NCBI RefSeq assembly: GCF_014337925.2
Contig: NZ_CP143423.1
Span: 3,874,501 to 3,938,500, forward strand
Length of the DNA: 64,000 bases
Origin: Roseobacter fucihabitans
GTDB taxonomy: Bacteria; Pseudomonadota; Alphaproteobacteria; Rhodobacterales; Rhodobacteraceae
Reading direction: 5' to 3'
How positions within the stretch are numbered: the first letter of the stretch is position 1; the number at the start of each line of letters is the position of its first letter. A model generated the notes under the pieces. That model had not been told where the DNA came from. It was given only the letters and a program-made list of their open reading frames with translations, and did no database searches. The position numbers and the translations under genes are program-made. Positions 1 to 64,000 of this stretch are shown piece by piece.

Positions 1-67
1 AGCGCGGTGTTAAGTCGGGACGTCTATCTGATGGGTCAACAAATGATCACATCAGAAAGGCGTGCCC

Positions 68-1408
68 ATGACTATTTCATCTTCGCTCAATGCCGGCGTT
101 GCAGGTTTACAGACAAATGCCCAACGACTGGCTGGCATTTCCGATAACATCGCGAACTCCTCAACCTATGGCTACAAGCGAGTGGAAACCAGTTTTGAGT
201 CCATGGTTTTATCCGCCGGCGGCGGATCATATGCAGCCGGTGGTGTTAGGGCGGGCACGCAACGCTTGATTGATCAGCGCGGAACATTGATCGGCACATC
301 AAATTCAACCGACATCGCAGTACGCGGAAAAGGCATGATCCCTGTCGCACAGGCGGCCCAGGTTCAAACCAGCGGCACCGATGCGCCGATGTTTCTTGCG
401 ACAACCGGGTCTTTCCGCACGGATGCCGAAGGCTACCTGAAATCGCAGTCAGATTTGGTTTTGATGGGTTTTCCCGCCAATCCCGATGGCACGATTCCGC
501 AATTTCCTCGCGACACAGCGGACGGTCTTGAGCCAATCCGCATCAATACAAGCGCCTTGCTTGGCAATCCAACGACGGCGATCAACCTTGGGGTCAATCT
601 GCCAGCAACCGAAACCGCCTTTGGCGCGGATGCGCTCACTGAGCAAATGGCGGTTGAGTATTTCGACAATTTGGGAACCTCGCAAAGCTTGCGGATCACT
701 TTTGCACCGGTCGCACCCGCGACGGCAACAGACCCGATGACAAACGAATGGACGATGAGTATTTACGATTCGGCGGGTGATCCCTTGGTCCCCATCGCGG
801 AGCTTGCTCTGGAATTCAACGACAGCCGCACCGCAGGCGGCACGCTTGACAACGTTTTGGTGAACCCAGCTGTCTTTCCGACGCCACCCGGCGCAGCTCC
901 TACATATGACTCGACGACAGGGCTGCTCGTGATTGAGGCCGTATCCGGACCAATTGAAATCGATATGGGCGCATATGGCGACAACGAGGGGCTGTCTCAG
1001 TTGTCTTACAGTTTTGCCCCCGTTGCGGTGACAAAGGACGGCTCACCGATCGGTAACTTCATTGGCGTCGACATCGACGCAAACGGATTTGTTCGTGCGT
1101 CTTTTGATACGGGCGAAATCAGAACGATTTACCAAGTGCCACTTGCAAATGTAGCAAACTTCAACGGATTGCAGGCTCTGGATAGCCAAACATACCTTCC
1201 TTCGCGCGATAGCGGAGCATTCTTTTTGTGGGATGCCGGCAGCGGCCCAACAGGAGATATCGCATCTTTCGCGCGTGAAGAGTCAACGACGGACGTCGCG
1301 GGTGAATTGACCAATATGATCAAGACCCAACGCGCATATTCCTCCAACGCCAAGGTCATCCAAACCGTGGATGAGATGTTGCAGGAAACCACGAACATCA
1401 AACGGTGA
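68..1408 (+). CDS. flgE: Flagellar hook protein FlgE
   Basis: This is the structural subunit of the flagellar hook, the extracellular joint between rod and filament. The N-terminus (SSLNAGVAGLQTNAQRLAGI followed by SDNIANSSTYGYKR) is the flagellar rod/hook signature, and the C-terminus (KTQRAYSSNAKVIQTVDEML) is the matching FlgE/FlgG tail, so the protein is complete at about 446 residues. The ATG at 68 is preferred over an in-frame GTG at 62 because an AGAAAGG ribosome site lies about 7 bases upstream of it. It heads flgE-flgK-flgL-flgI, which are all co-directional and closely spaced. The 67 bases before it do not show a complete gene. Confidence 0.93.
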   Translation: MTISSSLNAGVAGLQTNAQRLAGISDNIANSSTYGYKRVETSFESMVLSAGGGSYAAGGVRAGTQRLIDQRGTLIGTSNSTDIAVRGKGMIPVAQAAQVQTSGTDAPMFLATTGSFRTDAEGYLKSQSDLVLMGFPANPDGTIPQFPRDTADGLEPIRINTSALLGNPTTAINLGVNLPATETAFGADALTEQMAVEYFDNLGTSQSLRITFAPVAPATATDPMTNEWTMSIYDSAGDPLVPIAELALEFNDSRTAGGTLDNVLVNPAVFPTPPGAAPTYDSTTGLLVIEAVSGPIEIDMGAYGDNEGLSQLSYSFAPVAVTKDGSPIGNFIGVDIDANGFVRASFDTGEIRTIYQVPLANVANFNGLQALDSQTYLPSRDSGAFFLWDAGSGPTGDIASFAREESTTDVAGELTNMIKTQRAYSSNAKVIQTVDEMLQETTNIKR

Positions 1409-1449
1409 TCAAGGTTTTAACCAATAAAATGTAGAAAAGAGGGCCAGAT

Positions 1450-2895
1450 ATGACGATTTCTTCGGCGCTATCAAATGCGATGACCGGTCTGCGTGCAGCA
1501 GGAACCAACTCCGAAACGATTTCCGCCAATATCGCAAATGCGATGACACCGGGATACGGCGTTCGAACAGTTTCGCTGTCTTCCTCACAGATCGGCGGCG
1601 TCAGCGTTGACGGCATCGTCAGGAACGTCAATCCGGCCCTTTTAGCGGATCGTAGCCTTGCGCAATCCGCACTCAGCAATGCAACGGATCGAACGACTTT
1701 TCTTCGGGGTTATGAAGATGCTTTGGGAACACCGGATAATCCGAATTCACTTTCATCTCGTATTGCCGAGTTCGAGAGCAGTCTGATCACCGCAAGCAGC
1801 CGGCCTGACGCACCTGAACGGCTGGAGGTCGTCGTAGACGCCGCGCGCGACCTGACGCAACTGATCTCATCTGCCTCCCGGAAAATTCAAGAGTCCCGAA
1901 GCGAGGCGGATCGCAACATCAACCTGCAAGTGAACCAACTCAATACGGCATTGGCTGGGGTCAAGGAGTTGAACCAGCAAATCACGCGAACCCAGACCCT
2001 GGGTGGCGACACGTCGGCGCTCCAGGACAGTCGGCAAGCGCTCGTAGAAGAGATCAGCGAGATAGTATCGGTTCGCCAAATCCCACGAGATCGTGGTCAA
2101 ATTGCTTTATACTCGACCGGCGGCGCAATTCTTCTTGATGGTGGCGCGGCGGAGGTCGAATTTTCCGCGATGAACCAGGTGACGCCGTTTATGACGCTTT
2201 CTGGCGGCCAGCTTTCCGGTCTGACCCTAAACGGCTATGAGATACGCACGGATAGCATGCGTGGTGCACTCGGCGGTGGTTCTTTGGGCGCGCAATTTGA
2301 GATTCGGGATGAGTTTGGGGTTGATGCACAAACACAATTGGATGCATTCACCCGTGATCTCATCGAACGTTTTCAAGACCCGGCCGTCGACGCCACGCTT
2401 GCGGTGGGCGACGCTGGTCTGTTCACAGATGCGGGCATCGCGTTTGATCCTTTGAATGAAGTTGGTTTGTCCGAACGCGTGGCGGTCAATGCGGCGGTCG
2501 ATGAAAAACAGGGCGGCGAAGCTTGGCGCGTACGCGACGGAATAAATGCCATCGTTCAGGGTGATGTGGGCGACTCGCGCCTTTTGCAAACCCTTTCGAG
2601 CACCATGACGGCAAAACGCGCGCCGTTGAGTGGCAGTTTCGGCAGCGGCGCTTTTTCCAGCAGCAATCTTCTCGCTACGCTGACATCCAAACTTGGAGCC
2701 GATCGAGCACAAGCCGAACAGGGTCAAACCTTCGCATCCACCCAGTTCAACGAACTTACTCAATTGGTCTTGGCCGATGGTGTGGACACTGATCAAGAAT
2801 TACAAAGGCTTCTTCTTGTTGAACAAGCCTATGCTGCAAACGCACGCATGATCTCGGCTGCTGATGAAATGATGCAAACAATATTGAGGATTTAA
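1450..2895 (+). CDS. flgK: Flagellar hook-associated protein 1 (FlgK)
   Basis: FlgK is the first hook-filament junction protein and is exported through the flagellar type III apparatus. The N-terminus has the rod/hook motif (SNAMTGLRAAGTNSETISAN then IANAMTPGYG), and the C-terminus ends in the typical VEQAYAANARMISAADEMMQ helix. At 481 residues it is on the short side but within the range of alphaproteobacterial FlgK, which have a reduced middle domain. The start ATG follows a purine-rich GAAAAGAGGG site. It lies 41 bases after flgE and only 3 bases before flgL, indicating one operon. Confidence 0.93.
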   Translation: MTISSALSNAMTGLRAAGTNSETISANIANAMTPGYGVRTVSLSSSQIGGVSVDGIVRNVNPALLADRSLAQSALSNATDRTTFLRGYEDALGTPDNPNSLSSRIAEFESSLITASSRPDAPERLEVVVDAARDLTQLISSASRKIQESRSEADRNINLQVNQLNTALAGVKELNQQITRTQTLGGDTSALQDSRQALVEEISEIVSVRQIPRDRGQIALYSTGGAILLDGGAAEVEFSAMNQVTPFMTLSGGQLSGLTLNGYEIRTDSMRGALGGGSLGAQFEIRDEFGVDAQTQLDAFTRDLIERFQDPAVDATLAVGDAGLFTDAGIAFDPLNEVGLSERVAVNAAVDEKQGGEAWRVRDGINAIVQGDVGDSRLLQTLSSTMTAKRAPLSGSFGSGAFSSSNLLATLTSKLGADRAQAEQGQTFASTQFNELTQLVLADGVDTDQELQRLLLVEQAYAANARMISAADEMMQTILRI

Positions 2896-2898
2896 AAA

Positions 2899-3903
2899 AT
2901 GAGTTCTATATCGCTCGGTGATCTCGCGCAATCCTTCATGCTTCAACGACGCAGCGTTTCTCTGCGCGAGAACATGAGCCGTCTTACTGACGAACTTTCG
3001 AGCGGTCAGGTGGCTGATGTGCGCGAAGTTCTTTCAGGCAATCACAACTATCTAACAGGTCTGGAAAGATCCCTAGAAGTGCTGGATAGCTATTCCGTCG
3101 CAAATGCGGAAGTCACCTATTTCACTGGGGCCATGCAAACGGCATTAGACAGTGTTCAGACCTTTGGCAGCGACTTGGGGCTAGATTTGATTATGGCGGG
3201 AGGCGGACCAATCGGTGTCGTTTCCGGTAATCCTTCCGATAACGCGCGCATCCAGCTCCAGGGTATCATCAAGTCTCTTAACGGTGACATTGCGGGACGG
3301 AGTTTGTTTTCAGGGACCGCGACGGACCAGGCACCGCTCCCAAGCGCGGAAGACCTAATCGCGCAGGTAATGACCGTCGTTGCGGGCCAGACGACACCCG
3401 AGGATATTGTGGCGGCAGCGGAAGCCTGGTTTGCCGACCCCGCCGGATTTGACGCAATGTCCTATGCAGGCTCCACCACAGCGCTGGCGCCTTTTGTATT
3501 GTCCGAAACGGAGCGCGTCACTTTGGACATTCGCGCAAATGATGATGCGCTCAAAGAGCTCTTGTTGCACACAACTGTTGCCGCGCTTGGAAGTGATCCG
3601 GCACTTGGTCTCGATATACCGGACCAGTCGAAGCTATTCGGCATTACTGGAATCGGCTTGCAATCCAACCAAGACCAGCTCACGAGCCTGCGTGCAAAAA
3701 TTGGCTTCACTGAGGAGCGAATAGCACTCATATCCGCACGCAATCAAGCCGAAGGCACCAGCACTGAATTTGCGCGCAATACGCTGCTTGAAGCCGACCC
3801 TTTCGAAACAGCTACGGAATTGGAGAGTGTGCAGTTTCATTTGCAAAGCCTGTACGCAGTTACGGTTCGCAGCTCGCAATTATCCCTCGTGAATTTCCTA
3901 TGA
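2899..3903 (+). CDS. flgL: Flagellar hook-associated protein 3 (FlgL)
   Basis: This is the second hook-filament junction protein, a flagellin homologue. Evidence is its position directly after flgK (3-base gap), its length of 334 residues, an N-terminal flagellin-like coiled-coil helix (about residues 10-75, with FMLQRRSVSLRENMSRLTDE) and a C-terminal helix with ESVQFHLQSLYAVTVRSSQL. The stop overlaps the flgI start in an ATGA arrangement, so translation is probably coupled. The family call rests on context plus the terminal helices; the variable middle is not diagnostic. Confidence 0.9.
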   Translation: MSSISLGDLAQSFMLQRRSVSLRENMSRLTDELSSGQVADVREVLSGNHNYLTGLERSLEVLDSYSVANAEVTYFTGAMQTALDSVQTFGSDLGLDLIMAGGGPIGVVSGNPSDNARIQLQGIIKSLNGDIAGRSLFSGTATDQAPLPSAEDLIAQVMTVVAGQTTPEDIVAAAEAWFADPAGFDAMSYAGSTTALAPFVLSETERVTLDIRANDDALKELLLHTTVAALGSDPALGLDIPDQSKLFGITGIGLQSNQDQLTSLRAKIGFTEERIALISARNQAEGTSTEFARNTLLEADPFETATELESVQFHLQSLYAVTVRSSQLSLVNFL

Positions 3904-5003
3904 AACATTTTGTGACATTTGCTCTTCTCTTGATCCTAAACGTACATCAAGCGTTCGCCGGCCCCGTAAGAATCAAGGACCTGGTCGAATTTGATGGCGT
4001 GCGCGGTAACGACTTGGTTGGCTATGGCCTTGTCGTTGGCCTGAATGGGAGCGGTGACGGGTTACGGAATGCGCCATTCACAGAAGAGATAATGTCGAAT
4101 ATACTTGAACGCTTGGGCGTCAATGTTGCGGGGGAACAGTTCAGGCCAAAGAACGTGGCCGCCGTATTTGTTACTGCCGCTCTACCACCATTTGCACGCG
4201 GCGGCAGCCAGATTGACGTAACGGTTTCCGCAATCGGTGACGCCAGCAGTCTGTTGGGGGGAACCCTCATCATGACACCGCTGAATGCCGCTGACGGCCA
4301 GATCTATGCCGTCGCACAGGGAACAATCATTGCCGGCGGGGTTGTTGCGGAAGGCAATGGTGCCAACGTTACACAAGGTGTCCCGACAGCGGGAACCATT
4401 CCATCAGGTGCACGTGTTGAGCGTGAAATCGAGTTTGATTTATCGAATTTGAACAATTTAAGATTAGCGCTGCGAGATGCCGATTTCACCACCGCTGGAC
4501 GTATTGAGCAAGCCATCAATGCAGACTTTGGCCGACCGGTCGCATTTATGCTCGATTCGGGCACCGTTCAATTGAATATCCCTGAAACGAGAATGGCTTC
4601 TGTTGCTCACGCCTTGGGCCGCATTGAAAATATTTCTGTTTTACCCGAACGTAAAGCTAGGGTGGTCGTCGATCAACGTTCAGGGACGATTGTTATGGGT
4701 GAGGATGTTCGGATCTCACGGGTGGCCGTCTCGCAGGGAAATCTAACTCTGCGTATTGAGGAAGCTCCAATTGCCGTACAACCAAATCCATTTGCAGAAG
4801 GCGAAACGGTAATAGTACCCAGAACAAATGCGGAAATCGAAGAAGAACCAGGAATCGGACTAGCAGAAGTCCCCGACGGAACATCGCTGTCTGAAGTCAT
4901 TGCCGGCCTGAACGCGCTCGGCGTCGCACCAAGAGACATGATAGACATCTTAAAAAGCATCAAGGCAGCCGGTGCTTTGCACGCGGAATTCATCGTTCGA
5001 TAA
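3900..5003 (+). CDS. flgI: Flagellar P-ring protein precursor FlgI
   Basis: FlgI forms the periplasmic P-ring around the flagellar rod. The protein begins with a Sec signal peptide (MKHFVTFALLLILNVHQAFA) followed at once by the strongly conserved mature start RIKDLVEFDGVRGNDLVGYG and GLVVGLNGSGD. Other family blocks are VNIPETRMASVAHALGRIE-like residues and the C-terminal LNALGVAPRDMIDILKSIKA plus AGALHAEFIVR. At 367 residues it is complete. The start overlaps the flgL stop by four bases. It is the last flagellar gene here; downstream is non-coding sequence and then IS remnants. Confidence 0.96.
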   Translation: MKHFVTFALLLILNVHQAFAGPVRIKDLVEFDGVRGNDLVGYGLVVGLNGSGDGLRNAPFTEEIMSNILERLGVNVAGEQFRPKNVAAVFVTAALPPFARGGSQIDVTVSAIGDASSLLGGTLIMTPLNAADGQIYAVAQGTIIAGGVVAEGNGANVTQGVPTAGTIPSGARVEREIEFDLSNLNNLRLALRDADFTTAGRIEQAINADFGRPVAFMLDSGTVQLNIPETRMASVAHALGRIENISVLPERKARVVVDQRSGTIVMGEDVRISRVAVSQGNLTLRIEEAPIAVQPNPFAEGETVIVPRTNAEIEEEPGIGLAEVPDGTSLSEVIAGLNALGVAPRDMIDILKSIKAAGALHAEFIVR

Positions 5004-5441
5004 TCTGAAATTGCTTGTATAAGCACTTTCCAATAACGAAGCCGATTGGCCTCACCAATGATGTTTTTTGAGGCGGTCTACGCATGTTTGGCGATGGGTA
5101 CCGTAAGCCCGGTCCACTACCTGGCTATTAGGAAATAAAAGCAAGACCTCGGAGGCTTGGTCGCTTTCATTTGCGGTCTTAGATAAAAAGTGCTTTCATT
5201 AGAACCGCAATATAAGCTTATTGGAACGCGGCGGTTCAGCATCCATGCTTTGAATTTAGCCGCCGATTTTTGGGACAAGACCATTTCAGTGCAATGAGCC
5301 CGCCTGTTATGGTGTCCTTCCAAATGAGCCCCACAAAAGGATGGAAAGATTGTTTTTGGAGCATCTGATGCTCTGCAATGTGGTCAATCTGAAAGCAACA
5401 GTACTGATCAAAAAAATACGCGGGCGTGTCGCCAACAGACA
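5004..5441. other. Intergenic stretch between flgI and IS remnant
   Basis: No convincing gene is seen. A weak intrinsic-terminator-like hairpin (ATTGG at 5045-5049, CCAAT at 5055-5059, then a T run at 5064-5069) lies just after flgI. The rest is of lower GC content than the surrounding genes and may be the debris of an older insertion. The region ends at the left inverted repeat of the IS3-family element. Confidence 0.5.
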
Positions 5442-5912
5442 TGACCTGACCTTTCCCCCGAGGCTCCCTCATTCATAACGAGAGTTTGCGGTCGTACTCG
5501 TCGTCGTCGGTTTGGGCAAGCGCGTCGTGCGCGGAGCCCTCAAATTGCTCAAGCGCCCGGCGCGCTTCTGCCGGCGTTTGGTTCTCCAGCGATGAATGCG
5601 GTCTGACGTTATTATAATCGTATCGCCAGAGGGCCAGCTTTCGACGGGCATCATCCAAGGTGTCGAAGATCTCCTCATTCAGCAGTTCGTCTCGCAGGCT
5701 CCCATTGAAGCTTTCGATGAAGGCATTCTGCGTCGGCTTGCCCGGGTCGATGTAATGCCAATCCACGTCGTTATCACCGGCCCGTTTCAGGATCGCACGA
5801 CTGGTAAATTCCGTGCCGTTATCACTGACGATACAGGCGGGCTTTCCATAGACGCGCACAAGCGCATCAAGCTCGCGTGCCACCCTCGCACCAGTGATAC
5901 TGGTATCAGCCA

Positions 5913-5959
5913 TCCGTTGCCCGGCAGGCGATTTGGCAAAGCCAAACCTGCCGGGAGGA
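5913..5959 (+). repeat. Short palindromic element 1 (in IS-A orfB)
   Basis: The element carries the conserved left flank CCGTTGCCCGGCA, then a long hairpin with arms CCGGCAGG..TTTGGC and GCCAAA..CCTGCCGG around an AAA loop, and ends in GGGAGGAGG. It sits between the transposase segments ENLCL and [10 protein letters not shown] and shifts the frame between them. Confidence 0.75.
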
Positions 5960-6014
5960 GGCACAGGTTCTCGCGGCAGCAGTCGTTGTTCATGGCTAAC
6001 ATACGGAACTTGCG

Positions 6015-6055
6015 CCCCTCTCATGCATGTAAACATGCATTGCCGGGCAATGGAC
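6015..6055 (-). repeat. Short palindromic element 2 (in IS-A orfB)
   Basis: Minus-strand orientation: GTCCATTGCCCGGCA, then arms ATGCATG / CATGCAT with loop TTTA, ending GAGAGGGG. It separates SDTFGA from [11 protein letters not shown] of the transposase, so the insertion limits can be placed to within a few bases. Confidence 0.85.
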
Positions 6056-6210
6056 GCACCAAACGTGTCAGACACAAAGTCCAGCGATCAGCGTTCACCA
6101 GGACGTAACGCAACAGGCATCGGTATTCCTGATCCTCGCGCTCGTTTGCGGCCTCGGCGCCGCCTGACGCCCAGCTTTTCCTCGGTGTAGAGACGATACA
6201 GCTTCTTGTG

Positions 6211-6250
6211 CCCTCTCATGCATGTAAACATGCACTGCCGGGTGACAGTA
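6211..6250 (-). repeat. Short palindromic element 3 (in IS-A orfB)
   Basis: Minus-strand orientation: TGTCACCCGGCA flank, the same stem-loop as element 2 (ATGCATG / CATGCAT, loop TTTA) and the GAGAGGG end. It separates RKGMIM from HKKLYRLYTEE. Confidence 0.85.
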
Positions 6251-6290
6251 TCATAATCATGCCTTTGCGTTCCAACAGCACGCCGATCCG

Positions 6291-6331
6291 GCCCCTCTCA
6301 TCGATACTGCGTATCGACTGCCGGGCAGTGG
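6291..6331 (-). repeat. Short palindromic element 4 (in IS-A orfB)
   Basis: Minus-strand orientation: CACTGCCCGGCA flank, arms TCGATAC / GTATCGA with loop GCA, ending GAGAGGGGC. It lies between RRDKPP and RIGVLLE. About 25 transposase residues normally found there are missing, so this copy replaces sequence rather than simply adding to it. Confidence 0.82.
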
Positions 6332-6368
6332 GCGGTTTGTCGCGCCGGATGGTCTTGGGGCCGACACC

Positions 6369-6404
6369 CGTTGGCGGGCAACACATGCTTGCATGTGTGA
6401 GAGG
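6369..6404 (+). repeat. Short palindromic element 5 (in IS-A orfB)
   Basis: Plus-strand orientation: CGTTGGCGGGCA flank, arms ACACATGC / GCATGTGT with a 2-base TT loop, ending GAGAGG. Removing 36 bases restores the in-frame transposase junction RACRLV-GVGPKT, so the size of this insertion is well defined. No target duplication is evident. Confidence 0.85.
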
Positions 6405-6524
6405 GACAAGCCTGCACGCCCGACGTTGCGAGATATCATGATCTCCCATCGCCTTGCGTGCCGCAGCCCGTCGCACATGCGTTCGCCATCGTGCTCGAAC
6501 CAATGGCGCATCAATGGCTCACCG

Positions 6525-6829
6525 TCAGTTCTTTCCCAGCAAATCTTTCAACATGACGTTGTTGAGCATCGTGTCCGCCAGAAGACGCTTCAGCTTGGCG
6601 CTCTTGTCCTCCAGCGATTTGAGGCGGTGGGTGTCAGAAACGTTCACCCTCGGGACATCGCTGCGCGATACCCTGCCGTGCAACGCATGCCGCCGTATTT
6701 TGCTTTGAATTTGCAGAACGACGCAGGGCTCAGACCATGTCTGCGACACACCTCTGCTGTCGGCATCCCAGCTTCCTGTTCTTTGATCATCCCGATAATC
6801 CGGGCCTCGGTAAAACAACTCTGTCGCAT
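6525..6829 (-). pseudogene. IS3-family transposase OrfA (HTH), disrupted
   Basis: The minus strand encodes CFTEARIIGMIKEQEAGMPT followed by AEVCRRHGLSPASF and KFKAKYGGM, the usual IS3 OrfA helix-turn-helix. After a palindromic insertion (6648-6685) it continues with NVSDTHRLKSLEDKSAKLKR and LLADTMLNNVMLKDLLGK, the leucine-zipper part. The insertion throws the two halves into different frames, so OrfA is broken exactly at a hairpin element. It lies upstream of the orfB remnant in the normal IS3 order. Confidence 0.82.
6648..6685 (-). repeat. Short palindromic element 6 (in IS-A orfA)
   Basis: Minus-strand orientation: CGTTGCACGGCA flank, stem GGTATCGC / GCGATGTCC with loop GCA, ending GAGGG. 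It separates KAKYGGM from VNVSDTHRLK in orfA. Confidence 0.8.
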
Positions 6830-7011
6830 TTGTCTGCTCCTTCAAAGGCTGAACAAACTCTACATCAAACTGAGGGAAGTTTCGGGGGGCAGGGCAGAAA
6901 CCGTTGCGTGAGTTGGAAGATTAGAATTTTCGGTTGAAGAAGATCGTTGCGGACTTGGTATTGGGTAAGGAAATTGCTCCAGGATGTTCTGAAGCGAAAA
7001 CTCTAAGGTCC

Positions 7012-7049
7012 CGTTGCCCGGCAGGGCATTGCGCAGCAATGTCCCGGGA
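7012..7049 (+). repeat. Short palindromic element 7 (in IS-B)
   Basis: Plus-strand orientation: CGTTGCCCGGCA flank, stem GGCATTGC / GCAATGTCC with loop GCA, ending CGGGAG. It is closely related to element 6 although it lies in a different IS. It interrupts the transposase between LKRKL and the HDRKRTLVEEI segment. Confidence 0.8.
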
Positions 7050-7164
7050 GCATGATCGCAAACGCACGCTAGTCGAGGAGATCAGAACGGATTGGCGGGT
7101 GTCGATCCGAAGAGCTTGTGCGCTTACCAGGTTCGATCCCCAAACATATCGCTACAAGGTCCAT

Positions 7165-7200
7165 CTCTCACTGATCCAAGCATCGCCTGCCAGGCAACGG
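7165..7200 (-). repeat. Short palindromic element 8, degenerate (in IS-B)
   Basis: Minus-strand orientation: CCGTTGCCTGGCA flank and GAGAG end are recognisable, but the stem between them pairs poorly. It lies in IS-B just after QTYRYK. This is the weakest member of the set. Confidence 0.5.
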
Positions 7201-7270
7201 TTCGGCGCGATCAGGCTGCAATATAACAGCGGATCAAGGAAACTTGTCGAACCCGAGTGCGGTTTGAGCA

Positions 7271-7311
7271 TCCATTGCCCGGCAGTCGATACAAAGTATC
7301 GATCAGAGGGG
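7271..7311 (+). repeat. Short palindromic element 9 (in IS-B)
   Basis: Plus-strand orientation: TCCATTGCCCGGCA flank, arms GTCGATAC / GTATCGAT with loop AAA, ending AGAGGGG. It separates RTRVRFEH from VHVLRRWEGQD. The stem is nearly the same as that of element 4 in IS-A. Confidence 0.83.
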
Positions 7312-7425
7312 TCACGTGCATGTCCTGCGGCGGTGGGAGGGTCAAGATACCAACGCGCAGAAAAAGTGACGCTGCGTTCGACGTGACAGCAGATGTGTGA
7401 AAATGTGATCTCCAGGCAACCATAA

Positions 7426-9471
<2,046 letters not shown>

Positions 9472-9938
9472 CCCGTTGTTGAAACCGCTGACCTGATCTG
9501 CGCAGGTAAGCTGCGAGAGGACACGACATCGGTCTGGTCGACAGGAAAACGCGCGTACAAGCCGTCCGTGCGGGATGACCCAGGGCATACCCGGCCCCGT
9601 GGCGTTTTTACATGTCGTTGACCGGGCACCGGGGCTGGGCTGAGGCAGTCGCTCAGTCAACTTGTTTGCGGGCTCTTGAAAAAACCGAAGGGTTTGAGCC
9701 GGGAACGCATTTGGACTGTTGGGCGCGCGGCGGTCACGGGTTCGTCTTGATCGGCGATATGAGCCCAGTACCCTTGCCAGACGCCACCGGAATTTTGCAG
9801 CCCGCTTAAACACGTAGGGGCTGGTTTCCATGGCCTGAACGATCAGGCTTAAATCTCGATACTGTCGCACCCATGCCCCTTTTCTGCCCCAATTGCGTGA
9901 CAGAAATCCCCTGTTCGCTAGATCAGCAAGGGATGCAA
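9472..9938. other. Intergenic region between fadH and lysR
   Basis: No gene could be supported in this 460-base stretch. Short open frames exist on both strands but none has a recognisable product or a good ribosome site. It should hold the promoter of the downstream LysR gene. Confidence 0.5.
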
Positions 9939-10844
9939 ATGGACCGCCTGACAGAAATGGAAGCCTTCGCAATGGTCGTGGATCAGGGTGGTTTTACCGA
10001 CGCGGCCCGCAAGATGGGGATTTCCAAATCGGCCGTGTCGAAACATGTATCTTCGCTTGAGGCGCGGCTCGGTGCCCGGTTGCTCAATCGCACTACGCGC
10101 CGCGTCAATCCAACGGAAATCGGCTTGGCTTACTATGACCGCGCGCGCCGCGTTTTGAACGATGCCGGAGAAGCAGACGCCCTTGTGACGTCCATGCAAA
10201 GCGAGCCCTCCGGCCTGTTGCGCATCTCCGTTGCAACGGATTTTGGGGTGAATCACCTCTCACCCGTGTTGAATGAATTTTTGTCAGACTTCCCCGACAT
10301 CACGGTGAATATGGAATTGAACAACCGGTATGTGGAGTTGATTTCCGAAGGCTTTGACATGGCCGTGCGCATTGGGGAGCTTGAGGATAGCAGTTTGCGG
10401 GCCCGTAAACTGACCGAAACCACCAAACGCATGATTGCCAGCCCGGCGTATTTCAAGAAATATGGCCGACCGGAAAAAATCGACGACCTCAACGCCCATA
10501 AATTGCTGCATTATTCCAACCAATCCTCGGGCAATGTCTGGAAATTGACCGCGCCTTCGGGTGAAAAGCGCCAGGTCAGAACGGCTGGCTGGCTCAGCGT
10601 TAACGACGGGCAATCCCTTTTGAACGCTGCGATTTCCGGTCTGGGGATCGCCTATCTGCCCAGCTATCTCTATGGGGATGCCATGGAAAAGGGGCTGATC
10701 GAAGATGCAATTCCCGCTTTGCCCTTTGAAACGCACGGGATCTACGCGGTCTATCCGCCGGGACGATTTATACAGCCCAAGGTGCGTGCCTTTCTGGATT
10801 TCCTAGCGCGTTCCTTTGCCGAAAAAGGACCCTCAAAATGGTAA
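9939..10844 (+). CDS. LysR-family transcriptional regulator
   Basis: The product is a 301-residue LysR-type regulator. The N-terminal winged helix-turn-helix occupies about residues 1-60 (MDRLTEMEAFAMVVDQGGFT, then DAARKMGISKSAVSKHVSSL and EARLGARLLNRTTR). The rest is a periplasmic-binding-like effector domain (LRISVATDFGVNHLSPVLNE, then a C-terminal GLGIAYLPSYL). The ATG at 9939 is preferred over upstream in-frame starts because it gives the standard N-terminus and has an AAGGG site 6-7 bases before it. The target is unknown. It follows fadH in the same direction, after a long gap. Confidence 0.9.
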   Translation: MDRLTEMEAFAMVVDQGGFTDAARKMGISKSAVSKHVSSLEARLGARLLNRTTRRVNPTEIGLAYYDRARRVLNDAGEADALVTSMQSEPSGLLRISVATDFGVNHLSPVLNEFLSDFPDITVNMELNNRYVELISEGFDMAVRIGELEDSSLRARKLTETTKRMIASPAYFKKYGRPEKIDDLNAHKLLHYSNQSSGNVWKLTAPSGEKRQVRTAGWLSVNDGQSLLNAAISGLGIAYLPSYLYGDAMEKGLIEDAIPALPFETHGIYAVYPPGRFIQPKVRAFLDFLARSFAEKGPSKW

Positions 10845-10908
10845 TATCGGCGCTCTTTTAGGGTGAGCTTGCAGCGCCTCACATCCTATGATGATCGCTA
10901 AAAATTGC

Positions 10909-11859
10909 CTATTCCACATTGAGGCTGATCGCCTCAACACGGCGGTTCTGACTGCGGCCCTGCGCGGTGGCGTTGGTGGCAACCGGGGCCAGATACCCCA
11001 TACCTTCAGCATCCAGACGGGCGGGTTCAATGCCATAGTCTTCGATCAGACGCGCCCTGACCGAGCGGGCGCGGGCGCGGGATACGTTGATATTCACGTC
11101 CAGATCCCCCACCATATCCGTATGCCCGACCAATGCAACGCGCAGCTCGGCGTCATCGGACATGATCTTTGCCAATCGCTCCAGCGAAGCAAAGGGGCCG
11201 GGCCCCAAATCGGTTGAACCCAACGCAAAATCCAGATCGCTCAGAATGACAAAACCACGCGCCATAAGGTCACCGGTCTGCACGCTGGCGGCGGTCGAGG
11301 CCAGGCCTTCCACCTCCGCGCCTTCGTCGGGCGGCGTTTGCACATCGCCAATTGCGGAATCCGAAACGGCGGTGATGATCTGCACATAGGCCGCCGCCGC
11401 CGTTACGCTGACAAGCACGCTGACAGTTTCATCCGGTTGCTCAGGCGGACCCTTGAACGCCGTCAAATAGCGATAACGGGCAATATTGACGTACATGTTT
11501 GGCCCTGGCAGCACCTCGATGGCAAACCGAAAATCAAACCCACCGCAGGCTTTGCTGACGCATTCAAATGCGACGTCAAACCCCAGCGTTTCGAGTTGCG
11601 CGCGCAGAGGTGCCATGACCTGAAGCGACGTCAATCCGCTGGTATCGATCCGCCAAGCGGCACGTTCAATGAAGCCCTCCACCGTTTGGGATGGCACGCC
11701 TCCGTCTGAAAACACCGCTATCGGTGCTGCAAAACTATCGCGTGCGCTGTCCCGCTGGGCCGTAAGACGGGCCACATCCGGCAGGACAAGATCGGCTAAC
11801 GCGGCGCTGGCCATCCCACAAGCGGCCATGACAGCATAGGAAACCAGCCGCAGGCTCAT
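10909..11859 (-). CDS. OmpA-family outer-membrane/peptidoglycan-associated protein
   Basis: The 316-residue protein starts with a signal peptide (MSLRLVSYAVMAACGMASAA ending LAD). It ends in an OmpA C-terminal peptidoglycan-binding domain (about residues 200-315: LVGHTDMVGDLDVNINVSRA, RARSVRARLIEDYGI, ..SQNRRVEAI). The middle is not recognisable. It is last in a minus-strand operon; its start overlaps the stop of the AhpD-like gene by four bases. A role in cell-envelope anchoring is inferred from the domain only. Confidence 0.85.
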   Translation of the reverse strand: MSLRLVSYAVMAACGMASAALADLVLPDVARLTAQRDSARDSFAAPIAVFSDGGVPSQTVEGFIERAAWRIDTSGLTSLQVMAPLRAQLETLGFDVAFECVSKACGGFDFRFAIEVLPGPNMYVNIARYRYLTAFKGPPEQPDETVSVLVSVTAAAAYVQIITAVSDSAIGDVQTPPDEGAEVEGLASTAASVQTGDLMARGFVILSDLDFALGSTDLGPGPFASLERLAKIMSDDAELRVALVGHTDMVGDLDVNINVSRARARSVRARLIEDYGIEPARLDAEGMGYLAPVATNATAQGRSQNRRVEAISLNVE

Positions 11860-12428
11860 CTGGCCTGCGCATGATATTCATCATTGGGCCGCATTAAAGT
11901 CGCGCTCGCCACGCGGTTGGTCATGTTGAAAAATCCGGCCACATTGGCAATGTCCCAGATGTCGTGATCCGTAAACCCGACTTGCCGAAGCGCATCACGG
12001 TCGCTTTCGCTGATCGTCGCGCTTTGACTGGTCATAAGGGCGGCAAAATCCAGCATGGCGCGCTGACGCGCATCCAGATCGGCCACCCGGTAATTCATCA
12101 CGAGGGCTTCGCCCAGCCGCGCATCCCCCGACATCGCCCGCACGGCGGCCCCATGCGCAACGAGGCAGTAAAAGCACTTGTTGATCGAGGAGACCACCAC
12201 CGCGATCATTTCGCGCTCCAGTTTGCTCAACCCGGACGGTGCCAGCATCAGGTTATTATACATGCCGGTAAACGCATCCAGCTTGTCTGTATCAAAAGCA
12301 TAGGCTCGCAGCACATTGGGGATCATGCCCAGCTTTTCCTGGCACAGATCGAAGTACTTCTGCGTTTCGCTCGGAAGCGGATCGACCATAGGCAGGTTCA
12401 GGGCGGTCGAGTTTGCGGTTTCAGCCAT
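11856..12428 (-). CDS. AhpD/carboxymuconolactone decarboxylase-like peroxidase-related protein
   Basis: This is a 190-residue all-helical protein of the uncharacterised peroxidase-related group within the AhpD-like superfamily. The sequence ALSKLEREMIAVVVSS-type helix (here GLSKLEREMIAVVVSSINKC) runs directly into the redox motif CFYCLVAH, the CxxC plus histidine pattern that relays protons in AhpD. The second half (FTDHDIWDIANVAGFFNMTN) is also typical. It probably acts as a cytoplasmic thiol-based antioxidant, but the physiological partner is not known. It begins only 3 bases after the upstream GNAT gene and overlaps the OmpA-like gene. Confidence 0.87.
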   Translation of the reverse strand: MAETANSTALNLPMVDPLPSETQKYFDLCQEKLGMIPNVLRAYAFDTDKLDAFTGMYNNLMLAPSGLSKLEREMIAVVVSSINKCFYCLVAHGAAVRAMSGDARLGEALVMNYRVADLDARQRAMLDFAALMTSQSATISESDRDALRQVGFTDHDIWDIANVAGFFNMTNRVASATLMRPNDEYHAQAR

Positions 12429-12431
12429 GTC

Positions 12432-13154
12432 TCAATTTCCTTGCGCAGGTTTATGCCGGTAATGGTACTGCCCCGCCAGTTCAAAGCCCAGAGAGGAATA
12501 AAGCGCATTCGCCGGCTTGTTTGCTTTGGTACATAAAACCGAAATGCGCTCGGCCCCGTGCTGTTGCCCCCAAAACGCCGCCGCGCGCATGGTCCAGGCG
12601 GCAACGCCCTGCCGTCGTTGGGCGGGCAGGATTTCAACGGCGTGAACCATGCAGATGCCATTGCTGATCGCGGCAAAAGCAGTCCCGGCAGGCTTTTCGT
12701 TCCAACGCGCCAGAATCCCCGTTTTGATATCCGCACGGTCCATCACGTCGAGCCGTTCCCTGGTGATGCCCCCCTGCGCCCAGATTTCCGTCATAATCGC
12801 CAGAGGTTCCCAGATGCAAAACGCCGTCACACGCGGCATGGGTATATCCGTCAGACGCGTGATCGCCGAATCATAGACGTTCGTCGGATCAACGATGCCA
12901 TAACCCTCCAATTCCAATCGCTGGTCTAGCTCCGCATCCTGTGGGCGGATCATAAAAAGCGGGTCTTGGTGCCACCCGGTCATCTGCGAAACGGCTTGAT
13001 CTATATCGCTGGCCCGCACAGGCCCGATTGCCGTAGCTGCCGACACCCGCTTGCCCCCGCCCCCGCCACGTCGCAGCGTCCAGGTCGGCAAAATCCGAAT
13101 TTCCGCAGCAGGCCAAGTCCCATCGATGGCCGCAAAGATATGCGTCGCCGTCAT
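12432..13154 (-). CDS. GNAT-family N-acetyltransferase
   Basis: The 240-residue protein has a C-terminal acetyl-CoA-binding GNAT fold: the core strand CMVHAVEILPAQRRQGVAAW followed by TMRAAAFWGQQHG, then SVLCTKANKPANALYSSLGF ending in QYHYRHKP. The first 100 residues are less conserved (FAAIDGTWPAAEIRILPTWT). The acceptor substrate cannot be told from sequence. The start overlaps the stop of the molybdopterin-binding gene in an ATGA arrangement, so the two are translationally coupled. Confidence 0.87.
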   Translation of the reverse strand: MTATHIFAAIDGTWPAAEIRILPTWTLRRGGGGGKRVSAATAIGPVRASDIDQAVSQMTGWHQDPLFMIRPQDAELDQRLELEGYGIVDPTNVYDSAITRLTDIPMPRVTAFCIWEPLAIMTEIWAQGGITRERLDVMDRADIKTGILARWNEKPAGTAFAAISNGICMVHAVEILPAQRRQGVAAWTMRAAAFWGQQHGAERISVLCTKANKPANALYSSLGFELAGQYHYRHKPAQGN

Positions 13155-13876
13155 TGTGGAAATGATGCGGCGAGCCGCTCGATTACGCCCTGCACCAGAT
13201 CGCCATCAGCCCCGCGCACAACGATGTTGGAGCCATATTTGCCGTTTTGCAGCTGAAACGGATAAGAACCCATGCTGAGCATCGGAAATTCAGCCGCCAA
13301 TGCGCCCAGAGGTCCCGCAATATCGCCCTCGCCGCGTTCAATTCGCAAGGTCTGTGAAACCAGCGGTGCCCCACCTGTGAGGCCGGGCAGCAGGCTTTCA
13401 ACCATGGCCTGAAACACCGACGGCACGCCGGCCATGACATGCACATTTCCCAGCGTGAACCCCGGTGCCGCAGACACCGGGTTTTCGATCAGCGCGGCAC
13501 CCACCGGAATCCGGGCCATGCGCAGGCGAGCTTCATTCAGAACGGTCCCGGTTTTGGCATAATGCGCCTCCAGAATGTGGCGGGCGTCGTCCCTGACGTC
13601 GATAGGTTTGTTAAACGCGGCAGCGATACAATCTGCGGTGATATCATCATGGGTCGGACCGATCCCACCGCTCGTGAAAACATGATCGTTTTGAGCAGCA
13701 AGCGCCTGTACCGCGCTGATGATTGCGGCGCGATCATCGCTTATGACGCGCACCTCGCGCAGATCAAAACCGGCCAGCGAGAGTTTTCCCGACAGGTGGT
13801 ACATATTGGCATCGCGGGTGCGCCCGGACAGGATTTCGTCGCCGATCACAAGCATGGCGGCGGTCGGATTTGGCAT
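13151..13876 (-). CDS. Competence/damage-inducible CinA N-terminal-type molybdopterin-binding protein
   Basis: This is a stand-alone MoCF-binding/CinA N-terminal domain of about 241 residues. Diagnostic blocks are AAMLVIGDEILSGRTRDANM at the N-terminus and FTSGGIGPTHDDITADCIAA near residues 70-90, with HVMAGVPSVFQAMVESLLPG around 165. The domain resembles the CinA/MoeA nucleotide-binding fold and may act in nucleotide or cofactor recycling; the reaction is not established for this short form. The ATG at 13876 is chosen because GGGAG lies 9 bases upstream and it gives the family N-terminus. It leads a four-gene operon with very tight or overlapping joints. Confidence 0.87.
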   Translation of the reverse strand: MPNPTAAMLVIGDEILSGRTRDANMYHLSGKLSLAGFDLREVRVISDDRAAIISAVQALAAQNDHVFTSGGIGPTHDDITADCIAAAFNKPIDVRDDARHILEAHYAKTGTVLNEARLRMARIPVGAALIENPVSAAPGFTLGNVHVMAGVPSVFQAMVESLLPGLTGGAPLVSQTLRIERGEGDIAGPLGALAAEFPMLSMGSYPFQLQNGKYGSNIVVRGADGDLVQGVIERLAASFPQ

Positions 13877-14096
13877 GATTGGACACTCCCTCGGTCTCAT
13901 CTCTTTAATGGTATAGGCCTGCATCCGGGGGCTTTCAAACCGAACTTGTCTTTAACCAAAGGCTGTCTTTGATAAACCCTTTTGGCAGGTCTGCGAGGAA
14001 TACCACAGGCCGTTGGTCTTTTGGGCGGCTTGCGGAAGGGTGTCGCAGGTTCCTGCTCTGGCGCGCTTTTTCGACCAGTTCGTTGATAGGGTGGGA

Positions 14097-15566
14097 TTAC
14101 TTCCGGGTTTCGAGATGACCCGGATCAAGCCAAACCACAGCGGTTACCTTTGCCCAAAAAGAGGATTTACGTTCATGTTGGCTCTGAAGCGCCTTGATGT
14201 ATTTTTCATGCGTCGCGAAGGCACCATAATCCGTGATCTGTGCATCCAGCGCAGCGCAATCCGCAAGGTGATCGGCGGCGTGGCCATATCGTGAGGATCG
14301 ACCCTGCCCAAGCGCAAAATCGATCATCGCGCGCCATAGCAATACAGCGGCGCGCGGGTGCCGTGATCGCAACGCCTCAGCGGCCGGCGTCAGTAAAAGA
14401 TAGTGATCGCCGTTTACTTCATCGGCGCGGGTTTCTATCAATCGAGCCGCTGTCAGCAGATCAGGCCAGTCGATACAGAACGCCAAAGCGGTTGAGAACT
14501 CCGGAAACGCGAGGACATGGGCCTTGGCCACCTCTTCGGCTTCGACATCCTCGAAATCCGGTAGCGTTTTCAGAAAATCACGCAGATGTCGCGCGCTCAG
14601 AGCGCCGGAAAAACAGGCCCAGCGGTGGGTCTGGGCCTCTTGGTTCCGCCCAAGCGCCACAAGGCTTGCGATATAGGCATCATCCCATGCCTCTTGTCCC
14701 AGGCTGCGGTCGTCTTGCTCAGACCCAAGCAGCAGCGCAAGAGCATCCTCTGCCCGCGCATCGGCAAGCAAAATCCCCGCGACCTCAGCTGAGACGTCTT
14801 TGCGCTGCAGATCTTCCTCCGTGTATTGCGCAATATAGGCCCTCGTGTCGCCAGCCGTCGCCGCGATTTCCTGAAGGCACCATTTCACGAAACGCGATTT
14901 GCGGTCCACAGCATAGGTGTCACCGCCGCGCAATTGGCGTAAAAACTGGATCGCCTCATGATCTTCGGGGGCCTCTTCAAGCGGGGCCGCGGCATAGGCC
15001 TCCACATTTCCCCTTAATCGCTCCAGACCCGATGACCCGAGAGTGGGCCCCAGAAGAGGGATGATGCCGTCCCATTCTCCATATCCATTGTCCTGCACAA
15101 CGCCCCATATGCGGTCCGCAAGCCTTACGGGATCAATCAGCGCGCGCGGCGCGATCTCGCCGAAATGCGCGATTGCGGAGCGAAACACATCGCCGACATC
15201 GCCCCGGCTATCATCCACACGTTCGTAGATGGAAGGGGCGATCTCAAGGAATTGCCACAACAGATCAAAAGCGGTGGTCGCATCTTCCGGTGCGATCTTT
15301 TCAACGATCATGGCAAGCTGTGTCCTGAGGTCCTTGATCAGCGCCTTGCGCTTGCGCCAGCTTACAAAACTGTTCGATCTTCGCAGGGACAAGAGCCGTT
15401 TACGCACCTCTCGGGCCAATTCTGACGCCCCGAGGCTGTGGCTCAATTCCAGACGCAATCGGCGTTTGATCTCGGCACTGCCGGTGCTGACCTCAATCAA
15501 AAGTGCGGCCAGCCTCTCCCCACCCAGAGCCTCAAGGTTGGTTTTATTCAGGGTCTTTTTTGACAT
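14097..15566 (-). CDS. DUF6880 family protein (helical-repeat, unknown function)
   Basis: This 489-residue protein opens with KKTLNKTNLEALGGERLAAL then LIEVSTGSAEIKRRLRLELS, the pattern of the DUF6880 family common in Rhodobacteraceae. The rest is almost wholly alpha-helical, with tetratricopeptide-like repeat character (leucine- and alanine-rich helices such as AEVAGILLADARAEDALALL and AEALRSRHPRAAVLLWRAMI). No signal peptide, membrane helix or catalytic motif was seen. No function is known. It stands alone, with 220 non-coding bases on its downstream side. Confidence 0.72.
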   Translation of the reverse strand: MSKKTLNKTNLEALGGERLAALLIEVSTGSAEIKRRLRLELSHSLGASELAREVRKRLLSLRRSNSFVSWRKRKALIKDLRTQLAMIVEKIAPEDATTAFDLLWQFLEIAPSIYERVDDSRGDVGDVFRSAIAHFGEIAPRALIDPVRLADRIWGVVQDNGYGEWDGIIPLLGPTLGSSGLERLRGNVEAYAAAPLEEAPEDHEAIQFLRQLRGGDTYAVDRKSRFVKWCLQEIAATAGDTRAYIAQYTEEDLQRKDVSAEVAGILLADARAEDALALLLGSEQDDRSLGQEAWDDAYIASLVALGRNQEAQTHRWACFSGALSARHLRDFLKTLPDFEDVEAEEVAKAHVLAFPEFSTALAFCIDWPDLLTAARLIETRADEVNGDHYLLLTPAAEALRSRHPRAAVLLWRAMIDFALGQGRSSRYGHAADHLADCAALDAQITDYGAFATHEKYIKALQSQHERKSSFWAKVTAVVWLDPGHLETRK

Positions 15567-15756
15567 CAGCCGATTTTGGCACCTGATGCGTCGGAAGGGA
15601 AGGGGATCCCTTCATGATGCGGGGCGCGCGATCATGCCTGCACCACTTTCAATTGCGCATGACGTCAAAAGCCAGCGCAGCGAAATCCGTACCACGGTTT
15701 CGAAACGACAGTCAAAAACAGGGACGGGACGGTTCCGATTGGGCAAAACTCCTTCT

Positions 15757-16047
15757 CTAATCGAGGCCCGTTTCAGCCGCTTCCAATTTGCGTTTCTGAA
15801 CGAAATGGCGACCCTCTTCGCGCGCCGCTTCAAGAATTGCGGCACCGATGAGGGTATGTGGCAGCAATGCGTCCTGCTGGCTGGCACCACCTTGCTCTTC
15901 GGAGGGTCCACTGGCACCTGCGGAGGACGCGGTTGTGCGATTGCCGATAAATTGCGGCGGTCCTGCTGTTGTCTGCGCGGTCGCGCTCACAGTCGTCGCC
16001 AGAAAAGCAATCAACAAACCGAGGGAAAAGTATCTTGTGGCAGACAT
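15757..16047 (-). CDS. Small exported hypothetical protein
   Basis: The 96-residue product starts MSATRYFSLGLLIAFLATTV and ends its signal peptide at SATAQ. The mature part is rich in Ser, Ala and Gln and ends with a basic helix (ILEAAREEGRHFVQKRKLEA). It matches no family I recognise. A longer start at 16098 is possible, but the inner ATG gives a clean Sec signal. The ribosome site is weak, so it could be a spurious frame. Confidence 0.45.
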   Translation of the reverse strand: MSATRYFSLGLLIAFLATTVSATAQTTAGPPQFIGNRTTASSAGASGPSEEQGGASQQDALLPHTLIGAAILEAAREEGRHFVQKRKLEAAETGLD

Positions 16048-16471
16048 GACATCAGCTTTCGCAAATTGCACCCTATGGGTACCAAATTTCGGCGGCATTT
16101 GCCCGAGCTAAGTTTGATCGTGATTAACGGGGTATGCAATCTTTCTCAACGCCCTCGAAATACGATTTTATCTTGTTGATGTCGGCTTCCGGGACACTGC
16201 CCTTGAAGCGTTGATGTCTGGGGCAATGGCAAGCAGGAGTGCGATCAGGCGAATGACGCGCTTGGACAAGCCTTTGAATGAACAGGGTGATGCTCAACAT
16301 CGACACGCCCCTTCTCTTCCCTTTTGCGCAAGATGTTATCCGGGAAGGCCCGTGCAGCAGACACGTTACGAAAAACAAAGTGATACAAATTTCCGTAACT
16401 TTTTTCTTGATGGACTCCGGCCATCAACATATAACCTCGATCATATTGAATACTTTGCGGGAGGAGTCGCA
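16048..16471. promoter_or_regulatory. Promoter region of the paa operon
   Basis: This non-coding region carries two inverted repeats just before the thiolase start. The first is GTTACG (16365-16370) and CGTAAC (16394-16399), separated by 23 bases. The second is TTGATGG (16407-16413) and CCATCAA (16421-16427), separated by 7. Both are perfect and are candidates for PaaX or TetR-type operators. Neither matches the enterobacterial PaaX box, so assignment to a regulator is inference. Confidence 0.5.
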
Positions 16472-17674
16472 GTGGACGCATTGATTTGTGATGGGGTGCG
16501 TACGCCGATTGGCCGATATGCGGGTGCATTGTCCTCTGTGCGTGCCGATGATCTGGCGGCCTTGCCCATCGCTGCGCTGATGCGCCGTAACACCGGCGTT
16601 GACTGGAGCGCGGTGGACGATGTGATCTATGGTGCCGCCAACCAGGCCGGCGAGGATAACCGCAATGTTGCGCGTATGGCGGCATTATTGGCGGGGCTGC
16701 CGCAGGAGGTGCCCGGCACGACCGTCAACCGGCTCTGTGCCAGCGGGATGGATGCGGTGGGGTTTGCCGCACGCGGGATCAGGGCGGGTGACTATGACCT
16801 GACCATCGCGGGCGGTGTTGAAAGCATGAGCCGCGCGCCCTTCGTAATGCCAAAAGCAACAAGCGCGTTTACCCGTTCCAATACCCTACACGACACGACA
16901 ATCGGCTGGCGTTTCGTCAATCCGGAGATGAAGGCGCTCTACGGTATCGATTCCATGCCCCAGACCGCCGATAATGTCGCCGCGGATTTCGACATCAGCC
17001 GCTCGGATCAGGACGCCTTTGCCGCGCGGTCCCAGGCGCGGTGGGCGGCCGCGCAGGCGGCGGGTGTTTTTGCAGATGAAATCATCCCCGTCGCCGTGCC
17101 ACAGCGCAAGGGCGATCCGATCATTTTCGACACCGACGAACACCCCCGCCCCGGCACAGATGCGGCAAAACTGGCCAGCCTCAGGGGCATCAACGGTGCC
17201 GATCTCTCCGTCACCGCCGGCAATACAAGCGGCGTGAATGACGGCGCGGCCGCTTTGCTGATCGCCTCGCAGGCGGCTGCCAAGGCGCATGGCCTGACCC
17301 CCATCGCCCGCATTATTGGCATGTCCGCCGCCGGGGTGGCCCCGCGGATCATGGGCATTGGTCCGACCCCTGCGAGCCAAAAACTGCTGGAGCGCACGGG
17401 TCTGAGCATTGAACAGATGGATGTGATCGAATTGAATGAGGCCTTCGCGAGCCAAGGTCTCGCCACATTGCGCCAGCTTGGCCTGGACGATGACGACGCG
17501 CGCGTGAACCCCAATGGCGGGGCCATCGCGATGGGTCATCCGCTTGGCATGACCGGCGCGCGCCTTGTCCTGACGGCGGCACATCACCTCAAACGCACCG
17601 GTGGGCGCTATGGCCTGTGCATGATGTGTGTTGGCGTAGGCCAGGGCACTGCTATGCTTATCGAACGCGTCTGA
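16472..17674 (+). CDS. pcaF: 3-oxoadipyl-CoA / 3-oxo-5,6-dehydrosuberyl-CoA thiolase
   Basis: This is a 400-residue degradative thiolase (PaaJ/PcaF type). In the phenylacetate pathway it cleaves 3-oxo-5,6-dehydrosuberyl-CoA and 3-oxoadipyl-CoA to acetyl-CoA and succinyl-CoA. Seen are [20 protein letters not shown] at the N-terminus, the catalytic Cys in [15 protein letters not shown] near residue 90, the C-terminal [16 protein letters not shown] with the active His, and [14 protein letters not shown] with the second Cys. The GTG at 16472 is chosen over distant upstream starts because GGGAGGAG lies 6-8 bases before it and the length then fits the family. It is first in the paa operon, 17 bases before paaA. 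Confidence 0.93.
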
Positions 17675-17691
17675 ACCGGGAGGAGCACGAC

Positions 17692-18669
17692 ATGTATGCA
17701 CAAATGGTCAAATCCGAAGCGACACAGGAAGACCCCGAACGACTTGCTGCTTTTCAGGCCCGCATTGATGCGGGCGAAAAGATCGAGCCCAAGGACTGGA
17801 TGCCCGCGGGCTATCGCAAGACGCTGATCCGCCAGATCGGACAGCACGCCCATTCCGAGATCGTCGGCCAGCTGCCCGAGGGTAATTGGATCACCCGCGC
17901 CCCGACGCTGGAGCGCAAGGCGATCCTGCTGGCCAAGGTGCAGGATGAGGCGGGCCATGGCCTTTACCTTTACTGCGCGGCGGAAACGCTTGGGGTGAGC
18001 CGTGACGAGATGACGGAAATGCTGCTGGATGGGCGAATGAAATACTCCTCCATCTTCAACTACCCAACCCTGACATGGGCCGATATGGGGGCGGTCGGCT
18101 GGCTCGTTGATGGGGCCGCGATCATGAATCAGGTGCCGCTGCAACGCACCTCCTTTGGCCCCTATGCGCGCGCCATGATCCGCGTGTGCAAAGAAGAATC
18201 GTTCCACCAGCGCCAGGGCTATGACATCATGATGAAGGTGGCCCAGGGTACGCCTGCGCAAAAGGCGATGGCACAAAACGCGCTCAACCGGCTCTGGTAT
18301 CCCTCGCTTATGATGTTCGGCCCTTCGGACAAGGACTCCGTACATTCCGCACAATCCATGGCCTGGAAAATCAAGATGAACACCAATGACGAGCTGCGTC
18401 AGAAGTTCGTCGACCAGACCGTGCCACAGGCGGAATACCTGGGGCTAAGCGTTCCGGATGAAACCCTCAAGTGGGACGACCAGAAGGGCGGCTATGACTT
18501 TGCAGAGCCGGACTGGGAAGAATTTCACCAGGTCATTCAGGGCAATGGCCCCTGCAACACAGAACGTCTGGCGGCGCGCAACAAGGCCTGGGACGATGGT
18601 AAATGGGTGCGTGACGGTCTTTTGGCCCACGCCGAAAAGCGCAAGTTGAGAAAGGTCGCGGCAGAATGA
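17692..18669 (+). CDS. paaA: Phenylacetyl-CoA 1,2-epoxidase subunit PaaA
   Basis: PaaA is the catalytic, carboxylate-bridged diiron subunit of the multicomponent monooxygenase that turns phenylacetyl-CoA into ring-1,2-epoxyphenylacetyl-CoA. The 325-residue protein has the ferritin-like helices with the metal-ligand segments [20 protein letters not shown] and [20 protein letters not shown], characteristic of PaaA. The ATG at 17692 has a GGGAGGAG site at 17676-17683. Its stop overlaps paaB by four bases. It acts with PaaBCE, and PaaD is thought to help Fe-S or diiron assembly. Confidence 0.96.
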
Positions 18670-19004
18670 GCGCGCCCAATTCCGCATATCCCGACACGCC
18701 CGAAACACCGAGCAAACCCAAGCGCAATGAGTGGCCCTTATGGGAAGTGTTCATCCGAGGCCAGCACGGCATGAGCCACCGCCATGTCGGCAGCCTGCAT
18801 GCGCCGGATGAGGAAATGGCGATCAAAAACGCGCGCGATGTGTACACTCGACGCAACGAAGGCGTCAGCATCTGGGTCGTCGAGGCGCGCCATATCGCGG
18901 CTTCCAGCCCGTCGCAAAAAGGTCCGCTTTACGAACCGTCTGAAAGCAAAGTCTATCGCCATCCGACGTTCTTTGACATTCCAGACGACGTGGGGGCGAT
19001 GTGA
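18666..19004 (+). CDS. paaB: Phenylacetyl-CoA 1,2-epoxidase subunit PaaB
   Basis: This is the small bridging subunit of the epoxidase complex (112 residues). The core [20 protein letters not shown] followed by [20 protein letters not shown] and [13 protein letters not shown] is near-invariant in PaaB. The N-terminal 18 residues are a low-complexity extension. It overlaps paaA by ATGA, and its stop overlaps paaC. Confidence 0.95.
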
Positions 19005-19771
19005 TGTCCGACGCTTCACAGGACCAAGTTTTCGAATTTCTGTGCCGCATGGGGGATAATACGTTGGTCTTGGGCCACCGCGTCAGCGAATGGTGTGGCC
19101 ACGCGCCAGTGTTGGAAGAAGACATCGCGCTGGCCAATACCGCACTGGACCTGATCGGGCAGACGCAGATGTGGCTGGGCCTTGCCGGTGAGATCGAAGA
19201 CAAAGGGCGCAGCGCGGATGATCTGGCGATGTTGCGCGACGTTTGGGATTTCCGCAATCTGCTGCTGGTGGAACAGCCCAACGGCGATTTCGGCCAGACC
19301 ATGATGCGCCAGTTCCTGTTTGATGCCTGGCATCTGGCGATGCTCAGGGCGCTGGCGGGCGCGTCACATGAACAGATCGCGGCGATCGCGGCCAAATCCG
19401 TCAAGGAAGTGCAATATCACGTCGAACGCTCCGGTGACACGGTCATCGGGCTGGGCGATGGCACTTCTGAGAGCCACATGCGGATGCAAAATGCGCTGAA
19501 CCTGCTGTGGCCCTATGTGGGCGAAATGTTTGTGCCCGACGCGGTGGATGACGCCCTCGCGCAAGCGGGCATTGCCCCTGATCTGGTGCATTTGCGCACA
19601 GAATTTGACACCCATGTCGGCGCGGTTCTGGCCGATGCAACCCTGATCGTCCCAGAGGGCGATTTTGCGCATAAGGGCGGGAAAACCGGCTTTCAGCACT
19701 CCGAACATCTGGGCCATGTGCTGACACAGATGCAATGGCTGCAACGGGCCTATCCCGGCGCGACCTGGTAG
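19004..19771 (+). CDS. paaC: Phenylacetyl-CoA 1,2-epoxidase subunit PaaC
   Basis: PaaC is the non-catalytic ferritin-like partner of PaaA and is needed for the complex to hold substrate. The 255-residue protein shows LGHRVSEWCGHAPVLEEDIA, ANTALDLIGQTQMWLGLAGE and HVERSGDTVIGLGDGT. The ATG at 19004 shares its A with the paaB stop (TGATG); a GTG three bases earlier is a possible but less likely start. Its stop is one base before the paaD start. Confidence 0.95.
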   Translation: MSDASQDQVFEFLCRMGDNTLVLGHRVSEWCGHAPVLEEDIALANTALDLIGQTQMWLGLAGEIEDKGRSADDLAMLRDVWDFRNLLLVEQPNGDFGQTMMRQFLFDAWHLAMLRALAGASHEQIAAIAAKSVKEVQYHVERSGDTVIGLGDGTSESHMRMQNALNLLWPYVGEMFVPDAVDDALAQAGIAPDLVHLRTEFDTHVGAVLADATLIVPEGDFAHKGGKTGFQHSEHLGHVLTQMQWLQRAYPGATW

Positions 19772-19772
19772 G

Positions 19773-20231
19773 ATGAAACCTGCGGTGGCAGAAATCTGGG
19801 ACTGGCTTGACGGCGTGCCCGACCCCGAAATCCCGGTGATCTCGGTTGTCGATCTGGGCATTGTGCGGGGTGTATCCTGGGACGGCGATACGTTGGAAGT
19901 TTCCGTCACCCCGACCTATTCGGGTTGTCCTGCCACACGCGTCATCGCGATGGATATCCAAACCGCGCTGCTTGACAGGGGTATCGAAAACATACGCATC
20001 AAGACCCAGATCAGCCCGCCCTGGACCACCGATTGGCTGTCCGAACAGGGCCGTACCAAGCTCATGGACTACGGTATCGCGCCGCCCCGCGCCGCCGGAG
20101 GACCCGATTGCTGCCCGCGCTGCAAATCGACCAATGTCACCCGGATCAGCCAGTTCGGCTCGACCCCCTGCAAGGCGCAATGGCGCTGCGCCGATTGTCT
20201 GGAACCTTTCGACTATTTCAAATGTATCTGA
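19773..20231 (+). CDS. paaD: Phenylacetate degradation protein PaaD (DUF59/SUF-type)
   Basis: PaaD is a 152-residue accessory protein, probably for metallocentre maturation of the epoxidase. Residues 1-90 are a MIP18/DUF59 domain (PDPEIPVISVVDLGIVRGVS, then YSGCPATRVIAMDI with its conserved Cys). The C-terminal 40 residues form a zinc-ribbon-like set of cysteines (CCPRCKS, then CKAQWRCADC). The start follows the paaC stop by one base. Confidence 0.94.
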   Translation: MKPAVAEIWDWLDGVPDPEIPVISVVDLGIVRGVSWDGDTLEVSVTPTYSGCPATRVIAMDIQTALLDRGIENIRIKTQISPPWTTDWLSEQGRTKLMDYGIAPPRAAGGPDCCPRCKSTNVTRISQFGSTPCKAQWRCADCLEPFDYFKCI

Positions 20232-20243
20232 GGAGCAGATCAG

Positions 20244-21311
20244 ATGGCGCGTTTTCATCCCCTATCCGTCACGGATGTCACCAAGACCATTCGAGATGCC
20301 GTTATTGTGACGCTCAAACCGGTGAACGGCGGGGATTTCGATTTCATCCAGGGCCAATATCTGACCTTCCGACAGAGTTTTGACGGCACCGAAGTACGGC
20401 GTTCCTATTCCATCTGCGCGGGCAAGGATGATGGCTTCCTGCAAGTGGGCATCAAGAAGGTTCACGGCGGCGCGTTTTCAACCTGGGCCAACGAAACCCT
20501 TGCGCCCGGCATGACACTTGAAGCGATGGAACCGATGGGCAGTTTCCACACGCCGATCACACCGGAGCAGCCAAAAAATTACCTCGGCTTTGCCGGGGGA
20601 TCAGGGATCACGCCGGTCTTGTCGATCATGAAAACCATCCTGACCCGCGAGCCGGGGAGCGCCTTCACGCTGATCTATGCCAACCGGGGCGTCAATACGA
20701 TCATGTTCCGAGAGGAACTGGAGGACCTCAAAAATCTCCACATGGGCCGCCTGACCGTGATCCATATTCTGGAAAGCGACGCCCAGGACATCGACCTGTT
20801 CACGGGCCGCGTGGATGCGGACAAATGCGAGGCCCTTTTTGAGCATTGGATCGATATCAACAGCGTGGACACCGCGTTTATCTGCGGGCCTGAGCCGATG
20901 ATGCTGGGGATTGCGCAAGCGCTGCGCGCGCACGGGTTGAGCGATGATCAGATCAAGTTTGAACTTTTCGCCAGCGCCCAGCCCGGACGCCTGAAACGCA
21001 AGCCCAGCGATAGCGTCAGTGATGCGGCGGCGAAATCGACCAATGCGACCCTCACCCTGGACGGGTCCGCGCGCAGCTTTACGATGGACAAAGATCAATC
21101 GATCCTTGAGGCCGCGCTCGAAAACGCGCTGGATGCGCCCTATGCCTGCAAGGCCGGGGTCTGCTCCACGTGCAGGTGCAAACTCGTGGAAGGCGAAGTC
21201 GAGATGATCGCAAACCACGCGCTTGAGGATTACGAGGTGGCGCAGGGCTATGTGCTATCCTGCCAATCCTTCCCCGTCACCGACCGTGTGGTTGTGGATT
21301 ACGATCAATAA
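20244..21311 (+). CDS. paaE: Phenylacetyl-CoA epoxidase reductase PaaE
   Basis: PaaE is the NADPH-dependent reductase that passes electrons to the diiron subunit PaaA. The 355-residue protein has an FAD-binding domain (RRSYSICAG, the flavin motif, near residue 55), an NAD(P) domain (GFAGGSGITPVLSIMKTIL near 115 and ICGPEPMM near 212), and a C-terminal plant-type [2Fe-2S] ferredoxin (CKAGVCSTCRCKLVEGEVEM near 300 plus a final Cys in LSCQSFP). All four Fe-S cysteines are present. It lies 12 bases after paaD. Confidence 0.95.
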   Translation: MARFHPLSVTDVTKTIRDAVIVTLKPVNGGDFDFIQGQYLTFRQSFDGTEVRRSYSICAGKDDGFLQVGIKKVHGGAFSTWANETLAPGMTLEAMEPMGSFHTPITPEQPKNYLGFAGGSGITPVLSIMKTILTREPGSAFTLIYANRGVNTIMFREELEDLKNLHMGRLTVIHILESDAQDIDLFTGRVDADKCEALFEHWIDINSVDTAFICGPEPMMLGIAQALRAHGLSDDQIKFELFASAQPGRLKRKPSDSVSDAAAKSTNATLTLDGSARSFTMDKDQSILEAALENALDAPYACKAGVCSTCRCKLVEGEVEMIANHALEDYEVAQGYVLSCQSFPVTDRVVVDYDQ

Positions 21312-21322
21312 GGACGCTGACC

Positions 21323-22087
21323 ATGACCGATACGATGGATATTTCCGAATACCTCGCAAAGGGCGGTCGCCTCACGAACCCGGCCAATGTCCCCACGCGC
21401 TACCGCGCCGAGCTGATGAAAATCATGGCCACTTTTGTGGACAGCGAATTGGCCGGGGCCGCGGGGTTTGCCGATGTGATCAATGCCGGTCCGGGCATTA
21501 AGGAACGGATTGCCGCCGCGCGGATCGTTCTGGAAAAGACCGACCATGCCGATAAGGTCCTCAGGCTGATGGGTGAATTTGGCGCAAATACCGATCGCTA
21601 TGCCAATCACCACCCCTGGTCGGACCGCTTGCCGCGCGACACGCCCCCCGGCACGCTGCGCCATGCCCACGACATGCGGTTATCGGTTCTCAACTACCCG
21701 CTGGATGGCTGGTGCGATGCAGTAGTGATGAACATGCTGATGGGGGGCGCGGTCGGGGTGCAATTGTCGGAATTCCTCTCTTCATCATACCAGCCCTTCG
21801 CAGAAGCGATCCGCGAAATCGCGCCGCGCGAACAGCGCCATACCGAGCTTGCGGTGGAAGGTCTGAAAAAGCTGATCCAGCAGGGGGAAATCGATGCTGT
21901 GAGCCAAAGCGTCGCCTATTGGTGGCCGCGCGTCAGCGATAGCTTTGGCTCAGGTGCGACCGCACGCAACGATGCGCTCAAGGCGATGGGCCTGCGCAGC
22001 AGGACCAACGCGCAATTGCATGACAGATGGGTCAATATCACCGCGGCGACCCTTGAAGATCTGGGGGTAAGCCGTCCTGCGGATTGA
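21323..22087 (+). CDS. Additional PaaA/PaaC-like (phenylacetic acid catabolic) ferritin-like protein
   Basis: This 254-residue protein is the sixth gene after the thiolase and starts 11 bases after paaE, so it belongs to the operon. It resembles the phenylacetic acid catabolic (PaaA/PaaC) ferritin-like fold in helical layout. Recognisable parts are FVDSELAGAAGFADVINAGP (Glu), MRLSVLNYPLDGWCDAVVMN and FAEAIREIAPREQRHTELAV (an E-x-x-H pattern), followed by VAYWWPRVSDSFGS and a C-terminus resembling that of PaaA. It is neither PaaA nor PaaC, which are both present. The retained Glu/ExxH residues suggest it may still bind metal. The function is unknown; it could be an extra subunit, a stabiliser or an oxygenase for another CoA ester. 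Confidence 0.75.
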   Translation: MTDTMDISEYLAKGGRLTNPANVPTRYRAELMKIMATFVDSELAGAAGFADVINAGPGIKERIAAARIVLEKTDHADKVLRLMGEFGANTDRYANHHPWSDRLPRDTPPGTLRHAHDMRLSVLNYPLDGWCDAVVMNMLMGGAVGVQLSEFLSSSYQPFAEAIREIAPREQRHTELAVEGLKKLIQQGEIDAVSQSVAYWWPRVSDSFGSGATARNDALKAMGLRSRTNAQLHDRWVNITAATLEDLGVSRPAD

Positions 22088-22593
22088 CGGATGGGCCGCA
22101 CTCAGATGCGCGTTTCCCGAGCGATTCAGGTCGTTTGATCGGTCTGGCAGGTTCGTCAGGGGGGCGGCTATCGGCGGTACTGTTCTATCTGTGACACCCA
22201 TTGGGCGGTGCGAAAATCAACAGGACGGTCGCATGCAACTCACGCGCATTGCCACCAAACACCTCCGGCATTGTTCCAGCGCCCAAACCGCCAATCTGCA
22301 CCGCCCGATCACGCCTGAGCGCTTCAGGGATTTCAATGCGACGCGAGTGAGCCGCTCGAAAAGGTCAAACCACGCCGTTTTCAGACCGATGATGCGATCC
22401 GGCTGCTTGCAAAGATAGATGTCGAGGGTGTCGCACATCCACACGCCGTTGCAGGCGCAATGGTGATCGATCACCGGCCCCAGGCACCATAGGCCTTGGC
22501 CAGCGGTCACATCGACACGCACTCAAAGCCCGGTTCGGCACATATGCGGGCGCGTTTTCACCTTGGTCTCTATCGCGGCGGAACGCGCCCGCC
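22088..22593. other. Intergenic region between paa operon and paaK
   Basis: This 500-base gap lies between two convergent genes. I see no supported gene; short frames on both strands have no recognisable product. No strong terminator hairpin with a T run was spotted. Confidence 0.5.
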
Positions 22594-23904
22594 TTAACCC
22601 TTGTCGCGGTTGTCCAACACGCGAACCGCCTTGCCCTGGCTGCGCGCGACCGAACCGGGTTCGCCCACGACGACTTCGCTGGAAACACCGACCATATCCT
22701 TGATATGTTTCGTCAACATGCGCGCCGCCGCGGTCTTGGAAAGTTCGTCACGCGCGCCCGGAGTCGCCTCGACATAGACCCGCATCGCATCCATACGACC
22801 CGCCTTGTAGAGTTCAATCTGAAAATAAGGCGCGAGACCCCCTGTTGCCATCACCTGTTCCTCGATCTGCGTCGGGAACAGGTTGACACCGCGCAGGATG
22901 ATCATGTCATCCGAGCGCCCGGTGATCTTTTCCATCCGCCGCATATTGCGTGCCGTGCCGGGCAACAACCGCGTCAGATCGCGCGTGCGATACCGGATCA
23001 TCGGCATGCCTTCTTTGGTCAGCGTGGTAAAAACCAGCTCGCCTTCATGCCCGTCCTCCAGAACCGCGCCCGTAACCGGGTCGATGATTTCAGGGTAATA
23101 GTGGTCCTCCCAGACATGCAGCCCATCCTTGGTTTCGACACATTCATTGGCCACACCGGGACCCATGATCTCGCTCAATCCGTAGATGTCGACAGCGTGC
23201 ATGTCGAAGGCCTCTTGGACTTCCTTGCGCATCGCGTTGGTCCAGGGTTCGGCCCCAAAGACACCCACTTGCAGCGACGATTGGCGCGGGTCGATGCCTG
23301 CCTTGTGGAAACCTTCAAGAATATTGAGCATGTAAGACGGCGTGACCATGATGCCCGTCGGTTGGAAATCATGGATCAGGCCAACCTGTTTTTCCGTCTG
23401 ACCGCCGCCCATCGGCACAACGGTCCCGCCCAGCTTTTCAATGCCGTAATGCGCGCCCAGCCCGCCGGTGAACAACCCATACCCGTAGGCGTTGTGGATC
23501 ATATCCCCCGCCCGCAAGCCCGAGGCGCGCAGGCTGCGTGCCAGCGTATCGGCCCAGATTTCGATGTCGTTTTTGGTGTAGACGACAACCGTGGGTTTGC
23601 CCGTGGTGCCAGAGGAGGCATGGATGCGGGCAAGGTTTTCCCTTGGCACCGCAGAAAGGCCAAAAGGGTAATTGTTCCGCAGGTCGTCTTTATGGGTGAA
23701 GGGAAATTTCGCGAGGTCCTTGAGGTCCCTGAGGTCATCGGGGTGCACGCCCGCCTCATCAAATCGTTTGCGATACATCGCCACATTGTCATAGGCGTGA
23801 CGCAACGACCATTTCATCCGCCCCAGTTGCAGGGCTGCTATTTCGTCGGTGCTGGCAATTTCAATGGGGTCCAGATCGGCTTTCGCCGGGCTCAGGTCTT
23901 TCAT
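22594..23904 (-). CDS. paaK: Phenylacetate-CoA ligase PaaK
   Basis: PaaK activates phenylacetate with ATP and CoA, the entry step of the pathway, in the cytoplasm. The 436-residue protein has the adenylate-forming motif ASSGTTGKPTVVVYT near residues 95-110, DIYGLSEIMGPGVANEC near 235 and the hinge region ITGRSDDMIILRGVNLFPTQ near 330. The ATG at 23904 has an excellent GGAGGAGGT site (minus strand) 3-5 bases before it. A longer frame begins further upstream within paaI but lacks support. It follows paaI by 22 bases. Confidence 0.95.
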   Translation of the reverse strand: MKDLSPAKADLDPIEIASTDEIAALQLGRMKWSLRHAYDNVAMYRKRFDEAGVHPDDLRDLKDLAKFPFTHKDDLRNNYPFGLSAVPRENLARIHASSGTTGKPTVVVYTKNDIEIWADTLARSLRASGLRAGDMIHNAYGYGLFTGGLGAHYGIEKLGGTVVPMGGGQTEKQVGLIHDFQPTGIMVTPSYMLNILEGFHKAGIDPRQSSLQVGVFGAEPWTNAMRKEVQEAFDMHAVDIYGLSEIMGPGVANECVETKDGLHVWEDHYYPEIIDPVTGAVLEDGHEGELVFTTLTKEGMPMIRYRTRDLTRLLPGTARNMRRMEKITGRSDDMIILRGVNLFPTQIEEQVMATGGLAPYFQIELYKAGRMDAMRVYVEATPGARDELSKTAAARMLTKHIKDMVGVSSEVVVGEPGSVARSQGKAVRVLDNRDKG

Positions 23905-23926
23905 GTTACCTCCTCCATCGCTGGGA

Positions 23927-24352
23927 TCATTCCTGGAACAATTGGCCTTTGATCGACCGGGACAGGCCCCGCATTTCCGCAATTGTCTTATCGTCCTGAT
24001 TGCTGACACGCACGTCATAAATGCCGCTGCGACCGGTCAAGGAGACCTCGCGTGCGGTCGCAATCAGCCTGTCCCCCAGCCGGGCAGGTGCGGTGTAGGT
24101 GATCGTATTGTTTTGCGCGACGGTCGCCTGATTGCGGCTGTTACAGGCGAAGGCAAAGGTGCTGTCCGCCAGCGAAAAAGTGATGCCGCCATGGCACATC
24201 CCGTGTCCGTTGCAGTGATGTTTGGCGACGGTCAGCGACATAACCGCGGTGCCTTCATCCACCGACACCAGCGTCATTCCCATCCACTGCGACGCAGCAT
24301 CATCCGACCACATCGCCGCTGCGGCGTGGTCTGCGCGTTCTTTTGGTGTCAT
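23927..24352 (-). CDS. paaI: Hydroxyphenylacetyl-CoA thioesterase PaaI
   Basis: PaaI is a hot-dog-fold thioesterase that releases CoA from hydroxylated phenylacetyl-CoA side products. The 141-residue protein has the family core KHHCNGHGMCHGGITFSLAD followed by STFAFACNSRN, with the Gly-Asp of the active site, then AQNNTITYTAPARLGDRLIA. The second of two nearby ATGs (24352) is chosen because AAGGA lies 9 bases before it; the first (24358) is too close. It precedes paaK in the same operon. Confidence 0.93.
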   Translation of the reverse strand: MTPKERADHAAAAMWSDDAASQWMGMTLVSVDEGTAVMSLTVAKHHCNGHGMCHGGITFSLADSTFAFACNSRNQATVAQNNTITYTAPARLGDRLIATAREVSLTGRSGIYDVRVSNQDDKTIAEMRGLSRSIKGQLFQE

Positions 24353-25182
24353 GATCATTTTCCTTTGATTATCGCGAGCCGTTTCGATCAACAGAACCGC
24401 CTGTGCGCCAATATCGCGCGCCTCTCCCAGCGCATAGGGTGCATATCGACGCTCAAACCGTTCAGCGGAACAGTTTTTGGTTGGTATTCAGAGGTTTGAT
24501 CAAGAACCAAATCAGCCATCGGATGTCACTTTCAGCGGTGCATAAATCCATATCCTCATACACTGACCAGTTGGTCAATTGATTATTGCCGGAGGGAATC
24601 CGGTGAAGCAGACGTCACGAACCCGGATACGTTCAGCAACGCAAACAGCCTTGGGCGGCGATCAATTATTTGGCCAAATTTCAAAGCACCAATCAAGGGG
24701 GCGCAGAGAACAGCGATACCTCTGGTCGTCCGCGGGTGTTTTCCAATCTCGTCTATGCCGCAATTCCGCCTGATCCCCTTACGGCTGTGTGATCGCGTGG
24801 AAGGTGTCGCCGAGCAGGACGATCCGGCTTGTCTATATGACGTCAGGATGCGTAATTGAACGCATGTCCAAGCCGCTCTTGACTGATCCGATCTTCCTGC
24901 CCTTGGTAATTTCGCTGGGGTCTGATCCGATCCGGCTTGGCGTTTTCGGGGGTGTGGCACTCAAAACCATGCGCGTGACTCCACATGCCGAATGGAACCG
25001 CTTTACCTGCAAAAACGTAGCCAGAGATATTGCAACACCTGCGGTCTTCCCGCGTATTATCCCCGATTGGGTCACAGATTTGGAACGCTTGGCGCTGGTC
25101 ATGGTCCTGCAAGTTTACATTCTCTGTATGCAGAACCAAAACCGCGTTTCGGGCAACAGAACTCCTCGCAAAAGGAAAAACC
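24353..25182. promoter_or_regulatory. Divergent regulatory region between paaI and paaZ
   Basis: About 830 bases separate the divergent paaI and paaZ genes. The region holds a perfect palindrome TGACCA-GT-TGGTCA at 24564-24577, which looks like a TetR-family operator, and a shorter inverted repeat ATGCG / CGCAT at 24848-24865. No gene could be supported in it, although the spacing is large enough for a lost regulator gene. No TetR gene is present elsewhere in the window. Confidence 0.5.
24564..24577. promoter_or_regulatory. TetR-type palindromic operator candidate
   Basis: The sequence TGACCAGTTGGTCA has perfect 6-base arms around GT. Its form and position, about 210 bases upstream of paaI, fit a TetR-family (PaaR-like) operator. 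Assignment to a specific protein is inference. Confidence 0.5.
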
Positions 25183-27219
25183 ATGAGCCTTCTGAAGATC
25201 AACAGCTTTGCAGCCGGTCAATGGGTCGCCCCGGACGCCAATGCGCGCGGCATCGACAACGCGGTCACCGGAGCGCCCTTTGGACTGGCGGGCAATGATG
25301 CGCTGGATGTGCAAGCGATGCTTGATCACGCGCGCCAGATTGGCAGCCCTGCCCTGCGGGCGCTGACATTTCATGATCGCGCCCGCATGCTCAAGGCGCT
25401 GGCGTCCCATCTGGGCAATCACAAACAGGCGCTTTACGATCTGTCCTTTGCCACCGGGGCCACGCAGGCCGATCACCTGATCGATGTGGACGGCGGCATC
25501 GGGACGATGTTCGTCTTTGCCTCCAAGGGTCGACGCGAAATGCCGGATGGGCATGTCTATCTCGACGGTCCGGTGGAACAGCTTTCCCGCTCCGGCAGTT
25601 TCCTTGGCCAGCACATCGCCACCCCCTTGCAGGGCGTCGCGGTGCACATCAACGCTTTCAACTTCCCCGTCTGGGGGATGCTCGAAAAGCTGGCGCCGAC
25701 ATTGCTTGCCGGTGTGCCCGCCATCGTCAAACCCGCAACCGCAACCTGTTATGTGACCGAACACGCCGTGCGGATCATGCTCGACAGCGGGATCCTTCCC
25801 ACAGGGGCCTTGCAGCTTGTTTCGGGGGGGCTTGGCGATATGCTGGATCATCTGACCTGTCAGGATGTCGTGAGCTTTACAGGTTCTGCGCAGACTGCAT
25901 TCAAACTGCGCTCTGCCCCGCATATCCTGCGCAATTCGATCCGCTTTGTCGCCGAACAGGATAGCCTGAACGCCTCGATCCTGGGTCCGGATGCTCTCCC
26001 CGGAACGCCGGAATTTGACCTGTTCGTCAAAGAGGTAGAGCGTGAAATAACCACCAAAGCCGGTCAGAAATGTACCGCCATCCGCCGCATCCTGGCGCCA
26101 CAGGCGCAGGTTGACGCGGTGATTGCCGCGCTGAGCGCGCGCTTGGCCAAGACCGTGATCGGCGATCCGCAAGCGCAAGGCACCCGCATGGGGGCGCTGG
26201 TCTCCAACAGCCAAAAACGCGACGTTCTGGAAAAGGCCAGGATCATCGCAACCGAGGCCGAGCGCGTTTTCGGCGACCCGGAAAACTTCGACGTACAGGG
26301 CGCGGATATCGAAAATGGCGCTTTCCTGCCGCCGATGTTGTTTCACTGCGCCGACCCCGATGCCGCGCGACGGGTCCATGATACCGAAGCCTTTGGCCCC
26401 GTTTCTACGATCATGGGTTACCGGGATCTGGATCATGCGATCACATTGGTGAACCGTGGCGAAGGTTCTTTGGTGGCCTCCGTGATCACCCATGACCCGG
26501 AGGTCGCGCGCGAGGTGGCCATGGGGGCGGGTGCCTTTCACGGGCGGCTTTATTTCAACAACCGTGACAGCATGAGTGAAGCCACCGGCCACGGCTCACC
26601 CCTGCCCCACATGGTCCATGGTGGACCCGGCCGTGCGGGAGGTGGTGAAGAATTGGGCGGGGTGCGCGGCGTGATGCATTACATGCAGCGGACTGCCATT
26701 CAGGGTAGCCCGGATATTCTCACCGCAATCACCCGAAAATGGGTGCCCGGTGCAACCGAAATACCAGCGCCAGCGCACCCCTTTACCCGGACATTCCACG
26801 CGTTGGGCATTGGGGAAACCATCCAAACCGGCCCGCGCGAAATCACACTGGCTGATATCGAGCAGTTTGCGCAATTCACGGGCGATACGTTCTATGCCCA
26901 CATGGATGAGGAGGCCGCCAAACGGAATCCGTTTTTTCCCGGACGTGTCGCCCATGGCTATTTGCTGCTCAGCTTTGCCGCTGGACTTTTTGTTGAGCCA
27001 AACGAAGGGCCTGTGCTGGCCAATACCGGGTTGGATGCGCTGCGCTTCATGAAGCCGGTTCAGGCGGGCGACAGCATCAAGGTCCGCCTGACCGTCAAAA
27101 ACAAGACCCCGCGCAATGAGGCATATGGCGAGGTGCGCTGGCACGTCACATTGAGCAATCAGGACGATGAACTGGTGGCGGAATATGAGCTTTTGACGAT
27201 GAATGCATACGCATCTTAG
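25183..27219 (+). CDS. paaZ: Bifunctional oxepin-CoA hydrolase / semialdehyde dehydrogenase PaaZ
   Basis: PaaZ hydrolyses the oxepin-CoA ring and then oxidises the aldehyde to 3-oxo-5,6-dehydrosuberyl-CoA. At 678 residues it is full length. The N-terminal 520 residues form an aldehyde dehydrogenase with the catalytic Cys in [10 protein letters not shown] near residue 297. The C-terminal 150 residues form an R-specific (MaoC-type) hydratase with [20 protein letters not shown] and [18 protein letters not shown]. The ATG at 25183 with AAAAGGA upstream is preferred over in-frame starts up to 153 bases earlier, because it gives the family N-terminus [14 protein letters not shown]. paaX follows after 37 bases. 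Confidence 0.95.
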
Positions 27220-27256
27220 GCTTGGAAAACGGGCCTAAGCGGAATAGGAACCGCAT

Positions 27257-28039
27257 ATGCCCACCACATCCTTTCAAGATATTTCGAGATATTTGACACA
27301 AGACCAAACCCCGCGCGTCTGGTCTTTCCTGATTTCGGTGTTCGGAGAATTGGCACAAGACACCGGCGCGAAAATCAGCGGCGCATTGCTGAGCCGTATC
27401 ACCGAGGAAATCGGGATCAAGCCTGAAGCGATGCGTGTTGCCATTCACCGGCTGCGCAAGGACGGTTGGATTGATAGCCTGCGTGCGGGTCGCAGCAGTT
27501 CCTATTTTCTGACCCCGCGGGGGCGTGCCCAAAGCGCCCAGGCATCACCACGCATTTATGCATCCGGACCCGCAGCCGACCGGGCATGGCTTATCATGCA
27601 CAATCCCGGACAATCGGCACAGCCAAGCGACATGCCTGCAGCCTGGATCACGTCAAGCATTTGCATCACATCCGTGGTGCCGGCCTCGGCGCAGATTTTG
27701 GCGGTCCCGCTGGATGCAGATACCGCGCTTCCGCAATGGATGACGAGCCGGGTTTGCGATGACGAGACTGTCGAGATGTCAAAAGAGTTCGCCACGAAAC
27801 TGGAGGGTGTAAACACCTTTCTGAAGACCGCGCCCCACCTGAGCCCGCTTGAAATCACGGCCCTGCGCGTTCTACTGGTCCATAGTTGGCGCAGGATCAT
27901 CCTCAAAGCACCAATTTTGCCGGATCACGTTTTCCCGACCAGCTGGCGCGGATCCATTTGCAGACAGGCGGTTGCTGAGCTGCTCACCCAATACCCCAAG
28001 CGGGCATTGGATGAATTGGAAACCACGACGGACAGTTGA
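27257..28039 (+). CDS. paaX: Phenylacetate operon repressor PaaX
   Basis: PaaX is the phenylacetyl-CoA-responsive repressor of paa genes. The 260-residue protein has the PaaX N-terminal winged helix (WSFLISVFGELAQDTGAKIS, GALLSRITEEIGIKPEAMRV and AIHRLRKDGWIDSLRAGRSS) and a C-terminal domain with LLVHSWRRIILKAPILPDHV and FPTSWRGSICRQAV. It follows paaZ by 37 bases, so it is probably in the paaZ operon and may regulate all three paa transcription units. Confidence 0.92.
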   Translation: MPTTSFQDISRYLTQDQTPRVWSFLISVFGELAQDTGAKISGALLSRITEEIGIKPEAMRVAIHRLRKDGWIDSLRAGRSSSYFLTPRGRAQSAQASPRIYASGPAADRAWLIMHNPGQSAQPSDMPAAWITSSICITSVVPASAQILAVPLDADTALPQWMTSRVCDDETVEMSKEFATKLEGVNTFLKTAPHLSPLEITALRVLLVHSWRRIILKAPILPDHVFPTSWRGSICRQAVAELLTQYPKRALDELETTTDS

Positions 28040-28246
28040 AAACCTGCGGGGAAATTTCATCTCATCATTCGGTTTATCCCTAAACAGAATGGCCAAAAGG
28101 AGTGACACCTGATTGAATTGGGTCGAACTGCGCGACAGGGCGGCGGCACTGCTGGCAGGGACCCCGACATCGCGCGCCAGGTCAGGGTCACAAATCACGT
28201 ATGGCACGTCCTCAGCGGTGGCCTGACCAGACCGCAACGTCGCGTC

Positions 28247-29761
28247 TTAAAATGCGCCGATCGTTCCGGCATCCGTGCGATTATGTCCGGACAGGGTGGT
28301 CTCAAAGGGACCGTCGCTGAATTTCGCATCCAGAACCCCGATAGCCGGAGAGTCAGCGCGCAAGGACAAGTTGGGCGGTCTTGCATCGGGATCGGCAAAA
28401 AGCGGGTCCACATCCACAAGGTTATCCAGCACCGAGAACCCGTCATGACCCCCATATTCATTCAGGAAATTTGTCCTGCCATCACTGCGCCATAGGATAT
28501 TGCCAATGAATTCAAAATCCCTGACGACCCCTGCGGCGCGCCAATCCCGGTCCGCCCATTCCGACAGGCGGGCCTCGCGACCAGAGCCCCGGCGCGCCGC
28601 GTTCAATACGGTGTTAAACCTGATCCTGACGCCCCCGATCACGCCAAAAGGCCCATCGCCCGGATGTCCCTGGCAATAAATCCCGACGATATTCAGGTCC
28701 CACATCGCGTTGTTGTAAATGTTGATATTCCGCAGCCGCTGGGTGAAATCTTCCACCGGCTCATCCTTGTGGAAATCAGCCTCGCGCGCCAGCACGATCC
28801 CGGCATCGCAATTCCAAATCTGATTGTTGTAAACATCGATATCGTCGACGAAACGTCGCCCGGCATCGAGGTAAATGCCATAACGTTCCATGTTCCAGAT
28901 GCGATTGCCATAAATCGCACCACCGCGCACGCCCGCCTTGTAATCCACACCATATTGGCGCGAATCGTGAATATCATTGAACCGGGTTATGACGTCCCCC
29001 GCCGCAGAGGCCACGCTGATCGCCTCATCCACCCCGCCCGGCTCGCGTCTGTGGTTATTGAAATCCGTGACGACATTGGTTTCGGATATGTCGTTGTTCT
29101 CGATCACCACATCAATTGTGCGCAGCACCTCGGTTTCTTCCGGGGTCAGGCGATGATCTGGGCGAAAACCACAGATGAAAATCGCCGCGCTGCCGGTCCG
29201 GCGCAGGACGTTATCCGCAAAAATGTGATGCCCATGCACCTCGCCGGGCGTGCCGACCACATAGATCCCCGAGCGCCAGGCGTCCTCGATCATCAGGTTG
29301 CGGATGTGAATGTGGTCTTTGCTGTCGATGCGGATGGCATCGCGTGTGCGCGGATGCGGCTTTATGCCGGGTCCGCCATTCACCACATGCCGGCGCAAAT
29401 CGCCTCGGATGATGGCGCGGTGTTCCTCGCCGGGCAGTGTCGTATAGGTAATCGGCGCGCCCGATGTTCCCGAACCCGACACCTCAAAGGGCGCATAGGA
29501 GCCGGGGCGCAAATAGACCCGATCCCCCGGACGCGCGGCCCAGCTTGCCCGCTGGGGGTGGCGAAACGGCGCATCATAGCTGCCCGTCCCGGCCATATCA
29601 TCCCCGTTAGGTGAAACATATAGATCTTGCCCTGTAACCTCGGCCCGCGCGACGCCAAGCGGCAGGGCTTTGAGTACAGAAAACAAAGCCGCCCCCCCAG
29701 CCAGAAAGGCGCGCCGTCCCAGCCGGTATGTTCCATGTGATCCGAGGTTTGTTCGTTTCAC
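28247..29761 (-). CDS. Exported right-handed beta-helix (pectate-lyase-like) protein
   Basis: The 504-residue product starts with a twin-arginine signal (YRLGRRAFLAGGAALFSVLK). The mature part opens with a DUF1565-type block (DLYVSPNGDDMAGTGSYDAP, then PGDRVYLRPGSYAPFEVSGS). It continues with many short parallel beta-helix repeats (e.g. NDIHDSRQYGVDYKAGVRGG, NRIWNMERYGIYLDAG, NQIWNCDAGIVLAREADFH). This fold is shared by polysaccharide lyases, epimerases and hydrolases; no catalytic set could be fixed, so a carbohydrate role is inference. The GTG at 29761 with AGGGGG upstream gives the Tat signal near the N-terminus. The neighbouring acyltransferase suggests a link to surface glycans. Confidence 0.8.
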   Translation of the reverse strand: MKRTNLGSHGTYRLGRRAFLAGGAALFSVLKALPLGVARAEVTGQDLYVSPNGDDMAGTGSYDAPFRHPQRASWAARPGDRVYLRPGSYAPFEVSGSGTSGAPITYTTLPGEEHRAIIRGDLRRHVVNGGPGIKPHPRTRDAIRIDSKDHIHIRNLMIEDAWRSGIYVVGTPGEVHGHHIFADNVLRRTGSAAIFICGFRPDHRLTPEETEVLRTIDVVIENNDISETNVVTDFNNHRREPGGVDEAISVASAAGDVITRFNDIHDSRQYGVDYKAGVRGGAIYGNRIWNMERYGIYLDAGRRFVDDIDVYNNQIWNCDAGIVLAREADFHKDEPVEDFTQRLRNINIYNNAMWDLNIVGIYCQGHPGDGPFGVIGGVRIRFNTVLNAARRGSGREARLSEWADRDWRAAGVVRDFEFIGNILWRSDGRTNFLNEYGGHDGFSVLDNLVDVDPLFADPDARPPNLSLRADSPAIGVLDAKFSDGPFETTLSGHNRTDAGTIGAF

Positions 29762-29911
29762 CGCGCGTGCCCCCTGTTGTCGTCTTGACGTTACCCCGCA
29801 CCAAAGTCGCAGGTTTCCAATCGACCTGCAATGATATCGCCGCAAGGGCGGCGTTCATTATCCTTTTCTGGCGGGCATCAGCAAGAATGTGCACAGACGC
29901 GTTCAATGGGT

Positions 29912-31885
29912 TCACAATCGCGCCGCCGCGCGCAGCCTGTCCGACCATCCGGCCTCTGCGGCCCTACGCCCAAAGAAAAGCGCGCCTTCCAACGTCCAAT
30001 GGCTTTGATCATACATCGTTTTCTCATTCTGCGATGTGCTGAGCGTGCAGGACTTGCTGCCCGCCGGGCAAACCAGAGTACGCCGGGATAAATAGGTCAG
30101 CGCATTGCGATCTGCGATCTGCTGAACGGTCCTGTCGATCTGGGAAACCCTGCTGACCGCAGACCCATAGGCCAGCACATTCACCGTCTTCAGGTCGGTT
30201 TTTTTGCCTTGTCTGCGAATGTACCAATCATAGAACGGCAGCGTTCCGGGAGAGGCGAATTCGGGTGTACTGCCGACGATGGCCACGGGTTTGCCCTGCG
30301 CCTTAATATCGCGGATCATGCTGGATAATAACCGCTCAACGCTTTGCGCCCGGTAGCGGGTGGAGATCATGATGACATCGGCGTTCTGGAAATTAGGCGC
30401 GGTAAAGAGCTGTTCACGCTGCTCTTGTGGAAATTGCGTGGCCATGCCGAAACGCGCGACCTGCAATGCGTCGCTGTTTTCATAAGCCAGATACAGCGCG
30501 TTAAACATGTCCTTGGAGTGGGAATTGCCGATGATCAGAACCTTGGTCGCCTCTGGTTTATCAAACCAAAGCCGGGTGCGTTCGTTTTCGGAAGGCTCAT
30601 GCGCGTTCCATGCGCCAATGCTTTCACCCTCACCCGCCAAACGGTCCAGAATACCCCAGGATTGATTCCGCAGGGCTTCGTTGTCATAAAATTCCCCGCC
30701 GTAAAGAACGGCCAGATCGCCTATGCGCCCCTTGTCCAGCAGATCGGTGGTGCTTTCAATCACAACAAAAGCGACGATGACCGCGAGGCTGCCCGTCAGA
30801 GCGAGACCAAAAGCGCGCGCGCTTGCGGCAAAGCGGAACCGCTGTTCGACCAGGTAATAACCGGCAATGGAGAAGGCCACGGTTAATGACACCCAGGCCA
30901 GCATATCCAGCGCACCGGGCTTTTCCACACTGCTCAAACGACCAAAGGCAAAGATCGCGAAATGCCACAGGTATATCGAATAAGACAGGCACCCGATAAA
31001 GACGAAGGGACGCGTCGACAGCAGTTGCGTCACGGTTTCCTGTGGCCGCGCGCACCAGATGATCGCGCAGGTGGCCAGCACTACGGGCAGCGTGATAACG
31101 CCGGGGTGGTGCCATTGCGCAAGATCGATGGTGAACATGCAGACCGCCAGCACAAAAAGGGCGATCTTGGGCAGCAGCCAGACCATGCGGGGTCCGGGTT
31201 GTGCGACTTTGGGAAAAAACGTCAGTGCGAAGGCCATGATCGACCCGGCCAGCAATTCCCAAGCCCGGCTGACAGGTGAGAAAAAGGAGAGCTGCTGGTT
31301 GAACGACGTGGTGATTTCCGCCGCCGCGAGGCTGCCCAGGGTCAGCGCGATGACAATGATGAATGCGAGGGCCGGGCGCCGGGTCGGTTTAATCAAGAGC
31401 AGCAGGAGCGGGAAGATCAGGTAAAATTGTTCCTCAATGGCAAGGCTCCAGGTGTGCAGAAACGGTTGCAAAAGGCCAGATTGCGCGCCGTATTCACCCA
31501 GCGAGAAGAACCAAAAGACGTTGCTCACAAATCCGATGGCGGCAAGTGCCGAAAGGCTGAAGCGGGGCAATTCCGTAGGGGAGAGCAGAAAAAAGGCGGC
31601 ACTCATAGACGCCAGGATCATCAGGATCAGCGCAGGAAATATGCGCCTGGCGCGCCGGGTATAGAAATTCTTGATGCTGAAACTGCCAGTATCTTGCAAT
31701 TCATTCAGAATAACCTGCGTGATCAAAAACCCCGATATCACCAGAAAAACATCGACCCCAAGGAACCCACCGGGCAGAAGATATCCACCGGCGAAAGGAA
31801 TTTTCAGGTGGTAAATTACGACCGGAACGATCGCGAGCGTTCTGATGCCATCAATTTCCGGCCGATAACGCATAGATTTTGACAT
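29912..31885 (-). CDS. Membrane acyltransferase (OafA type) with C-terminal SGNH domain
   Basis: This 657-residue protein O-acylates a surface or periplasmic carbohydrate by inference from its family. Residues 1-380 are an acyltransferase-3 domain (RYRPEIDGIRTLAIVPVVIY with the D/R pair, then GVDVFLVISGFLITQVI) with about ten membrane helices. The rest is a periplasmic SGNH hydrolase-like domain: VLIIGNSHSKDMFNALY near residue 450 carries Gly-Asn-Ser, and DQSHWTLEGALFFG near 625 carries the Asp/His pair. The start at 31885 (MSKSMRYR) is chosen by family alignment; an ATG at 31873 is equally near, and neither has a strong ribosome site. The acceptor is unknown. Confidence 0.88.
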   Translation of the reverse strand: MSKSMRYRPEIDGIRTLAIVPVVIYHLKIPFAGGYLLPGGFLGVDVFLVISGFLITQVILNELQDTGSFSIKNFYTRRARRIFPALILMILASMSAAFFLLSPTELPRFSLSALAAIGFVSNVFWFFSLGEYGAQSGLLQPFLHTWSLAIEEQFYLIFPLLLLLIKPTRRPALAFIIVIALTLGSLAAAEITTSFNQQLSFFSPVSRAWELLAGSIMAFALTFFPKVAQPGPRMVWLLPKIALFVLAVCMFTIDLAQWHHPGVITLPVVLATCAIIWCARPQETVTQLLSTRPFVFIGCLSYSIYLWHFAIFAFGRLSSVEKPGALDMLAWVSLTVAFSIAGYYLVEQRFRFAASARAFGLALTGSLAVIVAFVVIESTTDLLDKGRIGDLAVLYGGEFYDNEALRNQSWGILDRLAGEGESIGAWNAHEPSENERTRLWFDKPEATKVLIIGNSHSKDMFNALYLAYENSDALQVARFGMATQFPQEQREQLFTAPNFQNADVIMISTRYRAQSVERLLSSMIRDIKAQGKPVAIVGSTPEFASPGTLPFYDWYIRRQGKKTDLKTVNVLAYGSAVSRVSQIDRTVQQIADRNALTYLSRRTLVCPAGSKSCTLSTSQNEKTMYDQSHWTLEGALFFGRRAAEAGWSDRLRAAARL

Positions 31886-32257
31886 GATCGGCTTATATGT
31901 CAGAACCTTTGCTTTTAATACAAAAGAGAGCGGTAATAGGTTTAGAGGCAATCGACTATTTGGTTTGCCCCCGACTTGCCGCCCCTGCGCCAATCCCAGC
32001 CAATGGAATTCAATGCAGATCCGTTCATTTCCCATACCAGTGACGCTTTTGGGTTTTGACAAAAAAGCGGTTTGAGACAGGCTCGCCGGCCGCTCAAGGA
32101 GGTCGGTGCACCTGCTATAATGCCGCCTTAAGTTTTGAAAGGATTGCTAAATTTTATTCCCCTGAACTTTTGACAAATCGCGTCTTCTTACCGTTAGAAT
32201 TGGATACAAGTCGAATGGCGCAATGATATAGCATCGAAAAATGAAAGGGTTGGGACT
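31886..32257. other. Intergenic region upstream of acyltransferase
   Basis: No gene is supported here. The region separates the acyltransferase from the divergent lyxose isomerase remnant and contains AT-rich patches that could act as promoters for both. Confidence 0.45.
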
Positions 32258-32653
32258 AAGAAACGCTCGCGCATCAACGAGATTATGGCGCAATCCGATG
32301 AGCTGAAACGCGCGCATGGCTTCGCTTTGTCGCCCTTCGCCTATTGGACCCCGCAGAAATTTCAGAGCCAGAAAGACAGCGCACGCAACGTGATCAATGC
32401 ATGCTGTGGCTGGGACATCACCGATTACGGCGCGGGGGATTATGATCATATGGGCTTGTTCCTGTTCACCCTGCGCAACGGGCGATTGGCATGCCTTCTG
32501 GGGCGAAGGCGGCAGCGTTTTGATCGGAGAGGTATCAACGGTCAGCGACGATGAGACCGACAATTTTTTTGCGCGCCAATCGGTCGTTTTGCGACCGTTG
32601 ATAAGGACCCCAGACGTCTTCTGGTCAGTGATTATCAACATTGGCTGGCCTGA
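32258..32653 (+). pseudogene. D-lyxose isomerase pseudogene
   Basis: The plus strand carries two clear pieces of a D-lyxose ketol-isomerase (DUF1498, YdaE type). The first is KRSRINEIMAQSDELKRAHG with FALSPFAYWTPQKFQSQKD and CCGWDITDYGAGDYDHMGLF, ending LFTLRNG. The second is WHAFWGEGGSVLIGEVSTVS with DDETDNFFA, and after a frame change PIGRFATVDKDPRRLLVSDY ending at the stop at 32651-32653. Roughly 85-90 central residues, including the metal-binding cupin strands, are missing at about 32488. The codon at the expected start is AAG (32258-32260) rather than ATG. The gene is dead: start lost, internal deletion, and at least one frameshift near 32570. Confidence 0.82.
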
Positions 32654-33287
32654 AACCCGGTCCTGTTTTTGGGCGGCGCAGATGTGATGGGTCGGGATTT
32701 GCCCCTACCTTGAGGCATCGTTTGATCTCCGACACCGGTGGCACAAGACAACCCCGAGGGTAAGGTTTGTAGCAGCTTTCATCATCCGCATATCTGCGCG
32801 GGCAGAGAACGCTTGGTGGTTTCGCTGCGCGCGTCAAACAGGTCTTGATGTATGTGTGTTTGATGGTTGCGCCGTAAAACCAAAACCTTAGGCGTTGAAA
32901 CCGCGCCCGCCCCAATCATATCAAGCTCGCGTGAACCTGTCCCAGCGCTCGGTTGCACTGCGATCAAGGCACGGTCACTGCGCCATCCCACTGCCTTGCC
33001 ATGGCTGCTTCGTCGCAACCAAGAACGGGATTCATCAGGCGTATTCCCTCTCAAAAGGTATCGATGAGACAAAACGGGTTGCAGAACGACGCAGAAAATC
33101 GTCTGTGCGCCGTGGAAGTGGGAGCCTGACGGACAGGAAATATCGCTGTTACCGGCGCAATAACCTGCGAATGCAGCTTGCCAAAAGCCGGGTTTCAGTG
33201 CTCTGTACATGGATATTTTTGAATAGTTTTTTTCGGTTTTGGAATTTAAAATCGTTGGATTGATAAATTTAAGGGGGGTGGGGTTCA
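32654..33287. other. Intergenic region before the type I secretion genes
   Basis: More than 600 bases without a supported gene. Short frames on both strands look like chance. The last 60 bases are AT-rich and end in an AAGGGGGG ribosome site for the ABC transporter gene. Confidence 0.5.
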
Positions 33288-35078
33288 GTGGCCCAAAAGT
33301 CAGAACTCGGAATGCCAGAACTGCGCGAAGCGCGATCCTCAGGGACTTGGCTGCTATGGTCGGTTTTCCTTTTCAGCGTATTTGTGAACCTGCTGATGCT
33401 CACCGGGCCGCTGTTCATGCTGCAGGTCTACGACCGTGTCCTTGGATCACGATCTGAGGAAACACTGGCCGCACTTTTCATACTCGTAGCAGTGCTTTAC
33501 GGGCTTATGGGGATATTGGATTACGCCCGTGGTCGGGTGCTTGCGCGGTTCGGCGCACGGTTCCAATCTCTCTTGGATGATCGGGTTTTTGACGCGGTTT
33601 TGCGTCGCGCAATTTTGCCACAGGAACGGGGCGCGCCCTCTACGGGCCTGCGCGATCTGGAAACCGTCCAGACCGTTTTCACCTCTCCCGTGATGCTGGC
33701 GCTGTTTGATGTGCCCTGGACGCCGCTTTTTATCGGCGCGATTTTCATTTTCCATCCTTGGCTCGGGTGGATGGCGGTTTTCGGCCTGGTCACGCTTGTG
33801 GCCGTGACCCTGCTCAACAACTTCCTCACACGCCGCAAGACGCTGGAGGCGCAGAATTCTTCCGGTCAGGCAAGTGGTTTTGCCGAACAGGTGCGCCGTT
33901 CCGCCGAAGTGGTGCGCGCGCAGGGCATGGGATCCGCAGTGTCCGTCCGCTGGCATAGCCTGCGCGATGAGGCCTTGGACCAGACGATCAAATCGAGCGA
34001 CTGGACTGGCTTATTCACCGCGTCAACCAAGGCGTTTCGCCTGTTTCTGCAATCGGCGATGCTGGCTGTCGGTGCTTATCTCGTCCTGCAAGGCGAGATG
34101 ACGGCCGGTGCCATGATCGCAGGCTCCATTCTTCTTGGTCGGGCGCTGGCACCGATCGAGCAGTCGTTGGGTCAATGGCCGATGGTGCAGCGCGCGCGCG
34201 CAGCCTGGAGTGATCTGGCGCGGTTGCTCGCGGCAACGCCCCCCGAGCAGGACACGCTCGCCTTGCCGCAACCCGAGGCCAATGTAACCTTCAAAGGCGT
34301 CAGCGTCGTGCCCCATGGCGGCAAAACGCCGACGCTATCGGGTGTCACCTTCGCGCTGGCGGCTGGTGAGGTCTTGGGCGTCATCGGCAAGAGCGGTTCG
34401 GGCAAATCAACACTGGCCAAAACCATCCTCGGGCTGACACATACGGTGGCGGGCGAAGTGCGGTTTGGCGGTGCCACGCTGGATCAATACGGGCCGGACG
34501 CCTTGGGCGCATACATTGGATATCTACCGCAGAACGTGGTGTTGTTTTCCGGGACAATCGCGGAAAATATCGCCCGCATGACGGCGATGCCGGATGAAGC
34601 AAAGATCGTCGAAGCCGCCAAGCGCGCCAATGCGCATGAAATGATTCTGTCGCTGGCGGATGGGTATAAGACGCGCATTCAAAGCGAGGACAGCCAGCTT
34701 TCTGGCGGTCAAAAGCAGCGTATCGCTCTGGCCCGCGCCTTTTACGGTGATCCCGTTCTGCTGGTACTGGATGAACCAAACTCTGCGCTGGATAATGACG
34801 GATCGGTCGCGCTCAATCTTGCAGTCCGCGAGTTCAAGGCCTCCAACCGGTCGGTTGTCATCCTGACCCATCGACCAACGGCCATTTCGGAATGTGACCG
34901 ATTGATCGTGGTGGATAATGGGCGGATTGCTGCGGATGGCCCGCGCGATCAGGTCTTGCAATCCATGGTGTCCAATGCGGGCAACATTCAGCGGTCCATG
35001 ACGAAGATGCCCAAGTCCGGCGATGCCAAACAAGCTGATACGGTCAAAAAATCAGACAACAAGGTGGTGACATCATGA
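33288..35078 (+). CDS. Type I secretion system permease/ATPase (PrtD/HlyB-like)
   Basis: This is the inner-membrane ABC exporter of a type I secretion system (596 residues). The first 310 residues hold six predicted membrane helices (e.g. WLLWSVFLFSVFVNLLMLTG and ALFILVAVLYGLMGILDYAR) and the PrtD-type segment GPLFMLQVYDRVLGSRSEET. The ATPase has Walker A GKSGSGKST near residue 367, the signature LSGGQKQRIALARA near 472 and Walker B VLLVLDEPNSALD near 490. There is no N-terminal peptidase domain, so the substrate should carry a C-terminal signal, as RTX proteins do. The start is GTG after AAGGGGGG. Its stop overlaps the downstream HlyD gene. No substrate gene is in the window. Confidence 0.93.
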   Translation: MAQKSELGMPELREARSSGTWLLWSVFLFSVFVNLLMLTGPLFMLQVYDRVLGSRSEETLAALFILVAVLYGLMGILDYARGRVLARFGARFQSLLDDRVFDAVLRRAILPQERGAPSTGLRDLETVQTVFTSPVMLALFDVPWTPLFIGAIFIFHPWLGWMAVFGLVTLVAVTLLNNFLTRRKTLEAQNSSGQASGFAEQVRRSAEVVRAQGMGSAVSVRWHSLRDEALDQTIKSSDWTGLFTASTKAFRLFLQSAMLAVGAYLVLQGEMTAGAMIAGSILLGRALAPIEQSLGQWPMVQRARAAWSDLARLLAATPPEQDTLALPQPEANVTFKGVSVVPHGGKTPTLSGVTFALAAGEVLGVIGKSGSGKSTLAKTILGLTHTVAGEVRFGGATLDQYGPDALGAYIGYLPQNVVLFSGTIAENIARMTAMPDEAKIVEAAKRANAHEMILSLADGYKTRIQSEDSQLSGGQKQRIALARAFYGDPVLLVLDEPNSALDNDGSVALNLAVREFKASNRSVVILTHRPTAISECDRLIVVDNGRIAADGPRDQVLQSMVSNAGNIQRSMTKMPKSGDAKQADTVKKSDNKVVTS

Positions 35079-36382
35079 CCCAAGCAGAACCGCGTAAGTG
35101 GAAAGCCTCGGGACCCTTGCTGGTGGGTGGCATCGCGCTCCTGGTTCTGGTGGGGGTGCTCGGCGTGTGGAGCGTTCAGGCGCGTATCGCTGGGGCGGTC
35201 ATTGCGTCCGGTATGATCCAGGTCGAATCAAACAGGCAGGTGCTGCAACATCCACAGGGCGGTGTTGTCGGTGAACTGCCGGTCAAGGACGGCGATACGG
35301 TAAAGGCCGGTGATGTGGTGTTGCGCTTTGATGATGCGCTGATGCGCTCGGAACTGGCCATCATTGAGGGTCAGCTTTTTGAACTGCTCGCGCGCAAAGC
35401 CAGGCTGCAAGCGGAACGGGATGGTCTGGAAGAGCTACCCGATCTCGATCCTGTACTGGCGGATATGGCGGGCGAAGATGCCGTGTTGGAACTGCTCGAA
35501 GGACAGCAACGCCTGTTTGAGGCACGCGCAGCAACATTGCAACAAAGCGCGGAACAGATTGCCGAGCAAATCGCGCAGGCCGAAAACCAGATCGACGGAT
35601 CAAACGCGCAACTGGCCGCGCTAGAAACACAAAAAGAGCTTATCGAAACTGAATTGGACGATAACCAGGGCCTGTTCGAAAAGGGTCTGGTGCCCGCGTC
35701 GCGCGTTTCGGCATTGCAGCGTGAACAGGCCCGGCTTTTGGGTGAAATCGGCAGCCTCACAGCGGGCGTTGCGCAATTGCGCGGCCAGATTGCGGCGCTG
35801 AACATCGAGCGTATCGCGCTGACGACGCGGTTGCGTGAAGAGGCGATCACCACCCTGCGCGATTTGCAGTTTCAGGAAGTCGAGTTGTATCAACGACGTT
35901 TGAGCACCATGGAGACCCTGTCGCGGATGATCCTGCGCGCGCCTGTGTCGGGTGTGATTTACGATTCGCGCGTGTTTGCACTGCAATCTGTCGTCTCACC
36001 CGCCGAGCCGATCATGTTCATTATCCCACAAGATCAACCGATGGTCGTTTCAGCGCGTGTTGATCCCATTCATGTGGATCAGGTTCATGTGGGTCAATCC
36101 GCCTCATTGCGCTTTGCAGCCTTCGATCAACGCATGACGCCTGAGATTTTTGGCCATGTGACGAAACTGTCGGCGGATGTTTTCACCGATCAGGCCACGG
36201 GTATGTCGTATTATCAGGTAGAATTGATTCCCTCGGAAGGGGAAATGGAGAAGCTTGGCGGGCAAACGCTGCTGCCTGGCATGCCGGTCGAGGCCTTTAT
36301 CAAGACCGCAGAACGGTCTCCGCTCAACTACCTTGCAAAGCCGCTGACCGACTACTTCACGCGCGCGTTTCGCGAAGGCTAG
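35075..36382 (+). CDS. Type I secretion membrane-fusion protein (HlyD family)
   Basis: This 435-residue periplasmic adaptor links the ABC exporter to an outer-membrane TolC-type channel. It has one N-terminal membrane helix (LLVGGIALLVLVGVLGVWSV), a lipoyl half-motif (VLQHPQGGVVGELPVKDGDT), a long coiled coil (about residues 90-270, rich in Gln, Glu and Ala) and a C-terminal beta-barrel (ILRAPVSGVIYDSRVFALQS to LPGMPVEAFIKTAERSPLNY). It overlaps the ABC gene by ATGA. No tolC gene follows; a transposon lies downstream. Confidence 0.93.
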   Translation: MTQAEPRKWKASGPLLVGGIALLVLVGVLGVWSVQARIAGAVIASGMIQVESNRQVLQHPQGGVVGELPVKDGDTVKAGDVVLRFDDALMRSELAIIEGQLFELLARKARLQAERDGLEELPDLDPVLADMAGEDAVLELLEGQQRLFEARAATLQQSAEQIAEQIAQAENQIDGSNAQLAALETQKELIETELDDNQGLFEKGLVPASRVSALQREQARLLGEIGSLTAGVAQLRGQIAALNIERIALTTRLREEAITTLRDLQFQEVELYQRRLSTMETLSRMILRAPVSGVIYDSRVFALQSVVSPAEPIMFIIPQDQPMVVSARVDPIHVDQVHVGQSASLRFAAFDQRMTPEIFGHVTKLSADVFTDQATGMSYYQVELIPSEGEMEKLGGQTLLPGMPVEAFIKTAERSPLNYLAKPLTDYFTRAFREG

Positions 36383-36490
36383 GACCCACCGCGCCTAACC
36401 TTATGCCTGTGCTGTTTGCCCAAGACCCATGAAGCTCTTTCGACGCCTCTGTAGTGTTACCAATTAATCTGGAGTGATACCTTTTAATCT

Positions 36491-36735
36491 GGAGGACCCT
36501 CGGTGACCACGGGCTATTCAGGATGGGATTTGGGGGGGCTGGATTGCTTTTGCCATCACTGGTGAATGGCGTTCTTGCCGACGCGGCGTTTGGGCGGGAA
36601 CTTCTTTGCGACCGCCTTTTCCAGCGCCGGGAAAGTCGTCGTTTCGATACGCGCGTTGATGAACGCATGCAGCTCCGGATCGCTGTCGATCTTGGAGGGC
36701 CGGCCGGGGCGGTGTTCGCGCAGGTGGCGCGCGGC
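36491..36735 (-). repeat. Left inverted arm of Mu-like transposon (truncated HTH gene copy)
   Basis: On the minus strand this arm reads ARHLREHRPGRPSKIDSDPE and then LHAFINARIETTTFPALEKA, VAKKFPPKRRVGKNAIHQ, the same as the C-terminal part of the HTH protein at 38631-39017 with a few changes. A TGG to TGA change puts a stop after AIHQ. The homology runs outward through GACCACGGGCTAT at 36514-36526. Confidence 0.8.
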
Positions 36736-36769
36736 GCGCGCAGCGCTTTTGCAACGGCGCGGATAAGCA

Positions 36770-38406
36770 TAGCCCAGCATGTCGCGGTTGCGGACAACCG
36801 CCACACCCTCGGCGGAGCTGCGCAGTGGAACCCTGATTTCCAACCGTTCGCCATGGCCCAGCTGGGCGATCTGATCAGAATAGAACCGCTCGCCCAAGCA
36901 CTGAAAAGCACCTTGTGACACCATTGCACTGGTCTGTTTGCAGAACACGAAATCAAAGGTCTGATCATCCATGCGGCTGGCTTGCCATCCATTCTCGACC
37001 GCGCGCGCCAAGGCCTGTCTGGGCGAAAGACCCTGCAAACGGCCGCGACCTCTTCAAGCTGGGTAAGCAGGTCGCCATAGGTGCCACTGTAGGGTGCTGG
37101 CGGCTTGCCGACAGATTGCGTTTTCTTGTTGGTTCTGTCGCCGCCGATGTATCCGGGTAAGTGCTTGATAAACTGGCGTTCAATTGACCCAAACGCCCCT
37201 TCGATCAGACCCTTCGCAGGCCCATTGTAGGGCTTTGCCTTGATCACACCGCGCTCTGGCACAATCATGCTTAGGTCCGGGAAGCTTTGGAATGATCCAA
37301 AGAGCGATCCATACTCGCCGCCGTTGTCCAAATACAAGGTGCCGGGCAGTCCGAACTGCGGATCACACGACAGATCATAGAAGCTGTCGATAATATCGCT
37401 CTGACGCACGCCACGGCCTTTCAGGAACAAAACCGGCGTCACATGCATCATATGTGTGCAGTCGTCATGCCATGCGATCAGGCGCACCCGGACTTGCTCG
37501 CGCGTTCCTTCTTTGAGGACCCAAATATCGACCGGGTGCACGTCGCCAAATACAACCTGACCCGGCAGGGCAGAGCCGTGGCGTGCGATACGAGGTTGAT
37601 CCTTGTCAAAATGTAACTTGGCGTCGCGATCCTTGCGCGCAACCCGCTTGAATGCCGTGAAACGGCTGGTCCATTTGGCGTTGAGCTTGCAGAGCTGTGA
37701 CAGAACCGGTGCCGCAATGTCAGAGCCTTCGCTTTGGCAGAGTTCTACCAGCTTGCGGGATCCGATATGCGCCAGCTTGCGCAGACTGCCATCGCTGCGG
37801 ATAAAGGCCTTGGCATAGCTTTCCATCGCCTCGGACACACGCTCTTTCGCGTCGTCATCAAGGTCGATGTTCCCATCCCAGTTTCGGGATATCAGAACAC
37901 GCCGCTTGCCGCGATCTGCGCGCGCCTCTGAGGCGAGCGCGCCAAAGCCACCTTCGCCGTAGCGCTGCATCCAGTCGTAGATGGTGGTTTTTAGCAATGG
38001 ATACGTCTACACCCCGAAAATGGTGCCTCTGCTGGGCAATGCGCGCGATTTCAGCCGTCTTATCCGGTCCACTGGGCATGCCGTAGACATCGGAAATGAC
38101 CGACCAACGCCAGCACGCCAGCGCCGGTGCAACACCTGTCTTGCCCTCTTCAAACAGGGTTTGAAGGGGTGTTTCAATGGCCTTCGAAGGTGGTTCAAAC
38201 TTAGCCCGAAGTTCCGGCGGCAGAGCGTCAACCACTAAGCAGCGCACCTTGCCTGATACGCCGCCCGTCTCGCCTTCCAGCTCAACCATTGGCAGGCTGA
38301 TGTTTCGCCACGTTTTCCCCAATGCACACTGCCGAAATACTTCGCGCGCCGTTCGATCAGCTATGCCCATAACTGTCGCGAACTCACTGGCCCGAACCGT
38401 CTTCAT
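36770..38406 (-). pseudogene. MuA-like DDE transposase, frameshifted
   Basis: Three frames on the minus strand together give a MuA-like transposase. The N-terminal part (KTVRASEFATVMGIADRTAR to AEIARIAQQRHHFRGVDVSI) looks like a DNA-binding region. The catalytic core has PGQVVFGDVHPVDIWV (first Asp), GTLYLDNGGEYGS (second Asp) and KAKPYNGPAKGLIEGAFG (Glu). The Mu C-terminal domain has LSPRQALARAVENGWQASRM to SAEGVAVVRNRDMLGYAYP. One extra A in an A5 run near 37992 breaks the first frame, and a deletion near 37040 breaks the second. The C-terminus then runs into the inverted HTH-gene copy. The enzyme is presumably inactive. Confidence 0.8.
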
Positions 38407-38470
38407 GAGATCTCTTTTACCTGCTTTATGAAGCGGCCTACCAAGTCCCGACTTTTTAGGCCCGGATCTC

Positions 38471-38505
38471 GTTGCCTGTTGCCTGTTGCCTGTTGCACGT
38501 TACCG
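38471..38505. repeat. 7-bp tandem iterons
   Basis: Five consecutive 7-base units begin GTT: GTTGCCT three times, then GTTGCAC and GTTACCG. They lie between the divergent MuA-like transposase and the HTH gene, where a transposon repressor or transposase would be expected to bind. Confidence 0.7.
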
Positions 38506-38630
38506 ACACGACAACGCGCCGCTATGTCAACGGCACCAACCTTCCAAGAACCGGGCGGCGCTTTGGCGGTCACAGATAAATGCGAAGCGCTGGGGATAGC
38601 GCGAGGCTCAAGCTCAGGGAACATCACGCG

Positions 38631-39017
38631 ATGACGGATAGCGAAATCAGAGGCCTCATCGCAGAACTTGAGCGCGAGCAGGGCAAGCTTGCTCCTATCG
38701 TGGCAAAGCTCAAAGAGGGGATCGACGGCTTGAAGGCCCTGTTAAAACCATCTTCGAAAGGTGTTAAAACGCCCTTGAAAGCCCCTTCGCATGCCGCCCG
38801 CCACTTGCGCGAACACCGCCCCGGACGCCCCTCCAAGATCGACAGCGACCCGGAGCTGCGTGCCTTCATCACCGCGCGTATCGAAACGATGACTTTCCCG
38901 GCGCTGGAAAAGGCGGTCGCAAAGGAGTTCCCGCCCAACCGCCGCGTCGGCAAGAACGCCATTCACCAGTGGTGGCAAAAGCAATCCAGCCACCCCCCCA
39001 AATCCCATCCGCGATAG
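38631..39017 (+). CDS. Small HTH-like transposon protein
   Basis: The 128-residue product starts with a coiled-coil helix (MTDSEIRGLIAELEREQGKL) and ends with RPSKIDSDPELRAFITARIE, FPALEKAVAKEFPPNRRVGK and AIHQWWQK. The last part resembles the recognition helix of small phage or transposon DNA-binding proteins. I do not recognise the family. A CAGGGA site precedes the ATG at 38631. Its 3' two-thirds is duplicated in inverted orientation at 36491-36735, so it is tied to the element's ends. It is likely a regulator or transposition accessory protein. Confidence 0.6.
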   Translation: MTDSEIRGLIAELEREQGKLAPIVAKLKEGIDGLKALLKPSSKGVKTPLKAPSHAARHLREHRPGRPSKIDSDPELRAFITARIETMTFPALEKAVAKEFPPNRRVGKNAIHQWWQKQSSHPPKSHPR

Positions 39018-39130
39018 CCCGTGGTCTTCGAGTGTCTTCCGGTATCAAACCAAGTGATTACCCCTGTCAAACCATGTGAACACTACTAGCTACAGAGGCG
39101 GGTGCCAGACTATTGCGATGTTCACGATTG

Positions 39131-39145
39131 GAACGTATAGTGAAC
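39131..39145 (-). promoter_or_regulatory. Alphaproteobacterial SOS (LexA) box
   Basis: GAAC (39131-39134), seven bases, GAAC (39142-39145) is an exact match to the GTTC-N7-GTTC direct-repeat LexA box of Rhodobacterales, read on the other strand. It ends two bases before the radical SAM start codon, where LexA would block transcription or translation initiation. Binding by LexA is inference. Confidence 0.75.
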
Positions 39146-39147
39146 AA

Positions 39148-40383
39148 ATGGCCAAAACGACTCTCTCCACCAAGCTTCGAATTCTGAGCGATGCGGCGAA
39201 ATACGACGCATCTTGCGCCTCGTCGGGCTCAAGCAAACGCGACAGCAGGGATGGCAAGAGCCTTGGATCGAACGAGGGCAGCGGGATTTGCCATGCCTAC
39301 GCGCCGGACGGGCGCTGCATCAGCCTGTTGAAAATCCTGATGACGAATTTCTGCATCTATGATTGCAGCTATTGCGTGAACCGTGTGTCTTCCAATGTCC
39401 CGCGCGCCAGGTTCAGCGTGGATGAGGTCGTCGATCTGACCATCAATTTTTACCGCCGCAATTACATCGAAGGCTTGTTTCTATCCTCCGGGATCATCCG
39501 CTCGCCGGATGCAACCATGTCCGACATGGTACAGATTGCGCGCAAACTGCGCGAGGAACAGTCCTTCCGGGGCTATATCCACCTCAAAACCATCCCCGAT
39601 GCCGCGCCAGAGCTGATCGAACAGGCCGGGCTGTTGGCCGATCGGTTGTCGATCAACGTCGAACTGCCCACGGATCATGCGGTAAAAACCTACGCGCCCG
39701 AGAAAAACCCCGATCAAATTCGCGCCATCATGGGCGACGTCAAGAACCTTAAACAGGCCGCCGGCGAACGCTCCCACACCGGTCGACGCCCCCCGAAGTT
39801 CGCCCCCGCCGGGCAATCAACGCAGATGATCATCGGCGCGGATCAGGCGACGGATAATGTCATCCTCGAACGCTCCACGCGGCTTTATGCGGATTACGGG
39901 CTCAAACGGGTCTATTATTCCGCCTTCTCACCAATCCCGGACAGCTCGGCGAAACTGCCGCTGATCAGCCCGCCGTTGCAGCGGGAACATCGTTTGTATC
40001 AGGCGGATTGGCTGCTGCGGTTTTACGGTTTCGAAATATCCGAGATCACAGGGGCCAACAAGAACGGCGATCTCGATCTGAGCATTGACCCCAAACTCGC
40101 GTGGGCGCTGCAAAACCGCGCGCTTTTCCCGCTCGATGTAAATACCGCGCCGCGTGAGATGCTGTTGCGCGTCCCCGGTTTCGGGATGAAAACCGTCACG
40201 CGCATCCTGAGCACAAGGCGACACGGCCATCTGCGATATGAACATCTGATGCGGATGGGCGCGTCGATGAAGAAAGCGCGCGCCTTCATCGTGGCAGGCG
40301 GTTGGACACCGGGTGCGTTGACCGACAGCGCGGCATTGCGCGCGCAATTTGCACCACCCCCCGAACAATTGACGCTGATATGA
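39148..40383 (+). CDS. Putative DNA modification/repair radical SAM protein
   Basis: This 411-residue protein belongs to the radical SAM family (TIGR03916 type) annotated as DNA modification/repair. The [4Fe-4S]-SAM motif NFCIYDCSYCVNR (CX3CX2C) lies near residues 68-77. Other blocks are EGSGICHAYAPDGRCISLLK and ELPTDHAVKTYAPEKN. The C-terminus has a helix-hairpin-helix (NTAPREMLLRVPGFGMKTVT), consistent with DNA binding. The ATG at 39148 is chosen because the SOS box ends just before it; a longer frame from 39076 would place the box inside the gene. It overlaps the DUF4130 gene by four bases. The reaction is not known. Confidence 0.9.
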   Translation: MAKTTLSTKLRILSDAAKYDASCASSGSSKRDSRDGKSLGSNEGSGICHAYAPDGRCISLLKILMTNFCIYDCSYCVNRVSSNVPRARFSVDEVVDLTINFYRRNYIEGLFLSSGIIRSPDATMSDMVQIARKLREEQSFRGYIHLKTIPDAAPELIEQAGLLADRLSINVELPTDHAVKTYAPEKNPDQIRAIMGDVKNLKQAAGERSHTGRRPPKFAPAGQSTQMIIGADQATDNVILERSTRLYADYGLKRVYYSAFSPIPDSSAKLPLISPPLQREHRLYQADWLLRFYGFEISEITGANKNGDLDLSIDPKLAWALQNRALFPLDVNTAPREMLLRVPGFGMKTVTRILSTRRHGHLRYEHLMRMGASMKKARAFIVAGGWTPGALTDSAALRAQFAPPPEQLTLI

Positions 40384-41243
40384 CGTACCGTATCGAGATT
40401 CCCATGATCGGTGCCGCGCTTGCCTGGCTTCAGGCGGCGCGCGGGTTACTGGCCGCAGGCGTGCCGCCGGGTCATATAAGCTGGCAGGCACCAGACAGCG
40501 CCCCCGACCTGTTTGGCGGCCAAACGCGCGCCCCAGAGGGAAAGCCGATCACCGTCTCGCGCCGCTTTGTGCGGATGGCGAACACGGTGGTCTGGCACCG
40601 CGACCCTGAGAGGTTTGCGCGGCTTTATCGCTTGCTATGGCGGTTGCAAAAGGAACCATACCTTATCGGGGATCACGGCGATCCGGAGTTTGCCCACCTC
40701 AGACGCATGGAAAAGAACGTGCATCGGTGCCAGCATAAGATGAAGGCCTTTGTGCGGTTCCGCGAAATCGGCAATCCGCAAGCGGCGCGTCGGTCCTTTG
40801 CGGCCTGGTTCGAGCCGACCCATTTCACACTTGAACCCACAGCAGATTTTTTTATGCGCCGTTTTGGGGATATGGATTGGCGGATCATGACGCCAGATGC
40901 CACGGCGTATTTCATAGATGGTCATTTGACGCTCAGCGAAGGCCGGCAACGGCCCGATTTGCCGGATGACGCCCAGGAGGCGCTGTGGATCACCTACTTT
41001 CAGAGCATCTTTAACCCCGCGCGCCTCAAGGTGGCAGCGATGCAATCCGAAATGCCCCGAAAATATTGGCACAATCTGCCAGAGGCTGCCGCGATCTCAC
41101 AAATGGTGCAAACGGCACAAGAACGCGCGCAGGAAATGGCGCGTGCAGCCCCCACCTTGCCCCCCTTACGTGCGGAAAAAATACTGGCGCGGAGTGCGCG
41201 CCAGAGGACGGATGCAGAGGATGATACCACCGTTTTGGAATAG
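40380..41243 (+). CDS. DUF4130 DNA metabolism protein (TIGR03915-type, no UDG domain)
   Basis: This 287-residue protein is the standard partner of the radical SAM protein. Family blocks are TVVWHRDPERFARLYRLLWR, MEKNVHRCQHKMKAFVRFRE, FAAWFEPTHFTLEPTADFFM, RFGDMDWRIMTPDATAYFID and FNPARLKVAAMQSEMPRKYW. In many alphaproteobacteria the same domain is fused to a UdgX uracil-DNA glycosylase; here the protein ends shortly after APTLPPLRAEKI, before that domain would start. It is translationally coupled to the radical SAM gene (ATGA). Confidence 0.88.
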   Translation: MTYRIEIPMIGAALAWLQAARGLLAAGVPPGHISWQAPDSAPDLFGGQTRAPEGKPITVSRRFVRMANTVVWHRDPERFARLYRLLWRLQKEPYLIGDHGDPEFAHLRRMEKNVHRCQHKMKAFVRFREIGNPQAARRSFAAWFEPTHFTLEPTADFFMRRFGDMDWRIMTPDATAYFIDGHLTLSEGRQRPDLPDDAQEALWITYFQSIFNPARLKVAAMQSEMPRKYWHNLPEAAAISQMVQTAQERAQEMARAAPTLPPLRAEKILARSARQRTDAEDDTTVLE

Positions 41244-41303
41244 GCTTGAGCTGGCGTTGTAACGCTGATTTTGCGCATAAATAACCCACGCCATAGCGGG
41301 TCC

Positions 41304-41636
41304 CTATTGGATCTCAGGCAGTTCCACAGTTATTTTGATCGCCTCAAACCAGGCGGCCAAGTCAGAGATTTCGTCATCCGTCAAAGGTTGCGCAATCAGC
41401 GTCATACGCCGATCCTGACGCGCGCCGGAACGATAATCCTTGAGGCTTTTTTCAATGTAGAACGCATGTTGGCCCGCAATGATCGGCACCTCGGGGTCAT
41501 TTGAAACACCCTCTTTGCCGTGGCAGACGGAGCATTGCCGTGCCAACTCCCGACCTGTTTGGATGTCTGCTGCGACTGTCCCAGAGGCCGAAGCGACAAG
41601 GAAGCAAAATGCGGCGGAAATATGGAAGTGGTTCAT
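41304..41636 (-). CDS. Class I cytochrome c
   Basis: This 110-residue periplasmic protein has a signal peptide (HISAAFCFLVASASGTVAAD) and one heme motif CSVCH near residue 35 with a downstream Met (QDRRMTLIAQPL) as the likely axial ligand. It is the last gene of a minus-strand set with sugar and alcohol dehydrogenase genes, so it probably accepts their electrons. Confidence 0.9.
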   Translation of the reverse strand: MNHFHISAAFCFLVASASGTVAADIQTGRELARQCSVCHGKEGVSNDPEVPIIAGQHAFYIEKSLKDYRSGARQDRRMTLIAQPLTDDEISDLAAWFEAIKITVELPEIQ

Positions 41637-41686
41637 CTCGTCCCCCGTGAAAGCTGCCCGGCCCCAAAAGGGACCGGGCGCATCGT

Positions 41687-42925
41687 TTATTCGGAATAAG
41701 AAATCCGGTAGATCGCATTCGCGAAGTCATCCGACACCAAAATGGAGCCATCCCGCATCATGGCGACATCCACCGGGCGACCATCATATTCGCCGTTCTC
41801 GTCAATCCACCCTTCGGCGAAAGGTTCGATGGTCGCGTTCCCTTCCTCGTCAATGAAGGTCACCATGACCCGCGCCCCAATCGGTGTGGTGCGGTTCCAA
41901 GAGCCATGTTGTGCCGAGAAGATCGCGTTTTTGTACTTCGCCGGGAACATGTTACCGGTATAAAATGTCATGCCCAGATCCGCAGCATGCGCGACGGTTT
42001 CAACGGCGGGCATGACCACATCAACGGGGACTTCTTGTCCGGCGTATTCATTGGTGCGCGTCGATCCGCCACCATACCATGGATGCCCGAAATGCTGGCC
42101 CATTTCGGTCTGTCGGTTAATCTCACCGGGGGGAATATCATCGCCCATGCCATCGACCTGATTATCGGTCCACCACAATTCACCGGTGACCGGGTGGAAA
42201 TCATGGCCCACCGAATTGCGCACACCGTAGGTATAGACCTCGCGGTCTGACCCATCCCGGTTCATGCGGATAATACCGCCGATTCCCACCTCATTATACA
42301 GGTCCAGTTTTTCAGGTGGTGCCACGTTGAACGGTTGGCCCAGCGAGACATAGAGTTTGTCATCCGGTCCGATTTTCACGACGCGCGCGGTGTGATTGAA
42401 ACTCTCCTCCTCCACCGGGATCAGCGTGCCTTGTGGCACAATCGGTACGGCCACGACATCCGGGCTTTCATGGAAAAACTCCGCCGCCGGATACATCATC
42501 ATGCGGTTGCGTTCGGCGATGAACAGGAACCCGTCCTTGGAGAAGGCCACACCGTTTGGTACGTCGAATTCCAGCGATGGGGCGAAATCCTTGACCTCAT
42601 CGGCGACCCGGTCACGGTCACGATCCATGACCGACCAGACCTTGTCTTTTTTGGTGCCGACAAACAGCACCGTACCCTGCGGGGCCATCGCCATGTGGCG
42701 CGCATCCGGCACCAAAGCGTAGAGTTCGATCTTGAACCCTTCGGGCAGGGTGATGCCTTCGAGGACGCGGCGGATTGAATCCGCCGCAGGGGCGTTTTGA
42801 TCAATGAAAGTGTGTTCTTTGGTGCCGGTAACTTTGAATTGCCCGAGCTTTTCCAGGTTGGTTTGTGCACCAGCAGACCCTGCCAGCAAAGCCGTCGCCG
42901 CGACGGCGCTTAGTAGATGTTTCAT
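41687..42925 (-). CDS. PQQ-type sugar dehydrogenase (sorbosone dehydrogenase-like)
   Basis: The 412-residue product has a signal peptide (KHLLSAVAATALLAGSAGAQ) and a six-bladed beta-propeller of the soluble glucose/sorbosone dehydrogenase class. Recognisable parts are LPEGFKIELYALVPDARHMA, FSKDGFLFIAERNRMMMYP, YVSLGQPFNVAPPEKLDLYN and TYGVRNSVGHDFHPVTGELW with WTDNQVDGMGDDIP, the conserved His/Asp region. Substrate and cofactor are inferred from the family. It lies 50 bases upstream of the cytochrome c gene. Confidence 0.87.
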   Translation of the reverse strand: MKHLLSAVAATALLAGSAGAQTNLEKLGQFKVTGTKEHTFIDQNAPAADSIRRVLEGITLPEGFKIELYALVPDARHMAMAPQGTVLFVGTKKDKVWSVMDRDRDRVADEVKDFAPSLEFDVPNGVAFSKDGFLFIAERNRMMMYPAAEFFHESPDVVAVPIVPQGTLIPVEEESFNHTARVVKIGPDDKLYVSLGQPFNVAPPEKLDLYNEVGIGGIIRMNRDGSDREVYTYGVRNSVGHDFHPVTGELWWTDNQVDGMGDDIPPGEINRQTEMGQHFGHPWYGGGSTRTNEYAGQEVPVDVVMPAVETVAHAADLGMTFYTGNMFPAKYKNAIFSAQHGSWNRTTPIGARVMVTFIDEEGNATIEPFAEGWIDENGEYDGRPVDVAMMRDGSILVSDDFANAIYRISYSE

Positions 42926-42998
42926 ATCTTCCTCCCAGTTGCATTATTGTGGCGAGGAGCGCTTGCCCCCCGATGTTCAATCTGCCCTTTTTTTCGCC

Positions 42999-44570
42999 TC
43001 ACAGGTTACCTTTGCCCATCTCTGCGGCGATATGATCCGCCTGCCGGATCGCCAGCGCCACAATGGTGAGCGTCGGATTTTCTGCCGCCCCCGTGGTGAA
43101 CTGGCTGCCATCGGAGATGAAAAGATTTGCAATATCATGGGTTTGCCCGTGACCGTTCACCACCCCGTCCCGCGAATTTTGCGACATGCGGTTGGTCCCC
43201 AGATTATGCGTGGAGGGATAGGGCGGCGTCGGGAAAACTCGTGTCGCGCCCACCGCCTCATAGACGGCCATTCCCTGTTTATAGGCGTGGTTGCGCATCG
43301 CGATATCATTGGGGTGATCGTCAAAGTGCACGTTGGGCGCGGGCATGCCGTATTGATCCTTGACGTCATGATTAAGCGTAATACGATTGGTTTCCTGCGG
43401 CATGTCCTCGCCCACGATCCACATCCCGGCCATATTTTCATAAGAATCCAGCGCGGTCGTGAATTCACGCCCCCAACCGCCGGGATCAAGGAAGGCGGCC
43501 ATGAACGGCAGTCCAAGTGCGAGGGTTTCAAGCTCATACCCACCTACAAAACCACGCGATGGGTCATGACGGCTTTCGTCCTGAATGATGCCCGCCATAG
43601 TGGTGCCACGCCACATTTTCACCGGTTTGTCGAAGACGCCATAGACGGAGCCGGTCATGTGGCGCATGTAGTTGCGCCCGACCTGCCCGGAACTGTTGGC
43701 CAACCCGTCAGGAAACATCGCGGAGGCGGAGTTAAGCAACATGCGCGGGCTTTCGATGGAATTGCCCGCGACACAGACGATGCGCGCTTTTTGCATCTGC
43801 TGATTGCCATCCGCGTCCGCATAGACGACGCCGGTGACCTTGCCGCTGTCGTCATGCTCAATGCGCAACACATGGGCCTTTGAGCGGACTTCGAGATTGC
43901 CCGTGGCCTCCCCCGCAGGAATGTCGCGGTAAGCGGCGGACCATTTGGCCCCCCATTTGCAGCCCTGAAAGCAGAAACCCGTCTGTTGGCAGGCCTGCTC
44001 GTCCCCGCGCGGCGCGGAATTGATCGCCATCCGCCCCGTATGGACCTCCTTGTAGCCCAGCTTTTTCGCGCCGGCCTCAAAGACCTTGTAGTTGTTACAT
44101 CCCGGCAACCCTGCGCGGTCCCCGGTGCGGGTCACACCCAGCTTATCCTCGGCCTTGGTATAATAGTCGTCCATTTCGCGCGGGTTAATCGGCCAGTCGA
44201 GCAGGTTCGCACCCTGTACGTCACCGTAGTTGGTTTTCGCCTTCCACTCGTGATCCTGAAAGCGCAAGGACGCGCCCGCCCAGTGGGTGGTTGTGCCACC
44301 AACCGCCTTGACGATCCACGCAGGCAGGCCGGAAAAGTCATTCGCCACGCGCCAATCCCCGGAGGTCGTGCGCGCGTCAAGCCATGCCAGTTGGCCAAAG
44401 CTTTCCCATTCGTCATTGATGTAATCATCGGGCAAATACCGCCCGCCCGCCTCCAGCGCGACAACGCTGATGCCCTTCTGGGCCAATTCATTCGCCAGAA
44501 CCCCGCCGCCAGCGCCGGTTCCAATAATAACGACAACGCTGTCGTCGGTGAGCTCAAATGGTGCCGTCAT
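42999..44570 (-). CDS. GMC-family oxidoreductase
   Basis: This 523-residue flavoprotein carries the N-terminal FAD motif VVVIIGTGAGGGVLANELAQ (residues about 10-29), the KAVGGTTTHWAGASLRFQ block near 95, and the C-terminal TNRMSQNSRDGVVNGHGQTH with LFISDGSQFTTGAAENPTLT. This is the gluconate/glucose/alcohol dehydrogenase large-subunit type. There is no signal peptide; the Tat-bearing small subunit next to it would carry it across the membrane. The cofactor-binding cysteine-rich segment (ACQQTGFCFQGCKWGAK) is notable. The substrate is unknown. Confidence 0.88.
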   Translation of the reverse strand: MTAPFELTDDSVVVIIGTGAGGGVLANELAQKGISVVALEAGGRYLPDDYINDEWESFGQLAWLDARTTSGDWRVANDFSGLPAWIVKAVGGTTTHWAGASLRFQDHEWKAKTNYGDVQGANLLDWPINPREMDDYYTKAEDKLGVTRTGDRAGLPGCNNYKVFEAGAKKLGYKEVHTGRMAINSAPRGDEQACQQTGFCFQGCKWGAKWSAAYRDIPAGEATGNLEVRSKAHVLRIEHDDSGKVTGVVYADADGNQQMQKARIVCVAGNSIESPRMLLNSASAMFPDGLANSSGQVGRNYMRHMTGSVYGVFDKPVKMWRGTTMAGIIQDESRHDPSRGFVGGYELETLALGLPFMAAFLDPGGWGREFTTALDSYENMAGMWIVGEDMPQETNRITLNHDVKDQYGMPAPNVHFDDHPNDIAMRNHAYKQGMAVYEAVGATRVFPTPPYPSTHNLGTNRMSQNSRDGVVNGHGQTHDIANLFISDGSQFTTGAAENPTLTIVALAIRQADHIAAEMGKGNL

Positions 44571-44585
44571 GGTGCCATCCCCCCC

Positions 44586-45104
44586 TTAAATCCAAGCAAT
44601 GTCGTCAAAGCCGCGATCAATATAGCCACCCTGGCTATAGCTCTCGCCCTCATAGCCAAAAAGCGGCCAGACCTCCTTCTGGTTATAAAGCCCCGTCACC
44701 AGACCTCCGCGTATGGTTTGGAAAAAAGGGCTGCTTTCCATGGCCCGCAGGATGTCCACGCGGTCACGTTCCCAGCCGGTTTCGGCATAGCTGGCGAACC
44801 CCTTGCCTTGGGCGGCGGCATCAAGACCGGTAATCCCGGTCTCGATCATGTCCTTCATCTCGGCGGTGTCATAGCCTTTGACCGCAGCGGCATAAAAATG
44901 ATCCGCCACATGGTCATGCGGATAAATATCGCGCGCCATCTGGATCAGGGTCGCCATCGTGCTTGGCTGTAAATGCTCGACCTGCATGGCCCAGGCTGCG
45001 TTCGGGCTGGCGACAAAGCCCGCACCGATCATAAACGCGGTGCCTGCCGCGGTACTGCGCGCCAGCAATTCGCGGCGCGTCATCTTTAATGTCTGTTGTG
45101 TCAT
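44586..45104 (-). CDS. Gluconate 2-dehydrogenase subunit 3-family protein
   Basis: This 172-residue small subunit pairs with the GMC oxidoreductase, whose start lies 15 bases downstream. It has a twin-arginine signal (KMTRRELLARSTAAGTAFMI ending AWA) and the family blocks TMATLIQMARDIYPHDHVAD and GLVTGLYNQKEVWPLFGYEG followed by SYSQGGYIDRGFDDIAW. The ATG at 45104 is chosen because GGGAGGAG lies 8 bases upstream. Confidence 0.9.
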   Translation of the reverse strand: MTQQTLKMTRRELLARSTAAGTAFMIGAGFVASPNAAWAMQVEHLQPSTMATLIQMARDIYPHDHVADHFYAAAVKGYDTAEMKDMIETGITGLDAAAQGKGFASYAETGWERDRVDILRAMESSPFFQTIRGGLVTGLYNQKEVWPLFGYEGESYSQGGYIDRGFDDIAWI

Positions 45105-45134
45105 TGAATGATCTCCTCCCAAAGTTCAATTCAG

Positions 45135-45530
45135 TTAGTGATAGCGGCCCATCCTCTGCATCACTTCGATCTCATAGCCATCCGGGTCCTTTACGAAGAA
45201 GAACCGCGCCAGCAAATCGCCGCCCGGCGCGAAATCCACCAGCTTGCGCGGGGTAAAACCGGCCTCGCTCAGACGGGCATGTTCGGCGTCCACATCCTCC
45301 ACGCAAAACGCCAGATGCCCGTAGCCATCCCCCAGATCATAGGCTTCGGTGCGCCCCTTATTGATGGTCAGTTCCAGCTCGAAACTGTTTTCGGCATTGC
45401 TCAGATAGACCAGCGTGAAACTCTCAAAATCAAGCCGCTCCGCCGAAGTCAGGCCGAACGCGGTCTCATAAAACCGCACAGAGCGCTCTTCATCCAGAAC
45501 GCGGATCATCGAATGGATCGCCTTGGCCAT
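45135..45530 (-). CDS. VOC-family protein (lactoylglutathione lyase-like)
   Basis: The 131-residue product has the glyoxalase fold: IHSMIRVLDEERSVRFYETA at the N-terminus, YGHLAFCVEDVDAEHARLSE in the middle and FVKDPDGYEIEVMQRM at the end, with metal-ligand His and Glu at typical places. This resembles glyoxalase I. It starts the minus-strand oxidation cluster, 30 bases before the GMC small subunit, so a role on an oxidised sugar or aldehyde product is possible. The start at 45530 has a G-rich site upstream. Confidence 0.87.
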   Translation of the reverse strand: MAKAIHSMIRVLDEERSVRFYETAFGLTSAERLDFESFTLVYLSNAENSFELELTINKGRTEAYDLGDGYGHLAFCVEDVDAEHARLSEAGFTPRKLVDFAPGGDLLARFFFVKDPDGYEIEVMQRMGRYH

Positions 45531-45618
45531 CTGTCCCCCCAAACATTGATGCAACCGAGACTTTAAGAGTACCGGTGGTTTTTGCGGCCGGGTAGTAGCG
45601 CGTTACTACGTCCGATTT

Positions 45619-45909
45619 TTATTCGGCGGCAATTTTATCGCCCGCCGCCAGGATCTGTTCCTGACGGATCAGACAGGCGCAGCGCAGCAACGACGTGAAA
45701 TTTGCAGCCTCCCCCCGCAGCTCCAGAACCTCGGCGTGCAGCTTGGAAACAAATGCAGGTGTAGTCATGCCTTCATGCTGCGCAATGCCATCCACGATGT
45801 TCCAGAAGTTCCGTTCCAGCCGGATGCTGGTGCTTTGGCCATTCAATCGCAAGCGCCGCGTGATGGGCGTGTAACCTTCGGGGTCCTGTCCCGCAAATAC
45901 CTGACACAT
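45619..45909 (-). CDS. Ribbon-helix-helix domain protein
   Basis: The 96-residue protein has the short RHH core TRRLRLNGQSTSIRLERNFW followed by NIVDGIAQHEGMTTPAFVSK, as in the RHH_4 (DUF1778-like) proteins common in Rhodobacteraceae. It may be a DNA-binding regulator. The ATG at 45909 has GGAGG seven bases upstream and gives the family N-terminus (MCQVFAGQDPEGY); a longer frame exists but is not needed. Confidence 0.85.
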   Translation of the reverse strand: MCQVFAGQDPEGYTPITRRLRLNGQSTSIRLERNFWNIVDGIAQHEGMTTPAFVSKLHAEVLELRGEAANFTSLLRCACLIRQEQILAAGDKIAAE

Positions 45910-46146
45910 TAGAACACCTCCAAAAGAAATGATTGATCTATCTTTGCGCTTTGACGGGCGGTTGGCAATCCCGCAGGACCGCGACCTTAGTTCGTGTTTG
46001 TCGGCCTGTTTCAACGATCATGCTTTGCGGCGTCGGCTGATCCTGTGCAATCTCGGAGCCTGCGATCAGATAAGACGCGCTGGATTGATTAATCTCAGGG
46101 TCGCGGATACCACCTGTCTCTAGTGACCAAGAAGTGGAGCGCCCCG

Positions 46147-46830
46147 ATGTCAGATTTTGTAATCCCCCCCCCGCCCAGCACGCGACTTGATGTCGTGGGC
46201 GGTGGCGTCTTTCCCGTGCGCCGCGTCTATTGCATCGGTCGCAACTACGCCGCCCATGCCATCGAAATGGGTCATGATCCGGACCGTGAGGCCCCGTTTT
46301 TCTTTCAAAAGAACCCCGATAACCTCGACCCCTCGGGCGTGTTTCCCTATCCCCCCCACTCCTCAGACGTGCACCACGAGGCGGAATTGAGCGTGTTTCT
46401 CAAATCGGGTGGTATGAATATCTCTCTCGAAACGGCTTTGGATCACGTCTATGGCTATGCGCTGTCATTGGACATGACGCGGCGCGATCTTCAAGGGCAG
46501 ATGAAAAAAGCCGGTCGCCCCTGGGAGATCGGCAAGGCCTTTGAACGCTCCGCGCCCATCGGGCCGGTGCATAAGGTCGCGGACGTCGGTCACCTGCAAA
46601 GCGGTGCAATCACGCTCAAGGTCAATGACGTGTTGCGCCAGAAGGGGGACCTAAACCAACTGATCTGGAAGATCCCGGAGGTGATATCCTACCTGTCGGA
46701 ATATTTCGAATTGGCGGCGGGGGACGTGATCATGACCGGCACGCCGGCGGGTGTCGCTCCGGTGGTGCGCGGTGATGTGATGGAGATCGCGATTGAAGGC
46801 CTGGGCAGTATGAAAGTAACGGTCGCCTGA
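46147..46830 (+). CDS. Fumarylacetoacetate hydrolase (FAA) family protein
   Basis: This 227-residue cytoplasmic enzyme matches the FAA hydrolase family: VRRVYCIGRNYAAHAIEMGH near the N-terminus, DVHHEAELSVFLKSGG with the metal-binding E-x-E pattern near residue 80, RPWEIGKAFERSAPIGPV and GDVIMTGTPAGVAPVVRGDV. Members act as acylpyruvate hydrolases or oxaloacetate decarboxylases; the substrate here is not fixed. ATG at 46147 is chosen over a GTG 24 bases earlier because it gives the normal N-terminus. Confidence 0.9.
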   Translation: MSDFVIPPPPSTRLDVVGGGVFPVRRVYCIGRNYAAHAIEMGHDPDREAPFFFQKNPDNLDPSGVFPYPPHSSDVHHEAELSVFLKSGGMNISLETALDHVYGYALSLDMTRRDLQGQMKKAGRPWEIGKAFERSAPIGPVHKVADVGHLQSGAITLKVNDVLRQKGDLNQLIWKIPEVISYLSEYFELAAGDVIMTGTPAGVAPVVRGDVMEIAIEGLGSMKVTVA

Positions 46831-46917
46831 AATCAGGCAACCCGGTGTCACGAAACGGCAGATGCGCACAGGCACGGCGGACCGTCATGGCAGCCCTGTG
46901 CAAGAGCGGAACGAACC

Positions 46918-48267
46918 TCAAACAGCGACAGAATGGCGTGCTGTGCTATCCTTGAGATAGGCATCAAAAGCCGACGCCGCGATGCGCACGAGCGGGAAAC
47001 CCCGCTGCGTCATCCGCACTTTCCCCTGCGACTGGGTCAAAAGGCCGTCGGCTTCCATTTCGTCAAGAATACCCAAGGCATCTGCCCACCAACTCTCCGG
47101 CGCACCATGGGTTCGCCCAATCGCCCCGGCATCGACATGACCGTCACACATCAGCCGCTCGATGACATCGGAGCGCAGCCGGTCATCAAAGACAAAGGGC
47201 AGCCCCTTGGAGACAGGCAACTCACCCGCTTTCACCGCCCGCGACCAGGCCCCGGTTTCGGTAATGTTCTGGACATAGCCTGACGGCGTGCGCCCGATGG
47301 ATGTGGCCCCCATCCCGATCATCGTTTCGGCCTGATCGGTGGTATAGCCCTGAAAATTCCGGCGCAACTGGCCTTTGCGTGCCGCAATGGCAAGCGCATC
47401 ATCCGGCAGGGCGAAGTGATCCAGACCGATTGCGATATAGCCCTGGGCCAGCAACGCCTCCGCCGCGGCACCGGCCTGTGCGGCGCGCTCTTCGGCTCCA
47501 GGCAAAGACCCGTCCGGGATCATACGTTGATTTTTGGCCATCCAGGGCACATGCGCATAGCCGAAAAGCGCGACGCGGTCCGGGCGCATCGCAGCGCTGA
47601 GTTTCACGGTTTCAATAAGGCTTTCCACGGTCTGATACGGCAGACCGTAAATCAGATCGAAGTTGATACCCGACACGCCCGCCGCGCGCAATTGTTCAAC
47701 GGATGCGCGCACCATAGCGGGCGGTTGCACCCGGTTGATGGCCTTTTGCACGCGCATGTCGAATTCCTGCACGCCAAAGCTTGCGCGCGTGAAGCCGAGG
47801 TATCCGATGCGTTGCGCCATTTCCGGCGTCAACGTGCGCGGGTCGCTTTCAATGGCGATCTCCGCATCCGGCGCGAAATCCCAACGCGCACGCACGTCGC
47901 CCATGAGGGTCTCCAGATCATCCGGGCTCAGGGCTGTGGGCGTGCCACCGCCCCAATGCAGGTGGGATATGCTCATGCGCGCCGGCAGCGCGTCCGCCGT
48001 CAGGCTGATCTCATCGCGCAGCGTTTGGGCATATTTCGCAACCGGCTCATAGCGCGACGCCAGCTTCATATTACACCCGCAATACCAACACATCTGACGA
48101 CAAAACGGCACGTGCAAATAAAGCGACACAGGGGCCGCCACATCCAGGCTGGACAGCCAGGCGCGGTATCTGTCCGGCGCGAAATCCTTCTGGAAATGTG
48201 GCGCGGTGGGATAGCTGGTGTAGCGCGGCGTGGCGCGGCTTGCATAGCGGTCAAGCACAGGGTCCAT
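46918..48267 (-). CDS. hemN: Oxygen-independent coproporphyrinogen III oxidase HemN
   Basis: HemN is the radical SAM enzyme that decarboxylates coproporphyrinogen III to protoporphyrinogen IX without oxygen. The 449-residue protein has PVSLYLHVPFCRQMCWYCGC (CX3CX2C cluster site near residues 55-62), HLHWGGGTPTALSPDDLETL, GVQEFDMRVQKAINRVQPPA and GMGATSIGRTPSGYVQN. These mark the true HemN, including the C-terminal HemN domain, and not HemW. It follows bchJ by 11 bases, so the three tetrapyrrole genes are probably one FnrL-controlled operon. Confidence 0.94.
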   Translation of the reverse strand: MDPVLDRYASRATPRYTSYPTAPHFQKDFAPDRYRAWLSSLDVAAPVSLYLHVPFCRQMCWYCGCNMKLASRYEPVAKYAQTLRDEISLTADALPARMSISHLHWGGGTPTALSPDDLETLMGDVRARWDFAPDAEIAIESDPRTLTPEMAQRIGYLGFTRASFGVQEFDMRVQKAINRVQPPAMVRASVEQLRAAGVSGINFDLIYGLPYQTVESLIETVKLSAAMRPDRVALFGYAHVPWMAKNQRMIPDGSLPGAEERAAQAGAAAEALLAQGYIAIGLDHFALPDDALAIAARKGQLRRNFQGYTTDQAETMIGMGATSIGRTPSGYVQNITETGAWSRAVKAGELPVSKGLPFVFDDRLRSDVIERLMCDGHVDAGAIGRTHGAPESWWADALGILDEMEADGLLTQSQGKVRMTQRGFPLVRIAASAFDAYLKDSTARHSVAV

Positions 48268-48278
48268 TGTGTCATCTT

Positions 48279-48890
48279 TCAGGATAGGGAAATTTCAAAT
48301 CGGCAAGCCGGGGCCCCCTGCGCGCAGCACGCAGGGTGGGTGACCTTTGCGTTTTGCGCCACAAGGCTGCGGAATAAGTGTTCGAAAACCGCGACATGCC
48401 AATGGCACTGCGGTTGCGCCAGGGGGTTATCGATGATCTCGAGTCTGCACGGGTTGCCGGGCGTCACATGCACCCGACCGCTGCCCGCATAGGTCCAGGC
48501 GTTGGCGGCCATCGCCCGGAGCAACAGACGCCCCGCCCATCGCGCGGGGAGCGTTTTCATAACCCATTGGGCCGGACGCGGAATGCGGTTGGCCAAAAGA
48601 TAGTCGGCCGTTCTGTGACCCGCATCGCGCGCGATGCCGCGGGCGGTGCCCGGCGGCAGGGCAATGCGAAGCCCGTCATGCAAGCGCGCAGCGATGTCTT
48701 GCGCGACCATCTTTTCGGGGGGCGTGATCAGGATATCGCCCAAACCCGAGCTCTTGAACACCTGAACGGCAAGTGTTTCCCCGCCGAGCGCGCGCAAGGC
48801 GGCGGCGACCTGGGTCACCGCGTTGGGGCCAACCTTTGCCTCCGGGTTGGCCGCCAGCGTATCAAGAGAGGGTGCTGCCGCTGCCATCAA
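48279..48890 (-). CDS. bchJ: Bacteriochlorophyll biosynthesis protein BchJ
   Basis: The 203-residue product resembles BchJ, first described as a 4-vinyl reductase in bacteriochlorophyll synthesis and now regarded as an accessory protein for the pathway. The C-terminal V4R-like domain shows [20 protein letters not shown] with EHLFRSLV and the cysteine set [16 protein letters not shown]. Its start overlaps the bchE stop by four bases, the arrangement seen in purple bacteria. The call rests on the C-terminal motifs and context. Confidence 0.85.
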
Positions 48891-50587
48891 ACCGGCTCTT
48901 TGGTATCGCGCGCGCCCACTGCCCCGTTTGGCATGCAGAAGGGCTTGTTTTTCGGCATCTGTTCATCGCCAGCGCCGCAGGCCATAACCTTGGCCGCTGT
49001 GCGATCTTCGGCCCGCGCCTTGCCCTGAGCGCGCAGAGCTTCGCGACGTTCCTTCGCCCTTGCCGCGCGATCTGCGGATGCCTCCCAATCGGTCATCTGT
49101 GCGGGGGCAATCTTGCGGCTTTCGTCGAAATGAAAATCCAGCTTGTTCTTGGATTGCGGGCCAGTGTAGCCAACCTTGCCCAGATCATAGAAGGTGCGCG
49201 CAAACCCGGCCTTGGCAAAGGCCTTAAGACATCCCAGCAAGTATTTACGTCGGAACCCGGTGCCACGCCATGGATAATGAAACAGCGCCTTGATCATATA
49301 GAACCGCCGGTAATTGTTCATCACCCGGTCGAGCAATTCACCACGGTCCATCGCTTCGGGCCGCATGATGGGCGTGACGAAATTGTATTTCTCAAAATCG
49401 AAGACTTCGACCTTGTCGCCAAGCTCCTGATAAAGCGGCGTAAAAGGCCAGGGTGTATACATCGACCAATTGGCCAGATCCGGATTCCATTCCCGCGCAT
49501 AACGGTAGGTTTCTTCGAGCGTTTCAGGTGTTTCATTGTCCAGCCCGACAATAAACTGCGCCTCGGTGAAGATATCCGCATCCCGCAGCAGTTGGATGGC
49601 GCGGCGGTTGTCCTCAACCTTGGTTTCCTTGTTGAACAGATCGAGTTTCAATTGCGCGGCGGCCTCGGTCCCCAGGGACACGTGGACCAATCCGGCACGG
49701 CGGAACAGGGGCAGCAAGTCTTCGTCGCGCAGAATGTCCGTAACGCGGGTATTGATACCCCATTTGATCTTGTCGGGCAGGCCGCGCGCGATCAGCTCTT
49801 CGCAGAATTGGATGAATTTCTTGCGGTTGATGCTGGGCTCTTCATCGGCAAGGATAAAGAAACCGACGTCGTGATCATTCACCAGTGTTTCGATTTCATC
49901 CACGACCTTGATGGGGTCGCGCACGCGGTAATCGCGCCAGAATTTCCATTGCGAGCAGAACGAACAGGTAAACGGACAACCGCGCGCCAGGCTGGGGATC
50001 GCGACACGCACGCCCAAGGGGACATAAATATAGCTGCCCCACTCAAGAAGTGACCAATCTGCGACGATGGCATCAAGGTCCTTGACCGTGGAGGCGGCCT
50101 GCGTGGCGATAATTTCCGTACCGTCAATATAGGCGATACCTTTGATGGATTTGCGCTCGGTGGGCCAGCGGCCTTCAGCATAAGCGCGCATCAGATCGAC
50201 GATAATCTCTTCACCTTCGCCGCGCACGATGACGTCGATCCACGGGGCTTCTGAGAGGACTTGCTTATACATGAATGTCGCATGGACACCGCCGAGAACG
50301 CCCAGAGCATTCGGGCAGACCTCCTTGCCGATCTCAAGCACCCGCTCGGCTTTGTAAATCGAGGGGGTGATCGCGGTCACGCCGATCACATCGGGTTGAA
50401 GGTCGCGCAGCTTTTTGGCCAAAGCGTCGTCTTCGATATTATGCGTCATCGCGTCGATAAAGGAGACATCCGTAAAACCCGCAGATTTCAGCGCGCCACC
50501 GATGTAAGCCACCCAGGCGGCCGGCCAACTGCCAGCGATCTCTGCCCCGCCCGAATGATAGTTTGGATGAATTAAGACGATTTTCAT
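48887..50587 (-). CDS. bchE: Anaerobic Mg-protoporphyrin IX monomethyl ester cyclase BchE
   Basis: BchE is the B12- and radical-SAM-dependent enzyme that forms the isocyclic ring of (bacterio)chlorophyll without oxygen. The 566-residue protein has an N-terminal cobalamin-binding-like part ([20 protein letters not shown], then [20 protein letters not shown] and [12 protein letters not shown]). The [4Fe-4S] motif [20 protein letters not shown] lies near residues 203-222, followed by [20 protein letters not shown]. It is full length. The upstream FnrL-like box fits its known activation under low oxygen in Rhodobacter. Its presence shows the organism can make bacteriochlorophyll. Confidence 0.95.
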
Positions 50588-50642
50588 GAGCTTCTTCCTG
50601 TCCGCAGATCAGGATAGTTTACACCTCAAGTGTCACTCTGCC

Positions 50643-50656
50643 TTGACGCAGATCAA
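50643..50656 (+). promoter_or_regulatory. FNR/FnrL box upstream of bchE
   Basis: TTGAC-GCAG-ATCAA matches the FNR consensus TTGAT-N4-ATCAA at nine of ten positions. It lies 56 bases upstream of the bchE start on the opposite strand, a suitable place for activation. A short palindrome ACAC-CTCAA-GTGT lies between it and the gene (50621-50633). Confidence 0.7.
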
Positions 50657-51285
50657 GACGGCCAGGCCCAGATCCGGGCCAGAAGACCTCGTTCATCCCC
50701 AAGCGTTGCCTGTGGTACCCCAAGGGTCGATGGGATCCAGAACCTATGTCCGCTCGCCATTGATATCGACTCTCAAGATGGTGTCGTTTGATGTCATGGC
50801 TCCAAAGACAACGACACTCTGGCATTTTCATCGTCCGGCATGCTGAACCAGTACGGCAACATCGAAATAGAGCAGGAAAACGCATCTTACCCCCCCAAAG
50901 CCACAATTAAAGGCCTCTGTCCATGCGCCCGGTTTCCGAGATGCGGCCCAATCCTGCGCTTCCTTTGCCTGTGCGAATAGTGTTCGCCCGACCATTCACC
51001 GAGAAAGCTGCAGTTTTTCCCCTGCGGTCCGGTCGCGGACATGTCTCGGTTTCGGCTGCTATCCGATTTGAGGCACCAATCCGGACCGGATCGCGTTAAA
51101 GAGGTACCTTTGCACCGGTAGAGAATAGAATTTCTTGCCGCTGAAGTTTATTAATGATACCAAAAGTTTCATTAATACGTCTTTTAGTCATCCAGGACTG
51201 CGTGCAGCAGGTGCTGAACCGCATATTTTCGAGTACGATTAGTACCAGATTGAAAGCAGTATATATCCAGTGTAGGCTCTTTTGA
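50657..51285. other. Intergenic region between bchE and tauR
   Basis: About 630 bases separate these divergent genes. No gene is supported. The tauR side carries an AT-rich direct repeat AAGTTT..ATTAAT at 51144 and 51164 and an inverted repeat GTAC-GATTA-GTAC near 51233-51245. Confidence 0.5.
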
Positions 51286-52782
51286 ATGGCACTGCCCGTC
51301 GAGACCTTTTTCCTGCACCCTGATGCTCAGGGGACTCTGCAATCGCAGATCCAGGAGATAATTGCCCAAGGGATATTATCAGGCCGGTTTCAGCGCGGCG
51401 AAAAACTCCCCTCCACGCGCAAACTGGCAATCCATCTGGGCATCAGCCGCATCACCGTGACCATCGCGTATACAGAACTTCTCGCGAATGATTATCTGAC
51501 CTCGCGCGGTCGGTCGGGGTATTATGTCTCTGAAAACGCGCCCGCGCCCCCCGCCTTTGCGCCCTCCAAGGCAGGCCCTGATGCGGTGGATTGGAGCCGC
51601 GCGATCGGGCAGCGGTTTTCCGGCGGGGACATGCCGCGCAAACCTGCGGATTGGGCCGGGTATCGTTATCCGTTCATCTATGGTCAGGCCGATCCGGAAT
51701 TGTTTGATCATGCCAACTGGCGGCTCTGTGCACTCAAGGCGCTGGGGCAAAAAGATTTCACCGCGCTGACCACCGATTATTATGATCAGGACGACCCGCA
51801 GCTGATCGAGTTCATCGCCAGGCATACCCTGCCGCGACGGGGGATCAGCGCACGGCCCGAACAAATCCTGATCACGCTGGGCGCCCAGAATGCGCTTTGG
51901 CTGACGACGCAGGTATTGTTGACGCAACGGCGGCGTGCGGCGCTGGAAGACCCCTGTTATCATGCGCTTAGGGATATTCTGTCACAATCGCGTTGCCATG
52001 TGACGCCGGTGCGTGTGGACGCCGATGGGATGCCACCGGATGCCATTCCACCCGATACGGACGTGATTTTCACCACGCCCAGCCATCAATGTCCGACCAC
52101 CAACACCATGCCCATGCAACGCCGTCATGATCTGCTTAAACGTGCTTCCGAGATGGATGCGTTGATCGTGGAGGATGATTACGAATTCGAGATGTCCTTT
52201 CTCAAAAGCCCCTCTCCCGCGCTTAAATCGCTCGATACCGATGGGCGCGTGATCTATGTCGGCAGCTTTTCCAAATCGCTGTTTCCCGGGTTGCGGTTGG
52301 GATATCTGATCGGTTCCGAGCCCTTTATCCGCGAGGCCAGGGCCTTGCGTGCCTCTGTGCTGCGCCACCCGCCGGGCCATGTGCAACGGACGGCGGCATA
52401 TTTCCTGTCGCTGGGGCATCATGATGCGTTGATCCGCCGGATGGGCACTGCGCTGCATGAACGGCGCGAGGTGATGACCACTGCAATAAACGAACACGGC
52501 CTCAAAATTGCCGGGCAAGGTGCCTACGGCGGATCGTCCTTTTGGATGCGCGCACAGCCGCATGTGGACACCTTTGACCTTGCCCGTCGCCTTCAGACGC
52601 GCGGCGTGCTAATCGAACCGGGACATTCCTTTTTCTGTGGCCCCTCGAAACCCAAAGACTACTATCGACTCGCTTATTCGTCCATTTCTGCTGGCCGTAT
52701 CGCCAAGGGTGTCGCTATTGTCGCCGACGAGATGCGCCACCTTGACCAACTGGGGCTAAGCGAAGCGAGTAACTGGCCCTAA
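51286..52782 (+). CDS. tauR: MocR-type regulator of taurine/sulfonate use (TauR-like)
   Basis: The 498-residue protein is a MocR regulator: an N-terminal GntR winged helix (LQSQIQEIIAQGILSGRFQR, LPSTRKLAIHLGISRITVTI) fused to an aminotransferase-like domain (about residues 110-490) with the PLP-lysine segment GSFSKSLFPGLRLGYLIGSE near 327. It is called TauR from its position directly before xsc in the same direction, as known in Rhodobacter capsulatus, where TauR activates taurine genes. The start gives a clean GntR N-terminus. Identity as TauR and not another MocR depends on context. Confidence 0.85.
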   Translation: MALPVETFFLHPDAQGTLQSQIQEIIAQGILSGRFQRGEKLPSTRKLAIHLGISRITVTIAYTELLANDYLTSRGRSGYYVSENAPAPPAFAPSKAGPDAVDWSRAIGQRFSGGDMPRKPADWAGYRYPFIYGQADPELFDHANWRLCALKALGQKDFTALTTDYYDQDDPQLIEFIARHTLPRRGISARPEQILITLGAQNALWLTTQVLLTQRRRAALEDPCYHALRDILSQSRCHVTPVRVDADGMPPDAIPPDTDVIFTTPSHQCPTTNTMPMQRRHDLLKRASEMDALIVEDDYEFEMSFLKSPSPALKSLDTDGRVIYVGSFSKSLFPGLRLGYLIGSEPFIREARALRASVLRHPPGHVQRTAAYFLSLGHHDALIRRMGTALHERREVMTTAINEHGLKIAGQGAYGGSSFWMRAQPHVDTFDLARRLQTRGVLIEPGHSFFCGPSKPKDYYRLAYSSISAGRIAKGVAIVADEMRHLDQLGLSEASNWP

Positions 52783-52852
52783 CGGTCCCTGTCGGGACGC
52801 TTTACTTAACCCTCAATCAAGAATCACAACCATTCAACCAAGGACCCTCTCC

Positions 52853-54631
52853 ATGAAAATGACAACTGAAGAAGCCTTTGTAAAAACACTGCAAATGCAC
52901 GGGATTGATAATGCATTTGGGATCATCGGATCCGCGATGATGCCAATCTCTGACATTTTCCCGGATGCGGGTATCAAATTCTGGGACTGCGCCCATGAAA
53001 CAACTGGCGGCATGATGGCGGATGGGTACACCCGCGCCACCGGCAAGATGAGCATGATGATCGCGCAGAACGGACCCGGCATCACCAACTTCGTGACCGC
53101 CGTAAAGACGGCTTATTGGAACCACACACCGGTTCTGCTGGTCACACCGCAAGCCGCCAACAAGACAATCGGTCAGGGCGGCTTTCAGGAAATGGAACAG
53201 ATGAACCTGTTCGCCGACTGCGTTGCCTATCAGGAAGAAGTACGTGACCCCACCCGGATCGCCGAAACGCTGAACCGTGTGATCATGCAGGCCAAGCGCG
53301 CCTCCGGTCCTGCGCAAATCAACATCCCGCGCGATTTCTGGACGCAAGTCATTGACGTCGACCTGCCGGCGATTGTTGAGTTCGAACTGCCACAAGGTGG
53401 CGAATCTGCTGTTCAAAAGGCAGCGGATCTTCTGTCTTCCGCGAAATTCCCGGTCATCCTCAACGGCGCTGGCACCGTTTTGTCAAAGGGTGGGATCGAA
53501 GCCTCCCGCATCCTGGCCGAACAGCTCGATGCTCCGGTATGTGTGGGCTATCAGCACAATGACGCGTTCCCCGGCAACCACCCCTTGTTCGCCGGTCCCC
53601 TGGGCTACAACGGTTCCAAAGCGGGCATGCAACTGATCGCCAAAGCGGATGTTGTACTCTGCCTCGGGACGCGCTTGAACCCGTTCTCCACCCTGCCCGG
53701 TTACGGCATTGATTACTGGCCCAAGGACGCCAAGATCATTCAGGTGGACATCAACGCGGACCGCATCGGCCTGACCAAAAAAGTGACTGTCGGTATCATT
53801 GGTGATGCGGCCAAGGTTGCCACGTCCATCTCCGCAAAGCTGGCGGATGGTGCCGGTGACGCGGGCCGTGCGGAGCGCAAAAACCTGATCGCTACGACCA
53901 AATCAGCATGGGCGCAGGAACTCACCTCCATGACGGATGAGCAGGACGATCCGGGCACCGACTGGAACGTGCGTGCACGTGCGGCCAAGCCGGATTGGAT
54001 GTCCCCGCGCATGGCGTGGCGCGCCATTCAGGCGGCGCTGCCGGTCGAGGCGATCATTTCATCGGACATCGGCAACAACTGCGCGATCGGGAACGCCTAT
54101 CCGTCTTTCAACGAAACCCGCAAATATCTTGCGCCGGGTCTGTTTGGTCCTTGTGGATATGGTCTGCCGTCCATTGTGGGCGCGAAAATCGGCCAGCCTG
54201 ATGTGCCTGTTGTGGGTTTTGCGGGCGACGGGGCCTTCGGTATTTCGGTCAACGAATTGACCGCGATTGGCCGCGGCGACTGGCCCGCGATCACGCAGAT
54301 CGTCTTCCGTAACTACCAGTGGGGTGCTGAAAAGCGCAACTCGACCCTTTGGTTTGAAGACAACTTCGTCGGCACCGAGCTGGACGAGGAAGTCTCCTAT
54401 GCGGGGATCGCCAACGCCTGTGGTCTCAAGGGCGTCGTGGCACGCACGCAGGACGAGCTGACGGCGGCACTTGATCAGGCGATCAAGGACCAGATGGAAA
54501 ACGGTGTGACCACTTTGATCGAAGCCATGATCAATCAGGAACTCGGCGACCCCTTCCGCCGTGACGCCATGAAGAAGCCGGTTGCCGTTGCTGGGATCAG
54601 CAAAGACGACATGCAGCAACAAACCGTATAA
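52853..54631 (+). CDS. xsc: Sulfoacetaldehyde acetyltransferase Xsc
   Basis: Xsc is a thiamine-diphosphate enzyme that converts sulfoacetaldehyde and phosphate to acetyl phosphate and sulfite, the desulfonation step for taurine and related sulfonates. The 592-residue protein has the N-terminal TPP domain (MTTEEAFVKTLQMHGIDNAF, FWDCAHETTGGMMADGYTRA, QNGPGITNFVTAVKTAYWNH) and the C-terminal GDGAFGISVNELTAIGRGDW near 459, including the NxxxxxxY-type metal site. Residue layout is that of Xsc and not acetolactate synthase. The ATG at 52853 follows AAGGACC. pta follows after 43 bases. Confidence 0.96.
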   Translation: MKMTTEEAFVKTLQMHGIDNAFGIIGSAMMPISDIFPDAGIKFWDCAHETTGGMMADGYTRATGKMSMMIAQNGPGITNFVTAVKTAYWNHTPVLLVTPQAANKTIGQGGFQEMEQMNLFADCVAYQEEVRDPTRIAETLNRVIMQAKRASGPAQINIPRDFWTQVIDVDLPAIVEFELPQGGESAVQKAADLLSSAKFPVILNGAGTVLSKGGIEASRILAEQLDAPVCVGYQHNDAFPGNHPLFAGPLGYNGSKAGMQLIAKADVVLCLGTRLNPFSTLPGYGIDYWPKDAKIIQVDINADRIGLTKKVTVGIIGDAAKVATSISAKLADGAGDAGRAERKNLIATTKSAWAQELTSMTDEQDDPGTDWNVRARAAKPDWMSPRMAWRAIQAALPVEAIISSDIGNNCAIGNAYPSFNETRKYLAPGLFGPCGYGLPSIVGAKIGQPDVPVVGFAGDGAFGISVNELTAIGRGDWPAITQIVFRNYQWGAEKRNSTLWFEDNFVGTELDEEVSYAGIANACGLKGVVARTQDELTAALDQAIKDQMENGVTTLIEAMINQELGDPFRRDAMKKPVAVAGISKDDMQQQTV

Positions 54632-54674
54632 GACCGGGTGCATTCCAGCATCCGCATAAACAAAGGAGCAGGCC

Positions 54675-55673
54675 ATGAATGTGCTGCGTGATCTTTCCAA
54701 ACGCGCAGCCGTCCGGCCTGCCCATATCGTCCTGAGCGAGGGGACTGACCCTCGCATCGTGGCCGGTGCTCTTGCCGCGGTGCAGGCGGGGACGGCCCGC
54801 ATTACGCTCGTCGGGGCGTATGACGATGTCACAGCCCAGCTTGTTGCGGCAGGTGCAACCGAAAGCCCCACCCTCAGGATCCAGGACCCGGCGACATCCG
54901 CGCTTACCGCTGAGTTCGCCGACGCCTATTTCGCGCTGCGCCAGCACAAAGGCGTCAGTCACGAGGTCGCTGAGACACAGGCGCATGACCCGCTGGTATT
55001 TGCCGCCATGATGGTGCGCCTGGGCCATGCTGACGGCACTGTTGGCGGTGCGGTTGCAACCACTGGTGATACGGTGCGCGCGGCCCTTCAGGTCATCGGC
55101 AAGGCTAAAGAAGCCCCGCTCGTCTCCAGCTTTTTTCTGATGGTTCTGCCGGAAAACCATCCCTCCGGGCGTGATGCGATGATCTTTGGCGATTGTGGGT
55201 TGGTGATCGAACCGACCTCCGAAGAACTGGCCGCGATTGCCGTGGCTTCGGCCGCGTCCTGCCAACAGCTGCTGGGCGTTGAACCAAAGGTCGCGCTTTT
55301 GTCCTTCTCCACCATGGGCTCGGCGCGCCACGGTTCCGTTACCAGGGTAAGCGAGGCCGCCGCCTTGCTCCGGGCCAACCATCCCGACCTGAAGGCCGAT
55401 GGTGAATTGCAATTTGACGCGGCCTTCGCGCCCGAAGTCGCCGCGACCAAGGCCAAGGGATCCGCCATCGCAGGCCATGCCAATGTGATGATATTTCCCA
55501 ACCTTGATGCGGGCAACATCGGCTATAAGATCGCACAGCGTATCGGTGGCGCCGTTGCCATTGGCCCGGTGTTGCAAGGTCTTGCCAAACCCGCCAATGA
55601 TCTGTCACGCGGATGTGTGGCAGAGGATGTAACGAACATGATTGCTGTGACTGCATTGCAGGCCACCGCGTAA
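54675..55673 (+). CDS. pta: Phosphate acetyltransferase Pta
   Basis: Pta turns acetyl phosphate from Xsc into acetyl-CoA. This is the short 332-residue form with only the phosphotransacetylase domain: AHIVLSEGTDPRIVAGALAA near the N-terminus, VGGAVATTGDTVRAALQVIG near 115, KVALLSFSTMGSARHGSVTR near 205 and FPNLDAGNIGYKIAQRIGGA near 275. It lies between xsc and the sulfite dehydrogenase genes, as in other Roseobacter-type sulfonate clusters. Confidence 0.95.
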   Translation: MNVLRDLSKRAAVRPAHIVLSEGTDPRIVAGALAAVQAGTARITLVGAYDDVTAQLVAAGATESPTLRIQDPATSALTAEFADAYFALRQHKGVSHEVAETQAHDPLVFAAMMVRLGHADGTVGGAVATTGDTVRAALQVIGKAKEAPLVSSFFLMVLPENHPSGRDAMIFGDCGLVIEPTSEELAAIAVASAASCQQLLGVEPKVALLSFSTMGSARHGSVTRVSEAAALLRANHPDLKADGELQFDAAFAPEVAATKAKGSAIAGHANVMIFPNLDAGNIGYKIAQRIGGAVAIGPVLQGLAKPANDLSRGCVAEDVTNMIAVTALQATA

Positions 55674-55692
55674 AGGACACTCAGGAGCCAGT

Positions 55693-58521
55693 ATGAACCA
55701 GCCAGTGATTGATCTAAGCCCCAAAGTGTCCGATGAGGTCCGCAAGACCACCTGTTATATGTGCGCCTGCCGCTGTGGGATCAACGTGCATATGAAGGAC
55801 GGCCCCGATGGTGAAAAACAGGTCGCCTATATCGAGGGCAACAAGGACCACCCGGTCAATCAGGGCGTGCTTTGTGCCAAAGGGTCGGCGGGCATCATGC
55901 AGGTCAACGCGCCCTCGCGTTTGCGCAAACCCCTGAAACGCGTCGGGCCGCGCGGATCAGGCGAATTCGAAGAGATCGAATGGGATGAGGCGTTGCAAAT
56001 CGCGACCGATTGGCTGGAGCCGGTGCGCAAGGATAACCCCGAAAAGCTCGCGTTCTTCACCGGGCGAGATCAGTCGCAAAGCTTCACGAGCCTCTGGGCG
56101 CAGGGGTTCGGCACGCCGAATTATGCAGCCCACGGCGGGTTCTGTTCGGTCAATATGGCAGCGGCGGGCATCTACACGATGGGTGGTGCCTTCTGGGAAT
56201 TCGGCCAACCCGATTGGGACCATACCAAGTTGTTCATGCTCTTTGGTGTGGCTGAGGATCACGATAGCAACCCGATCAAGATGGGCATTGGCAAGATCAA
56301 GAAACGCGGAGCGCGCATCATCGGCGTGAACCCGATCCGCACAGGCTATAACGCCGTGGCCGATGATTGGGTCGGCATCACGCCCGGCACCGATGGGCTG
56401 TTCATTCTGGCGATGATCCATTGCCTGATGAAGGCCGGGAAAATCGACCTCACTTACCTCGCGCAATATACCAACGCGCCGGTTTTGGTGATCAATAACC
56501 CCGGTGGTGATGATCACGGCCTGTTGATGCGGGACGCGGATGGCAAAGAGCTGGTCATCGACCGTAAAACGGGCAAGCTGACGCCGTTTGATCAACCCGG
56601 TGTGCACCCCGATCTGGCTGCGACCTATGAGGCCGACGGGCGCACCTATCGCCCCGTCTTCCATCAGATGGCGGATATGTATCTGGACGATCAATACGCG
56701 CCTGAAAACGTGGCGGAGCGTTGCGGCATCCCTGCAAAACGCATCCGCGCGATTGCGGCGGAACTGGCGCGTGTCGCCTTTGAGGAAGCCTTTGAGCTGG
56801 ATCAGGAATGGACTGATTTTCGCGGCGTGAAACACACCAAAATGACCGGTCGCCCGGTGTCTTTCCACTCCATGCGCGGGATTTCGGCCCACGCCAATGG
56901 GTTCCAGACCTGCCGTGCGCTGCATGTGTTGCAGATCATCCTCGGCACGGTCGAGGTCCCCGGTGGATTCCGCTTCAAGCCGCCCTATCCCAAGCCCGCG
57001 ACCGCCCACCCGAAACCGCATGTTGGCGTGACGCCGGGTTCCGCGCTGAACGGTCCCCACCTTGGGTTTGTGCATGGTCCTGAGGACCTCGCGCTCAAGG
57101 CAGACGGTTCGCCCGCGCGCATCGACAAGGCATTTACCTGGGAAAACCCGATGTCCAGCCACGGGTTGATGCATATGGTAATCTCCAATGCCTACGCCGG
57201 GGACCCCTATAAAATCGACGTGCTGTTCATGTATATGGCCAATATGTCGTGGAATTCCTCAATGAACACGCGCGGCGTGATCGACATGCTGACGGACAAG
57301 GACGAGAACGGCGAGTACGTGATCCCCAAGATCATCTATTCCGATGCTTATTCTTCGGAAATGGTCGCCTATTCCGATCTGATCCTGCCGGACACGACGT
57401 ACCTCGAACGCCACGATTGTATTTCGCTTCTGGACCGTCCCATTTGCGAAGCGGATGCAGCGGCGGATGCCATCCGCTGGCCCGTGATAGAACCCGACCG
57501 TGACGTCAAAGGGTTCCAATCCGCACTTTGTGATCTGGGCGGCAAGCTTGGCCTTCCCGGCTTCGTCAACCCGGATGGCAGTCAGAAGTACAAGGATTAC
57601 GCCGATTATATCGTGAACCACGAGCGCCGTCCGGGCATCGGGCCATTGGCGGGTTTTCGCGGTGTGGACGGCGACAAATCGGGGCGTGGTGAGGTCAATT
57701 CCAACCAGTTGGACCGTTATATCGAAAACGGCGGTTTCTTTGTGGAACACATTCCGGCCGGGTCGAATTACTATAAACCGTGGAATGCCGCCTATCAGGA
57801 TTGGGCCGTGGGCATGGGGCTTTATGACAAGCCAATGCCCTATCTGTTCTCGCTTTATGTGGAGCCGATGCGCAAATTCCAACTGGCTGCCGAAGGGCAC
57901 GGCGACCGCCAGCCCCCTGATCATCTGCGGGACCGCATCAAGGAAAAGATGTCACCCCTGCCGATCTGGTATTCCTCGGAAGAGGAAAATAAGGCAGGCG
58001 AATTCCCCATTACCGCGCTCACGCAACGCCCGATGGCGATGTATCACTCCTGGGGGTCGCAAAACGCGTGGCTGCGACAATTGCACGGCCATAACCCGCT
58101 TTATATTCCGACCAAGCTGATGCGCGAAAACGGCTTGAGTGATGGCGATTGGGCGCGGGTCACGTCACCGCATGGTGAAATTACCGTGCCGGTGCTGGAA
58201 ATGGCGGCGCTGAATGAAAACACCATCTGGACGTGGAACGCGATCGGCAAGCGTAAAGGGGCCTGGGCCTTAGAGGAGAACGCGCTTGAGGCCACGCGCG
58301 GCTTCCTGCTCAACCACCTGATCCACGAATTGCTGCCGCCCAAGGGCGACGGTTTACGGTGGGCCAATTCCGATCCGATCACGGGACAGGCCGCGTGGTT
58401 TGACCTCAAGGTCCGCATCGAAAAGGCCACCCCGCCCGATGAATCGCAACCCGGTTTTGCCCCGATCAAATCGCCCGTTGGTCAGGGCCCTAAAGATCTG
58501 AAATGGAAGGTTGGCAAATGA
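55693..58521 (+). CDS. soeA: Sulfite dehydrogenase molybdopterin subunit SoeA
   Basis: SoeA is the catalytic subunit of the membrane-bound, cytoplasm-facing SoeABC complex that oxidises sulfite to sulfate. The 942-residue protein is a DMSO reductase-family molybdoenzyme with a [4Fe-4S] motif (CYMCACRCGINVHMKDG at 21-37, Cys of LCAKG near 61) and a C-terminal molydopterin-dinucleotide-binding domain (HNPLYIPTKLMRENGLSDGD). There is no Tat or Sec signal, in line with SoeA. Its place right after xsc-pta strongly supports sulfite as substrate. It starts 19 bases after pta and overlaps soeB. Confidence 0.9.
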   Translation: MNQPVIDLSPKVSDEVRKTTCYMCACRCGINVHMKDGPDGEKQVAYIEGNKDHPVNQGVLCAKGSAGIMQVNAPSRLRKPLKRVGPRGSGEFEEIEWDEALQIATDWLEPVRKDNPEKLAFFTGRDQSQSFTSLWAQGFGTPNYAAHGGFCSVNMAAAGIYTMGGAFWEFGQPDWDHTKLFMLFGVAEDHDSNPIKMGIGKIKKRGARIIGVNPIRTGYNAVADDWVGITPGTDGLFILAMIHCLMKAGKIDLTYLAQYTNAPVLVINNPGGDDHGLLMRDADGKELVIDRKTGKLTPFDQPGVHPDLAATYEADGRTYRPVFHQMADMYLDDQYAPENVAERCGIPAKRIRAIAAELARVAFEEAFELDQEWTDFRGVKHTKMTGRPVSFHSMRGISAHANGFQTCRALHVLQIILGTVEVPGGFRFKPPYPKPATAHPKPHVGVTPGSALNGPHLGFVHGPEDLALKADGSPARIDKAFTWENPMSSHGLMHMVISNAYAGDPYKIDVLFMYMANMSWNSSMNTRGVIDMLTDKDENGEYVIPKIIYSDAYSSEMVAYSDLILPDTTYLERHDCISLLDRPICEADAAADAIRWPVIEPDRDVKGFQSALCDLGGKLGLPGFVNPDGSQKYKDYADYIVNHERRPGIGPLAGFRGVDGDKSGRGEVNSNQLDRYIENGGFFVEHIPAGSNYYKPWNAAYQDWAVGMGLYDKPMPYLFSLYVEPMRKFQLAAEGHGDRQPPDHLRDRIKEKMSPLPIWYSSEEENKAGEFPITALTQRPMAMYHSWGSQNAWLRQLHGHNPLYIPTKLMRENGLSDGDWARVTSPHGEITVPVLEMAALNENTIWTWNAIGKRKGAWALEENALEATRGFLLNHLIHELLPPKGDGLRWANSDPITGQAAWFDLKVRIEKATPPDESQPGFAPIKSPVGQGPKDLKWKVGK

Positions 58522-59264
58522 CGACGCTCCCCACCAGCACGCAAAAGAAACTCGGGCTCGTCATCGACCTCGATACCTGTGTGGGCTGCCATGCCTGCGT
58601 GATATCCTGCAAGGGGTGGAACACGGAAAACTATGGCGCGCCGCTCTCTGATCAAAACGCCTATGGCGGTGACAACAGCGGCACGTTCCTCAACCGCGTC
58701 CACAGTTACGAGGTACAGCCCGAGCAGGGTGAGGCGCAGCTGATCCACTTCCCCAAATCCTGTCTGCATTGCGAGGACGCGCCTTGCGTGACCGTCTGCC
58801 CGACAGGGGCGAGCTACAAGCGGGTCGAGGATGGGATCGTTCTGGTCAACGAGAGCGATTGCATCGGTTGCGGGCTTTGTGCCTGGGCCTGTCCTTATGG
58901 CGCGCGCGAACTCGATCAAGCCGAGGGGGTGATGAAGAAATGCACCCTCTGCGTGGATCGGATTTACAACGAAAACCTGCCCGAAGAAGACCGCCAGCCC
59001 GCCTGTGTGCGCACCTGCCCGTCCAATGCGCGCCACTTTGGCGATCTGGGCGATCCTGACAGCGACGTGAGCAAACTGGTGGCGGAGCGTGGTGGTATGG
59101 ATTTGATGCCGGAACAAGGCACCAAGCCGGTCAATCAATACCTGCCGCCCCGCCCCAAAGACGCCCTGCCTGAATTTGACGTTCTGGCCCCCTTTCTGGA
59201 ACCCGTCGCACAGGAGCCAAAAGGGTTCCTCGGCTGGCTCGATAAAACCCTGGAGAAACTCTGA
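58518..59264 (+). CDS. soeB: Sulfite dehydrogenase iron-sulfur subunit SoeB
   Basis: This 248-residue electron-transfer subunit carries the four-cluster ferredoxin pattern: CVGCHACVISCKGW, CLHCEDAPCVTVCPTG, CIGCGLCAWACPYGAR and CTLCVDRIYNENLPEE with CVRTCPSNARHF. It is similar to NrfC/DmsB. The ATG at 58518 overlaps the soeA stop; an ATG 15 bases upstream inside soeA is less likely. Its stop overlaps the soeC start. Confidence 0.93.
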   Translation: MTTLPTSTQKKLGLVIDLDTCVGCHACVISCKGWNTENYGAPLSDQNAYGGDNSGTFLNRVHSYEVQPEQGEAQLIHFPKSCLHCEDAPCVTVCPTGASYKRVEDGIVLVNESDCIGCGLCAWACPYGARELDQAEGVMKKCTLCVDRIYNENLPEEDRQPACVRTCPSNARHFGDLGDPDSDVSKLVAERGGMDLMPEQGTKPVNQYLPPRPKDALPEFDVLAPFLEPVAQEPKGFLGWLDKTLEKL

Positions 59265-60136
59265 TGCATCCAGCACCTTCCGTCATTTTCTTCACCACCT
59301 TCAGTGGCTTGGGCTTTGGCCTGCTGTTCTTCCTCGGCCTCGGGATGCCGGTTGTCACGGGTTGGGTAGCCTTCGTATTTTTCGCCATCGCCTATGCCAT
59401 GGCGGTGGGCGGTCTGATGGCCTCCACCTTCCATTTGGGCCGCCCTGAACGCGCGCTCAAGGCCTTCACGCAGTGGCGTTCCAGCTGGCTGAGCCGGGAG
59501 GCATGGTGCGCGGTTGGTGCGCTTGTTTTCATGGGGCTCTATGCGGCGGGCCTCGTGTTTCTGGAAACGCGATATACGGTGTTTGGCCTGCTGGGCGCGG
59601 TTTTCTGCCTCGCAACCGTATTTACCACCTCCATGATCTATACCCAGCTCAAAACCATCCCGCGCTGGAATATGGGCATTACGCCCGTGAAGTTCATGAC
59701 CCTCTCCCTCGCGGGGGGTGCGCTGTTTGCAGGGCAAGTGAGTGTTGCCCTTGGCTTACTGGTCATCGCCGGGATTGTGCAGGTCATGACATGGGTTCAG
59801 GGCGACAAGGCGCTTGCCGCATCAGGAACCGATATGGCCACAGCCACCGGTCTCGGCAGCATCGGCAAGGTGCGCGCGTTCGAGCCACCCCATACTGGCA
59901 CGAACTATCTGCTGCGCGAATTCGTGCATGAGATCGGGCGCAAACATAGCCAGAAGCTGCGCGTTATTTCATTGCTGCTTATGGTGGTCATACCTGTCAT
60001 GCTCTTGATGCTGCCTGTTTCGCACCTCATCGCCACACTTGCCGTGCTCAGCCATGTGGCAGGTGTGTTAACGGCCCGCTGGTTGTTCTTCGCAGAGGCG
60101 GAACATGTCGTCGGGCTTTATTACGGCAAACGCTGA
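59264..60136 (+). CDS. soeC: Sulfite dehydrogenase membrane anchor SoeC
   Basis: The 290-residue integral membrane subunit (DmsC type) passes electrons from SoeB to the quinone pool. It has about eight membrane helices, e.g. FTTFSGLGFGLLFFLGLGMP, WVAFVFFAIAYAMAVGGLMA and LLLMVVIPVMLLMLPVSHLI, and the conserved FHLGRPERALKAFTQWRSSW loop with LSREAW. It ends the sulfonate operon; a hairpin follows directly. Confidence 0.92.
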   Translation: MHPAPSVIFFTTFSGLGFGLLFFLGLGMPVVTGWVAFVFFAIAYAMAVGGLMASTFHLGRPERALKAFTQWRSSWLSREAWCAVGALVFMGLYAAGLVFLETRYTVFGLLGAVFCLATVFTTSMIYTQLKTIPRWNMGITPVKFMTLSLAGGALFAGQVSVALGLLVIAGIVQVMTWVQGDKALAASGTDMATATGLGSIGKVRAFEPPHTGTNYLLREFVHEIGRKHSQKLRVISLLLMVVIPVMLLMLPVSHLIATLAVLSHVAGVLTARWLFFAEAEHVVGLYYGKR

Positions 60137-60142
60137 AACCAA

Positions 60143-60182
60143 ATGCGCGCCACGGGTTTACCCCTGCGGCGCGCATGTTTTA
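60143..60182. terminator. Intrinsic terminator after soeC
   Basis: A perfect 9-base stem ATGCGCGCC / GGCGCGCAT with a 16-base loop is followed by GTTTTATA. It lies just after soeC and before the convergent dapA, so it may stop transcription from both sides. Confidence 0.7.
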
Positions 60183-60216
60183 TAGGCAATGGCGGGATCG
60201 CGACCCAGGGATGCGA

Positions 60217-61092
60217 TCAGTTCATCAGCCCCGCGTGACGCAAACCATCCTCGACAAGCCCGCGCGTCGTATCCGACAGACCGCTGAGCGGCAAGCGCAC
60301 CTCATCCGAGCACAGATCCAACCGTGACATGGCGTATTTGACCCCAACCAGACCGGGTTCGGTGAAAATCGCCTTGTGCAATGGCATCAACCGATCCTGG
60401 ATCTGGAGAGCCTTGGCATAGTCACCCGTGAGGCAAGCCGCCTGCATCTCGCTCAACATCTTGGGCGCGACATTCGCCGTGACCGAAATACACCCGGTGC
60501 CGCCTTGGGCGTTGAACCCATGCGCCGTGGCGTCTTCGCCCGACAACTGGATGAAATCCGGCCCACATGTGAGCCGCTGGTCGCTTACGCGCGCCAGATC
60601 GCCCGTGGCATCCTTCACCCCGACAATGCGCGGCAGCTGGGCCAATTCGCCCATGGTTTCCGGCGACATATCCACAACCGACCGGCCCGGGATATTATAA
60701 ATAATGATCGGCAATTCACAGCAATCATGCAGCGCGGTGAAATGCGCGATCAGACCCTTTTGCGTCGGCTTGTTGTAATAGGGCGTCACGACCAGTACAG
60801 CATCCGCACCGACTTTTTCGGCATGGCGCGCCAGGCGCATCGCCTCGATTGTATTGTTGGACCCGGCACCGGCAATGACCGGGATGCGACCAGCTGCGGC
60901 CTTGACGACCTCTTCGACGACGATCTCATGTTCGCGGTGTGTCAGCGTCGGGCTTTCACCCGTCGTGCCCACAGGAACCAGTCCATTGCTGCCTTCTCCA
61001 ATATGCCATTCGACAAGTTTCTTGAGCGTCTCAAGATCCAGCTCGCCGTTTCTGAACGGCGTGACGAGGGCAGGCATTGAGCCTTTGAACAT
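60217..61092 (-). CDS. dapA: 4-hydroxy-tetrahydrodipicolinate synthase DapA
   Basis: DapA condenses pyruvate with aspartate semialdehyde, the first step of the diaminopimelate/lysine branch. The 291-residue protein shows [80 protein letters not shown] (Tyr) and [16 protein letters not shown] with the Schiff-base Lys near residue 160. The ATG at 61092 has GGAG seven bases upstream; a start two codons earlier is less well placed. It is divergent from the lytic transglycosylase, an arrangement often seen in Rhodobacteraceae. Confidence 0.95.
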
Positions 61093-61222
61093 GTGCACGC
61101 TCCTTTTTCCATTTTGGCCGGCAAATGGCCTGAGATTAACTTCATGTCAGCACGATCGTGATTTGATACACGCCAAGCTGTATGTAACAGAGGCTCTAGC
61201 CCTCAATCGCCGGGAATTGCAA

Positions 61223-63190
61223 GTGATCAGACGTCTGCTGACAACGATGATTCTTATTTTTGTAACCGCTATGCCGAGTCTGGCGGAGCGGCCAAGGCCC
61301 CTGGCCTGGGCAATGGATGCGGTGCGCAGCGGCGACTGGCAGACCGCGGCAAAAGCTGCTGCACGTGACGGCGATGTTGCGGCCGATGTGGTTGAATGGT
61401 CGCGTTTGCGCGCGGGGCGGGGCACCTATGACGATGTCATGACGTTTCTGAATCGGCGCCCGGATTGGCCGGGCGAACCATATTTGCGCAAACAATCCGA
61501 AAAGGTTGTGATTGTGCGGCCCGATTCGGATGTCATCGCGTTTTTTGATGCACAGGCTGCGCAGACAGCGGAAGGCGTTTTGCGCCATGCCCAAGCACTG
61601 GAGCGGACCGGGAAGCCGGATCAGGCCCGCAAAAATATCATAAATGCTTGGCGTTCAATGCCTATGGGTGCCACCGCGCAGGCGTTATTCGTGGCATCGC
61701 ATGATGCGCTCTTGAAAGAGCATGATACCGCCCGCCTCGATGCGATGCTCTGGGCCGGCGCGATTGAGAACGCGCGCCGCATGTTTGATCGGGTGTCTGC
61801 TGCGGATCGAGCCGTTGCCGATGCGCGCATTGCCCTGCATAAATTGGATAAGGGCGTGGATACGCTCATCTCCAGAATACCACAAAGCCACGCGAAAAAC
61901 CCCGGCTTGCAATATGAGCGGTTTGTCTGGCGCGCGCGCAAGGGGCGATGGGATGATGCAAAAGCGCTCCTGCTGGCCACGTCAACCAGTGCCGACGCCC
62001 TCGGTGATCCGCAAGCCTGGAGCAATCGTCGCAGGTCTATGGCTCGGGATGAAATGCGTGACGGCAACGCCGAGCGCGCCTATGAAATCGCGGCGCGCCA
62101 TTTTCTGACCAGTGGCTCGAACTATGCCGATCTGGAATGGCTGGCCGGTTACATTGCGCTGCGCAAACTGAATGAACCAGAGACAGCGCTGCAGCATTTC
62201 AAGAATCATGACGCAGCGGTGCGCTCTCCAATATCAAAAGGGCGAGCAGGGTACTGGCAAGGCCGTGCATTGGAGGCCCTGGGAGATGTGGCTGCTGCGG
62301 ATCAGGCATATACGCGCGGAGCACAATATCAGACCTCCTTCTATGGGTTGCTGGCCGCAGAGCGGGCAGATTTGCCCTTTGATGTCCACCTTCCAGATGA
62401 CGCCGCAGGGTTAAATTGGCGTGATTCATCCTTGGCTCAAGAGCCCCTGTTTGTAGCGGGTTTGTTACTTCAGGCCTCTGGTGAGTTGAATTTGGCCGAG
62501 AGGTTCTGGACACATTTGGCCGAAAGCCTGGATCAACAACAGGCAACTCTTTTGGCAGAGGCTGCACTGGATACGGGTGAGCCGCATTTGGCAGTCATGA
62601 TCGGCAAACGTGCCGCCCAGCGCAGCGTAGTTGTTCCCCGTGGGTATTATGCGCTTCATCCCATCTCAGAACAACCGCTCCCGATGGCTCCTGAGATGGT
62701 ACTTGCGATTGCACGACGCGAAAGTGAGTTCGACCCTGGCGTGCAAAGTGGCGTCGGTGCGCGCGGTTTGATGCAGATTATGCCTGCAACGGGCCGCGAG
62801 GTTGCCGCTTCCATGGGGCGCGCTTCTCAGCATAGTACAGAACGGCTCATATCGGATCCTACCTATAATGCAGAATTAGGTGCCGCCTATCTGGAAGAAC
62901 TGGCACATCGTTTCCGGGGCAATGTCGTGATGATGTCCGCGGGTTATAATGCCGGTCCAAGCCGCCCGGACCGGTGGATGATTACCTTTGGAGACCCCAG
63001 AAAAGGGGAGATCGACATGATCGACTGGATCGAACACATACCGTTCCGCGAGACGCGCAACTATGTGATGCGGGTGACGGAGAGCTTGCCAATATATCGC
63101 GCCAGGCTTGGTAAAGACCCATTGCCGCAACCGTTCAGCGAGGAGTTGACCGGATCATCGCTGTTGTCTTTCGCGCCAAAGGGTGAATAG
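61223..63190 (+). CDS. Lytic murein transglycosylase (Slt70-like)
   Basis: The 655-residue periplasmic enzyme cleaves peptidoglycan glycan strands. It has a signal peptide (LLTTMILIFVTAMPSLA), a long alpha-superhelical region of paired helices (about residues 30-470) and a C-terminal SLT domain with RRESEFDPGVQSGVGARGLM (catalytic Glu near 500), QIMPATGREVAASMG and MMSAGYNAGPSRPDRWM. The start is uncertain: GTG at 61223 or ATG at 61247 both leave a signal peptide. The 3' end overlaps the convergent transporter gene by 36 bases. Confidence 0.9.
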   Translation: MIRRLLTTMILIFVTAMPSLAERPRPLAWAMDAVRSGDWQTAAKAAARDGDVAADVVEWSRLRAGRGTYDDVMTFLNRRPDWPGEPYLRKQSEKVVIVRPDSDVIAFFDAQAAQTAEGVLRHAQALERTGKPDQARKNIINAWRSMPMGATAQALFVASHDALLKEHDTARLDAMLWAGAIENARRMFDRVSAADRAVADARIALHKLDKGVDTLISRIPQSHAKNPGLQYERFVWRARKGRWDDAKALLLATSTSADALGDPQAWSNRRRSMARDEMRDGNAERAYEIAARHFLTSGSNYADLEWLAGYIALRKLNEPETALQHFKNHDAAVRSPISKGRAGYWQGRALEALGDVAAADQAYTRGAQYQTSFYGLLAAERADLPFDVHLPDDAAGLNWRDSSLAQEPLFVAGLLLQASGELNLAERFWTHLAESLDQQQATLLAEAALDTGEPHLAVMIGKRAAQRSVVVPRGYYALHPISEQPLPMAPEMVLAIARRESEFDPGVQSGVGARGLMQIMPATGREVAASMGRASQHSTERLISDPTYNAELGAAYLEELAHRFRGNVVMMSAGYNAGPSRPDRWMITFGDPRKGEIDMIDWIEHIPFRETRNYVMRVTESLPIYRARLGKDPLPQPFSEELTGSSLLSFAPKGE

Positions 63191-64000
63191 CCCAGCGATG
63201 ATGATGATCGCGACGCCCAATGCCACATTGGGACGGATCACCTCTCCAAATATTGTGATGCCAATTGCTGATGCAAAAACGAGCTGGAAATAGGCGAAAG
63301 GCTGCACCGCACTGGCTTCGGCGGCCTCATAGCATCGGATCAGCAGCCAATGCCCGGCGACACCCGTCACGCAAAGCAACCCCATCCACGCCCAATCCAC
63401 CCGCGTCATCGGCTCCCAAAACCAAATACCTATAAGCGTCATGGTCACGGCACCCGCCGTTCCCGTCCAGAAGAAGCTGGTCGCGGTACTGTCACGGCGC
63501 GCGGCGAAACGGGTCAAAAGCCCGTAGAGTGCGAACATGAAAGCCGCAAGGAGTGGAATGGCCGCAAGCGGGTCAAATACAGACCCGCCAGGCTGGAGAA
63601 TGATAATCACGCCGACAAACCCTACGGCGATCGCGCTCCAGCGGCGCCATCCCACCCGCTCGCCCAAAAGTGGTCCGGAAAGCGCCGCAACCAGCAAAGG
63701 ATAACAAGCAAAAACCGCATGGCTTTCAACCAGTCCAAGGAGCGTGAAACCCGTTACCATGACGCAAACCTCCAGCGCGAGGAGAATGCTGCGAAACCCT
63801 TGCAAAACCGGCTGGGTGGTCGTTGAGGCAGACCGCAGTCCACCTGCCTTTCTGCATGCAATTGCGATGACAAAAGCCGCGAAAAACCAATAACGTACCA
63901 TCACCACCAGATAGACGTTATAAGCCTGCGCAAGATGGCGCGAAATACCGTCTTGAAAGGCGAAAACGAGCGTCGTCATCAGCATCAGAGTAACACCGAG
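63155..64000 (-). CDS. DMT-family (EamA) transporter, partial at window edge
   Basis: This is an inner-membrane transporter of the drug/metabolite superfamily with nine or ten membrane helices, including MLMTTLVFAFQDGISRHLAQ, VVMVRYWFFAAFVIAIACRK, AIPLLAAFMFALYGLLTRFA and ALGVAIIIIAGLFTLW. The reading frame stays open to the end of the window with LGVTLMLMTTL, so the true start is probably beyond base 64000. The substrate is unknown. Its last 36 bases overlap the lytic transglycosylase gene. Confidence 0.88.
   Translation of the reverse strand, partial: LGVTLMLMTTLVFAFQDGISRHLAQAYNVYLVVMVRYWFFAAFVIAIACRKAGGLRSASTTTQPVLQGFRSILLALEVCVMVTGFTLLGLVESHAVFACYPLLVAALSGPLLGERVGWRRWSAIAVGFVGVIIILQPGGSVFDPLAAIPLLAAFMFALYGLLTRFAARRDSTATSFFWTGTAGAVTMTLIGIWFWEPMTRVDWAWMGLLCVTGVAGHWLLIRCYEAAEASAVQPFAYFQLVFASAIGITIFGEVIRPNVALGVAIIIIAGLFTLWRERQQR

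Follow-up and report, generated by a model that had tools for sequence, protein, structure and literature searches.

Short palindromic elements inserted almost only in insertion sequence genes of Roseobacter fucihabitans

Introduction

Insertion of small repeats into insertion sequences (ISs) has a precedent in RUP of pneumococcus, a 107-bp intergenic element with 9-bp terminal inverted repeats and a target duplication, which was reported from over six families of ISs and put forward as a check on transposases (PMC2229807); a later analysis of pneumococcal genomes lent no support to a RUP-IS association (PMC3049150). In Alphaproteobacteria, CGTC-tagged REPs, including RPE-4 and RPE-6 of Rickettsia, are common hairpins of 20-40 bp whose links to transposase genes are few and fortuitous (PMC3733652). 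GTAG REPs and REPINs combine a short imperfect hairpin with an adjacent tag, lie mostly in extragenic DNA and are presumed to be mobilised by HUH enzymes (PMC3116915; PMC8266576).

The elements described here resemble RUP in being small, non-autonomous palindromes that insert in many IS families, and differ from it in their length of 36-44 nt and in having neither its terminal repeats, its target duplication nor its intergenic location. By host range and absence of a transposase, CGTC REPs are the nearest known system: size, a tetranucleotide at one end and the lack of a dedicated transposase are common to both, whereas the structure differs (PMC3733652). In place of a CGTC-like tag, a stem of 8-9 bp starting with AT, and a CCA tail, the present elements have CRWC in the target, a CCC/GGG clamp, a GGCA/GAGA loop framing the stem, and no CCA tail. 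The short hairpin recalls GTAG REPs and REPINs; the left flank is CRWC instead of GTAG, the ends are constant CAYTG and GAGAGGG, and there is no clear intergenic site. Neither a linked RAYT nor a Y1 gene flanked by the same palindromes was found: at the 10 Y1 matches of the genome, the model matches listed occur only at three identical copies, with the element inside the gene.

Miniature elements of the IS200/IS605 type share with this family a fixed tetranucleotide, the absence of target duplication and a strand-specific hairpin; IS200/IS605 and its miniature derivatives (cf. PMC6006769) carry a hairpin at each end and have an enzyme that is known, whereas a single hairpin of about 40 nt is present here. 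The byps of yeast mitochondria (cf. PMC5009743) and the phage T4 gene 60 gap are coding-sequence inserts of comparable size that form hairpins, whereas the present elements occur in both orientations, mainly in IS genes, with no sign of skipping. Rickettsia palindromic elements, to which, as to REPINs, the earlier note on this DNA had likened the family in style though not in sequence, lie in frame in host genes; here inserts of 36, 37, 38, 40, 41 and 44 nt lie in IS genes, and the likeness fails on frame, the net inserts of 37, 38, 40, 41 and 44 nt not being multiples of three. Searches of open-licence papers yielded no description of this family.

Hairpin elements in two IS remnants

The window is the whole stretch of 64,000 nt that was analysed, from contig NZ_CP143423.1. 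Nine hairpin elements can be read in the sequence between 5914 and 7311: IS-A, which is presumably IS407-like, contains six of them and a second IS remnant three. The features are as follows.

5455..6897, minus strand: IS-A, an IS3-type IS with broken orfA/orfB; rve_3/rve Pfam match on the C-terminal part
5914..5960, plus strand: E6, antisense to the transposase, net insert 44 nt; family model, exact insert relative to L088, L090 and L092
6015..6053, minus strand: E5, sense, net insert 37 nt; family model, exact insert
6211..6250, minus strand: E4, left end degenerate, net insert 38 nt; partial model match at 6211-6242, homologue comparison
6292..6331, minus strand: E3, replacing about 66 bp of orfB; family model, alignment
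6369..6404, plus strand: E2, antisense, net insert 36 nt; exact insert relative to L088, model E 3.6
6483..6519, minus strand: insert of a second palindromic class, 37 nt; three homologues, class present at other loci
6647..6687, minus strand: E1 in orfA, degenerate, net insert 41 nt; model E 0.036, exact insert
6934..7386, plus strand: second IS remnant, IS3-like by reading of the frames only, no Pfam family
7011..7051, plus strand: element in the second IS remnant; model match at 7011-7049
7161..7200, minus strand: degenerate element in the second IS remnant; inverted match to 5914-5932, outside the model rows
7272..7311, plus strand: element in the second IS remnant; family model, 90% complementary to 6292-6331

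A covariance model of the family, run on the 64-kb window alone, matched seven of the nine at E <= 0.036 (5914-5960, 6015-6053, 6211-6242, 6292-6331, 6647-6686, 7011-7049 and 7272-7311). It placed 6368-6403 at E 3.6, inseparable from noise, and missed 7161-7200, an element recognised by 19 bases that match 5914-5932 in inverted orientation. In the rest of the window the top row, 61298-61316 (E 0.067), covers only 19 nt, and the other four rows all have E >= 0.9. Rfam matched nothing up to E = 1 across 5000-8500. The earlier note had counted nine elements, six and three across two ISs, in both orientations and absent from the rest of the window; all nine are legible in the sequence, both orientations occur, and the absence holds for copies that the family model can recognise.

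Element structure

The element is laid out as CAYTGCCCGGCA, a variable covarying stem-loop, and GAGAGGG, with a consensus fold of CCC, the internal loop GGCA/GAGA, the variable stem-loop and GGG. The stem is kept by compensatory change. Among 14 observed elements of 40 nt, standard pairs fill 99.4% of 154 pair cells, compared with 35-48% in slid controls; changes on both sides are seen at seven of 11 stem pairs, and the covariation score was equalled by none of 500 shuffles, the three clamp pairs being invariant and hence uninformative for covariation. In 171 stems from 191 distinct elements, G.T pairs outnumber A.C by 74 to 15 cells, or 36 to 15 with the outermost pair excluded, counts that are not independent because the elements are related. 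This excess suggests that folding takes place in the strand running from CAYTG to GAGAGGG. The RNA form folds well, and folds as single-stranded DNA are weaker and less uniform. Local hopping was rejected, since stems are no more similar within one IS than between ISs: in 3331 of 5000 shuffles of a set that included eight hand-transcribed elements, within-IS stems were at least as similar as observed.

Insertion sites

Hairpin-free homologues of IS-A exist in other genera (L088, L090 and L092, of which L088 has a 324-aa open frame). Alignment over the full IS gives net inserts of 41, 36, 38, 37 and 44 nt and confirms those at 6211-6250, 6369-6404 and 6647-6687; comparison of IS-D with five hairpin-free homologues gives inserts of 37 and 40 nt. 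Most resolved sites thus hold a single seamless insert of 36-44 nt, and these alignments reveal no target duplication at the resolved IS-A and IS-D sites. With boundaries set as CAYTG...GAGAGGG between CRWC and a following base, mostly G, and with a one-base rotation ambiguity of placement at some sites, the left flank across 51 sites reads C in 39, A or G in 43, T or A in 45 and C in 40. The elements insert seamlessly, in either orientation and without target duplication, after a target near CRWC.

The claim that removing the element at 6369-6404 restores the transposase junction exactly holds in the alignment with L088 (36 nt). More broadly, the reading of these palindromes as a miniature family inserted into ISs, several per IS, and not as parts of them, is borne out by the hairpin-free homologues; exact inserts are found at most resolved sites, with the reservation that the element at 6292-6331 replaces about 66 bp of IS-A. 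Intact IS copies carrying the same hairpins at the same sites would have spoken for parts of the IS: the four IS-A copies do share their hairpins, none is intact, and the homologues in other genera are free of them. The search and comparison that had been proposed yielded copy number and insertion points, with duplication absent at resolved sites. No empty site was found among near-identical IS copies.

Copies in the genome

The exact pattern occurs in the genome in 27 forward and 39 reverse rows, some places being counted twice via two end options, while the reversed control gives 0 and 0, which excludes a chance origin of the family. By the covariance model there are at least 149 copies in the 4.85-Mb genome (149 of 150 scored candidates match; in the model seed, A1, one row is untraced in the sequence and the last G is assumed in three rows). 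The 147 matches mapped to loci, two without a locus being left out, represent 51 sites when grouped by flank.

At 42 of the 51 sites the element is tied to a transposase, IS helper or recombinase gene by Pfam or by homology to IS-A or IS-D; among these, several have the family match on an adjacent fragment of the same IS, sites 7, 19 and 45 fall under the Pfam cut-off, site 34 is assigned through a neighbouring gene, and site 30 lies in a tyrosine recombinase fragment. Eight further sites (13, 18, 29, 38, 42, 44, 46 and 47) are ISs by reading only, a Pfam scan of the flanking frame being empty for 13 and 29, and site 50 has no context call. Thus 50 of 51 sites lie in IS-like or recombinase genes, a raw count not scaled to the IS share of the genome, and no clear intergenic copy is present among the 51, one of which is without a call. 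The types hit are IS3, IS5, IS21, IS66, IS1182, IS200-like and IS1595, with IS630-like added by reading. The elements, then, sit almost only in IS genes of many families, and break them.

The suggestion in the earlier note that dead ISs tolerate the elements is only partly right, and as a cause it is not supported: IS-D has two elements in otherwise unbroken frames, the IS-E copy L121 has one in an otherwise open frame, and no clear intergenic copy was found at the 51 sites, while a second palindrome class does occur between host genes in the same bacterial family.

Insertion and IS copying

In each of five IS groups of the genome, the copies share their element sites over whatever length each one covers. 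There are four copies of IS-A (99.4-100% identical), five near-full copies of IS-B (99.5-100%) and shorter ones, two 1771-bp blocks of IS-C and two shorter, five near-full copies of IS-D with two others of 1429 and 785 bp, and two near-full and four shorter copies of IS-E (98.5-99.8%). Since the sites are shared across the copies of each group, the elements were inserted before the ISs were copied. Diverged copies vary in site content: in IS-B two sites are confined to L012, two are shared by L012 with L124, one is shared by L124 with L125 and one is common to all, and in IS-E L121 is without one of two sites.

Several groups multiplied after they had died. The near-full IS-B copies are without the C-terminal region up to an element, where homologues have the third catalytic acidic residue, and IS-B was thus copied after death. 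The same applies to IS-E, in which frame breaks are common to L117 and L120 and six copies are split alike; in IS-C, by reading, most of IstA is gone with an element at the joint, and this group too was apparently copied when dead. An intact IS3 with a 328-aa frame is present in 19 matches of identical score, one of them in L133 at about 3259-4491; none of the listed model matches places an element in it, and the L133 copy was checked. Its ends resemble those of IS-B (TGGTCTTGTCGCGGTT vs TGGACCTGTCGCGGTT), and it is a possible helper. Intact ISs are also struck: apart from its two elements the IS-D frame has no breaks, and with these taken out it runs collinear to a 472-aa natural transposase.

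Deletions or joints between ISs end at an element in IS-A (E3), L012, L124, IS-C, L016 and L123, and recombination between two elements explains both simply. The comparison of L012 with L124, IS-B copies that share hairpins, gives a dN/dS of 0.055, with dS running from 1.28 to 0.16 along the IS; function with the hairpins in place was considered on this ground and rejected, the uneven dS denoting mosaic copies.

Occurrence in other genomes and plasmids

The exact pattern is found in 10 of 18 congeners, in one of four other genera of the family and in none of 16 genomes of other families; at E <= 1e-5 under stricter filters, the model matches 50 of 149 sampled family genomes, the genome itself included. 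Among the matches listed, named records with a good stem are mostly from Rhodobacterales, with Cohaesibacter, Rhizobium and a few others, and 28 of 119 places satisfy a stem test that allows no gaps, a few by chance; the 119 mix elements with chance matches, and some of the others are bulged stems.

By reading, each of the 12 plasmid loci (nine from 77 records and three from 10) falls in an IS-like frame, and Pfam supports this for three of them. Of 30 family loci returned, one was from the genome itself, and 27 of the 29 assessed lie in IS remnants, mostly by reading; in L325 the element stands directly 3' of an IS110 gene, again by reading. No clear intergenic site was seen among these 29 family and 12 plasmid loci. 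Three insertions fall outside ISs: in an M20 amidohydrolase gene (L299, Pfam slightly under cut-off), in a RelE-type toxin gene interrupted at about 1501 of L318, next to an apparent antitoxin gene in a one-contig genome, and at a plasmid replication initiator gene of a congener (L060).

A second palindromic class, GAGCCATTGnnnCGCCATTGGTYCGAGnnCAATGGCGA, provides the 37-nt insert of IS-A at 6483-6519 (minus strand). Matches to its exact pattern are present in 36 of the 149 family genomes, and 32 plasmid records contain a relative. By reading of 20 loci, ISs account for 12, six lie next to or between host genes and two have no clear call (loci of this class are L130, L288, L303, L308, L323, L326, L328 and L341-L360). 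The six show that small palindromes can persist outside ISs in this bacterial family.

Mechanism

Transposition of IS200/IS605 as single-stranded DNA by an HUH enzyme is marked by a fixed tetranucleotide, one orientation relative to it, the absence of duplication and a strand-specific hairpin. By this analogy we favour, tentatively and with somewhat less than even confidence, a non-autonomous palindrome that is inserted as single-stranded DNA by a putative HUH-like enzyme and retained chiefly where it disrupts ISs. An HUH-type enzyme supplied in trans would recognise one hairpin strand in single-stranded form, from which the fixed left tetranucleotide, the hairpin and the lack of duplication would follow. 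Persistence mainly in IS genes would arise if breaking an IS were neutral or useful to the host and other insertions were lost. Selection is the favoured source of the IS bias: in large populations an IS-breaking insertion may be retained and then copied. Related transposases might spread the broken IS copies in trans, and IS copying would multiply the element carried within.

No mobilising enzyme was identified. Y1_Tnp, with 10 matches in the genome, is a weak lead. Its co-occurrence with the elements was surveyed in sets of 23 and 34 genomes; in the larger set it is present in five of 14 element-rich and one of 15 element-free genomes of other genera, and missing from nine of the 14, including the richest (G101, G047 and G109). 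Among the 18 congeners, Y1 is found in G003, G012 and G014 (13, 8 and 3 exact matches) and is absent from G016 and G017 (11 and 2) and from five with one match each. The survey of 34 genomes lowered confidence in the single-strand mechanism, against which it also counts that some ISs hold six to nine elements, more than inactivation needs, that no empty site turned up in a near-identical IS copy, and that stems resemble each other no more within an IS than between ISs.

The elements might instead be directed to transposase genes as such, as an IS-targeting element or a host system in which insertion serves as silencing. This is unlikely: no target common to the ISs is seen beyond CRWC, candidate machinery is lacking, and the amidohydrolase, RelE and replication initiator genes are exceptions, whereas the placing of 50 of the 51 own sites in genes of IS-like or recombinase type (Pfam or homology for 42, reading for eight), all 12 plasmid loci, 27 of 29 loci of other genomes and the occurrence of the second class between host genes argue for it. 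Selection alone does not obviously account for the empty intergenic DNA, and direct targeting therefore keeps some probability. Movement by a DDE-type IS transposase, as proposed for RUP, would suit a small palindrome found in many IS families, as RUP is reported to be (PMC2229807), and is quite improbable given fixed, asymmetric ends with neither terminal inverted repeats nor target duplication.

Two readings concern what happens within the IS. Scars of break repair, inserted with variable deletion, could be suspected from the elements at which deletions or joints between ISs stop (IS-A E3, IS-B, L124, IS-C, L016 and L123); exact sites without loss prevail, recombination between elements explains the single elements at deletion joints, and this origin is very unlikely. 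A still slimmer chance attaches to ribosome skipping or RNA removal that keeps the ISs functional, as with byps or the T4 gene 60 gap. It is consistent with the well-folding RNA, with six IS-D copies that hold both elements and a truncated seventh that holds the one it reaches in otherwise unbroken frames, with the lack of any element-free IS-D copy in the genome, and with the low dN/dS (0.055) between diverged IS-B copies sharing sites. Against it, about 19 elements are sense and about 32 antisense among the 51 assigned by reading (39 own sites out of 51, together with 12 on plasmids), the reading shows no codon phase shared by them, and IS-B, IS-C and IS-E multiplied despite deletions or frameshifts that skipping could not cure, while the unequal IS-B dS (1.28, 0.16) points to mosaic copies. 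That the hairpins are an original part of the ISs is barely credible: the same sites recur across the copies of each IS in the genome as far as these reach, but hairpin-free homologues with open frames in other genera refute it by alignment, and sites differ among diverged copies.

Significance

Insertions of these elements may be a natural brake on jumping genes. Control of ISs by tiny repeats was raised for RUP, and the IS association found no later support (PMC2229807; PMC3049150). Here the association is near complete, extends over many IS families and is seen in about one in three sampled genera. With insertion points known exactly, and with a target motif and a stem that is conserved, the question of IS control becomes testable. 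The further idea of a palindrome of about 40 nt specialised on ISs across a whole bacterial family, placed seamlessly and in both orientations by putative machinery into transposase genes of unrelated IS families and acting as a hereditary, spreading brake on jumping genes, seems to us rather unlikely. As a very small element that inserts seamlessly and strand-specifically, the family offers a clear case for studying how tiny elements move.

Additional observations

At site 22, L117 and L121 hold an identical 39-nt element in IS copies whose surrounding sequence is about 15% diverged, which suggests either that the element inserted independently or that conversion covered a very short tract. 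Plasmids contain near matches of IS-A, IS-B and IS-D; with about 75-88% identity over their long matches these are too distant to date the insertions. Pieces of different ISs are joined at an element in L016 (1113-1151), L123 (about 1930-1969) and L009 (1285-1323), as though the elements served for recombination between ISs. A C/G run at one end of IS-A varies in length between otherwise near-identical copies (L025, L022, L013 and the window, 6885-6897) and reaches about 17 bases in L025.
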